From Bacillota bacterium (GTDB taxonomy: Bacteria; Bacillota; Dethiobacteria; Dethiobacterales; Dethiobacteraceae), in the NCBI GenBank assembly GCA_012523945.1, contig JAAYSO010000031.1, positions 1-54,594 on the forward strand: a stretch of DNA of 54,594 nt, given 5' to 3'. Below the pieces are notes generated by a model. The model had not been told where the DNA came from and made no database searches. It worked only from the letters and a program-made list of their open reading frames with translations. Shown here piece after piece: positions 1 through 54,594 of this stretch (the stretch's first letter is position 1; every line of letters starts with the position of its first letter). Position numbers and translations under genes: made by a program.

Positions 1-234
1 ATGCCAGGACGGGGGCAGTGCCTGAAAGATCCGTATGGCCTCCATAAAGTTTTGCACATCGCCCAAATCACCAAAACAATAAGCCAAAAAAAGCGCAGAA
101 TAGGCAGGTAAAACTACCAGGATATTTTCCTTTTCGTTACACGTAAAGGGCGCCAATTTTTCCAGGATATATTCTTTATAGGTTATGGGCGTAGTGAAAT
201 CGCTGTCGGCAAAATTCAAGGCCACTACCAGCAT
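1..234 (-). CDS. Unrecognised protein, N-terminal part only (cut by window edge)
   Basis: An open frame on the minus strand begins at ATG 234-232 and runs without a stop off the left end, giving 78 residues. A strong ribosome binding site (AAGGAGGTG, complement of 241-249) lies seven bases before the ATG, so the start is secure. The protein begins MLVVALNF and has a hydrophobic stretch around residues 40-55 (ILVVLPAYSALFLAY). The combination of an MxVVAxN start and a VVLP strand resembles the beginning of carbon-nitrogen hydrolases, but the catalytic Glu expected after that Pro is Ala here, so I do not assign that function. It is divergent to the DUF2680 gene, with 235 bases between the two starts. 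Confidence 0.6.
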   Translation of the reverse strand, partial: MLVVALNFADSDFTTPITYKEYILEKLAPFTCNEKENILVVLPAYSALFLAYCFGDLGDVQNFMEAIRIFQALPPSWH

Positions 235-382
235 CTTAAGACACCTCCTTCCCATTAATTCGCATTTCTTTTTGATTTCCCTGCTAATCGTAACTGTAAA
301 GATGACAGAAGCTGCAGGTGCGTTTTATTATGGAGGTTAAAGTATTATATTCGGAAAACTGCAAAAAGGTTTTTTTAAACCC

Positions 383-426
383 TTCACAAGAACTCCACAA
401 TCTTTCCATAAGTTCTCCAAAAACTT
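383..426 (+). repeat. Four tandem 11-bp operator-like repeats
   Basis: Four consecutive 11-base units begin at 383, 394, 405 and 416, with heads TTCACAA, TCCACAA, TCCATAA and TCCAAAA. A -10 hexamer TATGCT (431-436) begins four bases after the last unit, and no good -35 is visible. Direct repeats with one-helical-turn spacing are the usual binding pattern of OmpR/PhoB-type response regulators, and such a regulator is encoded at 959. The same arrangement recurs at 10822-10875. Confidence 0.65.
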
Positions 427-430
427 GTGG

Positions 431-436
431 TATGCT
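431..436 (+). promoter_or_regulatory. -10 box of activator-dependent promoter (DUF2680 gene)
   Basis: TATGCT is placed exactly four bases downstream of the fourth 11-bp repeat, where the repeats replace a recognisable -35. Transcription would start near 443, which leaves a leader of about 27 bases before the GTG at 470. Confidence 0.5.
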
Positions 437-469
437 AAAACTAAATTACCCAGTAAAGGTGTGATGTGT

Positions 470-856
470 GTGAAGAAAAATTTAATTATTGCTATGGTGG
501 TAGTTTTAATTTGTGCCCTTTCAGTGCCGGTGGCTTTTGCTTTAACTGATACACAAAAAGATGAATTATTCAATCTTTATCGGCAGCAACATGAGCTGCG
601 CCTGCAAATTGTGGAAAAGCAGCAGGAGGCAGGTCTGATTTCAGATGAAGCTGCCGGGGAACTAAAAGAACGTTTTACTGAAAATTGGCAGTATCATCAG
701 GAGCGGATGAACCAAGGAGATTATGGCTACTGCCCGGGTTTAGGCTACGGCGGTCGGGGGCGGTTTAGAGGACGAAGAGGTGCTTATGGTAATTGTCCTT
801 ACAAGTATGATGCCGCGCAGCGGTGGGAGTCGAGAGGAGCACTGGAAAAATTTTAA
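470..856 (+). CDS. Secreted DUF2680 (YckD-like) protein
   Basis: 128 residues starting at GTG 470, eight bases after an AAAGGTG ribosome binding site; the upstream TTG at 425 lies inside the operator repeats and is not used. Residues 1-23 form a signal peptide (KK, a long hydrophobic core, then AFA). The mature N-terminal part, about residues 24-75, is a charged helical segment with the LTDTQKDEL..LY..Q.ELR..I pattern of DUF2680 proteins. The C-terminal third is rich in Gly, Arg and Tyr and has two Cys. The protein acts outside the membrane; its function is unknown. A terminator follows, then the two-component genes, so this may be an output or sensor accessory of that system. Confidence 0.7.
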   Translation: MKKNLIIAMVVVLICALSVPVAFALTDTQKDELFNLYRQQHELRLQIVEKQQEAGLISDEAAGELKERFTENWQYHQERMNQGDYGYCPGLGYGGRGRFRGRRGAYGNCPYKYDAAQRWESRGALEKF

Positions 857-868
857 ACTATTACAAAC

Positions 869-895
869 AGCCGGATTTGTGCCGGCTTTTCTTTT
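869..895 (+). terminator. Intrinsic terminator after DUF2680 gene
   Basis: Stem AGCCGG (869-874) pairs with CCGGCT (882-887) around a seven-base loop and runs into TTTTCTTTT. It separates the DUF2680 gene from the two-component operon. Confidence 0.8.
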
Positions 896-908
896 GCCTG
901 AAAATAAT

Positions 909-946
909 TTACAATCAAGTTACAAGGCCGCAACCTGCGGGATAAT
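909..946 (+). promoter_or_regulatory. Probable promoter of two-component operon with two TTACAA repeats
   Basis: TTACAA occurs at 909-914 and again 11 bases later at 920-925. A GATAAT hexamer at 941-946 could serve as a -10, with GTTACA at 919-924 as a -35 (16-base spacer). The repeats resemble the TTCACAA units at 383-426 and could mean autoregulation. The -10 would lie very close to the ribosome binding site, so the assignment is tentative. Confidence 0.35.
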
Positions 947-958
947 GAGGTGATGCAG

Positions 959-1651
959 GTGGAAAAAATTTTAGTTGTAGATGATGAAGAAAAAATTGCG
1001 CATGTTATTTGTGCTTATTTGGAAAAGGAAGGTTTTGCCGTTACTCCAGCCTATGACGGCAATAAAGCTTTGGAACTGGCACAAAGCGGGGAGTTCTCGC
1101 TCATGGTACTGGATTTAATGCTGCCCGGGATTTCGGGCGAAGAAGTGACGAAACGTTTGCGCCGTGAAGGTAATAATATTCCCATTATTATGCTAACGGC
1201 CAAAGGTGCGGAGGAAGAGCGCATTAGCGGGTTAGGCCTTGGTGCCGATGATTATGTTGTCAAGCCTTTCAGCCCGGGTGAACTGGTGGCCCGTGTGCTC
1301 GCCGTCTTGCGCCGTGCCCGTAAATCGGGGGGTGTATTGGCTGATGTGCTGGAATTTAAAAATTTGCAGATAGATCTGCGGCGCCGTGAAGTAAAAAGCG
1401 GCGACCAGCTGTTAGAACTGACAGCCACTGAATATAAACTGTTAGTGACCATGGCTAAAAACCCGGGGCGTGTCTTTACCAGGGCTGAACTTTTGGATCT
1501 GGCTTTAGGGGAGCAGGCCACCGGGTATGACCGCACCATTGACAGTCATATCAAAAATTTACGGCAAAAGTTAACACCGGTGGCAGGCGGAAACCGGCTC
1601 ATCCGTACAGTGTACGGTGTGGGCTATAAATTTGAGGATGACGAAAAATGA
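959..1651 (+). CDS. OmpR/PhoB-family response regulator
   Basis: 230 residues from GTG 959, chosen because the GAGGTG at 947-952 is correctly spaced for it and because family members begin with a charged residue followed by ILVVDDE; GTG 950 and ATG 953 are also in frame. The receiver domain spans about residues 1-118, with acidic residues D8/D9, phosphoacceptor D52 (LVLDLMLP) and the conserved Lys in KPF. The C-terminal winged helix (about 130-228) carries the family pattern ELTATEYKLL and ends with TVYGVGYKF. The protein is a cytoplasmic DNA-binding regulator phosphorylated by the overlapping histidine kinase. It is the natural candidate to bind the 11-bp direct repeats at 383-426 and 10822-10865. 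Confidence 0.95.
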   Translation: MEKILVVDDEEKIAHVICAYLEKEGFAVTPAYDGNKALELAQSGEFSLMVLDLMLPGISGEEVTKRLRREGNNIPIIMLTAKGAEEERISGLGLGADDYVVKPFSPGELVARVLAVLRRARKSGGVLADVLEFKNLQIDLRRREVKSGDQLLELTATEYKLLVTMAKNPGRVFTRAELLDLALGEQATGYDRTIDSHIKNLRQKLTPVAGGNRLIRTVYGVGYKFEDDEK

Positions 1652-3060
1652 AGTTTGGGCTGGCAAAAAAAATATCCTTGGCGACAGTTTCTTTAGCCGT
1701 TGGCGGTATAATTCTCTCTGCGCTCTTTACCAATTTGGCCTTAACCTGGAACTTTAATCGTTACCTGGATAGCGTGCAAAAAGAGCAAAACAGATTAATT
1801 ATGGATACACTGACGGAACTTTACAGTGTAAGTACTTCCTGGCGGGAAATACGTTATGCCACCATGTATGTGGGGCTGACCACAGAGGCGCAAATTTGTG
1901 TTTATGATTTAGAGGGGCGTTTAATTGCTGATTCTTTGCCGGGTATGATGCAGGGCAGGCACGGCCGGCATTGGCGACAAAGCCAACAGGACCGTGACCA
2001 TACCTATGTTTACTCTCTGTATGCCAATGGGAGCCCCATCGGTACGGTGGAAATAACGCCCCTGAACCGGCAGGACGGTTGGACGGCGGAAGCTTTGGTC
2101 TTTCGCCGGACAGTACAGATTAGTGCTATCATAACCGGCCTTGTGGCCGTGCTGGCCTCAGCCCTGGTGGGTAGTTTTTTAGCTCGCCGTCTTACTGGTC
2201 GTTTACAGTTGTTGACGCAGGCTGCAGAAAAATGGGGGCAGGAACGTTTTGATACGCGTGTACACTTAAGCGGTGATGATGAGCTGGTTGTCTTGGGTAA
2301 AGCCATGAACCGCATGGCTTCTCAACTGGAGGAGCAAAGTGCCCTGCGTAAAAAGCTGACAGGGGATATTTCCCATGAATTGAGGACCCCCATTACCACC
2401 ATGCAAAGTTATTTGGAAGCTTTTCGAGACGGGGTACTGCCTTTGGATCAGCAAAATATTGAAGCCGTTTTGGAGGAAACAAAACGGCTGGGCAGCTTGG
2501 TTAACGATTTACAGTCCCTGACCAAAGCCGATCTTAGCAGTCGGGAAGTACAGCTGGCACCTTTAGATGTGACTGTTTTTCTTGCGGAAAAAGCAAAATA
2601 CTACCTGCCGCTACTGCAACAACAAGGAATAAATCTAACAACTTCTTTGCCGGAAAAAAATCTTTTGATTGAGGCTGATGAAAAACTGCTGGAACAAGTT
2701 TTAAGCAATTTAGTCAATAATGCCGCCAAGTACACGCCTCAAGGCGGGCAGGTAACTATTGCCGCCCGGGAGGAAAAAGGACAAGTTATCATCGCTGTAA
2801 CCGATACCGGTATTGGCATAGAAGCGGAACATTTGCCTTATATTTTTGAACGTTTTTACCGGGTTGACCCTTCGCGTACACGGTCTACCGGTGGTTCCGG
2901 AATCGGTCTTGCCCTTGTCAAGGAATTGGTGGAGACCATGGGCGGGCGTGTGGAAGCTACCAGTGTCCCGGGCAAGGGCAGTAGTTTCCGCTTATACTTC
3001 CCGTTAGGGGATTATATTAACCCTGATTCACCTTCTTTCCCAACCGGTGGGAGTTGTTAG
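1648..3060 (+). CDS. Membrane sensor histidine kinase
   Basis: 470 residues; the ATG overlaps the regulator's stop (ATGA), indicating translational coupling. Transmembrane segments lie near residues 10-32 and 155-178 and bracket an extracytoplasmic sensor region of about 120 residues. HAMP follows at about 180-232. The HisKA domain has SHELRTPI with phosphorylated H243. The ATPase domain (about 345-455) has an N box NLVNNAAKY, a G1 box DTGIGI, an F box YIFERFYR and a G2 box GGSGIGLAL. It autophosphorylates and passes phosphate to the preceding regulator. The sensed signal cannot be read from sequence. The gene ends in TAG; no terminator is visible before selA, which has its own promoter. Confidence 0.95.
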   Translation: MKFGLAKKISLATVSLAVGGIILSALFTNLALTWNFNRYLDSVQKEQNRLIMDTLTELYSVSTSWREIRYATMYVGLTTEAQICVYDLEGRLIADSLPGMMQGRHGRHWRQSQQDRDHTYVYSLYANGSPIGTVEITPLNRQDGWTAEALVFRRTVQISAIITGLVAVLASALVGSFLARRLTGRLQLLTQAAEKWGQERFDTRVHLSGDDELVVLGKAMNRMASQLEEQSALRKKLTGDISHELRTPITTMQSYLEAFRDGVLPLDQQNIEAVLEETKRLGSLVNDLQSLTKADLSSREVQLAPLDVTVFLAEKAKYYLPLLQQQGINLTTSLPEKNLLIEADEKLLEQVLSNLVNNAAKYTPQGGQVTIAAREEKGQVIIAVTDTGIGIEAEHLPYIFERFYRVDPSRTRSTGGSGIGLALVKELVETMGGRVEATSVPGKGSSFRLYFPLGDYINPDSPSFPTGGSC

Positions 3061-3084
3061 GGGGGGAGGCCACCATACATATCA

Positions 3085-3113
3085 TTGAAAAAACGCGAAT
3101 TAAACTATATAAT
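3085..3113 (+). promoter_or_regulatory. Sigma-A promoter of the selenocysteine operon
   Basis: TTGAAA (3085-3090), a 17-base spacer and TATAAT (3108-3113), 48 bases before the selA start. Confidence 0.8.
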
Positions 3114-3160
3114 TATTGACATGACAAGACAGATGCAAATAACGTTAAAAGGTGAAAAAG

Positions 3161-4555
3161 ATGGATAAAAACTGGCGACAAACTTATTTACGTGCCCTGC
3201 CGGGAGTGGATGCAGTGGTTACTGCCGTCAAAAAGGCAGTGGGTCCTGTTTATCCCCACCGGCTATTGGTGAAACCTGTGCAAAGGAAGATTGATGAGCT
3301 GCGCCGCCGTATTTTGCAGGCAGAAGATGCTGATGGATTAAAGGAATTGGATACTTCGCCGGCAACAATTGCGGCACAAGTAAAGCAGGAACTTGCCGGG
3401 ATATCCCGGCCTTCATTGCGGCGTGTCATTAATGCTACAGGTACTGTGCTACATACTAATTTAGGACGGGCTCAACTGGCTCAAGCAGCTGTAATGGCCA
3501 TAGAGGAAGCCGCCGGTTACTGTAATTTGGAGCTTGATTTGGCAAGCGGTCAGAGGGGCTCCAGGCATACCCATGTGGAAAAACTGCTGGAACTGCTGAC
3601 AGGAGCTGAAGCGGCATGTGTGGTAAATAACAATGCTGCCGCCGTTTTAATGGCCCTTAACACCTTGGCGGCAGGAAAAAAAGTTGTTGTCTCCCGGGGG
3701 GAACTGGTGGAAATCGGGGGAAGTTTCCGCATTCCGGAAGTGATGAAAGCAAGCGGTGCCCAACTGGTGGAAGTAGGCACTACCAACAAAACCAAAATTA
3801 GTGATTATCAGCAGGCCATTGATGAAGAAACGGCCCTGCTTTTGAAGGTACATACCAGCAATTACCGGGTTGTGGGCTTTACAGAATCTGTGGATGTGGC
3901 TGAATTGACTAAAATTGCCCATGAGGCAAACATTCCGGTGATGGAAGACTTGGGCAGCGGTTTGCTTTTGGATCTGTCTGCCTTTGGCCTGGAAAAAGAA
4001 CCTTTAGTAGGTGAGCGTCTTGCCGCCGGTGTGGATGTGCTGACCTTAAGCGGGGACAAGCTTTTGGGTGGACCCCAGGCCGGCATTATTTTAGGTAAAC
4101 GCCGGTTTATTGAACAGATTAAAAAGAATCAATTGCTACGGGCAATGCGTCCGGATAAAGTAACTTTAGCAGCTTTAGAAGCCACACTGCGTGTATATTT
4201 ACTGGGGGAACCGTTGCGGGAGATTCCTGTTTTGGCCATGCTTACTATGCCGCCGGCAACGTTAAAACGCCGTGCCGAGGCGTTGGCAGAAAAATTAAAA
4301 GAGCAAACACAAAATTTGGAGATCGCGGTGCGGGAAGATGTTTCCTTTGTGGGCGGGGGCGCCATGCCGCTGACGCGGCTGCCCACATATGTGGTGGCCC
4401 TGCGTCCACGGCATCAGCCTTTAGCAGTCTGGGTAGAAAAGTTGCGTTTAGGAGAACCGTCTTTAGTGGGGCGGGTACAGGAAGATTGGCTGCTTTTGGA
4501 TCCGCGGACAATTGCTGAGGCCGAAGAGGAAGAGGTGGTAAAGTGTCTCATGTAA
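3161..4555 (+). CDS. selA: L-seryl-tRNA(Sec) selenium transferase
   Basis: 464 residues from ATG 3161; the in-frame GTG at 3152 overlaps the AAAAGGTG ribosome binding site and is rejected. SelA is a PLP enzyme that converts Ser-tRNA(Sec) to Sec-tRNA(Sec) with selenophosphate. An N-terminal helical tRNA-binding domain is followed by the aminotransferase-type fold. RVINATGTVLHTNLGRA is the family hallmark near residue 90, and the PLP lysine is K300 in SGDKLLGGPQAG. Length is normal for the family. The last 13 bases overlap selB. Confidence 0.97.
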   Translation: MDKNWRQTYLRALPGVDAVVTAVKKAVGPVYPHRLLVKPVQRKIDELRRRILQAEDADGLKELDTSPATIAAQVKQELAGISRPSLRRVINATGTVLHTNLGRAQLAQAAVMAIEEAAGYCNLELDLASGQRGSRHTHVEKLLELLTGAEAACVVNNNAAAVLMALNTLAAGKKVVVSRGELVEIGGSFRIPEVMKASGAQLVEVGTTNKTKISDYQQAIDEETALLLKVHTSNYRVVGFTESVDVAELTKIAHEANIPVMEDLGSGLLLDLSAFGLEKEPLVGERLAAGVDVLTLSGDKLLGGPQAGIILGKRRFIEQIKKNQLLRAMRPDKVTLAALEATLRVYLLGEPLREIPVLAMLTMPPATLKRRAEALAEKLKEQTQNLEIAVREDVSFVGGGAMPLTRLPTYVVALRPRHQPLAVWVEKLRLGEPSLVGRVQEDWLLLDPRTIAEAEEEEVVKCLM

Positions 4556-6477
4556 TTGTGGGAACTGCAGGTCATGTGGATCATGGCAAAACAAAACTGA
4601 TTCAAGCACTCACCGGTGTAGATACAGATCGTTTGCAAGAAGAAAAAAAACGGGGAATTTCCATTGAACTGGGTTTTGCTCCTTTTTTGCTGCCCAGCGG
4701 TCGTTTGGCCGGTGTAGTTGATGTTCCCGGGCATGAAAAGTTTATTCATCATATGTTAGCAGGCATCGGCGGCATTGATTTGGTGCTTTTGGTGGTTGAT
4801 GTCACAGAAGGGGTAATGCCCCAGACGAAAGAACATTTAGAAATAATGGATTTGTTGCAAATTGAGCGTGGCATAGTTGTACTAACCAAAATTGATTTGG
4901 CTGAAGATGAGGACTGGCTGGAACTGGTGGAAGAGGAAGTTAAAGAGGCATTGCAAGGAACTTTTTTGGCCTCGGCACCTGTCTTTAGAGTGTCGGCATA
5001 TACCGGTCAGGGTTTAAATGAACTGGCCCAGGCCATTGATGATGCTACCGCCCAGCTGACACCGCGGGATGCCAAAGCGCCGTTTCGTTTGCCGGTGGAC
5101 AGGGTTTTTACCATCTCCGGTTTTGGCACCGTTGTTACCGGCACGGTGGTAAGCGGCACGGTCAAAGTTGGTATGAATGTTAGTGTCTTGCCGGTTGACA
5201 AGACCGCAAGGGTGCGGCAAATTCAGGTGCACGGAAAACAAGTGGAAGCAGCTTCTGCCGGGCAGCGGGCAGCCGTTAATTTAAGCGGATTGGAAAAAGA
5301 AATTATTCCCCGCGGCAGTGTTTTAGCTACCCCAGGCACACTGGAAACAGGATATCTTTTAGATGCCAAACTGCAGTTACTGAAAAGTTCTCCCTGGAAG
5401 GTAAAAAACTTAACACGTGTTCATGTTTACTTAGGTACGGGCCACGCCGTAGGTCGCATAGTGCTTTTAGACCGGGAGGAACTGAAACCGGGCGAGTCTG
5501 CCTTTGTACAGCTGCGCCTGGAAAGGAAGCTGGTGGCACAAAATTCCGACCGTTTTATTCTTCGCAGTTTTTCCCCTGTGACCACTATTGGGGGCGGTAT
5601 TGTTTTAGATGCGCGTCCTACGAAACATAAAAGGTTTAATCAGGAAGTTCTGGAGAGACTAAAAGAGCTGGAAAAAGGAGACCCGGCCGCTCCCATCCTG
5701 CAGCGTATCCGCCGGGAAGGCGCCGTTACGCAGACTGTTTTGCTGAAAGAAGCGGGGATGGCTCCGGAAACTGTGAAAAAGCTTATTAGACGTTTGCAGG
5801 AAGAAGGCAAGTTAAAGCAGACCGGGGATTATCTTTTTGATGCTTTTGCCGTACCTGAATGGCAGGAAAAACTTTTAGAGGCACTGGCAGCCTTTCACGA
5901 AAAAAACCACCTGGCTGTAGGCATGTCCCGGGCAGAGTTGAAAAGCGTCCTGGGCCAGGAGCTGCCGGTCAATGTATATGATTGGCTGCTTAATGAATTA
6001 GCACAATGTGAAAAAATCAAGCTCAAGGATGATTTAGTAGCTTTGGCTGAACATGTACCGGCACCTACGGCAAAGGAAAGAGTATTAATGGATGATTTGG
6101 CACGGTTATATTTACAAAATGGTTTTAAACCGCCCACCGTCAGTGAGGCAGCGGAAAAGATCGGCTTATCAAAGGCGCAAACACAGGAACTGCTTGCCTA
6201 TTTAATACATACAAAAGTACTGGTGCGTCTGGATGCGCAATTTGCTTTGCATATGACTCATTTTAACCGGGCTAAAAAGGAGCTGTGCCTCCATTTTAGG
6301 GAGCATAAAACTTTAGCAGCCGGAGAGTTTAGGGAAAAACTGGGATCGACACGCAAATTTGTCCTGCCACTATTAGAAACTTTTGATCGTTTGAAGTGGA
6401 CCAGGCGGATGGGCAGTGACAGAGTACTTTGGCGTTTAGATTTAAATGAATGTGAAGAAGGTGAAATAGATGGATGA
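4543..6477 (+). CDS. selB: Selenocysteine-specific translation elongation factor SelB
   Basis: 644 residues from GTG 4543, overlapping selA. The EF-Tu-like GTPase domain shows the P loop GHVDHGKT (residues 10-17), the switch II motif DVPGHEKF and the NKxD equivalent TKID. Beta-barrel domains follow, and the C-terminal half (from about 370) is a set of winged helices that bind SECIS hairpins. SelB delivers Sec-tRNA(Sec) to UGA codons that are followed by a SECIS element. Its 3' end overlaps selD by eight bases. No selC (tRNA-Sec) gene is present in this window. Confidence 0.97.
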   Translation: MSHVIVGTAGHVDHGKTKLIQALTGVDTDRLQEEKKRGISIELGFAPFLLPSGRLAGVVDVPGHEKFIHHMLAGIGGIDLVLLVVDVTEGVMPQTKEHLEIMDLLQIERGIVVLTKIDLAEDEDWLELVEEEVKEALQGTFLASAPVFRVSAYTGQGLNELAQAIDDATAQLTPRDAKAPFRLPVDRVFTISGFGTVVTGTVVSGTVKVGMNVSVLPVDKTARVRQIQVHGKQVEAASAGQRAAVNLSGLEKEIIPRGSVLATPGTLETGYLLDAKLQLLKSSPWKVKNLTRVHVYLGTGHAVGRIVLLDREELKPGESAFVQLRLERKLVAQNSDRFILRSFSPVTTIGGGIVLDARPTKHKRFNQEVLERLKELEKGDPAAPILQRIRREGAVTQTVLLKEAGMAPETVKKLIRRLQEEGKLKQTGDYLFDAFAVPEWQEKLLEALAAFHEKNHLAVGMSRAELKSVLGQELPVNVYDWLLNELAQCEKIKLKDDLVALAEHVPAPTAKERVLMDDLARLYLQNGFKPPTVSEAAEKIGLSKAQTQELLAYLIHTKVLVRLDAQFALHMTHFNRAKKELCLHFREHKTLAAGEFREKLGSTRKFVLPLLETFDRLKWTRRMGSDRVLWRLDLNECEEGEIDG

Positions 6478-7507
6478 AGTACGCCTGACGCGTATGACCA
6501 CCAGCAGCGGGTGAGCGGCAAAAATGCCCCCCGGGGCGCTGACACAAGTTTTGTGTCATTTACCGCAAATAGATGATCCAAATCTTTTAGTGGGTGTAGA
6601 TTCCTTTGCTGATGCAGGAGTTTACAAGCTGCGTGATGATTTGGCGGTGGTGCAATCTTTGGATTTCTTTACGCCGGTGGTAGACGATCCCTTTGTTTTC
6701 GGCCAGATTGCCGCTGCCAATTCCCTTTCTGATGTGTACGCCATGGGTGCGGAACCGAAACTTGTCATGAATATTGTTTGCTTTCCTTCCAAAACGTTAG
6801 ACATTTCTTTTTTGGCGGAAATACTTAAAGGCGGAGCTGACAAGGTTCAGGAAGCCGGGGCTTTGGTGGTAGGCGGACACAGCGTGGAAGATAAAGAACC
6901 CAAATATGGCTTATCGGTGACCGGGTTTGTCCATCCGGAAAAACTGATTACAAACAGTAACGCCCAAGTAGGCGATGTATTGCTGTTAACTAAACCTATA
7001 GGCACCGGTCTGATCCTGACGGCTCTAAAAGCCGATTTGGCGGAAGAAGAAGAGATAAAAACTGCGGTAGCTGCCATGGCAACCCTGAATAAAGAAGCTT
7101 CTGCCGCCATGATTCAGGTGGGTGTTTCTGCAGCCACTGATATTACCGGTTTTGGCTTGTTGGGCCATGCCAGGGAGCTGGCCTTGGCCAGTAAGGTGGC
7201 ACTGGAAATATCTTTTGGGCGTGTGCCCCTTTTACCCGGCGCCATACGGGCTGCCGGTATGGGCCTTATCCCCGGCGGTGCTTACGCCAATCGGGATTAT
7301 GTGGCTGACGGTCTGCAAACTGAGGGCATAGGCGAGTTGGAAATTGATGTTCTTTGCGATCCGCAGACATCGGGTGGGTTATTGATTGCAGTGGCTGAAG
7401 AAAAAGCGGCACAGCTGCTGCAGCTGCTGGAAGCTAAAAATGTGGCTGCCGCCGTCATTGGCCGGGTAACGGCAGAAGGAGCGGGAACGATTAAAGTTAC
7501 CCCATAA
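6470..7507 (+). CDS. selD: Selenide, water dikinase containing selenocysteine (UGA at 6512-6514)
   Basis: The gene starts at ATG 6470, inside the end of selB, and reads M-D-E-V-R-L-T-R-M-T-T-S-S-G-U-A-A-K-M, with in-frame TGA at codon 15. The TSSG-U-AAK context is the active-site loop of SelD, where the nucleophile is Cys or Sec and is followed by the essential Lys (K18). A frame that begins after the TGA at 6524 would lose the catalytic residue. Total length is 345 residues with Sec, normal for SelD. The enzyme makes selenophosphate from selenide and ATP. The rest of the protein has the AIRS/PurM-like fold, with GGHSVED and DITGFGLLGH. A hairpin suitable as a SECIS follows the UGA. Its own translation therefore depends on the pathway it feeds. 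Confidence 0.95.
6515..6557 (+). promoter_or_regulatory. Candidate bacterial SECIS element of selD
   Basis: Directly after the UGA there are two foldable segments. A GC-rich inverted repeat, GCCC...GGGC, lies at about 6525-6535. A perfect hairpin follows, GACACAA (6541-6547) with loop GTT and TTGTGTC (6551-6557). The loop of the second begins about 34 bases after the UGA, within the distance known for bacterial SECIS loops. Which hairpin SelB uses cannot be decided by eye. Confidence 0.5.
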
Positions 7508-7532
7508 TTTTTTACGAGACGGAGGAATTCAG

Positions 7533-8576
7533 ATGGAACAGGAGAAAAAAGGGTTTTTAGCACGCAAAAATATTGTTTTTTCTTTGGAGCGCTACTTTAT
7601 TGACGCTTTAGGTGCTATGGCCCTTGGACTTTTTGCTTCACTGATCGTCGGTTTGATTTTGGAAACGGCCGGAAACCAGTTTATTAAACTTTGGGGAGAA
7701 AATGCTTTTTTAAACTTCCTGGTGGATAGCGGCAATTTTGCCAAGAGCATGATGGGACCGGCCATTGGTGTGGCTGTGGCCTACGGTTTAAAGGCGCCTC
7801 CTTTGGTGCTTTTTGCCAGCACCATTACCGGGGCGGCCGGGGCAACTTTTGGGGGACCGGCAGGTTCCTTTGTAGCCGCTGTGGCAGGTGCTGAATTTGG
7901 TAAAGCCATCTCCAAGGAAACAAGAATTGATATCATAATTACACCTGCCGTAACCATTATGGTTGGTGTTTTGCTTGCCAAACTTATTGGTCCCGGCATA
8001 GATGTATTAATGAAAAAATTAGGGCAAATTATAATGTATGCAACAGAGTTGCAGCCCATTCCCATGGGGATTATCGTTTCCGTCGTCATGGGCTTGGTGC
8101 TTACCGCTCCTATTTCCAGTGCGGCTTTGGCCATTATGCTGGACCTGTCCGGGTTGGCTGCCGGTGCCGCCACAGTAGGTTGTTCGGCACAAATGATTGG
8201 TTTTGCCATCGCCAGTTACCGGGAAAACGGCTGGAACGGGCTTTTGGCGCAGGGTTTGGGTACGTCTATGTTGCAAGTGCCTAATATTGTCCGCAACCCC
8301 TGGATTTTAGTACCGCCTACTTTAGCTTCCGCTTTATTAGGGCCTGTGGCTACAACAATTTTTAAAATGACCAATACGCCTTATGGAGCCGGGATGGGTA
8401 CCAGCGGTTTGGTAGGACAGATTGGTACCGCCAATGCCATGGGTTTTACGGCTAATGTGCTTTTTAGTATGTTACTTTTGCATTTTGTGCTGCCGGGAGT
8501 TTTATCATATCTTTTTAGTCAATGGCTGCGGAAGACAGGGCACATTAAACCGGGTGATTATAAATTAGATCTGTAA
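7533..8576 (+). CDS. PTS_EIIC_2-family (PfoR-like) membrane permease
   Basis: 347 residues starting 25 bases after selD with a GGAGG ribosome binding site, so probably in the same transcript. It is very hydrophobic, with about eight membrane segments and Gly/Ala-rich loops such as GAAGATFGGPAG and AMGTSGLVGQIGTANAMGF-like repeats. This matches the PTS_EIIC_2 family, stand-alone IIC-like proteins without IIA/IIB domains, sometimes annotated PfoR. Its substrate is unknown. Its position in a selenium operon is unusual, but a strong functional link cannot be claimed. A terminator follows. Confidence 0.75.
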   Translation: MEQEKKGFLARKNIVFSLERYFIDALGAMALGLFASLIVGLILETAGNQFIKLWGENAFLNFLVDSGNFAKSMMGPAIGVAVAYGLKAPPLVLFASTITGAAGATFGGPAGSFVAAVAGAEFGKAISKETRIDIIITPAVTIMVGVLLAKLIGPGIDVLMKKLGQIIMYATELQPIPMGIIVSVVMGLVLTAPISSAALAIMLDLSGLAAGAATVGCSAQMIGFAIASYRENGWNGLLAQGLGTSMLQVPNIVRNPWILVPPTLASALLGPVATTIFKMTNTPYGAGMGTSGLVGQIGTANAMGFTANVLFSMLLLHFVLPGVLSYLFSQWLRKTGHIKPGDYKLDL

Positions 8577-8594
8577 GCAGATTATGACATTTTA

Positions 8595-8630
8595 AAAGCT
8601 GCAGGCTTTAGGTCTGCAGCTTTAGTCTTT
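8595..8630 (+). terminator. Hairpin terminator of sel operon
   Basis: A 10-bp perfect stem, AAAGCTGCAG (8595-8604) and CTGCAGCTTT (8614-8623), with a nine-base loop, followed by the moderately T-rich AGTCTTTGTT. It also lies 40 bases beyond the end of the convergent minus-strand gene. Confidence 0.7.
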
Positions 8631-8663
8631 GTTGCCCTACAGGCAACTTCCTCGCCACTATCT

Positions 8664-8822
8664 TCAGCGGATGATTTTATCCTCTTTAATGGGCTTGTAA
8701 GCCAGAAGAATAATCTCATCACTGCCACTGCTATTTTGTGCATTTAAAAATTCTTCCGTTTCGCGGATTTTTGCCACTTCATTTTCCTTTAAATCGGCAA
8801 ATTGATAACTGTCTCTATTCAT
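8664..8822 (-). CDS. Small conserved-looking acidic protein, function unknown
   Basis: 52 residues starting at ATG 8822-8820, preceded by a perfect AAGGAGG eight bases upstream; a longer open frame beyond this has no support. The protein is charged and soluble (starts MNRDSYQFADL, contains EILLAYKP near its end), with no Cys, membrane segment or signal peptide. I do not recognise the family. The strong ribosome binding site and placement between two terminated units argue that it is real. Confidence 0.65.
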   Translation of the reverse strand: MNRDSYQFADLKENEVAKIRETEEFLNAQNSSGSDEIILLAYKPIKEDKIIR

Positions 8823-8970
8823 CTTAAACCTCCTTGTCTGCAGTCTACTATTAGTGTCCTGCCCAGGTAATACTGTTATACAGGAACAAAAAAACAATTC
8901 CCAATCGGTTGCTTGCAACATATAGTAAAATGGAGAGTTTTTGGGATCTATTTTAAAAGGAGGTTTACAT

Positions 8971-10794
8971 ATGAGCGGATTTTTGGCGCTGTGGGATAAA
9001 ACAGGAGGTAGTTTAAATTTTGCTTTAGAGAAAACAACTGCCATAATGTGCCACCGGGGCCCTGATCATTTTGGTTCTTTAATTTCCGGCCCGGTAAGAA
9101 TGGGATGTAGGTATTTGAAAACAATTGATTTATCTTCACAGGCAAAACAGCCTTTTTTTAACGAAAAGAAAACACTTGCCTTGGTTTTTGACGGTAGAAT
9201 CTATAATTACCGCCAACTACGTGCGGAGTTATTGCAAAAAGGCCATTTTTTCCGCAGTGAAAGCGATGCGGAAGTAATATTACATCTTTATGAAGAAGAA
9301 GGCCCGGATTGTGTAGTGCGTCTGCGTGGCATGTTTGCTTTTTGCCTGTATGATCAGGAAAAACAACTGCTTGTTGGCGCCCGGGACCGTTTCGGTATGA
9401 AACCGCTTTATTATACAGAAAACAGCGGTTTTTTTGCCCTGGCTTCTGAAGCTAAAGTCTTTACTAAACTGCCCGGTTTTAGTCTAAACATTAATGAAAA
9501 AGCAATCCCCCATTATTTAACTTTTCAGTATGTTCCCGAACCGGAAACAATGTTTGCCGGTGTTTATAAAATACCGCCTGCCCATATTTTTCTCTGGCAG
9601 CAGGGAAGATTAAGTTTAAAACGTTACTGGCAGTCGGTTTTTGCACCGCAAAAACGGCCATTTGCCGAATTTGTGGAAAAAACCAGACAGGTTTTGCGGG
9701 AATCGGTAAAGTTACATACACAGGCAAGTGTGCCCTGGGGAGCTTTTCTTTCCGGCGGCATTGATTCAACAGTGATTGTCAGTTTGTTGCGGGAGCAGGG
9801 GCCGGTAAAGACATTTAGCGTGGGGTATGAAGAAAAAAACTATAGTGAGCTGTCGGAAGCGGCGGCTACGGCTCGTTTCCTGGAGACGGATCATGAGGAG
9901 TATTTAATTCATCCGGAAGAGTTTTGGCGCAACTTGCCGGAACTGGTTTGGCATTTTGATGATCCGGTAGCCGATCCCGCCGGTATTGCCCTTTATTATG
10001 TGGCCAGGTTGGCTAAAAAGAAAATTTCCGTAACTCTTTCCGGCGAAGGAGCAGATGAAATCTTCGGCGGTTACGGCATCTATAAAGAGCCCATGGCTTT
10101 GCGTCCCACTACCTGGCTGCCGCGCCCGCTGGTGCGTGCCGCCCACAAATTTTGGCCCGGATTTTTGCCTGGGAAAAACTTCTTGCGCCGTGCAGCCACA
10201 CCTTTGGAAAAACGTTACTTTGGTAATGCTTTCATCTTTAGTGAAGCGGAAAAACGTCAATTATTAAAGCAAAAAGATTTCTTGCCGCCCACAAATGTTA
10301 CCGCCCCGCTGTACCGGGAGGCTGCTGCCTATGATGAGGTAACGAAAATGCAATATCTTGACCTGCATACATGGTTGCCGGGAGACATTTTAGTGAAAGC
10401 CGATAAAATGAGTATGGCTAATGCTTTAGAATTGCGCTCCCCCTTTCTTGATCATTATGTTTTTGCATTTGCAGCTACTATCCCCACCTGTTATAAAATA
10501 AGAAACGGTCTGACAAAGTATGTCCTGCGTCAAGCCTTTGCCGATGTAGTACCGCCTGAAGCGGTAAAACGCCCGAAGCGCGGCTTTCCCGTGCCCACCA
10601 GGCTCTGGCTGCGGGGGCCGCTGGCGAGGAAGGCTGCTGATTTACTCAATGATGTTACTCCGGCCGCATATTTTAACCGTTCCTATGTCCGTACATTGCT
10701 TAAAGATCATTTAGATGGCCGGGCTGATTATAGCCGCAAAATCTGGACACTGATAATTTTTAATCTGTGGCTGCAACAGTTTTTGCAACCGTAA
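8971..10794 (+). CDS. AsnB/AsnO-like amidotransferase with degenerate glutaminase site
   Basis: 607 residues from ATG 8971 with an AAAAGGAGG ribosome binding site; the upstream in-frame start at 8941 has none. Overall it aligns from memory with Bacillus AsnO along its whole length. The C-terminal synthetase domain is intact: PP-loop SGGIDST, SVGYEEKNYSE, LSGEGADEIFGGY, ADKMSMANALELRSPFLD and KRGFPVP. The N-terminal glutaminase domain is not. The nucleophile Cys2 is Ser (M-S-G-F), the RLSI Arg is Tyr (CRYLKTID), and NGEIYNY has become DGRIYNY, although RGPD and SDAEV remain. The enzyme probably cannot hydrolyse glutamine. It may use ammonia to make asparagine, or form a different amide or lactam as beta-lactam synthetase does. 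Confidence 0.85.
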   Translation: MSGFLALWDKTGGSLNFALEKTTAIMCHRGPDHFGSLISGPVRMGCRYLKTIDLSSQAKQPFFNEKKTLALVFDGRIYNYRQLRAELLQKGHFFRSESDAEVILHLYEEEGPDCVVRLRGMFAFCLYDQEKQLLVGARDRFGMKPLYYTENSGFFALASEAKVFTKLPGFSLNINEKAIPHYLTFQYVPEPETMFAGVYKIPPAHIFLWQQGRLSLKRYWQSVFAPQKRPFAEFVEKTRQVLRESVKLHTQASVPWGAFLSGGIDSTVIVSLLREQGPVKTFSVGYEEKNYSELSEAAATARFLETDHEEYLIHPEEFWRNLPELVWHFDDPVADPAGIALYYVARLAKKKISVTLSGEGADEIFGGYGIYKEPMALRPTTWLPRPLVRAAHKFWPGFLPGKNFLRRAATPLEKRYFGNAFIFSEAEKRQLLKQKDFLPPTNVTAPLYREAAAYDEVTKMQYLDLHTWLPGDILVKADKMSMANALELRSPFLDHYVFAFAATIPTCYKIRNGLTKYVLRQAFADVVPPEAVKRPKRGFPVPTRLWLRGPLARKAADLLNDVTPAAYFNRSYVRTLLKDHLDGRADYSRKIWTLIIFNLWLQQFLQP

Positions 10795-10821
10795 TTTCTT
10801 TTTTATTGCAGACAAACAATG

Positions 10822-10865
10822 TTCAAACTTTGGTCACAATCTGTTCACTTTTTTTCCACAGGCAA
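10822..10865 (+). repeat. Four tandem 11-bp operator-like repeats before the ccm operon
   Basis: Units begin at 10822, 10833, 10844 and 10855, with heads TTCAAAC, GTCACAA, TTCACTT and TCCACAG. The last unit ends four bases before a -10 hexamer TATACT (10870-10875). Number of units, 11-base period and four-base gap are the same as at 383-436, so both promoters are probably activated by the same response regulator. Confidence 0.6.
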
Positions 10866-10869
10866 ATGG

Positions 10870-10875
10870 TATACT
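10870..10875 (+). promoter_or_regulatory. -10 box of ccm/res operon promoter
   Basis: TATACT in the context ATGG-TATACT-TGATG, 46 bases before the ccmA start. There is no convincing -35; the 11-bp repeats occupy its place. Confidence 0.5.
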
Positions 10876-10921
10876 TGATGATAGAAAAATATCCCTCTTC
10901 AGGGAAAAGGGACTGTAGTTT

Positions 10922-11563
10922 ATGCTGACCCAAGTTAAAGTTCACAACTTAACTAAAGCCTACCGGCACCGCCTGCTTTTTCGCAATCTGTCCTTCATCA
11001 TTCCCGATCAGTCGGTTTTTGTGCTCTTGGGCCGTAACGGAGCAGGTAAAACCACATTTTTGCGGATTTTATGCGGGTTGGTTCCGGCTTCCGCCGGTCA
11101 GGTTGAAATTACAGTGGACGGGAAAATCTTAATGCCGCAAGAAAAACGCACTCACCTGGGTTTGGTTGCCCCTGATCTGGAACTGTATGGGGAGCTGTCG
11201 GCGGTGGAGAATCTGGAATTTTTTGCAGGGGTACGCGGTATCCCTTTTTCTTTGACAAAGGCGCGCGATCTATTAGATTTTGTCGGTTTAAGGGGGCGCG
11301 GACATGATTTAGTGCATACATATTCTTCCGGCATGAAACAGCGGCTCAAATATGCTTATGCACTCTTACATGAGCCGAAAATACTTGTTTTGGACGAGCC
11401 CACAACCAATCTGGATGAGGACGGCGTACAGCTGGTGGATTCGATAATTGAACGGCAACGCCGGCGAGGGATTGTGATAATGGCCACAAATGAGCCGCGG
11501 GAGGTGTCATATGGTGATCAGACGCTTTCCCTGGATACGGCAGAGTCTGGTAATCTGGCATAA
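10922..11563 (+). CDS. ccmA: Heme exporter ATPase CcmA
   Basis: 213 residues, a single ABC ATPase domain: Walker A GRNGAGKTT near residue 40, signature YSSGMKQRLKYA, Walker B ILVLDEPTTNLD and the switch region ATNEPRE. CcmA drives release of holo-CcmE from the CcmC complex in System I cytochrome c maturation. It is the first gene of a seven-gene run on the plus strand and overlaps ccmB by 53 bases. Confidence 0.88.
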   Translation: MLTQVKVHNLTKAYRHRLLFRNLSFIIPDQSVFVLLGRNGAGKTTFLRILCGLVPASAGQVEITVDGKILMPQEKRTHLGLVAPDLELYGELSAVENLEFFAGVRGIPFSLTKARDLLDFVGLRGRGHDLVHTYSSGMKQRLKYAYALLHEPKILVLDEPTTNLDEDGVQLVDSIIERQRRRGIVIMATNEPREVSYGDQTLSLDTAESGNLA

Positions 11564-12194
11564 AGAGCTGCGGATTGAATTTCGCACGCGTTTCGCTTAC
11601 AGCACTTTATTAATGTTTGCCGTGACCACACTTATCACCATTAGTTTTTCTGTGGGCGGTTTTGTGCCGGACAGTGATATCACAGCGGCGCTTTTGTGGA
11701 TTATTCTCTTTTTTTCCGCCATGGCCGGCCTGGGCCGTACCTTTGTGCAGGAGGAAGAGAAGAAAACCATCACGGCGCTGAAGATGGCTGTAGCTCCAGA
11801 ACCGGTGTTTTTGGGGAAATACTTTTTTAATGTGACGCTTTTATGCAGTTTGACCGTGCTGGTGGTGCCGTTGTTTTTAGTGTTACTTAACCAGAGTGTG
11901 CCGCTGTGGGCGCCTTTTTTGACCACAGTATTTTTAGGTGCACTTGGTTTAGCCGGTGCCAGTACCATTATTGCCGCCATTGTGGCGAAAACAGAAGCGA
12001 AAAGTGCCATGATGACAATTTTGGCTTTCCCGGTGCTGGTGCCTTTGTTGCTGGCTACCATTAACGCCACCAGGATTTGTCTGGCCGGGGCGCCGGGCAC
12101 GGCCCCCACAACAGAGCTTTTATTATTGTTATTTTATAACGGGGCGGTAGTGACGGCATCGCTACTGTTATTTGAGTATATCTGGAATGAATAA
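11511..12194 (+). CDS. ccmB: Heme exporter membrane subunit CcmB
   Basis: 227 residues from ATG 11511, ten bases after GGGAGG; the open frame reaches upstream to 11490 but without a ribosome binding site. Six membrane segments are visible after an N-terminal cytoplasmic stretch (WHKELRIEFRTR), a typical CcmB beginning. QEEEKKTITALKMAVAPEP is the conserved cytoplasmic loop that touches the ATPase. It forms CcmA2B with the preceding protein. Confidence 0.88.
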   Translation: MVIRRFPWIRQSLVIWHKELRIEFRTRFAYSTLLMFAVTTLITISFSVGGFVPDSDITAALLWIILFFSAMAGLGRTFVQEEEKKTITALKMAVAPEPVFLGKYFFNVTLLCSLTVLVVPLFLVLLNQSVPLWAPFLTTVFLGALGLAGASTIIAAIVAKTEAKSAMMTILAFPVLVPLLLATINATRICLAGAPGTAPTTELLLLLFYNGAVVTASLLLFEYIWNE

Positions 12195-12218
12195 GCTGAT
12201 GTAAAAGGGGAGAAAAAT

Positions 12219-12878
12219 GTGTTTTGGCAAAGTATCCTGGGAATTTGGTTGACACTCGTCATTCTTGCTTCATTTCTCTATATGCCGGCCACACAGGGTT
12301 TGGGCGAGTCGGGACGGATTATTATTTACCATGTTCCTGCCGCCTGGGTTGCCGTGTTGGCCTACCTGATGGCCATGGTTAATTCTCTGAATTATTTGCG
12401 CCGGAAAGATTTGCGTTTTGACCGTCAAGCGCAGATAAATGCCGAACTGGGTACAGTTTTTTGTGTGCTGGCCACCATTACAGGTGCTATCTGGAGTCGC
12501 GGCGCCTGGGGCTGGTACTGGAACTGGGATCCGCGCCAGACATCCATTGCCGTTTTATTAATGATTTATGCTGCTTATTTTGTTTTGCGCGGTACAGTTG
12601 AGGACCCGGAGAGAAGGGCAAACCTGGCGGCGGTTTATGCACTTTTTGCTTTTTTGACGGTGCCCTTTTTAGTTTTTATTGTGCCGCGTATTTATGATTC
12701 ATTACATCCTGATTTGATTAACATGGAAAAACGCACCTTTGACATGGACAAAAAAATGTTGGTGGTTTTTTTAGCCTCATTAGCCGGGTTTACCGGTCTT
12801 TATGGCTGGCTGTACAATATTCGCCTCCGTGTGGAGAACTTACTCCACAGGCTGGAAGGCAAAAAGGAGGTAATTTAA
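12219..12878 (+). CDS. ccmC: Heme-handling protein CcmC
   Basis: 219 residues from GTG 12219 (AAAAGGGGAGA upstream). About six membrane segments surround the tryptophan-rich heme loop (WWD domain) WGWYWNWDPRQTS near residues 95-107, flanked by external His residues (YHVPAAW). CcmC places heme on CcmE. The stop codon is immediately followed by the ccmD start. Confidence 0.9.
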   Translation: MFWQSILGIWLTLVILASFLYMPATQGLGESGRIIIYHVPAAWVAVLAYLMAMVNSLNYLRRKDLRFDRQAQINAELGTVFCVLATITGAIWSRGAWGWYWNWDPRQTSIAVLLMIYAAYFVLRGTVEDPERRANLAAVYALFAFLTVPFLVFIVPRIYDSLHPDLINMEKRTFDMDKKMLVVFLASLAGFTGLYGWLYNIRLRVENLLHRLEGKKEVI

Positions 12879-12998
12879 GTGGGAGGCTTAAATTTTGTCT
12901 TGGCTGTGACGCTCGTTACCTGGATCGGCCTGTTTTTATATATTTTGCGGGTGGATTTAAAAGTCAGGGAGGCCGAGCGGCGTGAAAAGATACGATAA
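12879..12998 (+). CDS. ccmD: CcmD-like small membrane protein
   Basis: 39 residues, starting at GTG directly after the ccmC stop, with the ribosome binding site AAAAAGGAGG inside the end of ccmC. One membrane helix (about residues 4-24) is followed by a basic, charged tail (RVDLKVREAERREKIR). Size, topology, position between ccmC and ccmE and 17-base overlap with ccmE all fit CcmD, which stabilises the CcmC-CcmE complex. It is easily missed because of its length. Confidence 0.75.
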   Translation: MGGLNFVLAVTLVTWIGLFLYILRVDLKVREAERREKIR

Positions 12999-13371
12999 AA
13001 TCATTCTCTTTGCTTTACTGGTTGCTTTTGCTTTCGGTATTTTTATTACTGCCCGCAGTGCCATGAGTACTTATGTAACTTTTGCCCAAGCCAAAGAATC
13101 CGGCCGCAGTGTGCAGGTAAAAGGTCTTGCCCTGGAGGGAACGCTGGAGGGGCTGGAGGCGGAAAAATATGCTTTTCACATGCAGGATGATGCCGGAGAG
13201 ATTGTGCGCGTTGTGGCTCAAGGCAATCAGCCGGTTAATCTTTTTGAAGCCGACAGCGTGGTGGTGAAAGGAAAATATAACGGCAGTGAGTTTGAGGCTC
13301 AAACTATTCTGGTGAAATGTCCCTCTAAATACGAGGCGGAGGAGCATCCTGAAGAAATTAGAAAAGAATAG
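12982..13371 (+). CDS. ccmE: Cysteine-type heme chaperone CcmE
   Basis: 129 residues from GTG 12982. An N-terminal membrane anchor (about residues 6-26) precedes an OB-fold domain (QVKGLALEG...FHMQDDAGEIVRVVAQG). Classical CcmE binds heme covalently through His in an HxxxY motif; here the corresponding place reads C113-P-S-K-Y117. This CxxxY form is known from Desulfovibrio and some archaea (System I variant). The gene lies between ccmD and resB. Confidence 0.85.
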   Translation: MKRYDKIILFALLVAFAFGIFITARSAMSTYVTFAQAKESGRSVQVKGLALEGTLEGLEAEKYAFHMQDDAGEIVRVVAQGNQPVNLFEADSVVVKGKYNGSEFEAQTILVKCPSKYEAEEHPEEIRKE

Positions 13372-13394
13372 TGTAAAGCGAAGGAGGGATTCTT

Positions 13395-14723
13395 TTGCAC
13401 AAGGAAAAGCCGGAGTTGTCTTTTAAGGAGCTCTTTACCGCCAAGCCGGTGAGGCAAATCCTGAAGTTTTTAAGTTCAATGCAATTAGGCATTATTTTAC
13501 TGCTCTTACTTGCTGTCATTTCCGTCTTGGCCACATTACGGGAACATAATACGGCTATCCAGTCAATATACCGTTCTTGGTGGTATCTTGGCATTATGGC
13601 TTTTACTGCTTTAAACCTGCTTCTGTGTACCGTCAGAAGAGTTAAACCGCTCACAAGGCAAGCTTTATACCCGCAAAAAGAACAGTCGGCAGAAGCCATT
13701 GCCAGGATGCCTGTCAAGGAGAAAGTTGTTTTGGCAGAAAACTTACCGGCAGAAAAAGTTTTAGCCCTGGTGGCGGATGCTTTCCATCGCAGTGGCTTAA
13801 AGACGGAAATTACCACAGGTACCCACGGCAAAACAGTTTTTGCCCAAAAAGGTGTTTTAGGGTTTTTTGGTTCCTTACTTTCGCATACGGGCTTGTTAAT
13901 TATTCTCGTGGGAGCCATGTACGGTGCTCTGACCGGTTTTGAACTGCAAGGCGGCGGCATTGCGGGGGATCGTATTTCCGTGCCGGACGGTAATTTTGCT
14001 GTCCGGATTATGGATGTGTGGATGGAATACGAGGAAGATCCTACTGTACGGCCGCGTGTTTATAGTGATGTCTCGGTGACGGAAGGCGGCAGGGAAATTG
14101 CCGACGGCGTGATTGCCATTAACCAGCCTTTGCGTTTTGCCGGCAACACAATTTATCACACAACTTTTCGTTATGTTTCTGATGTAATAATGCACAACGT
14201 CTCAACCGGTGAAACAAGTATGCACCGGGTCTGGGACAGGGATCATTTAGGTTTAGACAGTAAAGGACTTCATATTCACTTTTTAGCTTTTTTCCCTAAT
14301 TTCGCCACTAATGAAGAAGGTGTGCCGTATTCAAAAAATTATTTGCCGGAGAATCCGGTTTTGGCAGGCATCGTGTATGATGAAAAGGAAAAACCCCAGT
14401 CTCATGTTTATCTGTATCTAAACGATCCGGTTACTTTTTCTACAGCTGACGGTGAAATCGAAGTAACTTTGACAGGTTTTCAAAATGCAGTTGTTTATAC
14501 TATTACCCGCAATCTGGGGCGCCCCATCCTTGTTACCGGTGCTTTGATGTTTGTACTGGGCTTATATTTAAGCTTTTTTCTGCATCCACGCCGCTTCTGG
14601 GCGCTTTATGACCAGGAGCAGGCGGCTGTGCTGATAGGGGGGCGGAGTTACCGCAGCCGTTTAATGCTTGAGCAGGAGCTGGAACAGGTGGTAAAAGAAA
14701 TTACGCGCAGAGAGGACGAATAG
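13395..14723 (+). CDS. resB: Cytochrome c synthase subunit ResB/CcsB (Ccs1)
   Basis: 442 residues from TTG 13395, six bases after AAGGAGGGA. Three membrane segments near the N-terminus (about 35-55, 75-95 and 165-185) are followed by a large extracytoplasmic domain and a fourth segment near 375-395 before a cytoplasmic tail. FLSSMQLGIILLLLLAVISVLATL is the ResB family start. In System II, ResB and CcsA together move heme and attach it to CxxCH of apocytochromes. Its stop is one base from ccsA. Confidence 0.9.
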   Translation: MHKEKPELSFKELFTAKPVRQILKFLSSMQLGIILLLLLAVISVLATLREHNTAIQSIYRSWWYLGIMAFTALNLLLCTVRRVKPLTRQALYPQKEQSAEAIARMPVKEKVVLAENLPAEKVLALVADAFHRSGLKTEITTGTHGKTVFAQKGVLGFFGSLLSHTGLLIILVGAMYGALTGFELQGGGIAGDRISVPDGNFAVRIMDVWMEYEEDPTVRPRVYSDVSVTEGGREIADGVIAINQPLRFAGNTIYHTTFRYVSDVIMHNVSTGETSMHRVWDRDHLGLDSKGLHIHFLAFFPNFATNEEGVPYSKNYLPENPVLAGIVYDEKEKPQSHVYLYLNDPVTFSTADGEIEVTLTGFQNAVVYTITRNLGRPILVTGALMFVLGLYLSFFLHPRRFWALYDQEQAAVLIGGRSYRSRLMLEQELEQVVKEITRREDE

Positions 14724-14724
14724 T

Positions 14725-15597
14725 ATGACCGGTTATTTAGAAGTCTCCCCGCTGGGGTTGGCAGTGGAAAATATCTTGTTTACCATAGCAGCCGTGGCCT
14801 ATCTTTTGTCTACGGCAGGTTATTTATTTTATATATTTGGCAAGAAAAAACTTGGGCCTTGGGCGTCCTATCTTTTGCGTTTTAGCTTTTTACTGCATAC
14901 TGCATTTCTGGTGACACGCACCATTAATGCCGGCAGAATCCCCCTGGTAGGCCATTTCGAGTTTGGTAATGTATTTATCTGGGCTTGTGTCCTTTTTTAC
15001 CTATGGCTGGAATGGCGCCTGCAAGGTAGGGATTACAGTGTCGGTGCCTTCTTAACACCGCTGGTTGTGCTTTACCTGGCTTACCTTACCGTGGCACCTC
15101 ATTTGATAACGAAAATAAACATTAGCCGTGCCCATAAACCTTTGCAACCTGTTTTGCAGTCTAACTGGCTGCAAATCCATGTCAGTGCGTCTGTGCTGGG
15201 TTATGCCTGTTTTACCCTGGCTTTTGCCGTGGCAATAATGTGGCTTTTAAAAACTTGGCTTCACAATAAAGCATTTGCCCGGAATTTGCCTGAACCGCTA
15301 ATTTTGGAGGAGTATATGTACCGTGCCTCCGGTATAGGATTTTTGTTTCAAAGCATTATGATTATCACAGGGGCAATTTGGGCTGACACCTCCTGGGGAC
15401 GTTACTGGGGTTGGGACCCTAAAGAGGTATGGGCGCTCATTACCTGGTTTGTCTTTGCCGTTTACTTACATGCCCGTTTTACCCGCGGCTGGAGGGGAAT
15501 GCGCACAGTCATGCTGGTAATTGTGGGCTGGGTTGCCATGGTCTTTACCTGGGTAGGTGTAGCCTGGCTTTTAACAGGCATTCATTCTTTTGGTTAG
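14725..15597 (+). CDS. resC: Cytochrome c synthase subunit CcsA/ResC
   Basis: 290 residues with about eight membrane segments and the WWD heme motif WGRYWGWDPKEVWALITWF near residue 230; conserved His residues flank it (LQIHVSASVLGY, YLHARFTRGW). It completes the ResBC synthase. It is the last gene of the cytochrome c cluster, which has no ccmF, ccmG or ccmH. A bidirectional terminator follows. Confidence 0.92.
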   Translation: MTGYLEVSPLGLAVENILFTIAAVAYLLSTAGYLFYIFGKKKLGPWASYLLRFSFLLHTAFLVTRTINAGRIPLVGHFEFGNVFIWACVLFYLWLEWRLQGRDYSVGAFLTPLVVLYLAYLTVAPHLITKINISRAHKPLQPVLQSNWLQIHVSASVLGYACFTLAFAVAIMWLLKTWLHNKAFARNLPEPLILEEYMYRASGIGFLFQSIMIITGAIWADTSWGRYWGWDPKEVWALITWFVFAVYLHARFTRGWRGMRTVMLVIVGWVAMVFTWVGVAWLLTGIHSFG

Positions 15598-15688
15598 CTT
15601 CCAAAAAAACTAAATAAATCCGGCTTGTCATTACAGCGAGGTTAAAGGAACTTAAAAAGAGTGAGTCAAAAGGGGCGCCAATAAAAGA

Positions 15689-15730
15689 AAAAAGCGAAGT
15701 TTCATGCAATTACGAAACTTCGCTTTTTTT
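15689..15730. terminator. Bidirectional terminator between resC and the SDR gene
   Basis: A perfect 15-bp stem, AAAAAGCGAAGTTTC (15689-15703) and its complement (15714-15728), with a 10-base loop. The T-run on one strand and A-run on the other let it serve both convergent units. Confidence 0.9.
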
Positions 15731-15746
15731 ATGTGCCGCGAATAAA

Positions 15747-16769
15747 TTATTTTTTCTTTTTGTTCGGGTCAACCCATTCAATATCAGCACGGGCCAAGCC
15801 AAAGGGTTCGCCGCCTTCAGGAATCTCCCACATTGGTGGCGGGGGAGCATCCTTACCGTCACCGGCTGCAGCAAATCTCTTGCGCATTTCTTCCATACGT
15901 GCTTTGGCTTTTTCTTCACGCTCTGCGGCAGTTAAAGTATAGTCTTCAATGATTTGATGCTGTGCACGTAGTTGTCCTGCCCAAGCGGAAGGGTCACGTG
16001 ACGGCAGTACAACGATGCGGCCGTTTTCGATACCTTCTTTAAGGATTTCGGCCAGTTCTACCGGATCGATACCTTGGGCGTGAATGGCATTAAGTGTTTT
16101 AATGGTACCTTCGCTGATATGGTAGCCTGTGTTACGCAAATGTTCGGGACGATATTTCTCGGCTTCGCCGATGTTGGAGCGAATGTTGCCCGGGCAAAGC
16201 ACTGTGGCTCCACCACCGTAAGGTTTCAGGGCTTCAGCATATGAATACATCAGGTTGTTGACGGCAGCTTTGGCGGCGGAATAAGGTCCGGTGGTGGGAC
16301 CGGCCATAAAAGCGCCCATGGAAGAGGTGGTGGCCACGTGGAATTCTTCTTTATGTCCATATGCCTTGATCATGCGGGGGACATAAATAAGCAGGCCGTT
16401 GACAACGTGGTCAAGACAGACTCCCATGACCCAATCGAAATCATCAAAAGTAGAAGCTTCAATAGGTCCGAAAGAGTTAACGCCTGCAGTTTGAATGAGA
16501 AGATGCGGAGGTCCGCCGAAAACTTCTTCTACTTTATCGGCAGCAGCTTTGTATTCGTCGCGGTTTGTCAGATCTGCTCTAATGGCAAGAATGTCTTCTC
16601 TTTTGATCCCATATTCCACCAGTTCTTCCACAGCATTGTCAAGAGCTTCCTGTCGGACATCGGCAATAGTTACCTTCATGCCGGCCTTTCCAAAAACTTT
16701 AGCCTGACCGAGACCGGCTCCGGATGCACCTCCGGTAATGAAGCAAATTTTCCCGGCAAAATTTTTCAT
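15747..16769 (-). CDS. Short-chain dehydrogenase/reductase with extended C-terminus
   Basis: 340 residues from ATG 16769-16767 (AGGGAG upstream). The Rossmann motif TGGASGAGLG is at residues 12-21, with acidic D37 suggesting NAD(H). The NNAG equivalent is TAG at 94-96, the catalytic Ser is about S150, and Y163-SAA-K167 is the YxxxK pair. The core SDR fold ends near residue 260. The last 80 residues form a charged helical tail with a PPPP segment, longer than classical SDRs. The substrate cannot be told. The gene stands alone between a terminator and its own promoter. Confidence 0.85.
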   Translation of the reverse strand: MKNFAGKICFITGGASGAGLGQAKVFGKAGMKVTIADVRQEALDNAVEELVEYGIKREDILAIRADLTNRDEYKAAADKVEEVFGGPPHLLIQTAGVNSFGPIEASTFDDFDWVMGVCLDHVVNGLLIYVPRMIKAYGHKEEFHVATTSSMGAFMAGPTTGPYSAAKAAVNNLMYSYAEALKPYGGGATVLCPGNIRSNIGEAEKYRPEHLRNTGYHISEGTIKTLNAIHAQGIDPVELAEILKEGIENGRIVVLPSRDPSAWAGQLRAQHQIIEDYTLTAAEREEKAKARMEEMRKRFAAAGDGKDAPPPPMWEIPEGGEPFGLARADIEWVDPNKKKK

Positions 16770-16810
16770 CAATTACACTCCCTTGCTACATATTTTACAT
16801 ACACATTTAT

Positions 16811-16839
16811 ATATTATCACTGTTTAAAGTGTTAGACAA
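16811..16839 (-). promoter_or_regulatory. Probable promoter of the SDR gene
   Basis: On the minus strand TTGTCT (complement of 16834-16839), a 17-base spacer and TAATAT (complement of 16811-16816). The rest of the 370-base gap to 17142 holds only an imperfect inverted repeat (TTTACCTG TTGG CAGGGTAAA, about 16956-16976) and no gene that I can see. Confidence 0.5.
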
Positions 16840-17141
16840 TCCTGTATTTAGCATGAAATTCCACTTAAGGCAGTTCGTGCAACCGTTCCTCTTTTCACAA
16901 AGCGTTATAACTTACACTTTGGCAAGTAAAAATAACAAATTGATGATAAAATTTACCTGTTGGCAGGGTAAATACCGGTGAGAAAAGAATATTTTATCTG
17001 TCTCGGTGAAAATGTAGCGGTTAAATTTGATATCTATATCCAGGGAGTAAAAATAATATGTGCGGATAGACTTTAACTTGTCATGCTGAAATGATTACGA
17101 AGCAGACTGTGGGAGAATACTAAAACAGGAGGTGCGGTGAA

Positions 17142-17591
17142 ATGGAACAAGTGGGACTTGTAGTGGAGATCGTAGAAGACAGGGCAATTGTTGCCGTACA
17201 GCGCCATGATGTATGTGCAAAATGCGGCGCTTGTGGTATAGCTGTTTCCGGACGGGGAGAAAATCATTTGGAAGCACTAAATAGAGCAAACGCCGCTGTG
17301 GGACAAAAGGTAAAAATCATTAGTGATACATCCCATGTGCTGAAAGCTTCTTTTATGGTTTACATTATTCCTCTTTTGGCTTTGTTGCTGGGGCTTTATG
17401 TGGGCCAGCTCCTTGATGGCTCCCTTGGAGTTTTTGCCCGTCTAGATATAATTTTGGGTATTGTATTTCTGCTGGCTTCATATCTCTTTGTGCGTGGGTA
17501 TGATCGTAAATTGGCCGGCCGGCAGACTTATGCCACGGTAATTGAAATTTTGCCGGATGATTATGAAGGGCCGATAGATGAAAATTGCTAA
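17142..17591 (+). CDS. RseC/MucC-family (SoxR-reducing system) membrane protein
   Basis: 149 residues with a good AGGAGG site. The N-terminal soluble part carries a Cys cluster C-AKC-GAC (about residues 25-31) typical of RseC/RsxC-partner proteins; two adjacent membrane helices follow (about 67-87 and 95-113) and then a short tail. Family members assist electron transfer to iron-sulfur regulators such as SoxR, or work next to Rnf complexes. No rnf or rsx genes are nearby, so the local role is open. The gene is a single unit. Confidence 0.8.
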   Translation: MEQVGLVVEIVEDRAIVAVQRHDVCAKCGACGIAVSGRGENHLEALNRANAAVGQKVKIISDTSHVLKASFMVYIIPLLALLLGLYVGQLLDGSLGVFARLDIILGIVFLLASYLFVRGYDRKLAGRQTYATVIEILPDDYEGPIDENC

Positions 17592-17601
17592 AAAGAAGTA
17601 A

Positions 17602-17639
17602 GCCGGCAGCAGGCAGATGTCATTTTGCTTGTTGCCGGC
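17602..17639 (+). terminator. Stem-loop after RseC-family gene
   Basis: GCCGGCA (17602-17608) pairs with TGCCGGC (17633-17639). No T-run follows directly, so it is a weak terminator or an mRNA end-protecting hairpin. Confidence 0.45.
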
Positions 17640-17673
17640 ATATTAATAAAGGTAAAGGTGCATTTGCGTTTCA

Positions 17674-17702
17674 TTGACAGATTGACTTTCATGTGATAAA
17701 AT
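17674..17702 (+). promoter_or_regulatory. Promoter of lysine operon
   Basis: TTGACA, a 17-base spacer and TAAAAT, placed about 30 bases before the riboswitch. Confidence 0.85.
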
Positions 17703-17732
17703 CGTTGCAAAATATGAGAACCTCACCTTGGG

Positions 17733-17915
17733 GTGAGGTAGAGGCGCGGTGAGTCATGAGTAGTACTTGTGAGAGTGGGGAACTCTGTGAGCAGGTATGA
17801 AAGGGGACACCGCCGAAGCTCTATGTTTCCCCGGGCATGGAGCTGGGCCGGCAGTGAATAACTGTCGGACTGTCACCAAATGCTGTCCCTTGGCATTGGT
17901 GGAGAGCTATCTCAC
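17733..17915 (+). ncRNA. Lysine riboswitch (L box) aptamer
   Basis: The leader contains the conserved L-box elements AGGTAGAGGCGC near 17736 and CGCCGAAGC near 17812. P1 is formed by GTGAGGTAG (17733-17741) with CTATCTCAC (17907-17915). It lies between a strong promoter and lysA, with an intrinsic terminator after the aptamer. Lysine binding is expected to stop transcription of lysA-asd-lysC. Confidence 0.93.
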
Positions 17916-17944
17916 GTAAGGGTTTGAATTGGTACGTGATTGAT

Positions 17945-17976
17945 GGCTGACAGCAACCTGTCGGCCTTTTCTTTTA
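17945..17976 (+). terminator. Riboswitch-controlled terminator
   Basis: GGCTGACAG (17945-17953) pairs with CTGTCGGCC (17958-17966) and is followed by TTTTCTTTT. Before it, CACGTA (from 17913) and TACGTG (to 17938) form a competing hairpin that overlaps the 3' strand of P1, so this is the likely expression platform. Confidence 0.85.
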
Positions 17977-18021
17977 CAAATCAGAGTCTTTATGGGGCAG
18001 TTATAACAAAGGAGGAACCTT

Positions 18022-19356
18022 ATGTTTCTGACAGGTACCATGCGCATTAATGAACATAATCATTTAGAGATTGGCGGCTGTGATACGGTAGAACTGGCTA
18101 AAGAATTTGGAACCCCGCTGTATATTATGGATGAAGCGTTAATTCGCCACAATTGCGCTGCGTACCGGGATACTTTGGCGCGGCTTTACCCGAAAAGCCA
18201 GGTGGCATATGCAGGTAAAGCTTTTTTGACCATGGCCATGTGCCGTTTGATTGCAGAGGAAGGTTTGGCCCTGGATGTGGCTTCCGGTGGTGAAATCTAT
18301 ACGGCACTGCAAGCCGGTTTCCCGGCGGCAAAACTGATTTTTCACGGCAATAATAAAACACCGGAAGAGATTAAGCTGGCACTTGACTGCGGTGTTGGCC
18401 GTTTTGTGGTTGATAGTATTTCTGAATTGGAACTGCTGGAAGTCTTGGCTGAGGAAGCAAAGAAAAACGCCAAAGTTTATTTCCGGCTGAAACCCGGTAT
18501 TGAAGCTCATACACACCATTACATTCAGACCGGGCAAGCGGATTCAAAATTTGGTTTGGGACTGGCGGACGGGCAGGCCATGACGGCAGTGAAATTGATT
18601 TTAAAAATGAAGCATCTGGAGTTTAAAGGTCTGCACTGTCATATCGGCTCACAAATATTTGATTTTAAGCCGTTTCAGCTGGCTGCATATACCATGGTGG
18701 ATTTTATCCATGAGATTAAAAAGGAAACAGGTTTTTTAGTTGAGGAGTTGGATTTGGGGGGCGGCTTTGGTATTCGTTATTTAAAGGATGATGACCCATA
18801 CTCCCTGACTAAATTTGTGGAACTGGTTGTGTCGTCAGTTAAAGAAAGAGCGGCAGAACATGACTTGCCGCTGCCGAAGCTTTTGTTGGAACCGGGACGC
18901 TCCATTGTCGGTGAGGCAGGCACAACACTGTATACTGTGGGCGCTATTAAAGACGTACCGGGTATTCGCCGCTATGTTGCCGTTGATGGCGGCATGACGG
19001 ATAATTTACGGACAGCACTTTATGAAGCCAAGTATGAAGCAGTAGTGGCTAACCGGGTGCATGGCAGCCCTTTGGAAAAAGTATCCATTGCCGGCAGGGC
19101 TTGTGAATCCGGAGATATGCTAATCTGGGATATTGAGCTGCCGCAACTTAATCGCGGCGATCTGCTGGCTGTTTTGTCCACCGGGGCTTATCATTATTCC
19201 ATGGCCAATAATTATAATCGCTACCCGCGTCCGGCAGTAGTTTTTGTGCGTGACGGCAGGGCAAACCTGGTGGTAAAACGTGAAACGTATGCAGACCTGG
19301 TCAAAAATGATTTAATCCCCGACTACTTAAAACCGTCAGGGCTAAAAAACAACTGA
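18022..19356 (+). CDS. lysA: Diaminopimelate decarboxylase
   Basis: 444 residues, ATG after AAAGGAGG. It is a group IV PLP decarboxylase that makes L-lysine from meso-diaminopimelate, the last step of lysine synthesis. The PLP lysine is K66 in AYAGKAF. HCHIGSQ, ELDLGGGFGIRY and LEPGRSIVGEAG form the phosphate-binding and catalytic loops, and CESGD near residue 355 supplies the active-site Cys from the partner subunit. First gene of the riboswitch operon. Confidence 0.97.
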   Translation: MFLTGTMRINEHNHLEIGGCDTVELAKEFGTPLYIMDEALIRHNCAAYRDTLARLYPKSQVAYAGKAFLTMAMCRLIAEEGLALDVASGGEIYTALQAGFPAAKLIFHGNNKTPEEIKLALDCGVGRFVVDSISELELLEVLAEEAKKNAKVYFRLKPGIEAHTHHYIQTGQADSKFGLGLADGQAMTAVKLILKMKHLEFKGLHCHIGSQIFDFKPFQLAAYTMVDFIHEIKKETGFLVEELDLGGGFGIRYLKDDDPYSLTKFVELVVSSVKERAAEHDLPLPKLLLEPGRSIVGEAGTTLYTVGAIKDVPGIRRYVAVDGGMTDNLRTALYEAKYEAVVANRVHGSPLEKVSIAGRACESGDMLIWDIELPQLNRGDLLAVLSTGAYHYSMANNYNRYPRPAVVFVRDGRANLVVKRETYADLVKNDLIPDYLKPSGLKNN

Positions 19357-19391
19357 AGTTGAAATTATAAAATTTAGGGAGGAGACAGAGA

Positions 19392-20429
19392 GTGAAAAAG
19401 TACAATGTGGCCATTGTCGGAGCAACCGGCATGGTTGGCCGGACTTTAATCCAGGTGTTGGAGGAACGCCGTTTTCCTTTTGCAAAGCTTAAACTTTTGG
19501 CATCTTCCCGTTCTGCCAACACAAAAGTAGAAACTGAAAGCGGAGTTTACACTGTGGAAGAAGCCGTTCCGGAAGCATTTGCAGGTGTCGATATAGCCTT
19601 TTTCAGTGCCGGAGGCGGCGTCAGCAAACAACTGGCACCGGAAGCCGTAAAACGGGGAGCGGTAGTGATTGATAACAGCAGTGCTTTTCGCATGGAGCCG
19701 GAGATTCCGTTGGTGGTGCCGGAAGTAAACCCGGAAACCCTGGCAGGACATAAAGGCATTATTGCCAACCCTAACTGTTCTACTATTCAGCTGGTAGTTG
19801 CTTTGCAGCCACTACAGCAGGCCGCCGGATTAAAGCGGGTAGTTGTTTCTTCTTACCAGGCAGTATCCGGTGCCGGTAAGGCAGCACTGGATGAACTTAA
19901 AGTGCAATCCCGTGCCATCCTTGACGGTAAGGATGATTTCCCCTGCGAGCGTTTCCCCCATGCCAAGGCAAAAGTCCAGCATCAAATGGCCTTTAACATG
20001 GTACCGCAGATAGATGTTTTTGAAGACAATGATTATACAAAAGAAGAAATGAAAATTATTTTAGAAACCCGTAAAATTTTGGGCTTGTCCGAGCTAAAAA
20101 TCACATCTACCACTGTGCGTGTACCTGTATTTACAGGACACAGCGAATCTGTCAATGTGGAATTTGAACGGCCGCTGTCTGCAGCCCAGGCCCGTGAAGT
20201 ATTAAGCAAGGCACCGGGAATTGTGGTCATAGATGATCCTGCTGAATTGGCATATCCCATGCCGGCACAATTGGAAGGCCGTGATGAAGTTTTTGTGGGG
20301 CGTATTCGCCAGGATGATTCTGTACCATATGGAATTAATATGTGGGTTGTTGCCGATAACATTCGTAAAGGAGCGGCCACCAACACTGTACAAATTGCCG
20401 AAGCTTTAATTGACCGGGGATTGCTGTAG
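19392..20429 (+). CDS. asd: Aspartate-semialdehyde dehydrogenase
   Basis: 345 residues from GTG 19392 with GGGAGGAGA upstream. The NADP motif GATGMVGR is at residues 10-17, and catalytic C129 is in NPNCST. The acyl-binding Arg and general-base His lie in the C-terminal half (ITSTTVRVPVFTGHSESV). It reduces aspartyl phosphate to the semialdehyde, the branch point to lysine, threonine and methionine. Its stop is 12 bases from the lysC start. Confidence 0.97.
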   Translation: MKKYNVAIVGATGMVGRTLIQVLEERRFPFAKLKLLASSRSANTKVETESGVYTVEEAVPEAFAGVDIAFFSAGGGVSKQLAPEAVKRGAVVIDNSSAFRMEPEIPLVVPEVNPETLAGHKGIIANPNCSTIQLVVALQPLQQAAGLKRVVVSSYQAVSGAGKAALDELKVQSRAILDGKDDFPCERFPHAKAKVQHQMAFNMVPQIDVFEDNDYTKEEMKIILETRKILGLSELKITSTTVRVPVFTGHSESVNVEFERPLSAAQAREVLSKAPGIVVIDDPAELAYPMPAQLEGRDEVFVGRIRQDDSVPYGINMWVVADNIRKGAATNTVQIAEALIDRGLL

Positions 20430-20441
20430 GAGGGATCTGTG

Positions 20442-21701
20442 GTGAAAATTTTGGTGCAAAAATTTGGCGGCACATCTGTTGCCAGCGCAGCTTCACGTAA
20501 GGAAGTGGTCAATCGGGTACGTGAAGCAATAGCTAATGGCTATAAGCCTGTGGTTGTGGTTTCCGCCATGGGGCGCATGGGTGATCCTTATGCTACAGAT
20601 ACATTAAAAGACCTGATGGTTGCAGCCGGCGGCAGTCAGGATGTGTCTCTACGGGATATGGATTTACTCATGAGTTGTGGCGAAATCATTTCGGCCGTTG
20701 TCATGTCTTCTACTCTTTGCGCCCAGGGGATGCCTTCCCTGGCGCTAACAGGCGGCCAGGCAGGCATCATTACTGACGGCAATTACGGTAATGCCCAGGT
20801 GATTGAATTTCAGCCCGAGCGGTTATTGGCTCATCTGCGCAATGATGAAGTGGTGGTAGTTGCCGGTTTTCAGGGGGTTACTCCTGAAGGAGAGTTAAAT
20901 ACTTTGGGGCGCGGCGGCAGCGATACTACGGCTGTGATCCTTGGTGCCGGTCTTGGTGCCGAAAGGGTAGAGATCTATACAGACGTTGACGGTATTATGA
21001 CGGCAGATCCGCGCCTGGTGGAAGATGCCCGTATTATTAGCCATCTTACTTATAATGAAGTTTGCCAATTGGCTTATGAAGGAGCGAAAGTTGTTCATCC
21101 CCGGGCAGTGGAAGTAGCCATGCAGCATAATGTTGAGGTTGTGGTGAAACGACTGCAGGACAGTGAAGCCGGAACCGTCATTAGCAGTGAAGCAAGTTTT
21201 ACCGGCGAACCACATTATGCTCCCAAAGTAAGCCGCGTCATTACAGGTATTGCCCACCGGCCCGGTTTGGTCCAGGTGATTATCGAAATGGGTGCCGATG
21301 ATGCAGAAACAGAATTACTGATGTTGGACCGATTGGGTGAAGCTAAAATTTCCATCGACATGATCTCCATTTTCCCGGAGAGAAAAAGTTTTACCATCTT
21401 GGAAAATGATGTAGCGCAGACAGAAAAGATTTTACGGGAAATGGGTTTAAGTTATAAATTTTTAACCGGCTGTGCCAAAGTTTCCGTGGTGGGTTTAGGT
21501 ATGCGCAATTTGCCCGGGGTGATGGCGCGGGTGGTTAAAGCTCTGAATATGAAAAATATCCGCATCTTGCAAACGGGCGACTCCAACATCACAATTTCCT
21601 TACTTATTCGTGAAACAGATCTTTGCGAAGCCCTTTGTACACTACATGATCATTTCCATTTGGCTGCACCGCCCAGTGAAGACGAACGTGTTTTAGCTTA
21701 A
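20442..21701 (+). CDS. lysC: Aspartokinase with two ACT domains
   Basis: 419 residues from GTG 20442; the preceding GTG 20439 is only two bases from AGGAGGGA, so the second is preferred. The kinase domain has the KFGGTS signature at its start, SCGE, and GRGGSDTTA. The regulatory part from about residue 265 holds two ACT domains (VIIEMGADDAETELL and VSVVGLGMRNLPGVMARVV). It begins the aspartate pathway. DapG-type (lysine or diaminopimelate controlled) is likely from the operon, but effector specificity is not visible. Confidence 0.95.
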   Translation: MKILVQKFGGTSVASAASRKEVVNRVREAIANGYKPVVVVSAMGRMGDPYATDTLKDLMVAAGGSQDVSLRDMDLLMSCGEIISAVVMSSTLCAQGMPSLALTGGQAGIITDGNYGNAQVIEFQPERLLAHLRNDEVVVVAGFQGVTPEGELNTLGRGGSDTTAVILGAGLGAERVEIYTDVDGIMTADPRLVEDARIISHLTYNEVCQLAYEGAKVVHPRAVEVAMQHNVEVVVKRLQDSEAGTVISSEASFTGEPHYAPKVSRVITGIAHRPGLVQVIIEMGADDAETELLMLDRLGEAKISIDMISIFPERKSFTILENDVAQTEKILREMGLSYKFLTGCAKVSVVGLGMRNLPGVMARVVKALNMKNIRILQTGDSNITISLLIRETDLCEALCTLHDHFHLAAPPSEDERVLA

Positions 21702-21732
21702 TTTATTTCTTTATACAAGAGGTAATTTTTGC

Positions 21733-21762
21733 TTGACAACAGCTTGGCAAATAGGGTAAATT
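21733..21762 (+). promoter_or_regulatory. Promoter of aromatic operon
   Basis: TTGACA (21733-21738), an 18-base spacer and TAAATT (21757-21762), just before the T-box leader. Confidence 0.65.
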
Positions 21763-21768
21763 ATCAGT

Positions 21769-22040
21769 AAAACTTTTGCTAAATGCCATGACAGGGACAT
21801 AGTAGGCATAGTCAGGGATTACAGAGAGCCGGTGGTGGCTGTGAACCGGTATCCGGTCTATGTTGAAATTACCCCCTTGAGCAGCGGGCTGAAAATTTAG
21901 TAGGCTGCGCCGGGAACCCGCCGTTAAAAGGGTAAGGGCATAACCCGAATTGGGCGTGCCTGTAAAGTGGACTACATCAGTCAAATTGGGTGGTACCGCG
22001 GAGATAATTCCGTCCCTTTCGAGGGACGGTTTTTATTTTA
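21769..22040 (+). ncRNA. T-box leader with terminator, upstream of aroF-tyrA-aroA
   Basis: The leader has the stem I element AGAGAGCCGG followed by its complement CCGG, and the near-invariant T-box sequence AATTGGGTGGTACCGCG at 21984-22000. The terminator is CCGTCCC TTTCGA GGGACGG (22010-22029) with a T-run. The UGGU bulge should pair with an NCCA end whose discriminator base is A, which fits tRNA-Tyr or tRNA-Phe and argues against tRNA-Trp. Specifier candidates are TAT (in GGTCTATGTT) or TAC (in AAATTACCCCC), both Tyr; ATT is also possible by sequence. Uncharged tRNA should allow read-through. Confidence 0.92.
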
Positions 22041-22129
22041 GCGAGGTAAAGGTGGTGATTCCGGTCTGTAGCATGGGAGTACGGTAGGTTAAGAAGCGGA
22101 AAACTACTAAACAGAAGGAGGAAAACAAC

Positions 22130-23149
22130 ATGATTATTGTGATGCGAAAAGACACCACAGAAGAGCAGGTGGAACAAGTAGCAGAACGGTTGAAAAATGT
22201 AGGACTTGGTGTGCATCTGTCTGTGGGTGAATTTCGTACTATTATCGGAGCTATTGGTGATGAAAAGCTGGTGCGGGAAATCGGCCTGGAAGCACTTCCC
22301 TTTGTGGAGAAAATTTTACCCATCACACAACCTTTTAAGCTGGTGAGCCGGGAATTTCAGGAAGAAGATTCAGTCTTTAATATCGGCAACTGTACCATCG
22401 GTGGCAAACAGGTTGTGTTGATGGCGGGACCATGCGCCGTGGAAAGTGAGGAACAAGTGCTGGAGGCAGCCTTGGGTGTAAAAGCAGCCGGTGCCCGGAT
22501 TCTCCGGGGCGGAGCTTTTAAACCGCGCACTTCCCCTTATTCTTTCCAGGGGCTGGAGGAAAAAGGTTTGCAAATCCTGGCCCGGGTGCGGGAGCAAACA
22601 GGTATGCCCATTGTGACGGAGGTGATGGACCAGCACTCTGTTAGTTTAGTGGCGGAGTATGCCGATATTATGCAGGTGGGAGCCCGCAATATGCAGAACT
22701 TCTACCTCCTGCGCGAACTGGGCAAGCTGAATAAACCGGTGCTTTTAAAACGTGGTTTATCTGCCACCATTGAAGAATGGCTCATGGCAGCCGAATATAT
22801 TATGGCTGGCGGAAACCGCCAGGTAATTTTATGTGAGCGTGGTATCCGTACTTTTGAAACAATGACGCGCAACACTTTGGATTTAAGTGCAGTGCCCGTA
22901 GTTAAACATCTGTCACATCTGCCTGTAATTGTGGATCCCAGTCACGGAACAGGTAACTGGCGCTGGGTACCCAGTATGTGCTGTGCGGCAGTAGCCGCCG
23001 GTGCGGACGGCTTAATGGTGGAAGTCCACCCGCAACCGGAACAGGCGCTCTGTGACGGAGCACAATCTTTAACTGTGGCAAAATTTACAACACTATGCAC
23101 GCAAGTAGAGAAAGTTGCCAATGTCTTTGGCAAATCTATCAGGGGGTGA
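22130..23149 (+). CDS. aroF: 3-deoxy-7-phosphoheptulonate (DAHP) synthase, type I-beta
   Basis: 339 residues. The N-terminal ferredoxin-like regulatory domain (about 1-70) is the feature of the Thermotoga/Bacillus-like class and usually gives feedback inhibition by Tyr or chorismate/prephenate. The barrel follows with MAGPCAVES, RGGAFKPRTSPYSFQG, LLKRGLSAT and PVIVDPSHGTG, which carry phosphoenolpyruvate, metal and phosphate ligands. It starts the shikimate pathway. The T-box leader controls it. Confidence 0.96.
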   Translation: MIIVMRKDTTEEQVEQVAERLKNVGLGVHLSVGEFRTIIGAIGDEKLVREIGLEALPFVEKILPITQPFKLVSREFQEEDSVFNIGNCTIGGKQVVLMAGPCAVESEEQVLEAALGVKAAGARILRGGAFKPRTSPYSFQGLEEKGLQILARVREQTGMPIVTEVMDQHSVSLVAEYADIMQVGARNMQNFYLLRELGKLNKPVLLKRGLSATIEEWLMAAEYIMAGGNRQVILCERGIRTFETMTRNTLDLSAVPVVKHLSHLPVIVDPSHGTGNWRWVPSMCCAAVAAGADGLMVEVHPQPEQALCDGAQSLTVAKFTTLCTQVEKVANVFGKSIRG

Positions 23150-23153
23150 GCCG

Positions 23154-24254
23154 GTGAAGAGGCCATTTACCCGCGCGGCCATTATCGGTGTGGGGATGGT
23201 AGGCGGGTCTTTTGGTAAGGCGCTTTTGGAACGCCGCCTGGCTAAAGAAGTTGTGGGCTATGACCGCAAGGAAGATGCCGTTAAAAAGGCTTTATCCCTG
23301 GGGGCGGTGACGCAAGGGGCTTCAAGTCTTGAAGAAGCCGTCAGGGAAAGTGATCTTGTGGTCTTGGCTGCCCCGGTCATGGCCACACTTAAGCTTTTGC
23401 CGCAAATTGCCCCCTTGCTGGCTGCAGGAGCAATAGTGACTGATGTTTGCAGTACCAAAAAGGCAGTGATGGACCAAGCACAAAAAGTTTTGCCCCCCAC
23501 AGTTGCCTTTGTGGGGGGCCACCCCATGGCCGGTTCGGAAAAAGACGGGGTAGAGGCACTGGATGCCAATCTGTTTGAAAATGCTATCTATGTGATCACA
23601 AGTCCTGAAGCTGAAGCATTGGCACGAATAAAGCAGTTGGTAGGGGATCTGGGAGCCATTCCGGCCGAGTTTCCCCCCGCCAAACATGATGAGCTGGTGG
23701 CTGCCGTTTCTCATTTGCCTCATTTGGCGTCAGCTGCCCTGGTCAGTGCCGTGGCGGGAAGGAAAGAAACGGCGGAATTACAACTTTTAGCTGCCGGCGG
23801 CTTTCGGGACACAACACGGATTGCCATGGGCAGCCCGCAGATGTGGCGCGATATTTGCCTGACAAATCGCGACCCTATTTTACTGATGCTGGATGAATTA
23901 GTTGCTAAACTGCAGGAATTGCGTTTACTGGTGGCGGAAGGCAATGGGGAGCAATTATATACTCATTTTGCTCAGGCGAAACAATTTCGTCAGAATATCC
24001 CCGCCCGGGATAAAGGGATTCTCCCACAAATCTATAATTTATATGTCTATGTGCCTGACCATCCGGGTGTCATTGGTGAAATAGCCGGGTTGTTAGGTCA
24101 AAGCGGTATAAATATTGCCGAAATTGAGTTGTTGCGAGTGCGGGAGGAAGAAGGCGGACCTCTGCGTTTTGGTTTTAAAACTTTAAACAACCTCCGTTTG
24201 GCGGCTGAATGCCTGGCAGCGGAAGGATATCGGGTGGAAATGCAGGAGGAATAA
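23154..24254 (+). CDS. tyrA: Prephenate dehydrogenase with C-terminal ACT domain
   Basis: 366 residues from GTG 23154, five bases after GGGGGTGAG; the open frame upstream runs inside aroF. The NAD motif GVGMVGGSFG is at residues 12-21. GGHPMAGSE is the prephenate-binding loop with the catalytic His, and SHLPHLASAAL is the second conserved segment. The ACT domain occupies about residues 295-366 (VYVPDHPGVIGEIAGLLGQ) and should sense tyrosine. Product 4-hydroxyphenylpyruvate leads to Tyr, which agrees with a tyrosine-type T-box. Confidence 0.95.
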   Translation: MKRPFTRAAIIGVGMVGGSFGKALLERRLAKEVVGYDRKEDAVKKALSLGAVTQGASSLEEAVRESDLVVLAAPVMATLKLLPQIAPLLAAGAIVTDVCSTKKAVMDQAQKVLPPTVAFVGGHPMAGSEKDGVEALDANLFENAIYVITSPEAEALARIKQLVGDLGAIPAEFPPAKHDELVAAVSHLPHLASAALVSAVAGRKETAELQLLAAGGFRDTTRIAMGSPQMWRDICLTNRDPILLMLDELVAKLQELRLLVAEGNGEQLYTHFAQAKQFRQNIPARDKGILPQIYNLYVYVPDHPGVIGEIAGLLGQSGINIAEIELLRVREEEGGPLRFGFKTLNNLRLAAECLAAEGYRVEMQEE

Positions 24255-24259
24255 CCAAA

Positions 24260-25537
24260 ATGAAAATTATACCTAAAGGGCCATTACGGGGCGAAATCAC
24301 CGTTCCCGGCGATAAATCAATATCCCACCGCAGTGTATTGCTGGGTGCACTGGCAAAGGGCCGAACCAGGGTGCAGGGATTCTTGGCGGCGGCTGATTGT
24401 TTGGCCACAATTGATTGCCTGCGCCTACTGGGAGTGCCCGTCACCGTTAAAGGTTCTACAGTGCTTATCGAAGGAGCCGGCTGGGAAAAATTACAGGAAC
24501 CAGGTAATATTTTAGACTGCGGTAATTCCGGAACTACCGCCCGGCTAATTTTGGGGATTTTAGCCGGTCAACCGTTTTTCTCCGTGGTGACAGGAGATGA
24601 ATCACTGCGCCGGCGCCCCATGGGCAGAGTGACTGAACCTTTACAGCAAATGGGCGGGTGTTTCTGGGGTAGAGATAGGGGCAGACTTTTACCCCTTGCA
24701 GTAAAAGGCGGCAGCTTAAAACCAATCACTTACCACACACCTGTTGCCAGTGCTCAATTAAAATCGGCATTGCTTTTGGCCGGACTTTTTGCTGAAGGTA
24801 CAACTACTGTCATTGAGCCGCAGCAAAGTCGCGATCATACGGAGCGAATGCTAAAAGCTTTTGGTGCCGAGATTTATCAGGAAGGTACAACTGTAGCTGT
24901 CACGGGAAGGCCAAAGCTTGCAGGACAGGAGATTGAGGTTCCGGGAGATATATCTTCCGCCGCCTTTTTCCTGGTAGCAGCCAGTATTGTACCCGGTTCA
25001 GATTTAATGCTGCGCAATGTGGGAGTTAACCCGACACGAACAGGCATTATTGATGTATTACAGCAAATGGGTGCCCGCCTTAAACTGGAAAACAGGCGTT
25101 TAGTCAACGGTGAGCCGGTGGCTGATATTAATGTGCAGTCTGCAGAGCTGCAGGGCGTGGAAGTGCGAGGTGCTCTTATCCCGCGCTTAATTGACGAACT
25201 GCCTGTGCTGGCGGTGGCGGCTCTTTTTGCCCGCGGCAGGACGCTGGTAATGGATGCCCAGGAGTTGCGCGTCAAAGAAACAGACCGGATTGCAGCCGTG
25301 GCCGAAGAATTTGCCAAACTGGGGGCAAAAGTCTTGCCTACAGATGATGGTTTTATGATTGACGGCGGTCAGGATTTAACAGGGGGCACGGCGGACAGCC
25401 GTGGTGATCACCGCATGGCCATGGCCCTAAGTATTGCTGCTTTACGCAGTTCCGCTCCGGTAACGATAAATGATTTTGCTTGCGTCTCCGTCTCATACCC
25501 GGATTTTGGTGAGACATTGGAAAAGCTGCAGAAATAA
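24260..25537 (+). CDS. aroA: EPSP synthase (3-phosphoshikimate 1-carboxyvinyltransferase)
   Basis: 425 residues from ATG 24260 with AGGAGG upstream; starts further upstream overlap tyrA without a site. Conserved pieces are GDKSISHRSV near the N-terminus, NSGTTARL, the phosphoenolpyruvate-site loop RRRPMGRVTEPL, and IDELPVLAVAALFA; RVKETDRI and GDHRMAMALSIAAL are in the second domain. It joins phosphoenolpyruvate to shikimate-3-phosphate. Last gene of the T-box operon. Confidence 0.97.
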   Translation: MKIIPKGPLRGEITVPGDKSISHRSVLLGALAKGRTRVQGFLAAADCLATIDCLRLLGVPVTVKGSTVLIEGAGWEKLQEPGNILDCGNSGTTARLILGILAGQPFFSVVTGDESLRRRPMGRVTEPLQQMGGCFWGRDRGRLLPLAVKGGSLKPITYHTPVASAQLKSALLLAGLFAEGTTTVIEPQQSRDHTERMLKAFGAEIYQEGTTVAVTGRPKLAGQEIEVPGDISSAAFFLVAASIVPGSDLMLRNVGVNPTRTGIIDVLQQMGARLKLENRRLVNGEPVADINVQSAELQGVEVRGALIPRLIDELPVLAVAALFARGRTLVMDAQELRVKETDRIAAVAEEFAKLGAKVLPTDDGFMIDGGQDLTGGTADSRGDHRMAMALSIAALRSSAPVTINDFACVSVSYPDFGETLEKLQK

Positions 25538-25573
25538 AAACAAACCGGATTTTCCCGGTTTGTTTTTATTTAC
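25534..25573. terminator. Bidirectional terminator after aroA
   Basis: AATAAAAACAAACCGG pairs with CCGGTTTGTTTTTATT around a short AT-rich loop. It also serves the convergent small gene that ends at 25585. Confidence 0.88.
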
Positions 25574-25584
25574 AACTGTTTTGT

Positions 25585-25725
25585 TCAGAACAGGCTTCTG
25601 ATAAAGGGAAAGACATTGCGGGCAATAAAGTAAAGGACAATAATCAGTCCCAAAAGCCAGGCTCCGTATTTCACGGCAGCTGCGGCAAAATCATTTTCCC
25701 TGGTTTTATCTTTAAATTCGCTCAT
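25585..25725 (-). CDS. Small single-span membrane protein, function unknown
   Basis: 46 residues from ATG 25725-25723, preceded by GGGGTGAAG; a longer frame to 25791 lacks a ribosome binding site. A charged N-terminal part (MSEFKDKTREND) is followed by one membrane helix (GAWLLGLIIVLYFIA) and a short basic end. No family recognised. Confidence 0.6.
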   Translation of the reverse strand: MSEFKDKTRENDFAAAAVKYGAWLLGLIIVLYFIARNVFPFIRSLF

Positions 25726-25822
25726 TATCTTCACCCCACACAGACTTTGCTTTATTTTGTGCAGAGTTGTGTTTATTATGCAAAAAAGCATTTAAGCGGT
25801 ATAGAATCTTGTGAAAAGTGGC

Positions 25823-25869
25823 AAACCGGATTTTTCCGTTTTTTTTGCCTAAAAGTTAAGTTAACTTTT
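25823..25869 (+). promoter_or_regulatory. Terminator-like hairpin and 19-base palindrome in an intergenic stretch
   Basis: The 382-base gap between the small minus gene and the start at 26108 holds three things. ACCGGA-TTTT-TCCGTT with a long T-run lies at about 25825-25847 and looks like an intrinsic terminator with no gene before it. A perfect palindrome AAAAGTTAA-G-TTAACTTTT lies at 25851-25869. Inverted copies of GCAAACAGTTT are further right (separate entry). TATAAT at 25961-25966 is the best -10 for the following gene, without a clear -35. Confidence 0.4.
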
Positions 25870-25889
25870 ATTGCTTTCCTTCTTTCTTA

Positions 25890-26025
25890 TTGCAAACAGT
25901 TTACCTTTGTGTTAAGCAATTTTAACTATTAATATCTACAAATTTCGGCAGATTTTTCAATATAATTTTAATAAGATTAAAATAAAAACACTGGTCGGAA
26001 CCTAGAGGGGGCAAACTGTTTGCAA
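25890..26025 (+). repeat. Inverted repeats flanking the promoter of the 26108 gene
   Basis: TTGCAAACAGTTT at 25890-25902 is repeated as its exact complement AAACTGTTTGCAA at 26013-26025. The second copy is also part of the palindrome GCAAAC-T-GTTTGC (26011-26023). A partial third copy TTTTGCAAACTTTG lies at 26043. They bracket TATAAT at 25961, a layout that suggests a repressor able to loop DNA. Confidence 0.5.
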
Positions 26026-26107
26026 AATAAATATTCAGACTATTTTGCAAACTTTGTTGCTTGCACCAAAAGGTGTGGGCAGGCAAATCTTTTTAGGAGG
26101 GAAACTG

Positions 26108-27007
26108 ATGAAGAAAACACTAACACTTGCCGTTGCCGTTATTTTACTGGCAATGGTGCCTGCTGCCGCTTGGGCATCCGGGGCAACCGTCTATGTCACA
26201 GTCAGTGTTGACGGCAAGTTGGAAATTGCTGCAGAACCTGTACAAGTGACAGAGCTGACTGTTGACGGGGCAATTAAAGCAGCCCATGCGGCTTTTTTCC
26301 CGGAAGGGGAGAGCGGTTATGCCGCCGGCATTGACCCCATGTGGAATATGTTTATGATTTCCAAAGTGTGGGGTGTTGCCCAGATTCCCTTTGTGATTTT
26401 AAATTCCGGCCCCCTTGGTTCACCGTCAAATCCGGGAACTGCCGATGTTACTCCTGTTAAAGATGGTGACAATCTCATTATCTCTGTTTCCAGCAACCCG
26501 GCAGTACCGGCGGAAGCAATTTCCCTGACGGTTTCTGTTGCCGACGGGGAAGCAAACGTTACGGCAACAAATTGGATTTTAGATATTATGACATTTTCAT
26601 ATAGTTCGGTACCGTATGCCAATCAGGAAGTTGTTGACTTGGCTACAGGTGAAGTTTTAGGCACTACCGATGCAGAGGGCAGTATTACCGTCCCGGCCGG
26701 TAATGCGGTGGCAGTCGGCGGTGTGGCCGCCATCCCCACCGACGGTAGCTCTGCCTCCACGCCGGATGCTGCAGCAGCTTCTCCTCCTCCGCCACCTGCG
26801 GCACCTGCTTTTCCAGCTCCAGCCGGGCCCGGTTCTACACCGGCAGAAGATGTGGATTATTCTCTCTTTTCCGGTGGTAAAGATGTGGCTTTGATCAGGA
26901 TTGTAGTGCTGGGAATCATCCTGTTTGTACCGGCCTTATTGGTGGTAATTATCGGCGGTAATAAGGCCGAAAAAGAAGCTGAAGAAAGAGGCAGGCACTT
27001 CCTCTGA
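26108..27007 (+). CDS. Secreted, C-terminally anchored protein of unknown function
   Basis: 299 residues from ATG 26108 with TAGGAGGG. Signal peptide at about 1-25 (KKTLTLAVAVILL...AWA), then an extracytoplasmic domain of about 190 residues with no Cys and many Val/Thr beta-like segments (YVTVSVDGKLEIAAEPVQV). A low-complexity Ala/Ser/Pro linker with PPPPP lies near 225-250, one membrane helix near 268-288, and a short charged tail (NKAEKEAEERGRH). The first domain recalls a DUF4430/cobalamin-uptake-like beta domain, but I cannot confirm it. It lies 47 bases before an SbmA-like ABC protein and may be its surface partner. Confidence 0.75.
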   Translation: MKKTLTLAVAVILLAMVPAAAWASGATVYVTVSVDGKLEIAAEPVQVTELTVDGAIKAAHAAFFPEGESGYAAGIDPMWNMFMISKVWGVAQIPFVILNSGPLGSPSNPGTADVTPVKDGDNLIISVSSNPAVPAEAISLTVSVADGEANVTATNWILDIMTFSYSSVPYANQEVVDLATGEVLGTTDAEGSITVPAGNAVAVGGVAAIPTDGSSASTPDAAAASPPPPPAAPAFPAPAGPGSTPAEDVDYSLFSGGKDVALIRIVVLGIILFVPALLVVIIGGNKAEKEAEERGRHFL

Positions 27008-27054
27008 TTGGTTATTATCTTATAGTTTGTTAAGCAAATTCATATAAGGATGGT

Positions 27055-28821
27055 ATGAATATGAAAAAAATAATCAGAATGTTTAAACATGTCTGGAGAT
27101 TAGGCTCTGCCTACTGGTTAAAGGGTGATGATCGTTTCGGATCATGGCTCCTGCTTTTACTCAGTATTGCCATCATGCTGCTTAGCATCGCTGCTGCGGT
27201 GCGAATGAATCAATGGTATGCCGATTGGACCAATGCTTTTACCAGTGTCAATAAAGACTTATGGAGTCAACAATTACAAGTCTTTGCCGTTGTTGGGGCT
27301 GTGATGATACTTTCCGGTCCGCTCAAAGGTTATATTGACGGTTGGATTTTGCTCAGGTGGAGAAAGTGGATGACCTCTGTTTATATTAATAACTGGATGC
27401 TGAACCACAGTCACTACAGAATGCAACTGGCGGAAAACAGAATTGATAACCCGGACCAGCGGATTTCTGAAGATATTGATGCCTTTATCGGCAGTACCTG
27501 GATGTTTACTTTCCAGTTGCTAAATAATGTGATTATGCTTGGTTCTTTCCTGGTTATTTTATGGAATCTGTCAAATTCAATTCCCTTGATTTTGGGCGGC
27601 AGGGATTGGTCCTTCCCCGGTTATTTTATTGTCATTGCTTTACTGTGGGCTATTTTCGGTACTTATGTGGTCCACTGGTTTGGACGACAGTTAATAAGAT
27701 TGAACTTTAACCAAACCCGTTATGAAGCAGACTTTCGTTTTTCTTTGGTGCGCTTCCGGGAAAACAGTGAGCAGATTGCTTTTTTACGGGGCGAAAAAGT
27801 GGAACATCCCCGTTTAATGAGTGTATTTTATAATATTATCAGCAACCGTTTTAAAATTTTAAAAAGAAATATGAAGATGCAGTATGTTTCGGGGATTTTC
27901 GGTCAGATTGACGGTGTTTTGATTTCTCTGCTTTTGGGGCCCGCTTATTTTGCCACCGCGCCTACTCCGGGAATTCCGGGCGGTTACGGTGCCATTATGC
28001 AGATCTCGCAAGCCTTTGCCACGGTTTTAGGGACATTTAAATTTTTCCAAAACCTCTATGGCGCCTTGGCTGCCTGGAAGGCAGTAATTAACCGTCTTGT
28101 TGGTTTCCTGGAAAATGCCCAGAGATCGGAAGAAATTTTACTGGAGTCTAAAGTGGAAATTGTGGAGCAGGATACAGATGAAATTGTCATTCCTGATTTA
28201 AAAGTATACCTGCCAGACGGAAGGCTACAGGTTACAGCGAAAAATTTAGCCATTAAACATGGCGAGAAAGTATTAATAAAAGGGAAAACAGGTGCCGGAA
28301 AAACTACTTTATTTAGGGTGTTATCAGGGCTTTGGCCCTTTGGTGCAGGTGATATAATTATTCCCAAAGACAAAAAAGTCATTGTCCTGCCGCAAAAGCC
28401 GTACTTACCCATCGGTACCCTGGCTGAAGCCGTCAGTTATCCTGAACCGCCGGATACTTACAGCCGGGAAGAAATTATTCAAGTGTTGCATGATGTGGAT
28501 CTGGAGCAGTTTGTTGACAGGCTGGATGAAGTTAATCACTGGAACCATGTCCTTTCCGGCGGTGAACAGCAGCGGGTCGGTATCGCCCGTGCCATGCTCT
28601 ACAAACCGGATTACTTATTCTTCGATGAAGCCACGGCTTCTTTGGATGAACCTTCCGAAGAAAAACTGTATAAAATCTTGCTGGAGCGGATGAAGGATAC
28701 AACTATAGTTTCCATTGGCCACCGCTCATCACTGGAGAAATTCCATGAGAGAATGATTGTGGCTGAACCGCAACCGGACGGAAGCTTTGCCTTTACGGAT
28801 AAAGAAATTTCCGCCGGCTAA
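27055..28821 (+). CDS. SbmA/BacA-like ABC transporter, fused permease and ATPase (YddA family)
   Basis: 588 residues; start at ATG 27055 (27061 also possible). The membrane domain (about 1-350) is of the ABC_membrane_2 type found in SbmA/BacA and YddA, with NQWYADWTNAF and RWRKWMTSVYINNWM as typical strings. The ATPase domain has Walker A KGKTGAGKTTLFR (about 418), the Q loop VLPQKPYLPIGTL, the signature LSGGEQQRVGIARA and Walker B YLFFDEATASLDE. Relatives move peptides, vitamin B12 or bleomycin-like compounds, or peroxisomal fatty acyl-CoA. Direction and substrate are unknown. A terminator follows. Confidence 0.85.
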   Translation: MNMKKIIRMFKHVWRLGSAYWLKGDDRFGSWLLLLLSIAIMLLSIAAAVRMNQWYADWTNAFTSVNKDLWSQQLQVFAVVGAVMILSGPLKGYIDGWILLRWRKWMTSVYINNWMLNHSHYRMQLAENRIDNPDQRISEDIDAFIGSTWMFTFQLLNNVIMLGSFLVILWNLSNSIPLILGGRDWSFPGYFIVIALLWAIFGTYVVHWFGRQLIRLNFNQTRYEADFRFSLVRFRENSEQIAFLRGEKVEHPRLMSVFYNIISNRFKILKRNMKMQYVSGIFGQIDGVLISLLLGPAYFATAPTPGIPGGYGAIMQISQAFATVLGTFKFFQNLYGALAAWKAVINRLVGFLENAQRSEEILLESKVEIVEQDTDEIVIPDLKVYLPDGRLQVTAKNLAIKHGEKVLIKGKTGAGKTTLFRVLSGLWPFGAGDIIIPKDKKVIVLPQKPYLPIGTLAEAVSYPEPPDTYSREEIIQVLHDVDLEQFVDRLDEVNHWNHVLSGGEQQRVGIARAMLYKPDYLFFDEATASLDEPSEEKLYKILLERMKDTTIVSIGHRSSLEKFHERMIVAEPQPDGSFAFTDKEISAG

Positions 28822-28840
28822 AAACGGTAATAATAAAAGG

Positions 28841-28884
28841 AAGGGCTGCCACTAACTTTTATTAAGTGTGTGCAGCCCTTTTTA
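28841..28884 (+). terminator. Intrinsic terminator after ABC transporter
   Basis: AAGGGCTGC (28841-28849) pairs with GCAGCCCTT (28872-28880), with an extra CACT/AGTG pairing inside, and runs into a T-tract. Confidence 0.85.
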
Positions 28885-28960
28885 AATAAAAACAAAAAGG
28901 TTTTAACCGCCCAGGAAGATAAATTTAACTAAAATTAACTTACCGGAAGGATGAAATTAA

Positions 28961-29200
28961 ATGCAAGAGCCTTTTATCTGCGGGGATTTACTGTTAAGTA
29001 CGTACTTGGTTTTTAAAGGCAACCCCCTGCCGGAGTTAAAATTAAATAACAGCGGTCAGGTGGTCTATGTTTTTGAGAAAACAGAAAAATTGCTGCATGA
29101 TTTTGCCGAGTATAAAAACAGTGAATTCAGAGTTTTTATTGACCATTATTATCAGCTGAAAAAGATGCAGGATAAATTTCTTTTGGAGCAGAAAACTTAA
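28961..29200 (+). CDS. DUF5659-like small protein
   Basis: 79 residues. An N-terminal motif places the chain on a pattern like DLLLSTYLVFKGNPLPEL, followed by VVYVFEKTEKL and an acidic/aromatic helix (FAEYKNSEFRVFIDHYYQL). This matches my memory of DUF5659, small Firmicutes proteins of unknown role. The ribosome binding site (GGAAGG) is ten bases from the ATG, slightly long. It lies 33 bases before the thioesterase start and is probably cotranscribed. Confidence 0.6.
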   Translation: MQEPFICGDLLLSTYLVFKGNPLPELKLNNSGQVVYVFEKTEKLLHDFAEYKNSEFRVFIDHYYQLKKMQDKFLLEQKT

Positions 29201-29233
29201 GGGGAAGGACTTGTGCAGAAAGGGAGGTTTTAC

Positions 29234-29719
29234 ATGAAAAAAACCGTCTCTGATTCCAGAACCACATTATCGCAAGTGATGCAGATCAGTATGGCGAACT
29301 CTGCCGGAAATATCCATGGCGGCGAAATTATGAAAATTATGGATTCAGCCGCGGGGGCAGCAGCAAAAAGGCATGCTCGCAGTAACGTAGTTACAGCCAG
29401 AGTGACGGAAATGGAATTTATTGTGCCGGTCCATGTGGGCGACCTTTTGATTTGTACTGCCGAACTTGCTTTTGTGGGCTGCAGTTCCATGGAAGTTTTA
29501 GTCACGGTTGAAGTAGAAAATCCGCAAATTGAAGCACCGCCCAAAGTGGCTTTAACCGGATATTTTACCATGGTGGCCATTGATGAAAACGGCAGGCCGA
29601 AAAAAGTGCCGGAACTAATTGTCGAGACGCCGGAAGAAAAAAAGCGTTACGAAGAAAGAGAAAAAATATACCGGCAGCGGAAGAAAGAGTTGGCAGAAGC
29701 AAAAAAAAGCCGTACTTAA
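29234..29719 (+). CDS. Hotdog-fold acyl-CoA thioesterase (YkhA/BACH type)
   Basis: 161 residues from ATG 29234 with AAGGGAGG upstream. The single hotdog domain shows the catalytic region NSAGNIHGGEIMKIMDSAAGAAA, where His and Asp act in thioester hydrolysis, and the strand ALTGYFTMVAID. The C-terminal 40 residues are a Lys/Glu-rich helix. Such enzymes hydrolyse medium or long acyl-CoA. It starts a short unit with the radical SAM gene 25 bases downstream. Confidence 0.85.
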   Translation: MKKTVSDSRTTLSQVMQISMANSAGNIHGGEIMKIMDSAAGAAAKRHARSNVVTARVTEMEFIVPVHVGDLLICTAELAFVGCSSMEVLVTVEVENPQIEAPPKVALTGYFTMVAIDENGRPKKVPELIVETPEEKKRYEEREKIYRQRKKELAEAKKSRT

Positions 29720-29744
29720 AGTCTTTTATGGGAGGAAGAACGCA

Positions 29745-31115
29745 GTGCCAAGCAGCAAGCATAAGCGCAGTGTTTTATTAATTAACCCCAAATGGCGGCA
29801 ACTGACTGAACCGTATGAGCATTTGGGACTGGGGTACCTGGCAGCCTGCCTGCGACAGTCAGGAATAAACACAATTATTTGGGATATGTTGCTAATGGGC
29901 AGCGATGCCGGGCAAATTGCCGAGAAAGTACAACAGGAACAAGTCGGCCTCATTGGTGTCAGTATCACATTCCAACAAAGCGCCACAGAAGTATTGGCCA
30001 AAATCCGCCAACTTAAAGAACTTACGCAAGTTCCCTTGGTGGTAGGAGGTATTTACCCCACCTTTGCGGCACAGGAGTTAATGACCCTATGCCCGGAAAT
30101 TGATTATATCGTAAAAGGTGAGGGTGAAGAAACTCTGCCTGAACTGGTACATACTCTTTTTGCCGGCGGTGATGTCAAAAAAGTGCCGGGGCTCTTAGGC
30201 CGCACCGGTGCTACGCTTTGGGAGTCTCCGGACAGGCCCAGTGCGGCCAAGCTGGATGAATTGCCCTGGCCGGCCCGGGATACTTTACCGCAAATTTTGG
30301 AGAAAACAGGTTGTGCTTCCATCCTGTCTTCACGGGGCTGCTATGGCCGTTGCAGTTTCTGTAGTGTCGATGCCTTTTTTAGCCGTTTTGGACCAAAAAT
30401 GCGCCTGCGCAGTGCCGGAGATGTGTTGGCGGAGATGGAATATCTGCAAAAGGAATACGGTGTAAAGAATTTTGCCTTTAATGATGCTGAATTTATTGGC
30501 AGTAAAGGCAGGGGGCGGGCGCGGGCCAAAGAAATAGCTGAAGGGATTTTGGCAAGGGGCTGGCAGATCCAGTTTAGTATCCAGTGCCGTGTTAATGATG
30601 TGGAAGAAGAACTATTTACGCTTTTAAAAAAGGCAGGCTTGCGCAAAGTTTTTTTAGGTGTGGAATCTGGTTCACAAGCCGTACTGGATCGCTTTCAAAA
30701 AGATGCTACGGTGGAGGAAAATTTAAAGGCGTTAAAAATTTTGGCTGATTTAGATATCTTTGTGGCCATGGGCTTCATTATGTTTGATGACAGGACAAGT
30801 TTTAATGAACTGGCGGAAAATATGCAGTTTTTGCAGCAGGTCCGTGCCGTTACCGGAAAAGCTTACCTGGCAAAAGTGGACCCGGTAAGTAAAGTGCTTC
30901 CTTTTGCCGGGACAAGCGTGGAAGCGCGTCTGAAAGAAGAAAAACGTTATCGTGGTAATAGTCTGGCCTTTGATTATGCCATCAAAGATCCCCTGGTTGA
31001 AGTTCTCTATCGTTTGCTTTGCCTGTTTACAAACATTTCACGTCGCGTAAAAGTTTGGCGCGGGCAGTCTGTTTACCGTGAATATGATTGGGAGACCGGT
31101 GATATTAAGCATTGA
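29745..31115 (+). CDS. B12-binding-domain radical SAM protein
   Basis: 456 residues from GTG 29745 (GGGAGGAAG upstream); the open frame extends back into the thioesterase gene but is not used. The N-terminal 150 residues form a Rossmann cobalamin-binding-like domain (LLINPKWRQ...LGYLAACLRQ, VVGGIYPTF). The radical SAM cluster motif is C-YGR-C-SF-C in SSRGCYGRCSFCSVD near residue 205. ESGSQAVLDRF and a C-terminal segment follow. The family (BchE/HpnJ-like) includes methylases and cyclases; the substrate is not evident. Its stop codon lies inside the -35 of the his promoter. Confidence 0.85.
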   Translation: MPSSKHKRSVLLINPKWRQLTEPYEHLGLGYLAACLRQSGINTIIWDMLLMGSDAGQIAEKVQQEQVGLIGVSITFQQSATEVLAKIRQLKELTQVPLVVGGIYPTFAAQELMTLCPEIDYIVKGEGEETLPELVHTLFAGGDVKKVPGLLGRTGATLWESPDRPSAAKLDELPWPARDTLPQILEKTGCASILSSRGCYGRCSFCSVDAFFSRFGPKMRLRSAGDVLAEMEYLQKEYGVKNFAFNDAEFIGSKGRGRARAKEIAEGILARGWQIQFSIQCRVNDVEEELFTLLKKAGLRKVFLGVESGSQAVLDRFQKDATVEENLKALKILADLDIFVAMGFIMFDDRTSFNELAENMQFLQQVRAVTGKAYLAKVDPVSKVLPFAGTSVEARLKEEKRYRGNSLAFDYAIKDPLVEVLYRLLCLFTNISRRVKVWRGQSVYREYDWETGDIKH

Positions 31116-31140
31116 CAGGGGAGAAAACTCGTGCTATACT
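31112..31140 (+). promoter_or_regulatory. Promoter of his operon
   Basis: TTGACA (31112-31117), a 17-base spacer and TATACT (31135-31140). The -35 contains the stop codon of the preceding gene. Confidence 0.88.
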
Positions 31141-31172
31141 CTTTAATGCGTTACCACTTTAATGTGTTAAAG
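31141..31172 (+). promoter_or_regulatory. Operator-like repeats just downstream of the his -10
   Basis: CTTTAATGCGTTA (31141-31153) is repeated as CTTTAATGTGTTA (31157-31169). The second copy extends into the inverted repeat CTTTAA-TGTG-TTAAAG (31157-31172). Position over the transcription start suggests a repressor site, for example for a TrpR-like HisR; the regulator is not in this window as far as I can tell. Confidence 0.5.
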
Positions 31173-31186
31173 AAAGGTGTGGTCCC

Positions 31187-32410
31187 ATGACAGAGGTTTT
31201 GCAACGAATACAAATTCCTGAAGGAGTGCGTGATCTTTTGCCCGATCTGGCGGGGCAAAAAAGAAAGCTGGAAGAGTTGATTCAGCAAATCTTTAGCCGT
31301 TGGGGATATCGAGAGGTGTCCACACCGGCTTTTGAATATAGTGATAATTTTATGACGGATTTAAAAGACGGTTTAGAAAACAGTGTTTACCGTTTTCCTG
31401 ATGAACAGGGAAGGATGTTAGTTTTACGGCCCGATTTTACTTTACCCATTGCCCGGGTTGTGGCGGTGCACTTTGCGGAAGGGCCGCTGCCGGTAAGACT
31501 TTGTTACAGTGGTGAAATCTTTCGTTATGCCGCCGGTCTGCAGGGAAAACAGCGGGAATTGACACAGGCCGGCGTTGAACTGATGGGGGATGGTACAGCC
31601 GGCAGTGATGCAGAAGTAATTGCATTGGCGGCAGAAGTTTTGCAAAAAACCGGTTTAGATGAGTTTACGCTCTGCCTGGGTCATGTGGGTTTTTTAGAAA
31701 TCTTACTGACTGCATACGACCTTTTGCCGCAGGATGTGGAAAAAGTAAAACAGCTTTTTAATAAAAAAGATTTTGTTACCTTAAAAGAAATGGTATCAAA
31801 ACTTAAAATCAGCCGGCAGGCAAAAGAGAGTATTATGCAAATCCCGTTGCTACGTGGCGGTGTTGAAATCCTGGATAAAGCGCAGGCACTTTTGCCGCCG
31901 GGAGCAGATGCACAGCCGCTGGAGATTTTACGTGAGATTTGGTCGGTGCTGGAGGATTACATGGTGACGCAGTTTGTCACCATAGATCTTAGCATGGTGC
32001 GCATGATGAACTATTACACCGGCATGGTTTTTGAAGGATATACCAACGGTTTGGGTTATCCGCTTTGTGGTGGCGGGCGTTATGACAGGCTGCTGGCTAA
32101 TTTTGGCTGTGAACTACCGGCGGTAGGCTTTGCCGTCAGTTTGGATCATCTCTTAACGGTGTTAACACGACAAAGAAAATTGCCTGAACTTTTGGAGCCG
32201 CTTTTTGTGGCATACAACGACAGCGGGCGGGAAAAAGCCGTGGCGGCGGCTCAGATTCTGCGCCGGCAGGGGGCAGTAGTAATTGTGGACCTACAGGAGT
32301 CAACTTATGAAGAAGCTTTTAAAAGCGGCACGGAAAAGGGTGCTACCCGCCTGTTGTACTGCGCAGGTGAAGATATTATTGATGCCGATTTAGACGGGGG
32401 GCAAGAATAA
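31187..32410 (+). CDS. hisZ: ATP phosphoribosyltransferase regulatory subunit HisZ
   Basis: 407 residues with homology to histidyl-tRNA synthetase: PEGVRDLLPDLAGQKRKLE, class II motif 2-like RLCYSGEIFRY, and GGGRYDRLLANFG near residue 300. It lacks the tRNA-binding part, as HisZ does. It pairs with short HisG to form the first enzyme of histidine synthesis. Stop and hisG start overlap (TAATG). Confidence 0.93.
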   Translation: MTEVLQRIQIPEGVRDLLPDLAGQKRKLEELIQQIFSRWGYREVSTPAFEYSDNFMTDLKDGLENSVYRFPDEQGRMLVLRPDFTLPIARVVAVHFAEGPLPVRLCYSGEIFRYAAGLQGKQRELTQAGVELMGDGTAGSDAEVIALAAEVLQKTGLDEFTLCLGHVGFLEILLTAYDLLPQDVEKVKQLFNKKDFVTLKEMVSKLKISRQAKESIMQIPLLRGGVEILDKAQALLPPGADAQPLEILREIWSVLEDYMVTQFVTIDLSMVRMMNYYTGMVFEGYTNGLGYPLCGGGRYDRLLANFGCELPAVGFAVSLDHLLTVLTRQRKLPELLEPLFVAYNDSGREKAVAAAQILRRQGAVVIVDLQESTYEEAFKSGTEKGATRLLYCAGEDIIDADLDGGQE

Positions 32411-33081
32411 TGCTGGCAGCCAACGACTGGTTAACCATTGCCTTGGCAAAAGGGCGCATTCTGCCGCCGACCCTTGAATTGTTTACGGCGGCAGGTATTA
32501 ACTGCAGCCCCATTGAAAGTGATACCAGAAAGCTTATTTTTCGCCTGGAAACGGAAAAACTGCAGTTTATCCTGGCCAAACCTACTGATATTCCTACTTA
32601 TGTGGAGTATGGTGTTGCTGATTTGGGTGTGGTGGGTAAAGATATTCTTTGGGAACAGGAAAAGGAATTGTATGAATTGTTGGATCTTAAGCTGGGCGCT
32701 TGCAGACTTTCAGCCGCCCATAAAGCGGGCCAAACTGATTTTACCCGCGGTGGTACCGTCACCTATGTGGCCACCAAGTACCCTAACATTGCCAAACGCC
32801 ACTATCTGAAAAAGGGACGGCAGGTGGAAATAATTAAGCTGCATGGTTCCATTGAATTGGCACCGCTTTTAAATTTGGCCGATGTGATTGTGGATTTGGT
32901 TTCCACAGGCAAAACTTTGCGGGAAAATAATTTGGTGGAAGCAGAAGTAATAGCCCGGATTACAGCACGTCTTGTGGCTAATCCCGGTAGTTATCAGGTT
33001 AAGGCGAAACGGGTCATGACCTTGGTACAGCAGTTGGAAAAAGCTTTGCAAAAGAGGTGCGGTGATGATAAGAATCTATGA
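32410..33081 (+). CDS. hisG: ATP phosphoribosyltransferase catalytic subunit, short form
   Basis: 223 residues, the short form that needs HisZ. The N-terminal IALAKGRI, PTDIPTYVEYGVADLGVVGKD and the PRPP loop DVIVDLVSTGKTLREN are seen. It catalyses ATP + PRPP to phosphoribosyl-ATP. Its end overlaps hisD. Confidence 0.96.
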   Translation: MLAANDWLTIALAKGRILPPTLELFTAAGINCSPIESDTRKLIFRLETEKLQFILAKPTDIPTYVEYGVADLGVVGKDILWEQEKELYELLDLKLGACRLSAAHKAGQTDFTRGGTVTYVATKYPNIAKRHYLKKGRQVEIIKLHGSIELAPLLNLADVIVDLVSTGKTLRENNLVEAEVIARITARLVANPGSYQVKAKRVMTLVQQLEKALQKRCGDDKNL

Positions 33082-34369
33082 TGGTCAAAGTTTTCAGACC
33101 GGTTTTACGCGGCAACGTTTTGACGATTATCCTGAAGCATTGGCGTCAGTGCGGCAAATTTTGACTGCTGTGTGCCAAGAAGGGGATGCGGCTGTTTTTA
33201 GGTATACAGAAAAATTTGACGGTGCTGTTTTAAAGACGTTACAGGTAAGTGACGAGGAATTTGCCGTCGCCAAAAAACAAGTGGAGGAAAAAGTTGTGAC
33301 CGCCCTGAAAGAGGCGGCAGAAAATATCCGGACTTTTCACCGGCAGCAAGTGCGGCAATCCTGGTTTGATTCCCGCCCGGACGGTAGCGTGCTGGGCGTA
33401 CGGGTTACTCCTTTGGAGCGGGTGGGCGCTTATATTCCCGGGGGCAGTGCTGCGTACCCGTCCACGGTGTTAATGACGGTAATTCCGGCCCGGGTAGCCG
33501 GTGTTAAGGAAATATACTTGGTAACTCCGCCGGATGCCGACGGTTCAGTTAATCCTTATACTCTGGTAGCGGCGGAACTGGCGGGAGTAGACGCCGTTTT
33601 TAAATGCGGCGGCGCCCAGGCCATTGCTGCCCTGGCTTATGGCACAAAAACAATTCCGGCTGTGGATAAAATTGTGGGACCGGGAAATTTATATGTAACA
33701 CTGGCCAAAAGGGAAGTGGCAGGCATCGTAGGTATTGATATGCCTGCAGGGCCAAGTGAAATTTTAGTGGTGGCAGATGAAACTGCCCGGACTGATTTTG
33801 TGGCAGCTGATTTGCTCTCCCAGGCGGAACATGATCCCCTGGCTGCCGCATATTGTGTTACCACTTCAGCCCGGCTGGCTGCCGAGTTGCCGGAAGAATT
33901 AAAGCGGCAGTGCAGTGTCTTAAAGCGCAGTGAAATTGCTGCTACTTCCCTTAAAAATCAGGGGGCCCTCATAAAAGTAAACACTTTGGCTGAGGCGGTG
34001 GAGATTGTGAATCTGTTGGCACCGGAACATTTGGAATTACAGGTGGCGGATCCCTGGGCGTTATTGGGGAAAGTGCAGCATGCCGGGGCAATTTTTTTGG
34101 GTGCTTATACTCCTGAACCGGTGGGTGATTACTGGGCGGGGCCAAATCATGTGCTGCCCACCGCCGGAACAGGCCGTTTTGCTTCGGTGCTGTCTGTTGA
34201 TGATTTTCTTAAACTCAGCAGTGTCCTTTACTATTCACCGCAATTACTTTTACAAAAGGCAAAAAAGATTGAATGTTTGGCTGAAGTGGAAGGGCTGCAG
34301 GCACACAGCCTCGCTATTAGTTTAAGGAGGGAGTTTCTTGAAAAACAGGACGGCAAGCTTGAACCGTAA
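33065..34369 (+). CDS. hisD: Histidinol dehydrogenase
   Basis: 434 residues from ATG 33065 after AGAGGTG (GTG 33062 is too close to the site). GERVGAYIPGGSAAYPSTVLM-type segments, the VDKIVGPGN motif, the zinc-site segment SQAEHDP and the catalytic His region APEHLEL and PVGDYWAGPNHVLPT are all present. It oxidises histidinol to histidine in two NAD steps. The last 32 bases overlap hisB. Confidence 0.97.
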   Translation: MIRIYDGQSFQTGFTRQRFDDYPEALASVRQILTAVCQEGDAAVFRYTEKFDGAVLKTLQVSDEEFAVAKKQVEEKVVTALKEAAENIRTFHRQQVRQSWFDSRPDGSVLGVRVTPLERVGAYIPGGSAAYPSTVLMTVIPARVAGVKEIYLVTPPDADGSVNPYTLVAAELAGVDAVFKCGGAQAIAALAYGTKTIPAVDKIVGPGNLYVTLAKREVAGIVGIDMPAGPSEILVVADETARTDFVAADLLSQAEHDPLAAAYCVTTSARLAAELPEELKRQCSVLKRSEIAATSLKNQGALIKVNTLAEAVEIVNLLAPEHLELQVADPWALLGKVQHAGAIFLGAYTPEPVGDYWAGPNHVLPTAGTGRFASVLSVDDFLKLSSVLYYSPQLLLQKAKKIECLAEVEGLQAHSLAISLRREFLEKQDGKLEP

Positions 34370-34928
34370 AACAGGAGAGACTGAGATTGAATTAAGTGTG
34401 AATATAGATGGGGCCGGTGAAGCCCGGTTGTCATGCGGGCTGCCTTTTTTTGAGCATATGTTAAATATTTTTTGCCGGCACGGATTTTTTGATCTGACAC
34501 TAAATGCAGTGGGAGACCTGGAGGTTGACGGTCATCATTTAGTGGAAGATGTGGGTTTAGTTTTAGGTGAAGCCTTCCGGCAGGCTTTGGGTGATAAGGC
34601 AGGGATCAGACGTTATGGTTCCGTCATCCTGCCTATGGATGATGCTTTGGTGCTTGTAGCCGTTGATTTGTCGGGACGTCCCTTCCTGGCCTTTGACTTG
34701 CCTTTGCCGGCCGTACGTTTAGGCACTTTTGACACGGAGTTGGTGGAAGAATTCTTCCGGGCTTTTGTCAGCCGTGCCCAGTGCACACTCCATGTCAAAC
34801 TTTTAGACGGGCGTAATACACATCATATTATTGAAGCTTTATTTAAAGCGCTGGCCCGTGCTTTGGATCAAGCCGTTACCAGGGATGAACGACTTTCAGG
34901 TATTCCTTCCACCAAAGGAGTGTTATAA
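34338..34928 (+). CDS. hisB: Imidazoleglycerol-phosphate dehydratase
   Basis: 196 residues from TTG 34338 following AAGGAGGGAG. Manganese ligands lie in FFEHML, DGHHLVEDVG, DLSGRP and the later NTHHIIEALFKALARAL segment. It dehydrates imidazole glycerol phosphate. Strikingly, the enzyme that makes its substrate (HisHF) is not encoded in this operon. The next 90 bases hold no gene, only AATCCT...AGGATT and short inverted repeats. Confidence 0.96.
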   Translation: MKNRTASLNRKTGETEIELSVNIDGAGEARLSCGLPFFEHMLNIFCRHGFFDLTLNAVGDLEVDGHHLVEDVGLVLGEAFRQALGDKAGIRRYGSVILPMDDALVLVAVDLSGRPFLAFDLPLPAVRLGTFDTELVEEFFRAFVSRAQCTLHVKLLDGRNTHHIIEALFKALARALDQAVTRDERLSGIPSTKGVL

Positions 34929-35018
34929 AAAACTGTTATAATTAAATCCTAGCGGAATAGCAGGATTAGCTTGAAAAGCATGGAATCTAATATTTGGGAA
35001 GCTGGGGGAGGTAGTGCT

Positions 35019-35768
35019 GTGCAGATTATTCCTGCCGTTGATATTCGTGACGGCAAATGTGTGCGTCTTGTCCATGGAGAACTTAACAGGGAAACAGTTT
35101 ATTATGATGACCCGGTGGCGGCAGCCTGCCGCTGGGAAGCTGAAGGGGCCGCCCGTTTGCATTTAGTGGATTTGGACGGTGCCTTTGACGGCAAGATGAA
35201 AAATGCGGCAGTGATTGCAGAAATTGTGCGCACAGTCAGGATACCTGTGCAAGTAGGCGGTGGTATCCGCACTGTGGAAACAGCGGAAAACTTGTTGGAG
35301 CTTGGGGTGTCACGCATTATCTTGGGAACGGTTGCCGTTAAGGAACCGGAAATAGTAGAAACACTCTGCCGCCGGTATCCCGGGCGGATTATTGTGGGGA
35401 TTGATGCGCGGGACGGCCGCGTAGCCATCCAGGGCTGGGTGCAAGAAGCAGAGCTTTTTGCTGGGGAGCTGGCACAGCAAATGGCCAGGCTTGGTGTGGA
35501 AGAAATTATTTATACGGACATTAAAAGAGACGGAACGCTTAAAGGTCCGAACCTGCAGGCACTGCGGGAAATGGCCGCTGCTACCACTTTAAAAGTAATT
35601 GCTTCCGGCGGCGTGTCAGCTCTTGATGATTTGCGGGCTCTTTTGGCTTTACAGCCCCTGGGAGTCAGTGGCGTCATTATTGGGCAGGCGCTGTATACGG
35701 GACGAATCCAATTGCGGGATGCACTGGATTTAATTAAACTAGAAAGCCTACAGGATAAGAAGAATTAG
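35019..35768 (+). CDS. hisA: ProFAR isomerase
   Basis: 249 residues from GTG 35019, with GGGGGAGGT seven bases upstream; the frame open to 34971 has no site. A TIM barrel with half-barrel symmetry: IIPAVDIRDGKCVRL with catalytic Asp, VQVGGGIRT, ASGGV and second Asp in IYTDIKRDGTLKGPN. It is HisA rather than HisF, as shown by GKCVRL and TDIKRDGT. In related operons it stands between hisH and hisF; here both are missing. Confidence 0.94.
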   Translation: MQIIPAVDIRDGKCVRLVHGELNRETVYYDDPVAAACRWEAEGAARLHLVDLDGAFDGKMKNAAVIAEIVRTVRIPVQVGGGIRTVETAENLLELGVSRIILGTVAVKEPEIVETLCRRYPGRIIVGIDARDGRVAIQGWVQEAELFAGELAQQMARLGVEEIIYTDIKRDGTLKGPNLQALREMAAATTLKVIASGGVSALDDLRALLALQPLGVSGVIIGQALYTGRIQLRDALDLIKLESLQDKKN

Positions 35769-35849
35769 TTGATTTGACGGCAGGAAAAGGGCATCTTGCC
35801 GGAGAATTGAAAACCTAACCATTTTTAGGTCAAACGGAGGACTGCACCG

Positions 35850-36488
35850 ATGGCAGAGCTAAAATATGACCGGGCCGGTCTCATTCCCGCCATTGTCCAG
35901 GATACATACAACGGGCGTGTGTTGATGCTGGCCTATATGAACAAAGAAGCACTGGAAAAAACATTGGAGACGGGACAAGCCTGGTTTTACAGTCGCAGCC
36001 GGCAGGAATTATGGCATAAAGGCGCCACCTCCGGCAATTTTCAAATTGTCAAGCGCATTTACTTTGATTGTGACGGCGATGCGCTGGTACTGCAGGTTGA
36101 ACAAAAGGGCAATGCCTGCCATACCGGGGCCGTCACTTGTTTTTACCGCACTTTGGCTGCATGGGAAAACATGCCACCGGCTAATTTTTTAGTGGAATTG
36201 GAACGTATTATTGCCGAACGTAAACTCAAGCTGCCCGCCGGATCCTATACGGCTAAACTGTTTGCCGGAGGACTTGACCGCATTTTAAAAAAGATCGGAG
36301 AAGAAGCCGGTGAAGTTATTATTGCGGCCAAAAACGAGGAGCGGGACGAATTGATCTATGAGTGTGGCGATCTTTTGTTTCACCTTTTAGTCCTTTTGGC
36401 GGCAAAAGGAGTTTCTTTTTCAGAAGTCCTGGCAGAATTGGCGCGCCGGCATCAACCGGCAACGCAACAGGAGGAAAATAATGATTGA
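35850..36488 (+). CDS. hisIE: Bifunctional phosphoribosyl-AMP cyclohydrolase / phosphoribosyl-ATP pyrophosphatase
   Basis: 212 residues. HisI part about 1-115 with metal residues in [29 protein letters not shown] and [12 protein letters not shown]. HisE part about 120-210 with [15 protein letters not shown] and [13 protein letters not shown]. The fusion is common in Clostridia. An 81-base gap precedes it, with two small hairpins (near 35781-35803 and ACCTAA...TTAGGT near 35812-35830) where hisF would be expected. It overlaps hisK by eight bases. Confidence 0.96.
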
Positions 36489-37275
36489 CTACCATCTGCA
36501 TACAGCACGCTGTGGCCATGCCCAAGGCAACCCTGCCGAATATCTGGCCGTAGCCGTAGAGAAAGGCTTAAGTGAAATCGGTTTTGCCGATCATTTCCCT
36601 TTGGAGCTTTTGGGGTTTACGCCGCAGGAGCCCGTATCGATGCCGGCGGCGGAATTGGATGATTACATTCATGAGATTAAGCAGCTGCAAAAACAAGCAG
36701 ACATAGCGGTAAAACTGGCGGTGGAAGTTGATTATCTGCCGGGAAAAGAAAGCCTGACTAAACAAGTACTTTCAGCCTATGATTTTGATTACATTATTGG
36801 CTCGGTACATTTTTTGGCTGATTGGGATTTTACCCATCCGGCTCACCAAAAAAGATACGACCAGGTAGATATTGACGAACTATATGTGCAATATTTCACT
36901 TTAATCCAACAGCTAGCCACCAGTGGCCTGTTTGATATTGTGGGACATTTGGATGTGATCAAAAAGTTTTCCTACTTTCCGCGCCGCGACTGGTCCTTTT
37001 TAGTGGACGAAACTTGTCGTGTTTTGAAAAAGGCTGATATCTGCGTAGAAGTAAATACATCCGGCTGGCGGGCTCCGGTTAAAGAGGTTTACCCCGGTGT
37101 TTTCTTTTTATCTAAATGTAAGGAAATGAAGATACCCCTTACATTAGGTTCTGATGCCCACCGGCCACAGGAGGTGGCAAGTGGCCTGCAGTGGGCAAAA
37201 TTGTTCCTACACAAACTGGGAATTAATGAAGTTGCCACTTTTTCCGCCCGCAGGCGTACTATGCGTCCGTTATAG
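36481..37275 (+). CDS. hisK: PHP-family histidinol phosphatase
   Basis: 264 residues. [12 protein letters not shown] at the start supplies the first PHP metal ligands; FADHFPL, the metal Glu in [24 protein letters not shown] and SDAHRP provide the others of the trinuclear site. It makes histidinol from histidinol phosphate, so the operon has all steps after HisC. Confidence 0.92.
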
Positions 37276-37310
37276 TTGATTCCCAATAAGTGTACAAGGT
37301 GGTGAAAATT

Positions 37311-37757
37311 ATGAAGCTGTCGACTAAAGGGCGATACGGAGTAAGAGCCATGTTTGATTTGGCCATGCACGAAGGAGAAGGAGCCATCGCCCTTAAAAGC
37401 ATAGCGCAACGCGAAGGTATCTCCGAAAAATATCTGGAGCATCTGTTTGCCAGCTTGAAAAAAGCCGGTTTAATCAGTAGTGTTCGTGGTGCACAGGGTG
37501 GCTACCGCCTGGCCCGTTCGCCGGAAGATATTACCCTGGGTGATATTATCCGTGTGTTGGAGGGGCCGGTTGCGCCTACTGATTGCGTTGTTGATGAGAG
37601 CAGGGGTCAGTGCAGCCGCTCTTCCGAATGTGTGATGCGCAGCATTTGGGGCCGGATTCGCGATGAAGTCAATGCTATTTTAGATGATATTACCCTACAG
37701 CAAATTGTTGAAGAACAGCGCAAATTGACCGGGGAAGGTTACATGTACTATATTTAA
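37311..37757 (+). CDS. Rrf2-family transcription regulator (IscR/CymR-like)
   Basis: 148 residues from ATG 37311 with AAGGTGGTG upstream, 35 bases after hisK. The winged helix starts MKLSTKGRYGVRAMFDLA, with the family's SISEKYLEHLF-type recognition helix and GAQGGYRLAR wing. Three cysteines, C92, C101 and C107, lie where IscR binds its iron-sulfur cluster, so cluster binding is likely. No iscS is adjacent. It could control sulfur or iron-sulfur genes elsewhere, for example cysK. Confidence 0.88.
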   Translation: MKLSTKGRYGVRAMFDLAMHEGEGAIALKSIAQREGISEKYLEHLFASLKKAGLISSVRGAQGGYRLARSPEDITLGDIIRVLEGPVAPTDCVVDESRGQCSRSSECVMRSIWGRIRDEVNAILDDITLQQIVEEQRKLTGEGYMYYI

Positions 37758-37791
37758 AATGTATTTGTTTTTGGATATGGGAGATGTATAA

Positions 37792-38277
37792 ATGGAGGAC
37801 TTAATCTGGCGGACCGTTGTCACAAAGCTGGGCCCGGTAACGCTGGCATATAATGAAAAGGGACTGTATGCCCTGGATTTGCCCACAAAAGATTTGCCGC
37901 CATACGGGCAAGTGGCGGCTGATGATCCGCTGTGGGTGCAATTGCTGGCAGGGCAGTTGCAAGCTTATTTTCGCGGCGAAAAAGTGGAATTTACCTGTCC
38001 CATAGATTATCGGGATTATCCGCCGTTTATTCAGCGTGTTTTGAAAGAAACCGCAAAAATAGAGTACGGTGCTCGTCGCAGTTACGGCTGGCTGGCTGAA
38101 GCCGTGCACTCTCCCCGGGCTTACCGGGCTGTGGGACAGGCAATGGCTCGCAATCGTACTCCTGTAGTTATACCCTGTCATCGTGTCCTGCGCAGCGATG
38201 GTTCCCTGGGCGGTTTTAGCGGTGGTTTAGGCTGGAAAGAAAAACTTTTGGCGCTGGAAAGCCAAGGGGGGTTATAA
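37792..38277 (+). CDS. ogt: Methylated-DNA-[protein]-cysteine S-methyltransferase
   Basis: 161 residues. The C-terminal domain holds the alkyl-acceptor motif VIPCHRV, the helix-turn-helix with AYRAVGQAMARN, and GGFSGGLGWKEKLLALE. It repairs O6-alkylguanine by irreversible transfer to Cys. ATG follows a GGGAGATG site; its stop is adjacent to lgt. Confidence 0.93.
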   Translation: MEDLIWRTVVTKLGPVTLAYNEKGLYALDLPTKDLPPYGQVAADDPLWVQLLAGQLQAYFRGEKVEFTCPIDYRDYPPFIQRVLKETAKIEYGARRSYGWLAEAVHSPRAYRAVGQAMARNRTPVVIPCHRVLRSDGSLGGFSGGLGWKEKLLALESQGGL

Positions 38278-39036
38278 ATGCAAATAGATCCTGTTGCGTT
38301 TCGCATATTTGGTATTTCCGTATACTGGTACGGTATCATGATAAGTTTAGGTATGCTGGCAGGTACTTATGTGGCTTTAAAGCGGACGCGACATTACAGT
38401 ATCAGTGAAGACGAGTTGATTAATTTTGCTTTGGTAGTGGTGCCTGCAGCTGTAATTGGTGCCCGCTTGGCTTTTGTCATTTCTAACTGGGAATCTTTTG
38501 CCGGTGACTGGCTGGCTATAATTAATATCCGGCAGGGCGGCTTGGCTATACACGGAGCTATTTTTGTCGCCATCCTGGTTTGTATTGTTTATAGCTATGT
38601 AAAGAAAATGAATTTTTGGCGCATTGCCGATACTTGTGCCCCTTCCCTGATTCTGGGGCAAGCCATTGGTCGCTGGGGGAACTTTTTTAACCAGGAAGCT
38701 TACGGAGTACCTACAGATTTGCCCTGGGCCATGTACATTGACGGTGCTTACCGCCACCCGATTTTTTTGTATGAATCAATCTGGAACTTATTAGTCTTTG
38801 TTTATCTAATTTATATCAGTCGCAAGGAAAAAACGGACGGCGGAATTTTCCTGCGTTACCTCATTGGTTATTCCATTGGCCGTTTCTTTATTGAAGGTGT
38901 CAGGGCAGACACTTTATATTGGGGCAATTTACGTGCCGGGCAGGTGGTCAGTATCCTGCTTATCCTTGCCGGTTCCCTGCTGCTTTGGTGGCGGAAAAAC
39001 CGGCGGCCGGACACCAAGGGAGGAGAAACAAAATAA
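38278..39036 (+). CDS. lgt: Prolipoprotein diacylglyceryl transferase
   Basis: 252 residues with about seven membrane segments. QGGLAIHGA, the signature [13 protein letters not shown] and ARP-loop-like [11 protein letters not shown] are seen. It adds diacylglyceryl to the lipobox Cys of prolipoproteins. The stop overlaps the aroC start (TAATG). Confidence 0.96.
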
Positions 39037-40199
39037 TGCGTTTTCTGACAGCAGGTGAATCGCATGGTCCCGGATTAACCGCCATTATCGAGGGACTGCC
39101 GGCTAATTTATTTGTTTCGGAAAAAAAGCTAAATCATGAACTGCACCGTCGCCAACAAGGTTACGGCCGCGGCGGACGCATGCAAATCGAAAAAGACAAA
39201 GTTGAAGTTCTGTCCGGCTTACGTTTTGGCAAGACGCTAGGTAGTCCTTTAACCTTACATATTACAAACAGGGATTATGCCAACTGGCGCGAGCAGATGG
39301 CACCCTTTGGCGATTTAGACACAACAGAAATTAAACCTGTAACAAAACCCCGACCAGGTCATGCTGATTTAACCGGGGCTTTAAAATATGAACTGGAAGA
39401 TATCAGGAATGTGTTGGAAAGGGCCAGTGCCCGGGAGACGGCGGCACGGGTTGCCGTAGGAGCAGTGGCCAAAGAATTACTGGCCGCTTTTAATATTCAG
39501 ATTTATTCTTATGTGCAGGCTATTGGTGAGGTAAGGGCTATGCCTGTTTCACCGCAAGACTTGGCGGCAAATTATGCTAGTGTGGAAAACTCCCCTGTAC
39601 GCTGCCCCGATGCTGCCAGCGCCCAAAAAATGATGTTGGCCATTGATGAGGCCAAAGCGAAGGGCGATAGTCTGGGCGGAGTTTTCACCGTGGTGGCAGT
39701 GGGGCTGCCGCCGGGTCTGGGTAGTTATGTGCACTGGGACAGAAAACTTGATGCCCGTCTGGCTGCCGCTTTAATGAGCATCCAGGCAGTGAAAGGCGTG
39801 GAAATTGGTGACGGTTTTCAGGCAGCGGCACATCCCGGTTCTTTAGTGCATGATGAGATTTTTTATGAAACCGGTAAAGGATATTTTCGCCGTACTAATC
39901 GCGCCGGAGGCCTTGAAGGCGGGATGACTAACGGTGAACCTGTAATCTGCCGGGTGGCTATGAAACCCATTCCTACTTTGTATAAACCGCTGGCCAGTGT
40001 GAATATGGAAGACCATACTCCTTTTGCCGCCACCGTGGAACGCTCCGACGCCTGTGCAGTGCCGGCCGCTGCCATTGTAGGTGAAGCGGCTGTGGCCTGG
40101 GAGTTGGCTGTAGCTTTACAGGAAAAGTTCGGCGGTGATTCTCTGGAAGAAATGCTGGCAAACTACCGCGCATATTGCCGGCGCCTTGCCGCTCGATAA
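39036..40199 (+). CDS. aroC: Chorismate synthase
   Basis: 387 residues from ATG 39036, after AGGAG; the longer open frame lies inside lgt. [32 protein letters not shown], the FMN-site segment [15 protein letters not shown] and [20 protein letters not shown] are the family signatures. It makes chorismate with reduced FMN. Coupled to aroB, 11 bases downstream. Confidence 0.97.
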
Positions 40200-40210
40200 C
40201 GGAGGTAGGC

Positions 40211-41326
40211 ATGCAGAGTATAAATGTAGATTTAAAAGAACGCTCATATGAGATTAAAATTGCTAGTAATAGCTGGCAGCGGCTGGCGGCTACACTGGTA
40301 AAGGTACTGCCCCCCGGAAAAGTCTTACTGGTAAGTGATGAACATGTGTGGTCTCATTATGGTTCTTGTGTGGAATCTGCCCTGAAAGATAGCTATACTG
40401 TGGTTCCGGTTATAATTACCCCCGGGGAAGCCAGCAAAACCCTGGCCGAGGCAGACCGGTTATATACAGTGGCCATTGAAGCCGGTCTTGACCGGTCCAA
40501 CGCCGTGATTGCTTTAGGCGGGGGTGTGGTAGGGGATTTGGCCGGTTTTGTGGCAGCAACTTATTTGCGCGGGGTGCCTTTTGTCCAGATTCCCACCACG
40601 CTTTTGGCGCAAGTGGACAGCAGTGTGGGCGGGAAGGTGGCTGTTAACCACCGGTTGGGTAAAAATTTAATTGGTGCTTTTTATCAACCCAAACTGGTTT
40701 GGATTGAACTGGACACGCTGCAAACACTGCCGCCACGTGAATTTATGGCGGGGGCGGCAGAAGTGGTGAAATACGGAGCCATTTTAAGTACGGATTTTAT
40801 TACTTTACTCGAAGAGAAGTGGGAAGGATTTATACAGCAGGACAAATCAGTACTGCAGCGGATTATTGCTACTTGCTGTAACTTAAAAGCCCAAGTGGTG
40901 GCTGAAGATGAGCGGGAGACAGGCCGGAGGGCTATTTTGAATTTTGGACATACGCTAGGACATGCTTTGGAAGCGGCTACATCTTTTCAGTATTATTTGC
41001 ACGGCGAAGCCGTTTTGGCTGGTATGGTGATGGCAGTCGGCATCGCAAAAAAGTTGGCACTTTTATCTGCGGCCGAGGCCGAAAGACTGCTTAATTTATT
41101 TGCCCGGGTGGGAATAAAACCTGCCCCGCCCGATTTACCTGAAGAAGATGTTTTAGCTGCACTTAAACAGGATAAAAAGCGTATGGGAGAAGAAACAGTT
41201 TTCATTTTACCTACTGCCGTGGGAGAAGTTGTGATCTACAGGCATGTAGCTCGGGAAATAATCGTTGAAGTTTTGCTAAAATATTTACAAGGCAAAGAAG
41301 GGAGTCTTCTTGCACTTGCAGATTAA
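40211..41326 (+). CDS. aroB: 3-dehydroquinate synthase
   Basis: 371 residues from ATG 40211 (GGAGGTAGGC). GGGVVGDLAGFVAATYLRG and PTTLLAQVDSSVGGKVAVNH hold NAD and substrate sites; zinc ligands are the Glu in GAAEVVKYG, the His in NFGHTLGHALE and the later LHGEAV. Second step of the shikimate path. The end overlaps the next gene by 17 bases. Confidence 0.97.
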   Translation: MQSINVDLKERSYEIKIASNSWQRLAATLVKVLPPGKVLLVSDEHVWSHYGSCVESALKDSYTVVPVIITPGEASKTLAEADRLYTVAIEAGLDRSNAVIALGGGVVGDLAGFVAATYLRGVPFVQIPTTLLAQVDSSVGGKVAVNHRLGKNLIGAFYQPKLVWIELDTLQTLPPREFMAGAAEVVKYGAILSTDFITLLEEKWEGFIQQDKSVLQRIIATCCNLKAQVVAEDERETGRRAILNFGHTLGHALEAATSFQYYLHGEAVLAGMVMAVGIAKKLALLSAAEAERLLNLFARVGIKPAPPDLPEEDVLAALKQDKKRMGEETVFILPTAVGEVVIYRHVAREIIVEVLLKYLQGKEGSLLALAD

Positions 41327-42017
41327 AGTAGTCATTAATAAAACGGCTAAATATGCTATAAAGGAAAGCGGCGATTCGGCAGAAGTGGTGGAGCGTCCCA
41401 AAGGTGGTATCACTGCTTTAATTGCCGACGGTCAGGGTACCGGTCAGGCGGCAAAAATGATCAGCAATCTTGTGGTCAGTAAAGCTTCGGCACTGATTAC
41501 TGATGGTGCCCGTGACGGCGCTGTGGCCAGGGCTGCCCATGATTTTCTTTTTGCCCAGCGGGGCGGCAAAGTTTCGGCCACTTTAACGATGGTTTCAGCT
41601 GATTTGGTAAGTAATACCTTGGTTATTTCCCGCAACAGTAATTGCCCGGTACTGTTAAGACGGCAGGGCCGGATTGAAGTCTTGTCAGATACGGTACAAC
41701 CCATTGGTTTTCATCATTATATGAAGCCTATTATTTACGAGCACCCGCTGGAGGCGGGTATGCTGCTTGTTGCCTTTACTGACGGTATTTACCATGCGGG
41801 ACGCAAATACGGACGCAAGTTTGAACTGGATGATCTGAAAGCAAAAATGCTACAGGCGGATACAGATAAGATTAAGCCTTTGGCCGATGAGATTTTGGCT
41901 GAGGCTATGGCTCTTGATGAGAACCGGCCTGCTGATGATATGACTCTTTTAATTTTGTCTGTCGGAGAGGGGGAAAATGATAAAATCAGACGATTGCAGC
42001 TAACCTATCCCATCTAA
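41310..42017 (+). CDS. SpoIIE-type PP2C protein phosphatase
   Basis: 235 residues from TTG 41310 (AAGGGAG upstream). The PP2C metal motifs are IADGQGTG (Asp), FTDGI and PADDMTLLIL. There is no sensor or membrane domain. Such proteins dephosphorylate anti-sigma-factor antagonists in partner-switching modules, but no STAS or RsbW-like gene is nearby. Its place at the end of an aro run is probably transcriptional convenience, though a signalling role cannot be excluded. Confidence 0.85.
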   Translation: MHLQIKVVINKTAKYAIKESGDSAEVVERPKGGITALIADGQGTGQAAKMISNLVVSKASALITDGARDGAVARAAHDFLFAQRGGKVSATLTMVSADLVSNTLVISRNSNCPVLLRRQGRIEVLSDTVQPIGFHHYMKPIIYEHPLEAGMLLVAFTDGIYHAGRKYGRKFELDDLKAKMLQADTDKIKPLADEILAEAMALDENRPADDMTLLILSVGEGENDKIRRLQLTYPI

Positions 42018-42029
42018 AGGAGGTATAGT

Positions 42030-42383
42030 ATGGGTAAATTTCAGGGCTTAATTGGTGTGGTAGGAAATTGTGCTGCAGGGAAAACAACTTTGGTTAACGG
42101 ACTGACTGAACATGGCTACCGGGCAGTAAACATTGCCCAGGAGCATTCTATAGTCAAGCGCCTGTGGCAGCGTAAAAATCCCGATTACCTGGTTTGTTTA
42201 TCCTGTACATTAGCCACGGCCAAAAACCGTCGTGAAATTTACTGGGGACAGGAGCGGCTCGATGACCAATGGCAGCGTTTGGCTCACGCCCGGGCCCATT
42301 GTGATTTATACCTGCCTACCGATGATTTAACTATTGAAGAGGTGCTGCAGACGGTGATTGAAAATGTTAATGCACTAAATTGA
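42030..42383 (+). CDS. Small P-loop NTPase-like protein
   Basis: 117 residues with AAAGGAGG before ATG. Walker A is GVVGNCAAGKTT at about residues 9-20. No clear Walker B is visible; DYLVCLSC may be the equivalent strand. The size suggests a kinase-like or nucleotide-switch protein; I do not recognise a named family. It lies 12 bases after the phosphatase, and its TGA stop lies within the -35 of the next promoter. Confidence 0.7.
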   Translation: MGKFQGLIGVVGNCAAGKTTLVNGLTEHGYRAVNIAQEHSIVKRLWQRKNPDYLVCLSCTLATAKNRREIYWGQERLDDQWQRLAHARAHCDLYLPTDDLTIEEVLQTVIENVNALN

Positions 42384-42408
42384 CAACCTCTCTGCAAGCG
42401 TTTATAAT
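42380..42408 (+). promoter_or_regulatory. Promoter of secDF
   Basis: TTGACA, a 17-base spacer and TATAAT (42403-42408), an almost ideal sigma-A promoter that begins inside the end of the preceding gene. Confidence 0.88.
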
Positions 42409-42417
42409 TACTTTGGG

Positions 42418-42462
42418 AAAGGGCAGCCTCCCCGGAAGCTCTGGGAAGAGTGCCCTTTTTAC
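42418..42462 (+). terminator. Attenuator-like hairpin in the secDF leader
   Basis: AAAGGGCA (42418-42425) pairs with TGCCCTTT (42451-42458), with an inner CCC/GGG pairing, and is followed by TTTTTACCTTTT. It starts only about ten bases after the -10 box. It is either the terminator of the previous operon or a premature-termination control for secDF. Confidence 0.7.
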
Positions 42463-42501
42463 CTTTTAGTTACCTTTGGGGACAAGCAAGGAGGGCACTC
42501 G

Positions 42502-44616
42502 ATGAAGAGAAACGGTTTCCTCATACTGCTGGCAATTTTACTGTTGATCGGCAGCGGTTTAGCCATTTGGCAAGCCATTGCCAATATGAACTGGGGTTTA
42601 GATTTGCGCGGGGGAGTATATGTCCTCTACCGGGCCCACGAAACGGAAGAAGGATAGGACACTGCCGACAAATTAGGCCGGGCCATTACAATTATTGATT
42701 CACGTATTAATGCCTTAGGGGTTACGGAACCGGTTATTCAGCGGGAAGGAGCGGACCGTATCCGGGTAGAACTGCCCGGCATTGATGATCAGCAGGTTGC
42801 CCGCCAAGTAATCGGTAAAACTGCACTTTTACAGTTTATCGGTCCCGACGGGGAAGTAATCGTCCAAGGCGATGAACTTAAAAATGCTTACGCTACCTAC
42901 GATCAGTACAGCAGACCGGCTGTGGCGCTGGAATTTAACGCTGAAGGCGCCCGTAAATTTGCCGAAGCCACGGAAAAATTAGTGGGTCAGCAAATTGCCA
43001 TTTATTTGGACGAAGAACTTATTTCTGCACCTGTAGTAACCACCGCCATTACTGACGGTCAAGCCATTATTGAAGGAGCCGGTACTTTGGAAGAAGCAGG
43101 TACTTTGGCCTTACAACTGCGTACGGGTGCTCTTCCTGTGCAGTTAGAAGAACTGGAAATTCGGGGAGTGGGGCCGCAGTTGGGCCGTGATTCCCTGGAT
43201 CGCAGTATCCGTGCCGGTTTAGCCGGTTTGGTGCTGGTGGTATTGTTTATGTTGATTTATTATCGCGGTTATGGCTTAATGGCAAATATTGCCTTAATTG
43301 TTTACGGTGCCATCGTATTGGCTGTTTTGGCCGCTTTAAATGTGACTTTAACCTTACCGGGTATAGCGGGCTTAATTTTATCTTTAGGTATGGCAGTGGA
43401 CGCTAATATTGTTATTTTTGAACGCATTAAAGAAGAACTACGCAATGGCCATACAGTGCGGACCGCCGTTGAAGTAGGTTTTGCTCGGGCTTTTAGAGCA
43501 ATTTTAGACTCCAATGTGACCACTTTGATTGCAACTGCCGTACTGTTCTACTTTGCTACCGGTCCGGTACGCGGTTTTGCCGTTACCTTAAGTGTAGGTA
43601 TTTTGGCCAGTATGTTTACGGCAGTTGTGCTCACGCGCTATTTATTGCGGCTGGCGGTAGGGACCATGCTCTTAAAATCGCCGCAGATGACACAAAGGGC
43701 GGATAGCAATAAAGCAGTAAGGAAACTGCCGGCATTAGCCAAAGCTGCCGTTGTACTTTCTGTGCTAATAATTTTAGCCGGTGTGGTTTCGCTCTTTGTG
43801 CAGGGCTTAAACTACAGTATTGATTTTACAGGGGGCACAATTATCCAGTTAAATCTGGGCCGGCCTTTTACTTTGGATGAGGTCCGGGAAGTTCTGCAGC
43901 CTTTAGACCTGGAAGGCTCAACTTTACAAAAAGTGGCTACAGATAATTTTAGTGAAGAATCACATGAGGTTATCATTAAAACTCCGGAATTAACGGCTCA
44001 GGAGCAGGAAAAATTACTTGCCGCCTTTAAAGAACGTTTCGATTTATCGGAAGATGCCGTGCTAAGGTTGGATAAGGTAGGGGCAGTTGTAGGCAGTGAG
44101 CTGCAGCGGCAGGCACTGATTGCCCTTCTTTTAGCCGGGATCGGTATGATCATCTATATTACAGTCCGCTTTGAATTCCGCTTTGCCATTACGGCAACAT
44201 TGGCCCTTTTGCACAATGCATTTATAGTTATTACCTTTTTCAGTTTATTCGGTTGGGAAGTGAACAGTACTTTTATTGCCGCTATCCTGACCATTGTGGG
44301 GTATTCCATTAATGATACTATTGTGGTTTATGACCGCATTCGGGAAAATCTAAAGTTGAAAGCGAAGGAAGGCTTGGCGGAGATTGTCTTTGGTAGTATA
44401 AAACAGTCACTGACACGCTGCCTCAATACTTCTGTCACTACACTTTTAGTTTTATTGACGCTTTTGTTTTTCGGCGGTGTTACCATCCGGCCCTTTGTTG
44501 TTGCCATGCTAATTGGTGTTGTTATAGGTACCTATGCTTCCATATTGCTGGCAGGTCCACTATGGCTGTGGTGGAAAGAGTGGCGTGACAAAAGACTTGC
44601 TCTGAAAAAAGCTTAA
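42502..44616 (+). pseudogene. secDF: Fused SecDF protein-export component, interrupted by in-frame TAG at codon 52
   Basis: The frame from ATG 42502 (AAGGAGGG upstream) gives a typical SecD start: a membrane helix (FLILLAILLLIGSGLAIW), then NWGLDLRGGVYVLY. It meets TAG at 42655-42657 and continues in the same frame through DSRINALGVTEPVIQREG to the end at 44616, 704 codons in all. No frameshift is needed. The SecD part runs to about 395 and the SecF part follows (INYSIDFTGGTIIQLNL-like segment; twelve membrane spans in total). SecDF uses the proton gradient to pull exported proteins outwards. A single C-to-T change (CAG to TAG) would explain the stop. Sequencing error, recent mutation or read-through are possible; the rest is well conserved, which speaks against an old pseudogene. 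Confidence 0.85.
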
Positions 44617-44656
44617 AAAAAGCGCAAACCTGCTTCCGGGGTTTGCGCTTTTTTTC
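44615..44656 (+). terminator. Intrinsic terminator after secDF
   Basis: AAAAAAAGCGCAAACC pairs with GGTTTGCGCTTTTTTT around a nine-base loop, overlapping the stop codon. Confidence 0.92.
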
Positions 44657-44765
44657 ACCCGGCTCAGGCTGCACCTTCTAACTGTGAAAAAAGGGATTTT
44701 ATGTAGAACTGACGAATCAAAATAAAGAAAAGATGTTGAGATCAGATCAAGATAGGAGTTTTTCT

Positions 44766-47129
44766 ATGCCACATAAGAGTTGGTCCTGGTTTGTGCCACA
44801 TACTGATGCAGAAACTGTGCATATGTTGGCAGAAACACTTGGCATAAATGAGTTAACAGCTGCAGCGCTTTATCAACGGGGTCTCCATACCCCGCAGGAT
44901 GCACAGCAGTTTCTTGCCTGCGACCTGTCGGATTTAGGGGACCCTTTTTCTATGGCAGGTGCCGAAGCAGCGGCATCGAGACTGGCAGCTGCAGTTAAAG
45001 CCAAAGAAAAAGTACTTATTTTCGGAGATTATGATGTGGACGGACTGACTGCCACGGCGCTTCTGACTTTGGTCTTGCAAGAATTGGCTGTGCCGGTGGA
45101 ATACTATATTCCGAGCCGTTTCGCGGACGGTTACGGCTTACAGGCCGAAGTTTTAAAAGAGTTTGCCGCCGCCGGCGGTCACCTGGCTATAACTGTTGAT
45201 TGCGGGATAAATTCTTTTGCTGAGATGGAAGAGGCCAAAAATATAGGTCTGGATTTAATCGTTACCGATCATCACACCTGTTTTGCCGGAGAACGCTCTG
45301 CCTTTGCCATCCTCAATCCAAAACAGGATCACTGCCGGTATCCGGAAAAACAACTGGCCGGTGTCGGAGTGGCCTGGACTTTAGTCAGAGCTCTTTTTGA
45401 AAAACTGAAAATGGCAAAGGAAGAAGCTTATCGTTACCTGGACCTGGTGGCCGTGGGCACAGTGGCCGATGTGGTACCCCTTGTGGGAGAAAACCGTATT
45501 TTAGTAAAGCAAGGCCTGCAGGTTTTGCAAAATGAACCGCTGCCGGGACTGGCGGCCCTGATGCAGGTCAGCGGCCTCAAGGATAACCAGATTGGCACCA
45601 GGGAAATAGCTTTCGCCCTGGCACCACGTTTAAATGCGGCGGGACGCCTGGGCGATGCGGAGCCGGCCATGCAGGTGCTTTTAGCTTCCCGTGAAACAGC
45701 CTCTTTCCTGGCGCAGGAGTTAAACGCATTAAATCAGAAACGGCAGGAAATAGAAAAGTCCATCCTCTGCCAGGCACAGCAACTTGCCGCCAAAGAGGCG
45801 CATGAACCGGCACTGGTGCTGTGGCAGGAAGGGTGGAGTCAAGGGATTGTCGGGATTGTGGCCGGAAGACTGGCCATGGAATATAAGCGACCGGTGGCAC
45901 TCATAGCCGTAAATGATAATGAAGGCCGCGGCTCTATTCGCACTTCCGCCGGCTACAACGTGGTTGCCGCTTTACAGCAATGCGCAGATTATCTGGAAAA
46001 ATACGGCGGCCATGTTGAAGCTGCAGGTTTTACCATTAAGCCGCAGATGCTGGAACAATTTAGGGAAGCCTTTTGCCGTGCCATTGCTGCGCAAGAACCA
46101 AAAGATGAGGCACAACCCGTTGTGGCCAAAGTCAGTCTAAATGAGTTGACACAAGAACTGGCGGAAGAACTGACTGCTTTGGCTCCCTACGGTTATGGTC
46201 ATCCGGAACCTTTATTTTGGGTGAGAAGGGCACAAATTGTTTCTGCCCGCCAGGTGGGGGCCCAGGGAGATCATTTGCGCCTGCTGCTGGCGGAAAAAAA
46301 GGCAGCTACGGCAGCAATTTATTTTGGCGGTGGCCGGGAACAGTTTGCGCAGGGAGATGTGTTGGAGCTGGTTGTGGCCGCCGATTTAAATTGCTGGCAG
46401 GGAAGGACATCTCTTTCTCTGCAGGTAAGGGATGCACGCCTGCAGACACAGGATATCCCTCTGGTAGAAGACCGGCGTAATTACCAGCAAAAAGAACTAT
46501 ATCTTGCCGCTTTGACGGCAGAGAAAAAAGTGGCTGTCTGGGTCAATACTAAAGCAGCCAAATTAGGGCTGGAGCAGCTTTTAGGTAAAAAGGCCCGGGT
46601 TACGCATTTAGGGCGTGACCCGGTAGCAGAAAAAATTGATACACTGGTTTTATACCATGTACCTTATGATCGCAGAGCCTTTGAAAAAATGTTGTCCTTA
46701 TTGGATTTTACCGGTACAAAACATGTCATTCTTTGTTATACTGAGAATGATGCAGATTTAAATGAGAAGATTTTTGCTGCTACTGTGCCGGAAAAAGAGA
46801 CATTTTTACAACTGGCAGGTTTTTTACAAGCAGATTCGTCCCTGGAGCAGGCTGCGAAACAAATTCAGCGTGAATTAAAATTGCCTGTAACACGTTACTT
46901 GCTGGAGCAAATCCAGGCGGTATTAAAAGAGCTGGCTGCCGGTAAAGAAGATTTGCCTCAACTACCGCAGCGCTTAAACTATTCAGTCACATATCGCAAA
47001 CATCTGCAGGCTTTAAAACAGTTTCGTGCCTATCAGGATTTTTGGTTGCGGGCACGGCCCGGTGAAGTGGTGAGTTATATTTTAAACCCGCATGATTTAA
47101 TTCTGGGGGAAGAGGGGATAAGCCCATGA
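44766..47129 (+). CDS. recJ: Single-stranded-DNA-specific exonuclease RecJ
   Basis: 787 residues from ATG 44766 with GATAGGAG; the start at 44733 lacks a site. The DHH phosphoesterase core shows FGDYDVDGLTAT (motif I), TVDCG, TDHHTC (DHH), GVGVAWTLVRAL and VAVGTVADVVPL; the DHHA1 domain follows with GRGSIRTSAGYNV and YGGHVEAAGF. A long C-terminal extension is usual in Firmicutes. It degrades 5' single strands in repair. Its stop overlaps the relA start (ATGA). Confidence 0.95.
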   Translation: MPHKSWSWFVPHTDAETVHMLAETLGINELTAAALYQRGLHTPQDAQQFLACDLSDLGDPFSMAGAEAAASRLAAAVKAKEKVLIFGDYDVDGLTATALLTLVLQELAVPVEYYIPSRFADGYGLQAEVLKEFAAAGGHLAITVDCGINSFAEMEEAKNIGLDLIVTDHHTCFAGERSAFAILNPKQDHCRYPEKQLAGVGVAWTLVRALFEKLKMAKEEAYRYLDLVAVGTVADVVPLVGENRILVKQGLQVLQNEPLPGLAALMQVSGLKDNQIGTREIAFALAPRLNAAGRLGDAEPAMQVLLASRETASFLAQELNALNQKRQEIEKSILCQAQQLAAKEAHEPALVLWQEGWSQGIVGIVAGRLAMEYKRPVALIAVNDNEGRGSIRTSAGYNVVAALQQCADYLEKYGGHVEAAGFTIKPQMLEQFREAFCRAIAAQEPKDEAQPVVAKVSLNELTQELAEELTALAPYGYGHPEPLFWVRRAQIVSARQVGAQGDHLRLLLAEKKAATAAIYFGGGREQFAQGDVLELVVAADLNCWQGRTSLSLQVRDARLQTQDIPLVEDRRNYQQKELYLAALTAEKKVAVWVNTKAAKLGLEQLLGKKARVTHLGRDPVAEKIDTLVLYHVPYDRRAFEKMLSLLDFTGTKHVILCYTENDADLNEKIFAATVPEKETFLQLAGFLQADSSLEQAAKQIQRELKLPVTRYLLEQIQAVLKELAAGKEDLPQLPQRLNYSVTYRKHLQALKQFRAYQDFWLRARPGEVVSYILNPHDLILGEEGISP

Positions 47130-49285
47130 CGCTACAAACACTAAAAAAGCAGATAAAAACATATTATCCGGTGGAGCCTGACTGGAAACTGCTGGAGAAA
47201 GCTTACCGTTTTGCCGTTAATGCTCATCAGGGGCAAAAACGTTTTTCGGGAGAACTTTATATTACCCATCCTCTTGGTGTGGCTAATATTTTGGCTGAAC
47301 TTGAACTTGATTTGGACACCATTATTGCCGGTTTGCTCCATGATGTGGTAGAGGATACAGATACGACGCTGGAAGAAATTGAAGCAAAATTCGGCGCTGA
47401 TATTGCCATGCTGGTGGATGGCGTAACCAAGCTGTCCAAGCTGGAATATAAATCAAAGGAAGAACGGCAAGCGGAAAACTTGCGCAAAATGTTTATAGCC
47501 ATGGCTAAAGATATTCGCGTGCTTTTAATTAAACTGGCAGACCGCACGCATAATATGCGCACTTTAAAATATCTCACTTCAATTAAACAACAAGCCATTT
47601 CCCGGGAAACTTTGGAGATCTATGCTCCCCTGGCGCACCGCCTGGGGATCTATAAAATTAAATGGGAACTGGAAGATTTGGCCTTTCGTTTCCTGGAGCG
47701 AGACAGTTATTATGCTTTAGCCGATAAATTGGCCAAAAAACGCCAGGAACGCGAAGCTTTTATTAAACAAATTATTGAAACATTGCAGCCTAAACTGGAA
47801 GAAGTAAATATTCAGGCTAATATTTCCGGACGGCCCAAACATTTGTACAGTATCTGGCAGAAAATGAAAGAGCAAAATAAAGAATTCCACGAAATTTATG
47901 ACCTTACGGCCATCCGGATAATTGTGGATTCTTTAAAAGATTGTTATGGAGCTTTAGGGATTGTACACACCCTGTGGAAACCGATTCCGGGACGTTTCAA
48001 AGATTATATCGCCATGCCCAAAACTAATATGTACCAGTCACTGCATACCTTGGTGATGGTGGGCAAAAATGAGCTTCTGGAAGTACAGATCCGCACCTGG
48101 GAAATGCACAGAACGGCTGAATACGGCATTGCCGCCCACTGGCGTTATAAAGAAAAAAAAGATCACAAATACGATGCGGAGTTTGACAAAAAACTGGCTT
48201 GGCTGCGGCAAATTATGGAGTTGCAGCAGGACTCCAAAGATGCCTCTGAATTTATGGAAAATGTGAAAATAGATTTGTTTGCCGATGAAGTTTTTGTTTT
48301 TACCCCCAAGGGCGATGTTATTGCCTTGCCGGCCGGTTCTATTCCTTTGGACTTTGCCTATAAAATTCATACCGATATTGGCCACCGTTGTATTGGGGCC
48401 CGGGTAAACGGTCGTCTGGTGCCGCTGGATTATGAATTAAAAACCGGGGATATTGTGGAAATCATGACTTCCAAACAGGGCTCACCCAGCCGTGATTGGA
48501 TTAAGATGGTGAAAAGCTCCGGCGCCAGGGCAAAAATAAGAGCGTGGTTCAAAAAAGAAAGGCGCGATGAAAATATCAGCAAAGGCAAGGAAATGCTGGA
48601 AAAGGAACTGCGCAAACAAGAGCTGGATCCTGCTTTATATCTCAAATCTGCTTTAATGCAGGAAGTCGGCAAAAAGTTCAACTTGCAAAATGAAGACGAT
48701 GTCTATGCCGCCATTGGCCTGGGTGGGGTTTCCCCGCAGCAAGCTATCAGCCGTTTAAAGGAAGAGTATAATAAAAAATACGGGCAGCCTGAACCGAAAC
48801 CGGTTAAGGAATTTAAACCGCAAAAGTCTGTCAGGAAAACGGGGGCGGGAGTTCGCATTGCCGGGGTGGACAATTTACTCTTACGGTTTGCCAAATGCTG
48901 TACGCCTGTGCCCGGAGATGAAATTATCGGTGTGGTGACGCGCGGGCGCGGGGTCTCCATTCACCGGCGCGATTGCCCCAATATTACTAACCGTAAAGAT
49001 AACCAGCAATTGCTTGAAGCCGTTTGGGAAGATTCCGTAGAAGGTGCCTATCCTGTTGAGATTGAAATAACAGGATTGGACAGACCGCATATTTTAACTG
49101 ATGTTGTGAACGCGGTGGCGGAGTGTAAGGTGAATATTACTGCTTTAAATGCTCGCAGCAGTAGAGACCGTATGGCTTATATCCATATGACTGTTACCGT
49201 GGAAGATTTGGAGCATTTGGAGAAAGTGATTAATCGTATCAGTAAGGTGCGTGATGTATATACAACCAAGCGCATCAACAGGTAG
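47126..49285 (+). CDS. relA: Bifunctional (p)ppGpp synthetase/hydrolase
   Basis: 719 residues. HD hydrolase domain about 25-180 ([32 protein letters not shown]). Synthetase domain about 230-345 ([41 protein letters not shown]). TGS near 385-445 ([15 protein letters not shown]), then a zinc-finger/helical region with CCTPVPGD and an ACT domain at 645-719. Both catalytic sites look intact, so it is the Rel type. Role: stringent response. It is followed 13 bases later by dtd, a common Firmicutes pair. Confidence 0.96.
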
Positions 49286-49298
49286 AGGAGGAAGGATT

Positions 49299-49763
49299 AT
49301 GCGCGCCGTACTACAGCGGGTGATTTCCGCTGCCGTTAAAATTGACGGGGAAACAGTGGGACAAATAGATAAAGGACTTTTAATTCTGCTGGGTATCCAT
49401 GGCGACGACACTGAGGAAGATTTGCATTACCTGGTAGAAAAAATTGTGCATCTGCGCATTTTCGAAGATGAAAACAACAAAATGAATCTTTCTTTGCTGG
49501 ATATTGACGGCAGTGCGCTGGTGGTATCACAATTTACGCTGTATGCCGATACACGTCGGGGCAGGCGTCCCGGATTCTCCTCTGCAGCAGCGCCTGAAGT
49601 GGCAGAGCCCATGTATCGCAGATTTTGTGAGGCACTAAAGGCATATGGGATTCCTGTAGCAACAGGTCGTTTCGGTGCCGATATGGATGTGCAGCTGATC
49701 AATCAGGGACCTGTCACCATCATCATTGACAGTGAACAACGCTTAACACCCCGCAGACAGTAA
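49299..49763 (+). CDS. dtd: D-aminoacyl-tRNA deacylase
   Basis: 154 residues from ATG 49299 with AGAGGAGGAAGG; the frame upstream lies within relA. MRAVLQRV at the start, catalytic SQFTLYAD, and the Gly-cisPro loop in NQGPVTI, which gives chiral selection, are all seen. It removes D-amino acids from tRNA. Confidence 0.96.
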
Positions 49764-49781
49764 AAAGAAGATTTGCAGATT

Positions 49782-49816
49782 AAAAAAAGCAGGTCCAAAA
49801 TGACCTGCTTTTTTAC
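49782..49816. terminator. Bidirectional terminator between dtd and amidase
   Basis: AAGCAGGTC (49787-49795) pairs with GACCTGCTT (49802-49810), preceded by an A-run and followed by a T-run. Confidence 0.9.
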
Positions 49817-49843
49817 AACTCTGCAGATTTGCGGTAGCAGAGA

Positions 49844-51145
49844 TTATTTAAAGTAGTTTAGAATGCCCGCAAAAATTGCTTGGGCGGAACTTTCCCGGAA
49901 TTCTGCAGTTTTCATCATGGCTTCCTCTGCAGGATGGGACAGAAAGGCCAACTCAACAAGTACGCCCGGCATATTTGTTTCCCGAATGACATGGAAATTG
50001 CCGTGTTTAACGCCGATATTACGCAGGCCAAGCGCTTTCACTAATTCATTTTGAATTAATGCTGCAGCTTGGTAGGAGGCAGTACTTGTTTTTTTGCCCC
50101 GGTAATAAAATGTTTCGGTACCACCAATTGACCTGTTGAGATGGGCATTGGCATGAACGCTGACAAATAAATCAGCATGTGCGTTGTTGGCTATGTTTAC
50201 CCTGCCCTCCAGGGAAACTGCCCAGTCACCTTTGCGGGTCAGAATTACTGTGGCGCCGGCATCACTTAATTTGGCTGCCAGCCGTGAACTTACGTCCATC
50301 ACCACATGTTTTTCCTGTAGGCCGGTAGGTCCGATGGCACCCGGGCTGGAGCCACCATGTCCCGGATCAACCACAATTACTTTGCCGAGTAAGGGAGCAT
50401 TGGGGTCAATACTGCCACCCTCACCGGAACCGGATTCCGCCGGGATCACAGAAACATACCAGCCTGCAACCCAGCCCTCCTTACCACTGTTAAGGCGGAC
50501 TTGTACCCAATCATCCTGTTCAGTCAGGATTTCGGCAACAGTACCTTGAGGTATGACAGCAATTACAGCATGATCTGTGGAAGGTCCTGTGCGGACGTTT
50601 AAAGCACTGACATCAACCACAATCTTATGACCTTTGGCAGCAGTTTGTTCTTTATCCTCTGCTTCAGTGATTACTTCGGCATATGTACCTGAAATCCAAC
50701 CACTTCTGCCGTCCGGCAACTTCACAAGCAGCCATCCCCCCAGCTGCTGCTGTACAGGCAGAACTGTACCCAGGGTTACGGTGCCGATGCGCTCGTAAGA
50801 TGTATCCGGACCGGTGCGGACATTTAAGACATTAGTGGTAACGCGTGCTTTTTGACTGGGGTTTTTGCTTGTGATTTCTACATAATCCCCGCTAACCCAA
50901 GCGCTTCTGCCGTCTGCTAAAGAAACTTGCACCCAGCCGTTTTGTTCAGCAAGCACCGGCAAAACTGTATACTCGGTGACGGTGCCAATCCGGTTATAGG
51001 AAGTAGAAGGGCCTGTCCGGACATTGAGAACCGCCGTCGTTACAGTTGCCGTTTTTATTGTACCGGCAAAGGCCGTCTGAGCCAGTCCCAATGTGAGGAT
51101 CACAAGCAGGATACAGGTAATAAACAGATACCTCCGGTTTTCCAA
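49844..51145 (-). CDS. N-acetylmuramoyl-L-alanine amidase with three SH3b repeats
   Basis: 433 residues from TTG 51145-51143, preceded by GAAGGTGAG. Signal peptide at 1-27. Three bacterial SH3 domains, at about 33-92, 98-157 and 175-235, each contain LNVRTGPST/D and a W-V-Q/K-V-x-L pattern. The amidase_3 catalytic domain (about 250-430) has zinc ligands in VVDPGHGG, LQEKHVV and SVHANAH, and the final Glu in GVLVELAFLSH. It cuts the bond between MurNAc and the stem peptide. A single-gene unit; similar to LytC/CwlB-type cell-separation or germination enzymes. Confidence 0.95.
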   Translation of the reverse strand: MENRRYLFITCILLVILTLGLAQTAFAGTIKTATVTTAVLNVRTGPSTSYNRIGTVTEYTVLPVLAEQNGWVQVSLADGRSAWVSGDYVEITSKNPSQKARVTTNVLNVRTGPDTSYERIGTVTLGTVLPVQQQLGGWLLVKLPDGRSGWISGTYAEVITEAEDKEQTAAKGHKIVVDVSALNVRTGPSTDHAVIAVIPQGTVAEILTEQDDWVQVRLNSGKEGWVAGWYVSVIPAESGSGEGGSIDPNAPLLGKVIVVDPGHGGSSPGAIGPTGLQEKHVVMDVSSRLAAKLSDAGATVILTRKGDWAVSLEGRVNIANNAHADLFVSVHANAHLNRSIGGTETFYYRGKKTSTASYQAAALIQNELVKALGLRNIGVKHGNFHVIRETNMPGVLVELAFLSHPAEEAMMKTAEFRESSAQAIFAGILNYFK

Positions 51146-51305
51146 ATATTCTCACCTTCTTTCTCCAGCATAGTCGGTCAATGCTGCCATACGCCCATAT
51201 TGTACCATGCCCGGATTATTAGCAACAACTTGTAATAAATACCATCCTTCGACTTGACTACCCATAGTTTACTATAATTTTACAGGATTGTGCCGGTTTT
51301 GTCTA

Positions 51306-51335
51306 TTGCAACCATCAGCATTTTTCAAGTATACT
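51306..51335 (+). promoter_or_regulatory. Promoter of the TusA/ThiF pair
   Basis: TTGCAA (51306-51311), an 18-base spacer and TATACT (51330-51335). The 300-base gap between the amidase start and 51452 shows no gene; a second, poorer TATAAT is at about 51274. Confidence 0.65.
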
Positions 51336-51451
51336 AAACCTATAAAGTTAAAGTAATATCTATTGATTGTATCTAATAATCAGATTGTCATAAATACACT
51401 GACGAAGTAAAGTGAAAAAGGTTCCCACAATTTAGTGGAGGTGTGAAAGAA

Positions 51452-51706
51452 ATGCAACCACACAAAACATTGGATATTACGGCAGATTACTGCCCTATCA
51501 CTTTTGTGAAGACAAAATTGGCACTGGAAGAGATGAAACCGGGTGAAATCTTAGAAGTTTTTTTGGCTAATGAAGAAGCTGTGCAGAATGTGCCCAGAAG
51601 TGTACGCAGTGACGGCCACCTGGTTCATTTATTGGAAGGACAAGAAAACGGTATTTATCGTTTATTGATCGAAAAAAGAGGAGGGGAAGAAATTGACCCT
51701 GACTGA
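51452..51706 (+). CDS. TusA-like sulfur carrier protein
   Basis: 84 residues from ATG 51452, eight bases after GTGGAGGTG. TLDITADYCPITFVKTKLAL contains the Cys-Pro sulfur-accepting motif in the TusA/SirA position; GEILEVFL and GIYRLLIEKR strands complete the fold. TusA proteins relay persulfide sulfur. The C-terminus (GGEEIDPD) is not the GG tail needed for E1 activation. The gene overlaps the next by 14 bases. Confidence 0.88.
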   Translation: MQPHKTLDITADYCPITFVKTKLALEEMKPGEILEVFLANEEAVQNVPRSVRSDGHLVHLLEGQENGIYRLLIEKRGGEEIDPD

Positions 51707-52502
51707 AGAGCAAATTCACCGTTATGCCAGACATATTGTCATACCGGAAATTGGTGGTAAGGGACAGGAGAAATTACTGGCGGCAAAAGTATTGCTGGTG
51801 GGGGCGGGAGGATTAGGATCGCCGGTAGCTCTCTACCTGGCCGGTGCCGGTGTAGGAACACTTGGCATTATGGATGGAGATACAGTTAGCTTAAGCAATC
51901 TGCAGCGCCAGATTATTCATACCACTGCCGATATTGGTCGCCTTAAGGTGGATTCAGCCAAAGACGCCATCAACCACATTAATCCCGACGTACAAGTGAT
52001 TACCTATCCGGAATACGCTTCTGTGGAAAATATTTTGCAGATTATGTCCGCATATGATTTAGTGCTTGATTGTTGTGATAATTTTGCCACACGTTACCTT
52101 GTTAATGATGCGGCAGTCCTGCTGAAAAAACCCTTTATCTATGGCAGTGTTATGCGCTTTGACGGCCAGGCCGCCGTTTTTTACCCGCCTCAAGGTCCCT
52201 GCTACCGCTGCCTGTTTCCGGAAGCACCACCTCCCGGTGCTGTGCCCACTTGTCAGGAAGCCGGGGTCATGGGCGTTTTGCCCGGACTCATCGGTATGGT
52301 ACAGGCAACAGAAACTATTAAATTTATTCTTGGTGCAGGAGATTTATTGCTGGGAAAACTTTTAGTTTATGATGCATTGGCCATGGATTTTATGAAAATC
52401 CAGATTGGACCTAATCCTGAGTGCGCTGTTTGTGGAAATCAGCCTACCATTACAGCCTTACATGCCGATAACTACCAGCAGCTTCCCTGCCCGTCTGAAT
52501 AA
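51693..52502 (+). CDS. E1-like adenylyltransferase (ThiF/MoeB/HesA family)
   Basis: 269 residues from TTG 51693 with GAGGAGGGG. The ATP motif is VGAGGLGSPVALYLAGAGVG; the conserved Arg is in LSNLQRQIIH and the Asp in LDCCDNFATRYLVND. The zinc site is C-YRC and C-AVC. Such proteins adenylate the C-terminal Gly of ThiS/MoaD-like carriers. No rhodanese domain is present, and no carrier with a GG end is adjacent, so the partner is elsewhere or atypical. Confidence 0.9.
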   Translation: MTLTEEQIHRYARHIVIPEIGGKGQEKLLAAKVLLVGAGGLGSPVALYLAGAGVGTLGIMDGDTVSLSNLQRQIIHTTADIGRLKVDSAKDAINHINPDVQVITYPEYASVENILQIMSAYDLVLDCCDNFATRYLVNDAAVLLKKPFIYGSVMRFDGQAAVFYPPQGPCYRCLFPEAPPPGAVPTCQEAGVMGVLPGLIGMVQATETIKFILGAGDLLLGKLLVYDALAMDFMKIQIGPNPECAVCGNQPTITALHADNYQQLPCPSE

Positions 52503-52522
52503 AGCCCAATCAGGGCTTTTTT
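52501..52522 (+). terminator. Terminator overlapping the ThiF-family stop codon
   Basis: AAAGCCC (52501-52507), loop AATCA, GGGCTTT (52513-52519) and a T-run. Confidence 0.85.
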
Positions 52523-52534
52523 CTTATTTTTTGC

Positions 52535-52563
52535 TTGACAGACCCAAAAAACGGCATTATAAT
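52535..52563 (+). promoter_or_regulatory. Promoter of cysK
   Basis: TTGACA, a 17-base spacer and TATAAT (52558-52563). Confidence 0.88.
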
Positions 52564-52586
52564 CTATAGAAAACCTATAGGAAAAC
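52564..52586 (+). promoter_or_regulatory. Operator-like repeat at cysK transcription start
   Basis: CTATAG-AAAAC is followed at once by CTATAGG-AAAAC, and CCTATAGG (52574-52581) is a perfect palindrome. It covers the expected start of transcription, a place for a repressor such as a CymR-type Rrf2 protein. Confidence 0.45.
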
Positions 52587-52606
52587 AAGGTTAAGGAGCT
52601 GGAAAA

Positions 52607-53548
52607 ATGAAAATATTTAAAAACCTGACCGAATTAATCGGCAGGACGCCTTTGCTGGAGTTGACTAATTTTAACCGGAAACAAAAGACAAACGGTGTAA
52701 TTATTGCCAAGCTGGAATATTTTAACCCGCTGGGCAGCGTAAAAGACCGGATTGGTTATGCTATGGTTCAGGATGCGGAAGAAAAGGGTTTGCTCAATGA
52801 AGACACGGTGCTGATAGAGGCCACCAGCGGTAATACAGGCATTGCCCTGGCCTTTGTGGCGGCAGCACGCGGCTACCGCTTAATTTTGACCATGCCGGAA
52901 ACAATGAGTCTGGAGCGGCGCAATTTATTAAAAGCACTTGGGGCAGAATTGGTCCTGACCCCCGGGGCTGAAGGTATGAAAGGTGCCATTGCCAAAGCCA
53001 ATGAGTTGGCGGCAGAATTTAAATCCTCTTATATACTTAAACAGTTTGCCAACCCGGCCAATCCGGCCATACACCGGAAAACAACGGCAGAAGAAATTTG
53101 GCAGGATACAGACGGACAGGTAGATATTTTTGTGGCCGGTGTCGGTACTGGCGGTACCATTACCGGTGTGGGTGAAATCCTCAAACAAAGAAAGCCGCAG
53201 ATTCAAGTTGTGGCAGTGGAACCGAAAGATTCACCGGTTTTATCCGGAGGAAAACCCGGCCCGCATAAAATCCAGGGAATTGGAGCCGGCTTTGTTCCGG
53301 ACGTTTTAAATCCTGAAATTATTGATGAGGTAATTACCGTAACGAACGAAGAAGCCATGGATACTTCACGCCTTTTGGCGCAGACAGAGGGGCTTTTAGT
53401 AGGCATTTCTTCCGGAGCGGCTGCCTTTGCCGCATTACAGGTAGCCAAAAGGCCTGAAAATAAAAACAAAAAAGTAGTTGTCATTTTACCGGATACAGGG
53501 GAGCGCTATTTAAGTACTGCTTTATTTACAGAAAACCGGAACGGATAG
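52607..53548 (+). CDS. cysK: Cysteine synthase (O-acetylserine sulfhydrylase)
   Basis: 313 residues with TTAAGGAG before ATG. PLP lysine in [11 protein letters not shown] (about residue 46), the substrate loop [11 protein letters not shown], the phosphate loop [11 protein letters not shown], and [10 protein letters not shown] near 270. Makes cysteine from O-acetylserine and sulfide. A single-gene unit between promoter and terminator. Confidence 0.96.
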
Positions 53549-53575
53549 GCGTGCTGCAGGGCACGCTTTTTTTTG
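53549..53575 (+). terminator. Terminator after cysK
   Basis: GCGTGC (53549-53554), loop TGCAGG, GCACGC (53561-53566) and eight T. Confidence 0.9.
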
Positions 53576-53698
53576 TGTCTCTTTTGTGCAATATTTGTTA
53601 CAGAAAAACAAAAAATTGGCAGGGAAACAGCCTTAAAATGTGGAAAAAATCACATACCAATATTTTTTAAGCTCTTGAAGTGAGAAGGGGGTCTTAAA

Positions 53699-54499
53699 GT
53701 GACAAGCCCGGAGGCCTACCGGCAGTATGGCCGGGAGCTGGATAATTTATTGCAACCGCAAAGTTATCCTGTGGCCATCAAACTTTTAACAGAGGAAAAG
53801 GAAATTCCCCAGGGAGCTATACGGCCGAAAAAAGACCAAGGCGTTCATTATTCGTTGTGTCAGGCCATTGCCAAAGCACGCTTCGGGGGAGAAACGGTGG
53901 CCATGTTAACAGAAGACCATTGGTGTTGGGCACCGTTAGTCAGTTTCGGTTTGGTTGAGTTTCATGAAAATCACGAGAGCTTTCAGCTGATCGCAAAGTA
54001 TTTAGGCATTGCCGATGAAGAGGCGACAAAAGATTTTTTGCGCCGGTTTCCCCGTTTGGAATACGGCAAGTATACCGGTTTAGTGGTGGCACCATTAATA
54101 AAGGCCGAGTTTGTACCCGACCTGGTTTTGCTTTATGTTAATCATGCACAGTTAAGGGATATACTGATGTCTGTTAAGTTTAAAACCGGAGAGCTGGTAA
54201 CTTCCCAATTTGATGCCATTGATTCTTGTGTTTATTCCACCATTCCGGTCATCAAAAACGGTGAGTACAGGATTACATTTCCTGACCCGGGAGAGGTGGA
54301 AAGGGCATTGGCTAAAGATGAAGAAGTTATTTTTTCCGCGCCTGCCCAGCGTCTGGAGGAACTACTTGCGGGATTGTCTGTTTTTGGCGGAGGAAAGATG
54401 AGATTTGCCGAGCCGGCGACAGAAATTGAACCGGATCATCCCCGGCCAGAATTTTACCGGCAATTATTTAGGGCATGGCATTTAGATGTGGAAGAATAA
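53699..54499 (+). CDS. DUF169-family protein
   Basis: 266 residues from GTG 53699 (GAAGGGGG upstream). The pattern SYPVAIKLL near the start, SLCQAIAKARFGGETVAM with a conserved Cys, WCWAPLVSFGL and LVVAPLIKAEFVPDLVLLYVNHAQL are typical of DUF169. The family is widespread in anaerobes, often near metal or redox enzymes; no function is established that I know. A further gene starts 19 bases later, so they are likely cotranscribed. Confidence 0.85.
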   Translation: MTSPEAYRQYGRELDNLLQPQSYPVAIKLLTEEKEIPQGAIRPKKDQGVHYSLCQAIAKARFGGETVAMLTEDHWCWAPLVSFGLVEFHENHESFQLIAKYLGIADEEATKDFLRRFPRLEYGKYTGLVVAPLIKAEFVPDLVLLYVNHAQLRDILMSVKFKTGELVTSQFDAIDSCVYSTIPVIKNGEYRITFPDPGEVERALAKDEEVIFSAPAQRLEELLAGLSVFGGGKMRFAEPATEIEPDHPRPEFYRQLFRAWHLDVEE

Positions 54500-54517
54500 A
54501 TAAATGGAGGGGAAAAA

Positions 54518-54594
54518 ATGACTGAGGCAAAGAAAAAGGAAATCATTGAAAAGATTGTGCAGGAAGCAGTGGATGCCCAACTAAAGGTTGACAG
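54518..54594 (+). CDS. Unrecognised protein, N-terminal part only (cut by window edge)
   Basis: ATG 54518 follows TGGAGGGG by a proper distance and opens a frame of 25 codons to the window end. The visible part is a charged helix beginning MTEAKKKEIIEKIV. Too short to identify. Confidence 0.6.
   Translation, partial: MTEAKKKEIIEKIVQEAVDAQLKVD

Follow-up and report, generated by a model that had tools for sequence, protein, structure and literature searches.

The promoters at 383-436 and 10822-10875

Two promoters in a stretch of 54,594 nucleotides from a Bacillota genome of the Dethiobacteraceae (contig JAAYSO010000031.1, referred to here as the window) lie about 10 kb apart and share a layout in which tandem 11-bp units run up to a -10 box. 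One precedes an operon for a secreted DUF2680 protein, a response regulator and a sensor histidine kinase (the DUF2680-RR-HK operon), and the other precedes the cytochrome c maturation (ccm) genes, which raises the question of whether the regulator encoded at position 959 (regulator 959) works both, as an earlier note on this DNA had proposed. The reading favoured here, drawn from sequence comparison, is that the site at 383-436 is probably the control region, operator plus promoter, through which the DUF2680-RR-HK operon regulates itself, and that the ccm site is a separate one, most likely served by another OmpR-family regulator. The features concerned are collected in Table 1; elsewhere the window carries a lysine riboswitch at 17731-17917 and a T-box leader at 21779-22020.

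Table 1. Features of the two promoters and of the genes behind them
Feature	Position	Strand	Basis
Operator of the DUF2680-RR-HK operon: four direct repeats of 11 bp, spanning roughly -60 to -17	383..426	+	sequence, conserved footprint
Units of this operator: TTCACAAGAAC TCCACAATCTT TCCATAAGTTC TCCAAAAACTT	383-426	+	sequence
-10 box TATGCT, extended (TGG), predicted start near 443	431..436	+	conserved block
Secreted DUF2680 protein	470..856	+	PF10925, 42.7 bits
OmpR/PhoB-family response regulator	959..1651	+	profile matches; nearest solved structure BaeR
Sensor histidine kinase (HAMP, HisKA, HATPase_c)	1648..3060	+	best curated model BaeS/SmeS, below cut-off
Units at the ccm site: TTCAAACTTTG GTCACAATCTG TTCACTTTTTT TCCACAGGCAA	10822-10865	+	sequence
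Conserved part of the ccm operator: three 11-bp units, spanning roughly -60 to -28	10822..10854	+	kept in 12 family genomes
Apparent fourth ccm unit, non-conserved (34% identity)	10855..10865	+	aligned promoters
-10 box TATACT, extended (TGG), predicted start near 10882	10870..10875	+	conservation
ccmA, ccmB, ccmC, ccmE, resB, ccsB	10922..15597	+	Pfam and NCBIfam matches

The four units are followed by a GTGG spacer and TATGCT at the DUF2680 site and by an ATGG spacer and TATACT at the ccm site, so the sequence confirms the observation that at both loci a run of four 11-bp units stops 4 bp short of the -10 box. Both -10 boxes are extended by the TGG that precedes the hexamer, and no -35 element is recognisable at a spacing of 16-18 bp at either promoter. 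With a tandem 11-bp period placed directly upstream of a -10 box that lacks a -35, both arrays have the form of direct-repeat operators, and both look, as had been suggested, like OmpR/PhoB-type operators that replace the -35 contact. With a weight matrix built from all eight units, the two sites score 44 and 38, values that are partly circular because both sites trained the matrix; the highest score at any unrelated position in the window is 13, and the best of 20 random sequences reaches 19. Searched through the whole genome (2.08 Mb, 96.7% complete, from a Dethiobacter-like family), a degenerate pattern matches only these two sites without mismatch and, with up to three mismatches, gives 9 matches including shifted duplicates versus 2 for the reversed pattern. 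DnaA-box-like matches on contig C150 are apparently replication-origin repeats and were set aside.

The DUF2680 operon and its operator

Looking for the pattern in related genomes had been proposed as a check, and at the DUF2680 site it is indeed kept upstream of orthologous operons. The array before these DUF2680-RR-HK operons reads TCCACAAnATC TCCACATTTTC TCCATmAGTTC TnCAmA in the family and stops 4 bp before TATGAT-like boxes. In an alignment of 12 family promoters, the successive units are 76, 77, 77 and 58% identical and the -10 block 71%, compared with only 25-37% in the 66 bp upstream, and at the DUF2680 and ccm promoters alike conservation is limited to the units and the -10 box. In the family, 14 genomes have the regulator, the DUF2680 gene and the array together; the other six lack both regulator and array, among them G004, which has a partial regulator match only, and G002 and G019, which carry a different, weakly matching DUF2680-type gene. 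This co-occurrence of array and two-component system gives a Fisher p of 2.6e-5, with relatedness ignored and the genomes not independent; the genomes are drafts, and the motif matrices include positions kept by descent. G006 and G018 carry an additional copy of the array, placed ahead of a second gene of the DUF2680 type. The joint presence in 14 genomes and joint absence in six support the proposal that regulator 959 acts at the adjoining DUF2680 promoter, and control of its own operon by this regulator is very probable. The array and promoter at 383-436 are real and conserved, and are probably the switch of the adjoining stress-type sensor system.

The DUF2680 protein is predicted to consist of a signal peptide, a helical hairpin and a disordered tail rich in Gly, Tyr and Arg, with a pLDDT above 90 over the hairpin only. 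Sequence and fold searches against solved structures returned no significant match, and by Pfam the window protein matches DUF2680 only and not LTXXQ (Spy/CpxP). Regulator 959 falls below both the curated BaeR cut-off (206 vs 380) and the PhoB equivalog cut-off (226.7 vs 296.2), and the kinase below that of BaeS/SmeS (253 vs 500); nor does the pair pass the curated CpxR/CpxA cut-offs.

The DUF2680-type operator across the Bacillota

The DUF2680-site pattern is matched in 40 of 399 Bacillota genomes, against 2 matches for the reversed control, with the array starting some 80-120 bp before the downstream gene in most cases. When the window gene is counted with 30 other first downstream genes, 18 of the 31 match DUF2680, and two encode LTXXQ/Metal_resist proteins of the Spy/CpxP type (L301, L303). 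HtrA genes lie downstream of similar arrays in other families, in L314 (G474) and, behind a regulator-kinase pair, in L316 (G404), an arrangement that would fit control by secretion stress; at the level of the pattern, none was found behind an array in the window's own genome. Two first genes belong to cytochrome-oxidase operons (L313 in G357, UbiA/CtaB-like; L331 in G286, COX2), and L322 (G100) has a similar array upstream of a gene for a CxxCH protein; the arrays in these three loci are perhaps ResD-type sites. The weak matches L302, L329, L332 and L333 are apparently chance or simple repeats.

A reverse test, preceded by per-locus shuffles, took 68 DUF2680 loci chosen regardless of the motif. 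Only a period of 11 shows an excess of four-fold repetition (mean 24.0 vs 21.5-22.4), and only the register with a 4-bp gap forms a peak, with at least three units in 15 loci compared with 0-2 elsewhere, a 15-bp gap being the 4-bp register displaced by one unit. A regulator gene lies alongside in 13 DUF2680 loci, and the DUF2680-linked members of the regulator tree do not form one clade, most of them falling around the clade of the window and several elsewhere. Some DUF2680 arrays in other Bacillota are GTCACA-like (e.g., L251), and given such arrays the DUF2680-type and ccm-type sites may intergrade.

The ccm promoter

The operon at 10922-15597 combines cytochrome c maturation system I (ccmA, ccmB, ccmC, and ccmE) with system II (resB and ccsB). 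In both members of genus g8, L047 (G014) and L048 (G013), the aligned stretch of ccmB contains one in-frame TAG. The family ccm promoter, compiled from 12 genomes, reads TTCAnnnTTTG GnCACAnAntG TTCACTTTT, followed by non-conserved bases and GGTGGTATAAT. In 9 aligned promoters identity is 68, 68 and 79% over the three units and 34% over the fourth, and the identical unit number reported for the two sites therefore holds in this species and not in its relatives, which retain four units at the DUF2680 promoter but three at that of ccm. No similar array was found upstream of ccmA in sister families of the class, among loci whose sequence included the promoter, and the ccm motif appears to be specific to the family.

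One regulator or two

Matrices of 33 bp built from each set of sites give 19-45 to members of their own set, whereas sites of the other set reach no more than about 5 and fall as low as -26; these cross-scores, together with three units against four, show that the sites lack the shared consensus of a single regulon joining regulator 959 and ccm. Nor is the ccm motif confined to genomes with regulator 959: G009 and G019, each 99% complete, retain the motif although they lack the regulator and its DUF2680 operon, and G003, which has both, does not carry it. The selA-selB-ccm neighbourhood is kept without an adjoining two-component system in G001 and G011. Among the family genomes, those with the regulator carry the ccm motif somewhat more often (Fisher p 0.06-0.21). 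Because the motif is distinct and its presence does not follow that of the regulator in G009, G019 and G003, ccm is not assigned to regulator 959, and the claim that this regulator activates it finds no support.

It is accordingly unlikely that regulator 959 activates both promoters and thereby brings the assembly of cytochrome c into the envelope regulon of DUF2680. Such a link would fit the equal period, equal register and common core of the two sites in this species, the adjacency of loci whose neighbourhood is kept in relatives, and the T-Y-C-A-n-A core common to both motifs, given that one regulator can tolerate diverse sites; it is opposed by the difference in conserved consensus and unit number, by a ccm motif that persists in genomes lacking the regulator and is missing from one that has it, and by the occurrence of the same register phylum-wide. 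Since this register is seen throughout the phylum, it is not specific evidence for one regulator at both sites and is best read as the shared geometry of OmpR-type activation; the contact that this regulator family makes with RNA polymerase appears to set the spacing, and the same operator spacing at two nearby promoters need not, for that reason, mean one regulator. It is scarcely credible that the arrays arose by chance as AT-rich repeats and have no function, short and partly AT-rich as the units are, in the face of footprint conservation, a unique register peak and phylum matches well beyond the reversed control. The single envelope or redox regulon of the earlier note is thus retained in part, an envelope-type regulon around DUF2680 being likely, while the membership of ccm is not supported by motif and co-occurrence. 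The ccm operon is most likely worked by a different OmpR-family regulator.

One candidate for that role is RRx, a PnpRS/PhoPR-like regulator encoded elsewhere in the genome, although its activation of ccm is a doubtful proposition. Of the 12 family genomes that supplied further regulators, 11 have it, G009 and G019 among them; the exception is G001, whose RRx was outside the sequence stretches examined. The RRx kinase passes the PnpS cut-off (409 vs 400). In five family genomes (L416, L421, L424, L414, and L078), the gap between dgt and the PnpS-like kinase gene contains, on the opposite strand, a conserved candidate small RNA about 75-80 nt long that has ccm-like 11-bp units and TATAAT ahead of it, finishes in a hairpin and a T-run, and matches no Rfam family at gathering level. 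Control of ccm by RRx would be comparable to the ties known in Bacillus between phosphate regulation and genes of respiration. The candidate small RNA was, however, not found in the corresponding stretch of the window genome, further universal OmpR-type regulators exist, and the support for a role of RRx at ccm is indirect, so that the weak evidence makes it perhaps a candidate ccm binder and no more. Scanned with the ccm matrix, the regions ahead of the WalR-like regulators L019-L035 gave no convincing array.

Proposed circuit and its meaning

In the autoregulatory circuit favoured here, dimers of phosphorylated regulator 959 would occupy the four direct repeats from about -60 to -17, substitute for the absent -35 and bring RNA polymerase to the extended -10 box. 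Activation would then yield secreted DUF2680 protein together with more of the two-component system, and hence positive autoregulation, while the ccm operator at 10822-10875, with its three conserved units, would serve a different OmpR-family regulator, most likely the activator of the ccm operon. By analogy with Spy/CpxP, the DUF2680 protein may serve as an extracytoplasmic chaperone-like or feedback partner, and the system is best read as an envelope- or secretion-stress circuit similar to BaeSR, CpxRA and CssRS, whose main target would be this secreted protein. A signal of copper or silver instead of misfolded protein, with DUF2680 as a metal-binding partner, is rather unlikely; it would accord with the Metal_resist, SHOCT and DUF2933 proteins behind arrays and with L370, where a His-rich protein similar to a copper-type P-type ATPase (read by eye) adjoins a DUF2680-RR-HK operon, but HtrA and Spy/CpxP-type targets fit envelope stress equally.

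DUF2680 is an uncharacterised family, named among the open-access papers searched in a single one, on toxin-antitoxin systems, and a conserved operator with a linked two-component system gives it a testable role in envelope stress. It is quite possible, if still tentative, that DUF2680 is the defining output of a widespread and undescribed envelope-stress regulon of the Bacillota, as a secreted Spy/CpxP-like helical partner whose strictly phased four-repeat operator is kept across distant families while the adjoining regulator gene is sometimes lost or replaced. The operator motif can be used to find the DUF2680 regulon in many Bacillota.

Comparison with known systems

The spy gene belongs to the BaeR regulon, cpxP and degP to that of CpxR. 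The DUF2680 system resembles these circuits in that its regulator is nearest to BaeR among solved structures and its kinase nearest to BaeS/SmeS, that a small secreted helical protein is the conserved target, and that LTXXQ proteins stand behind the same array in L301 and L303. It differs in that BaeSR and CpxRA are Gram-negative systems whereas this one occurs in Bacillota, that the window regulator and kinase fall below the BaeR and BaeS cut-offs, and that DUF2680 is not LTXXQ.

Likeness to PhoP/PhoB lies in the operator, a tandem array of 11-nt direct repeats at the promoter, and the ccm-type units are presumably closer to PhoP/PhoB operator units than those of the DUF2680 site are. The DUF2680-site consensus is unlike that of PhoP/PhoB, phosphate genes are not linked to it, and regulator 959 is below the PhoB cut-off. 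Streptomyces PhoP protects sets of four 11-nt direct repeat units (PMC7866108).

The comparison with CssRS-HtrA of Bacillus subtilis concerns box and targets; the target in the window is DUF2680 and not HtrA. HtrA genes stand behind similar arrays in L314 and L316, and the CssR box, TTTTCACA (PMC6749698), resembles the DUF2680-site unit in a shifted phase, TCTTCACA.
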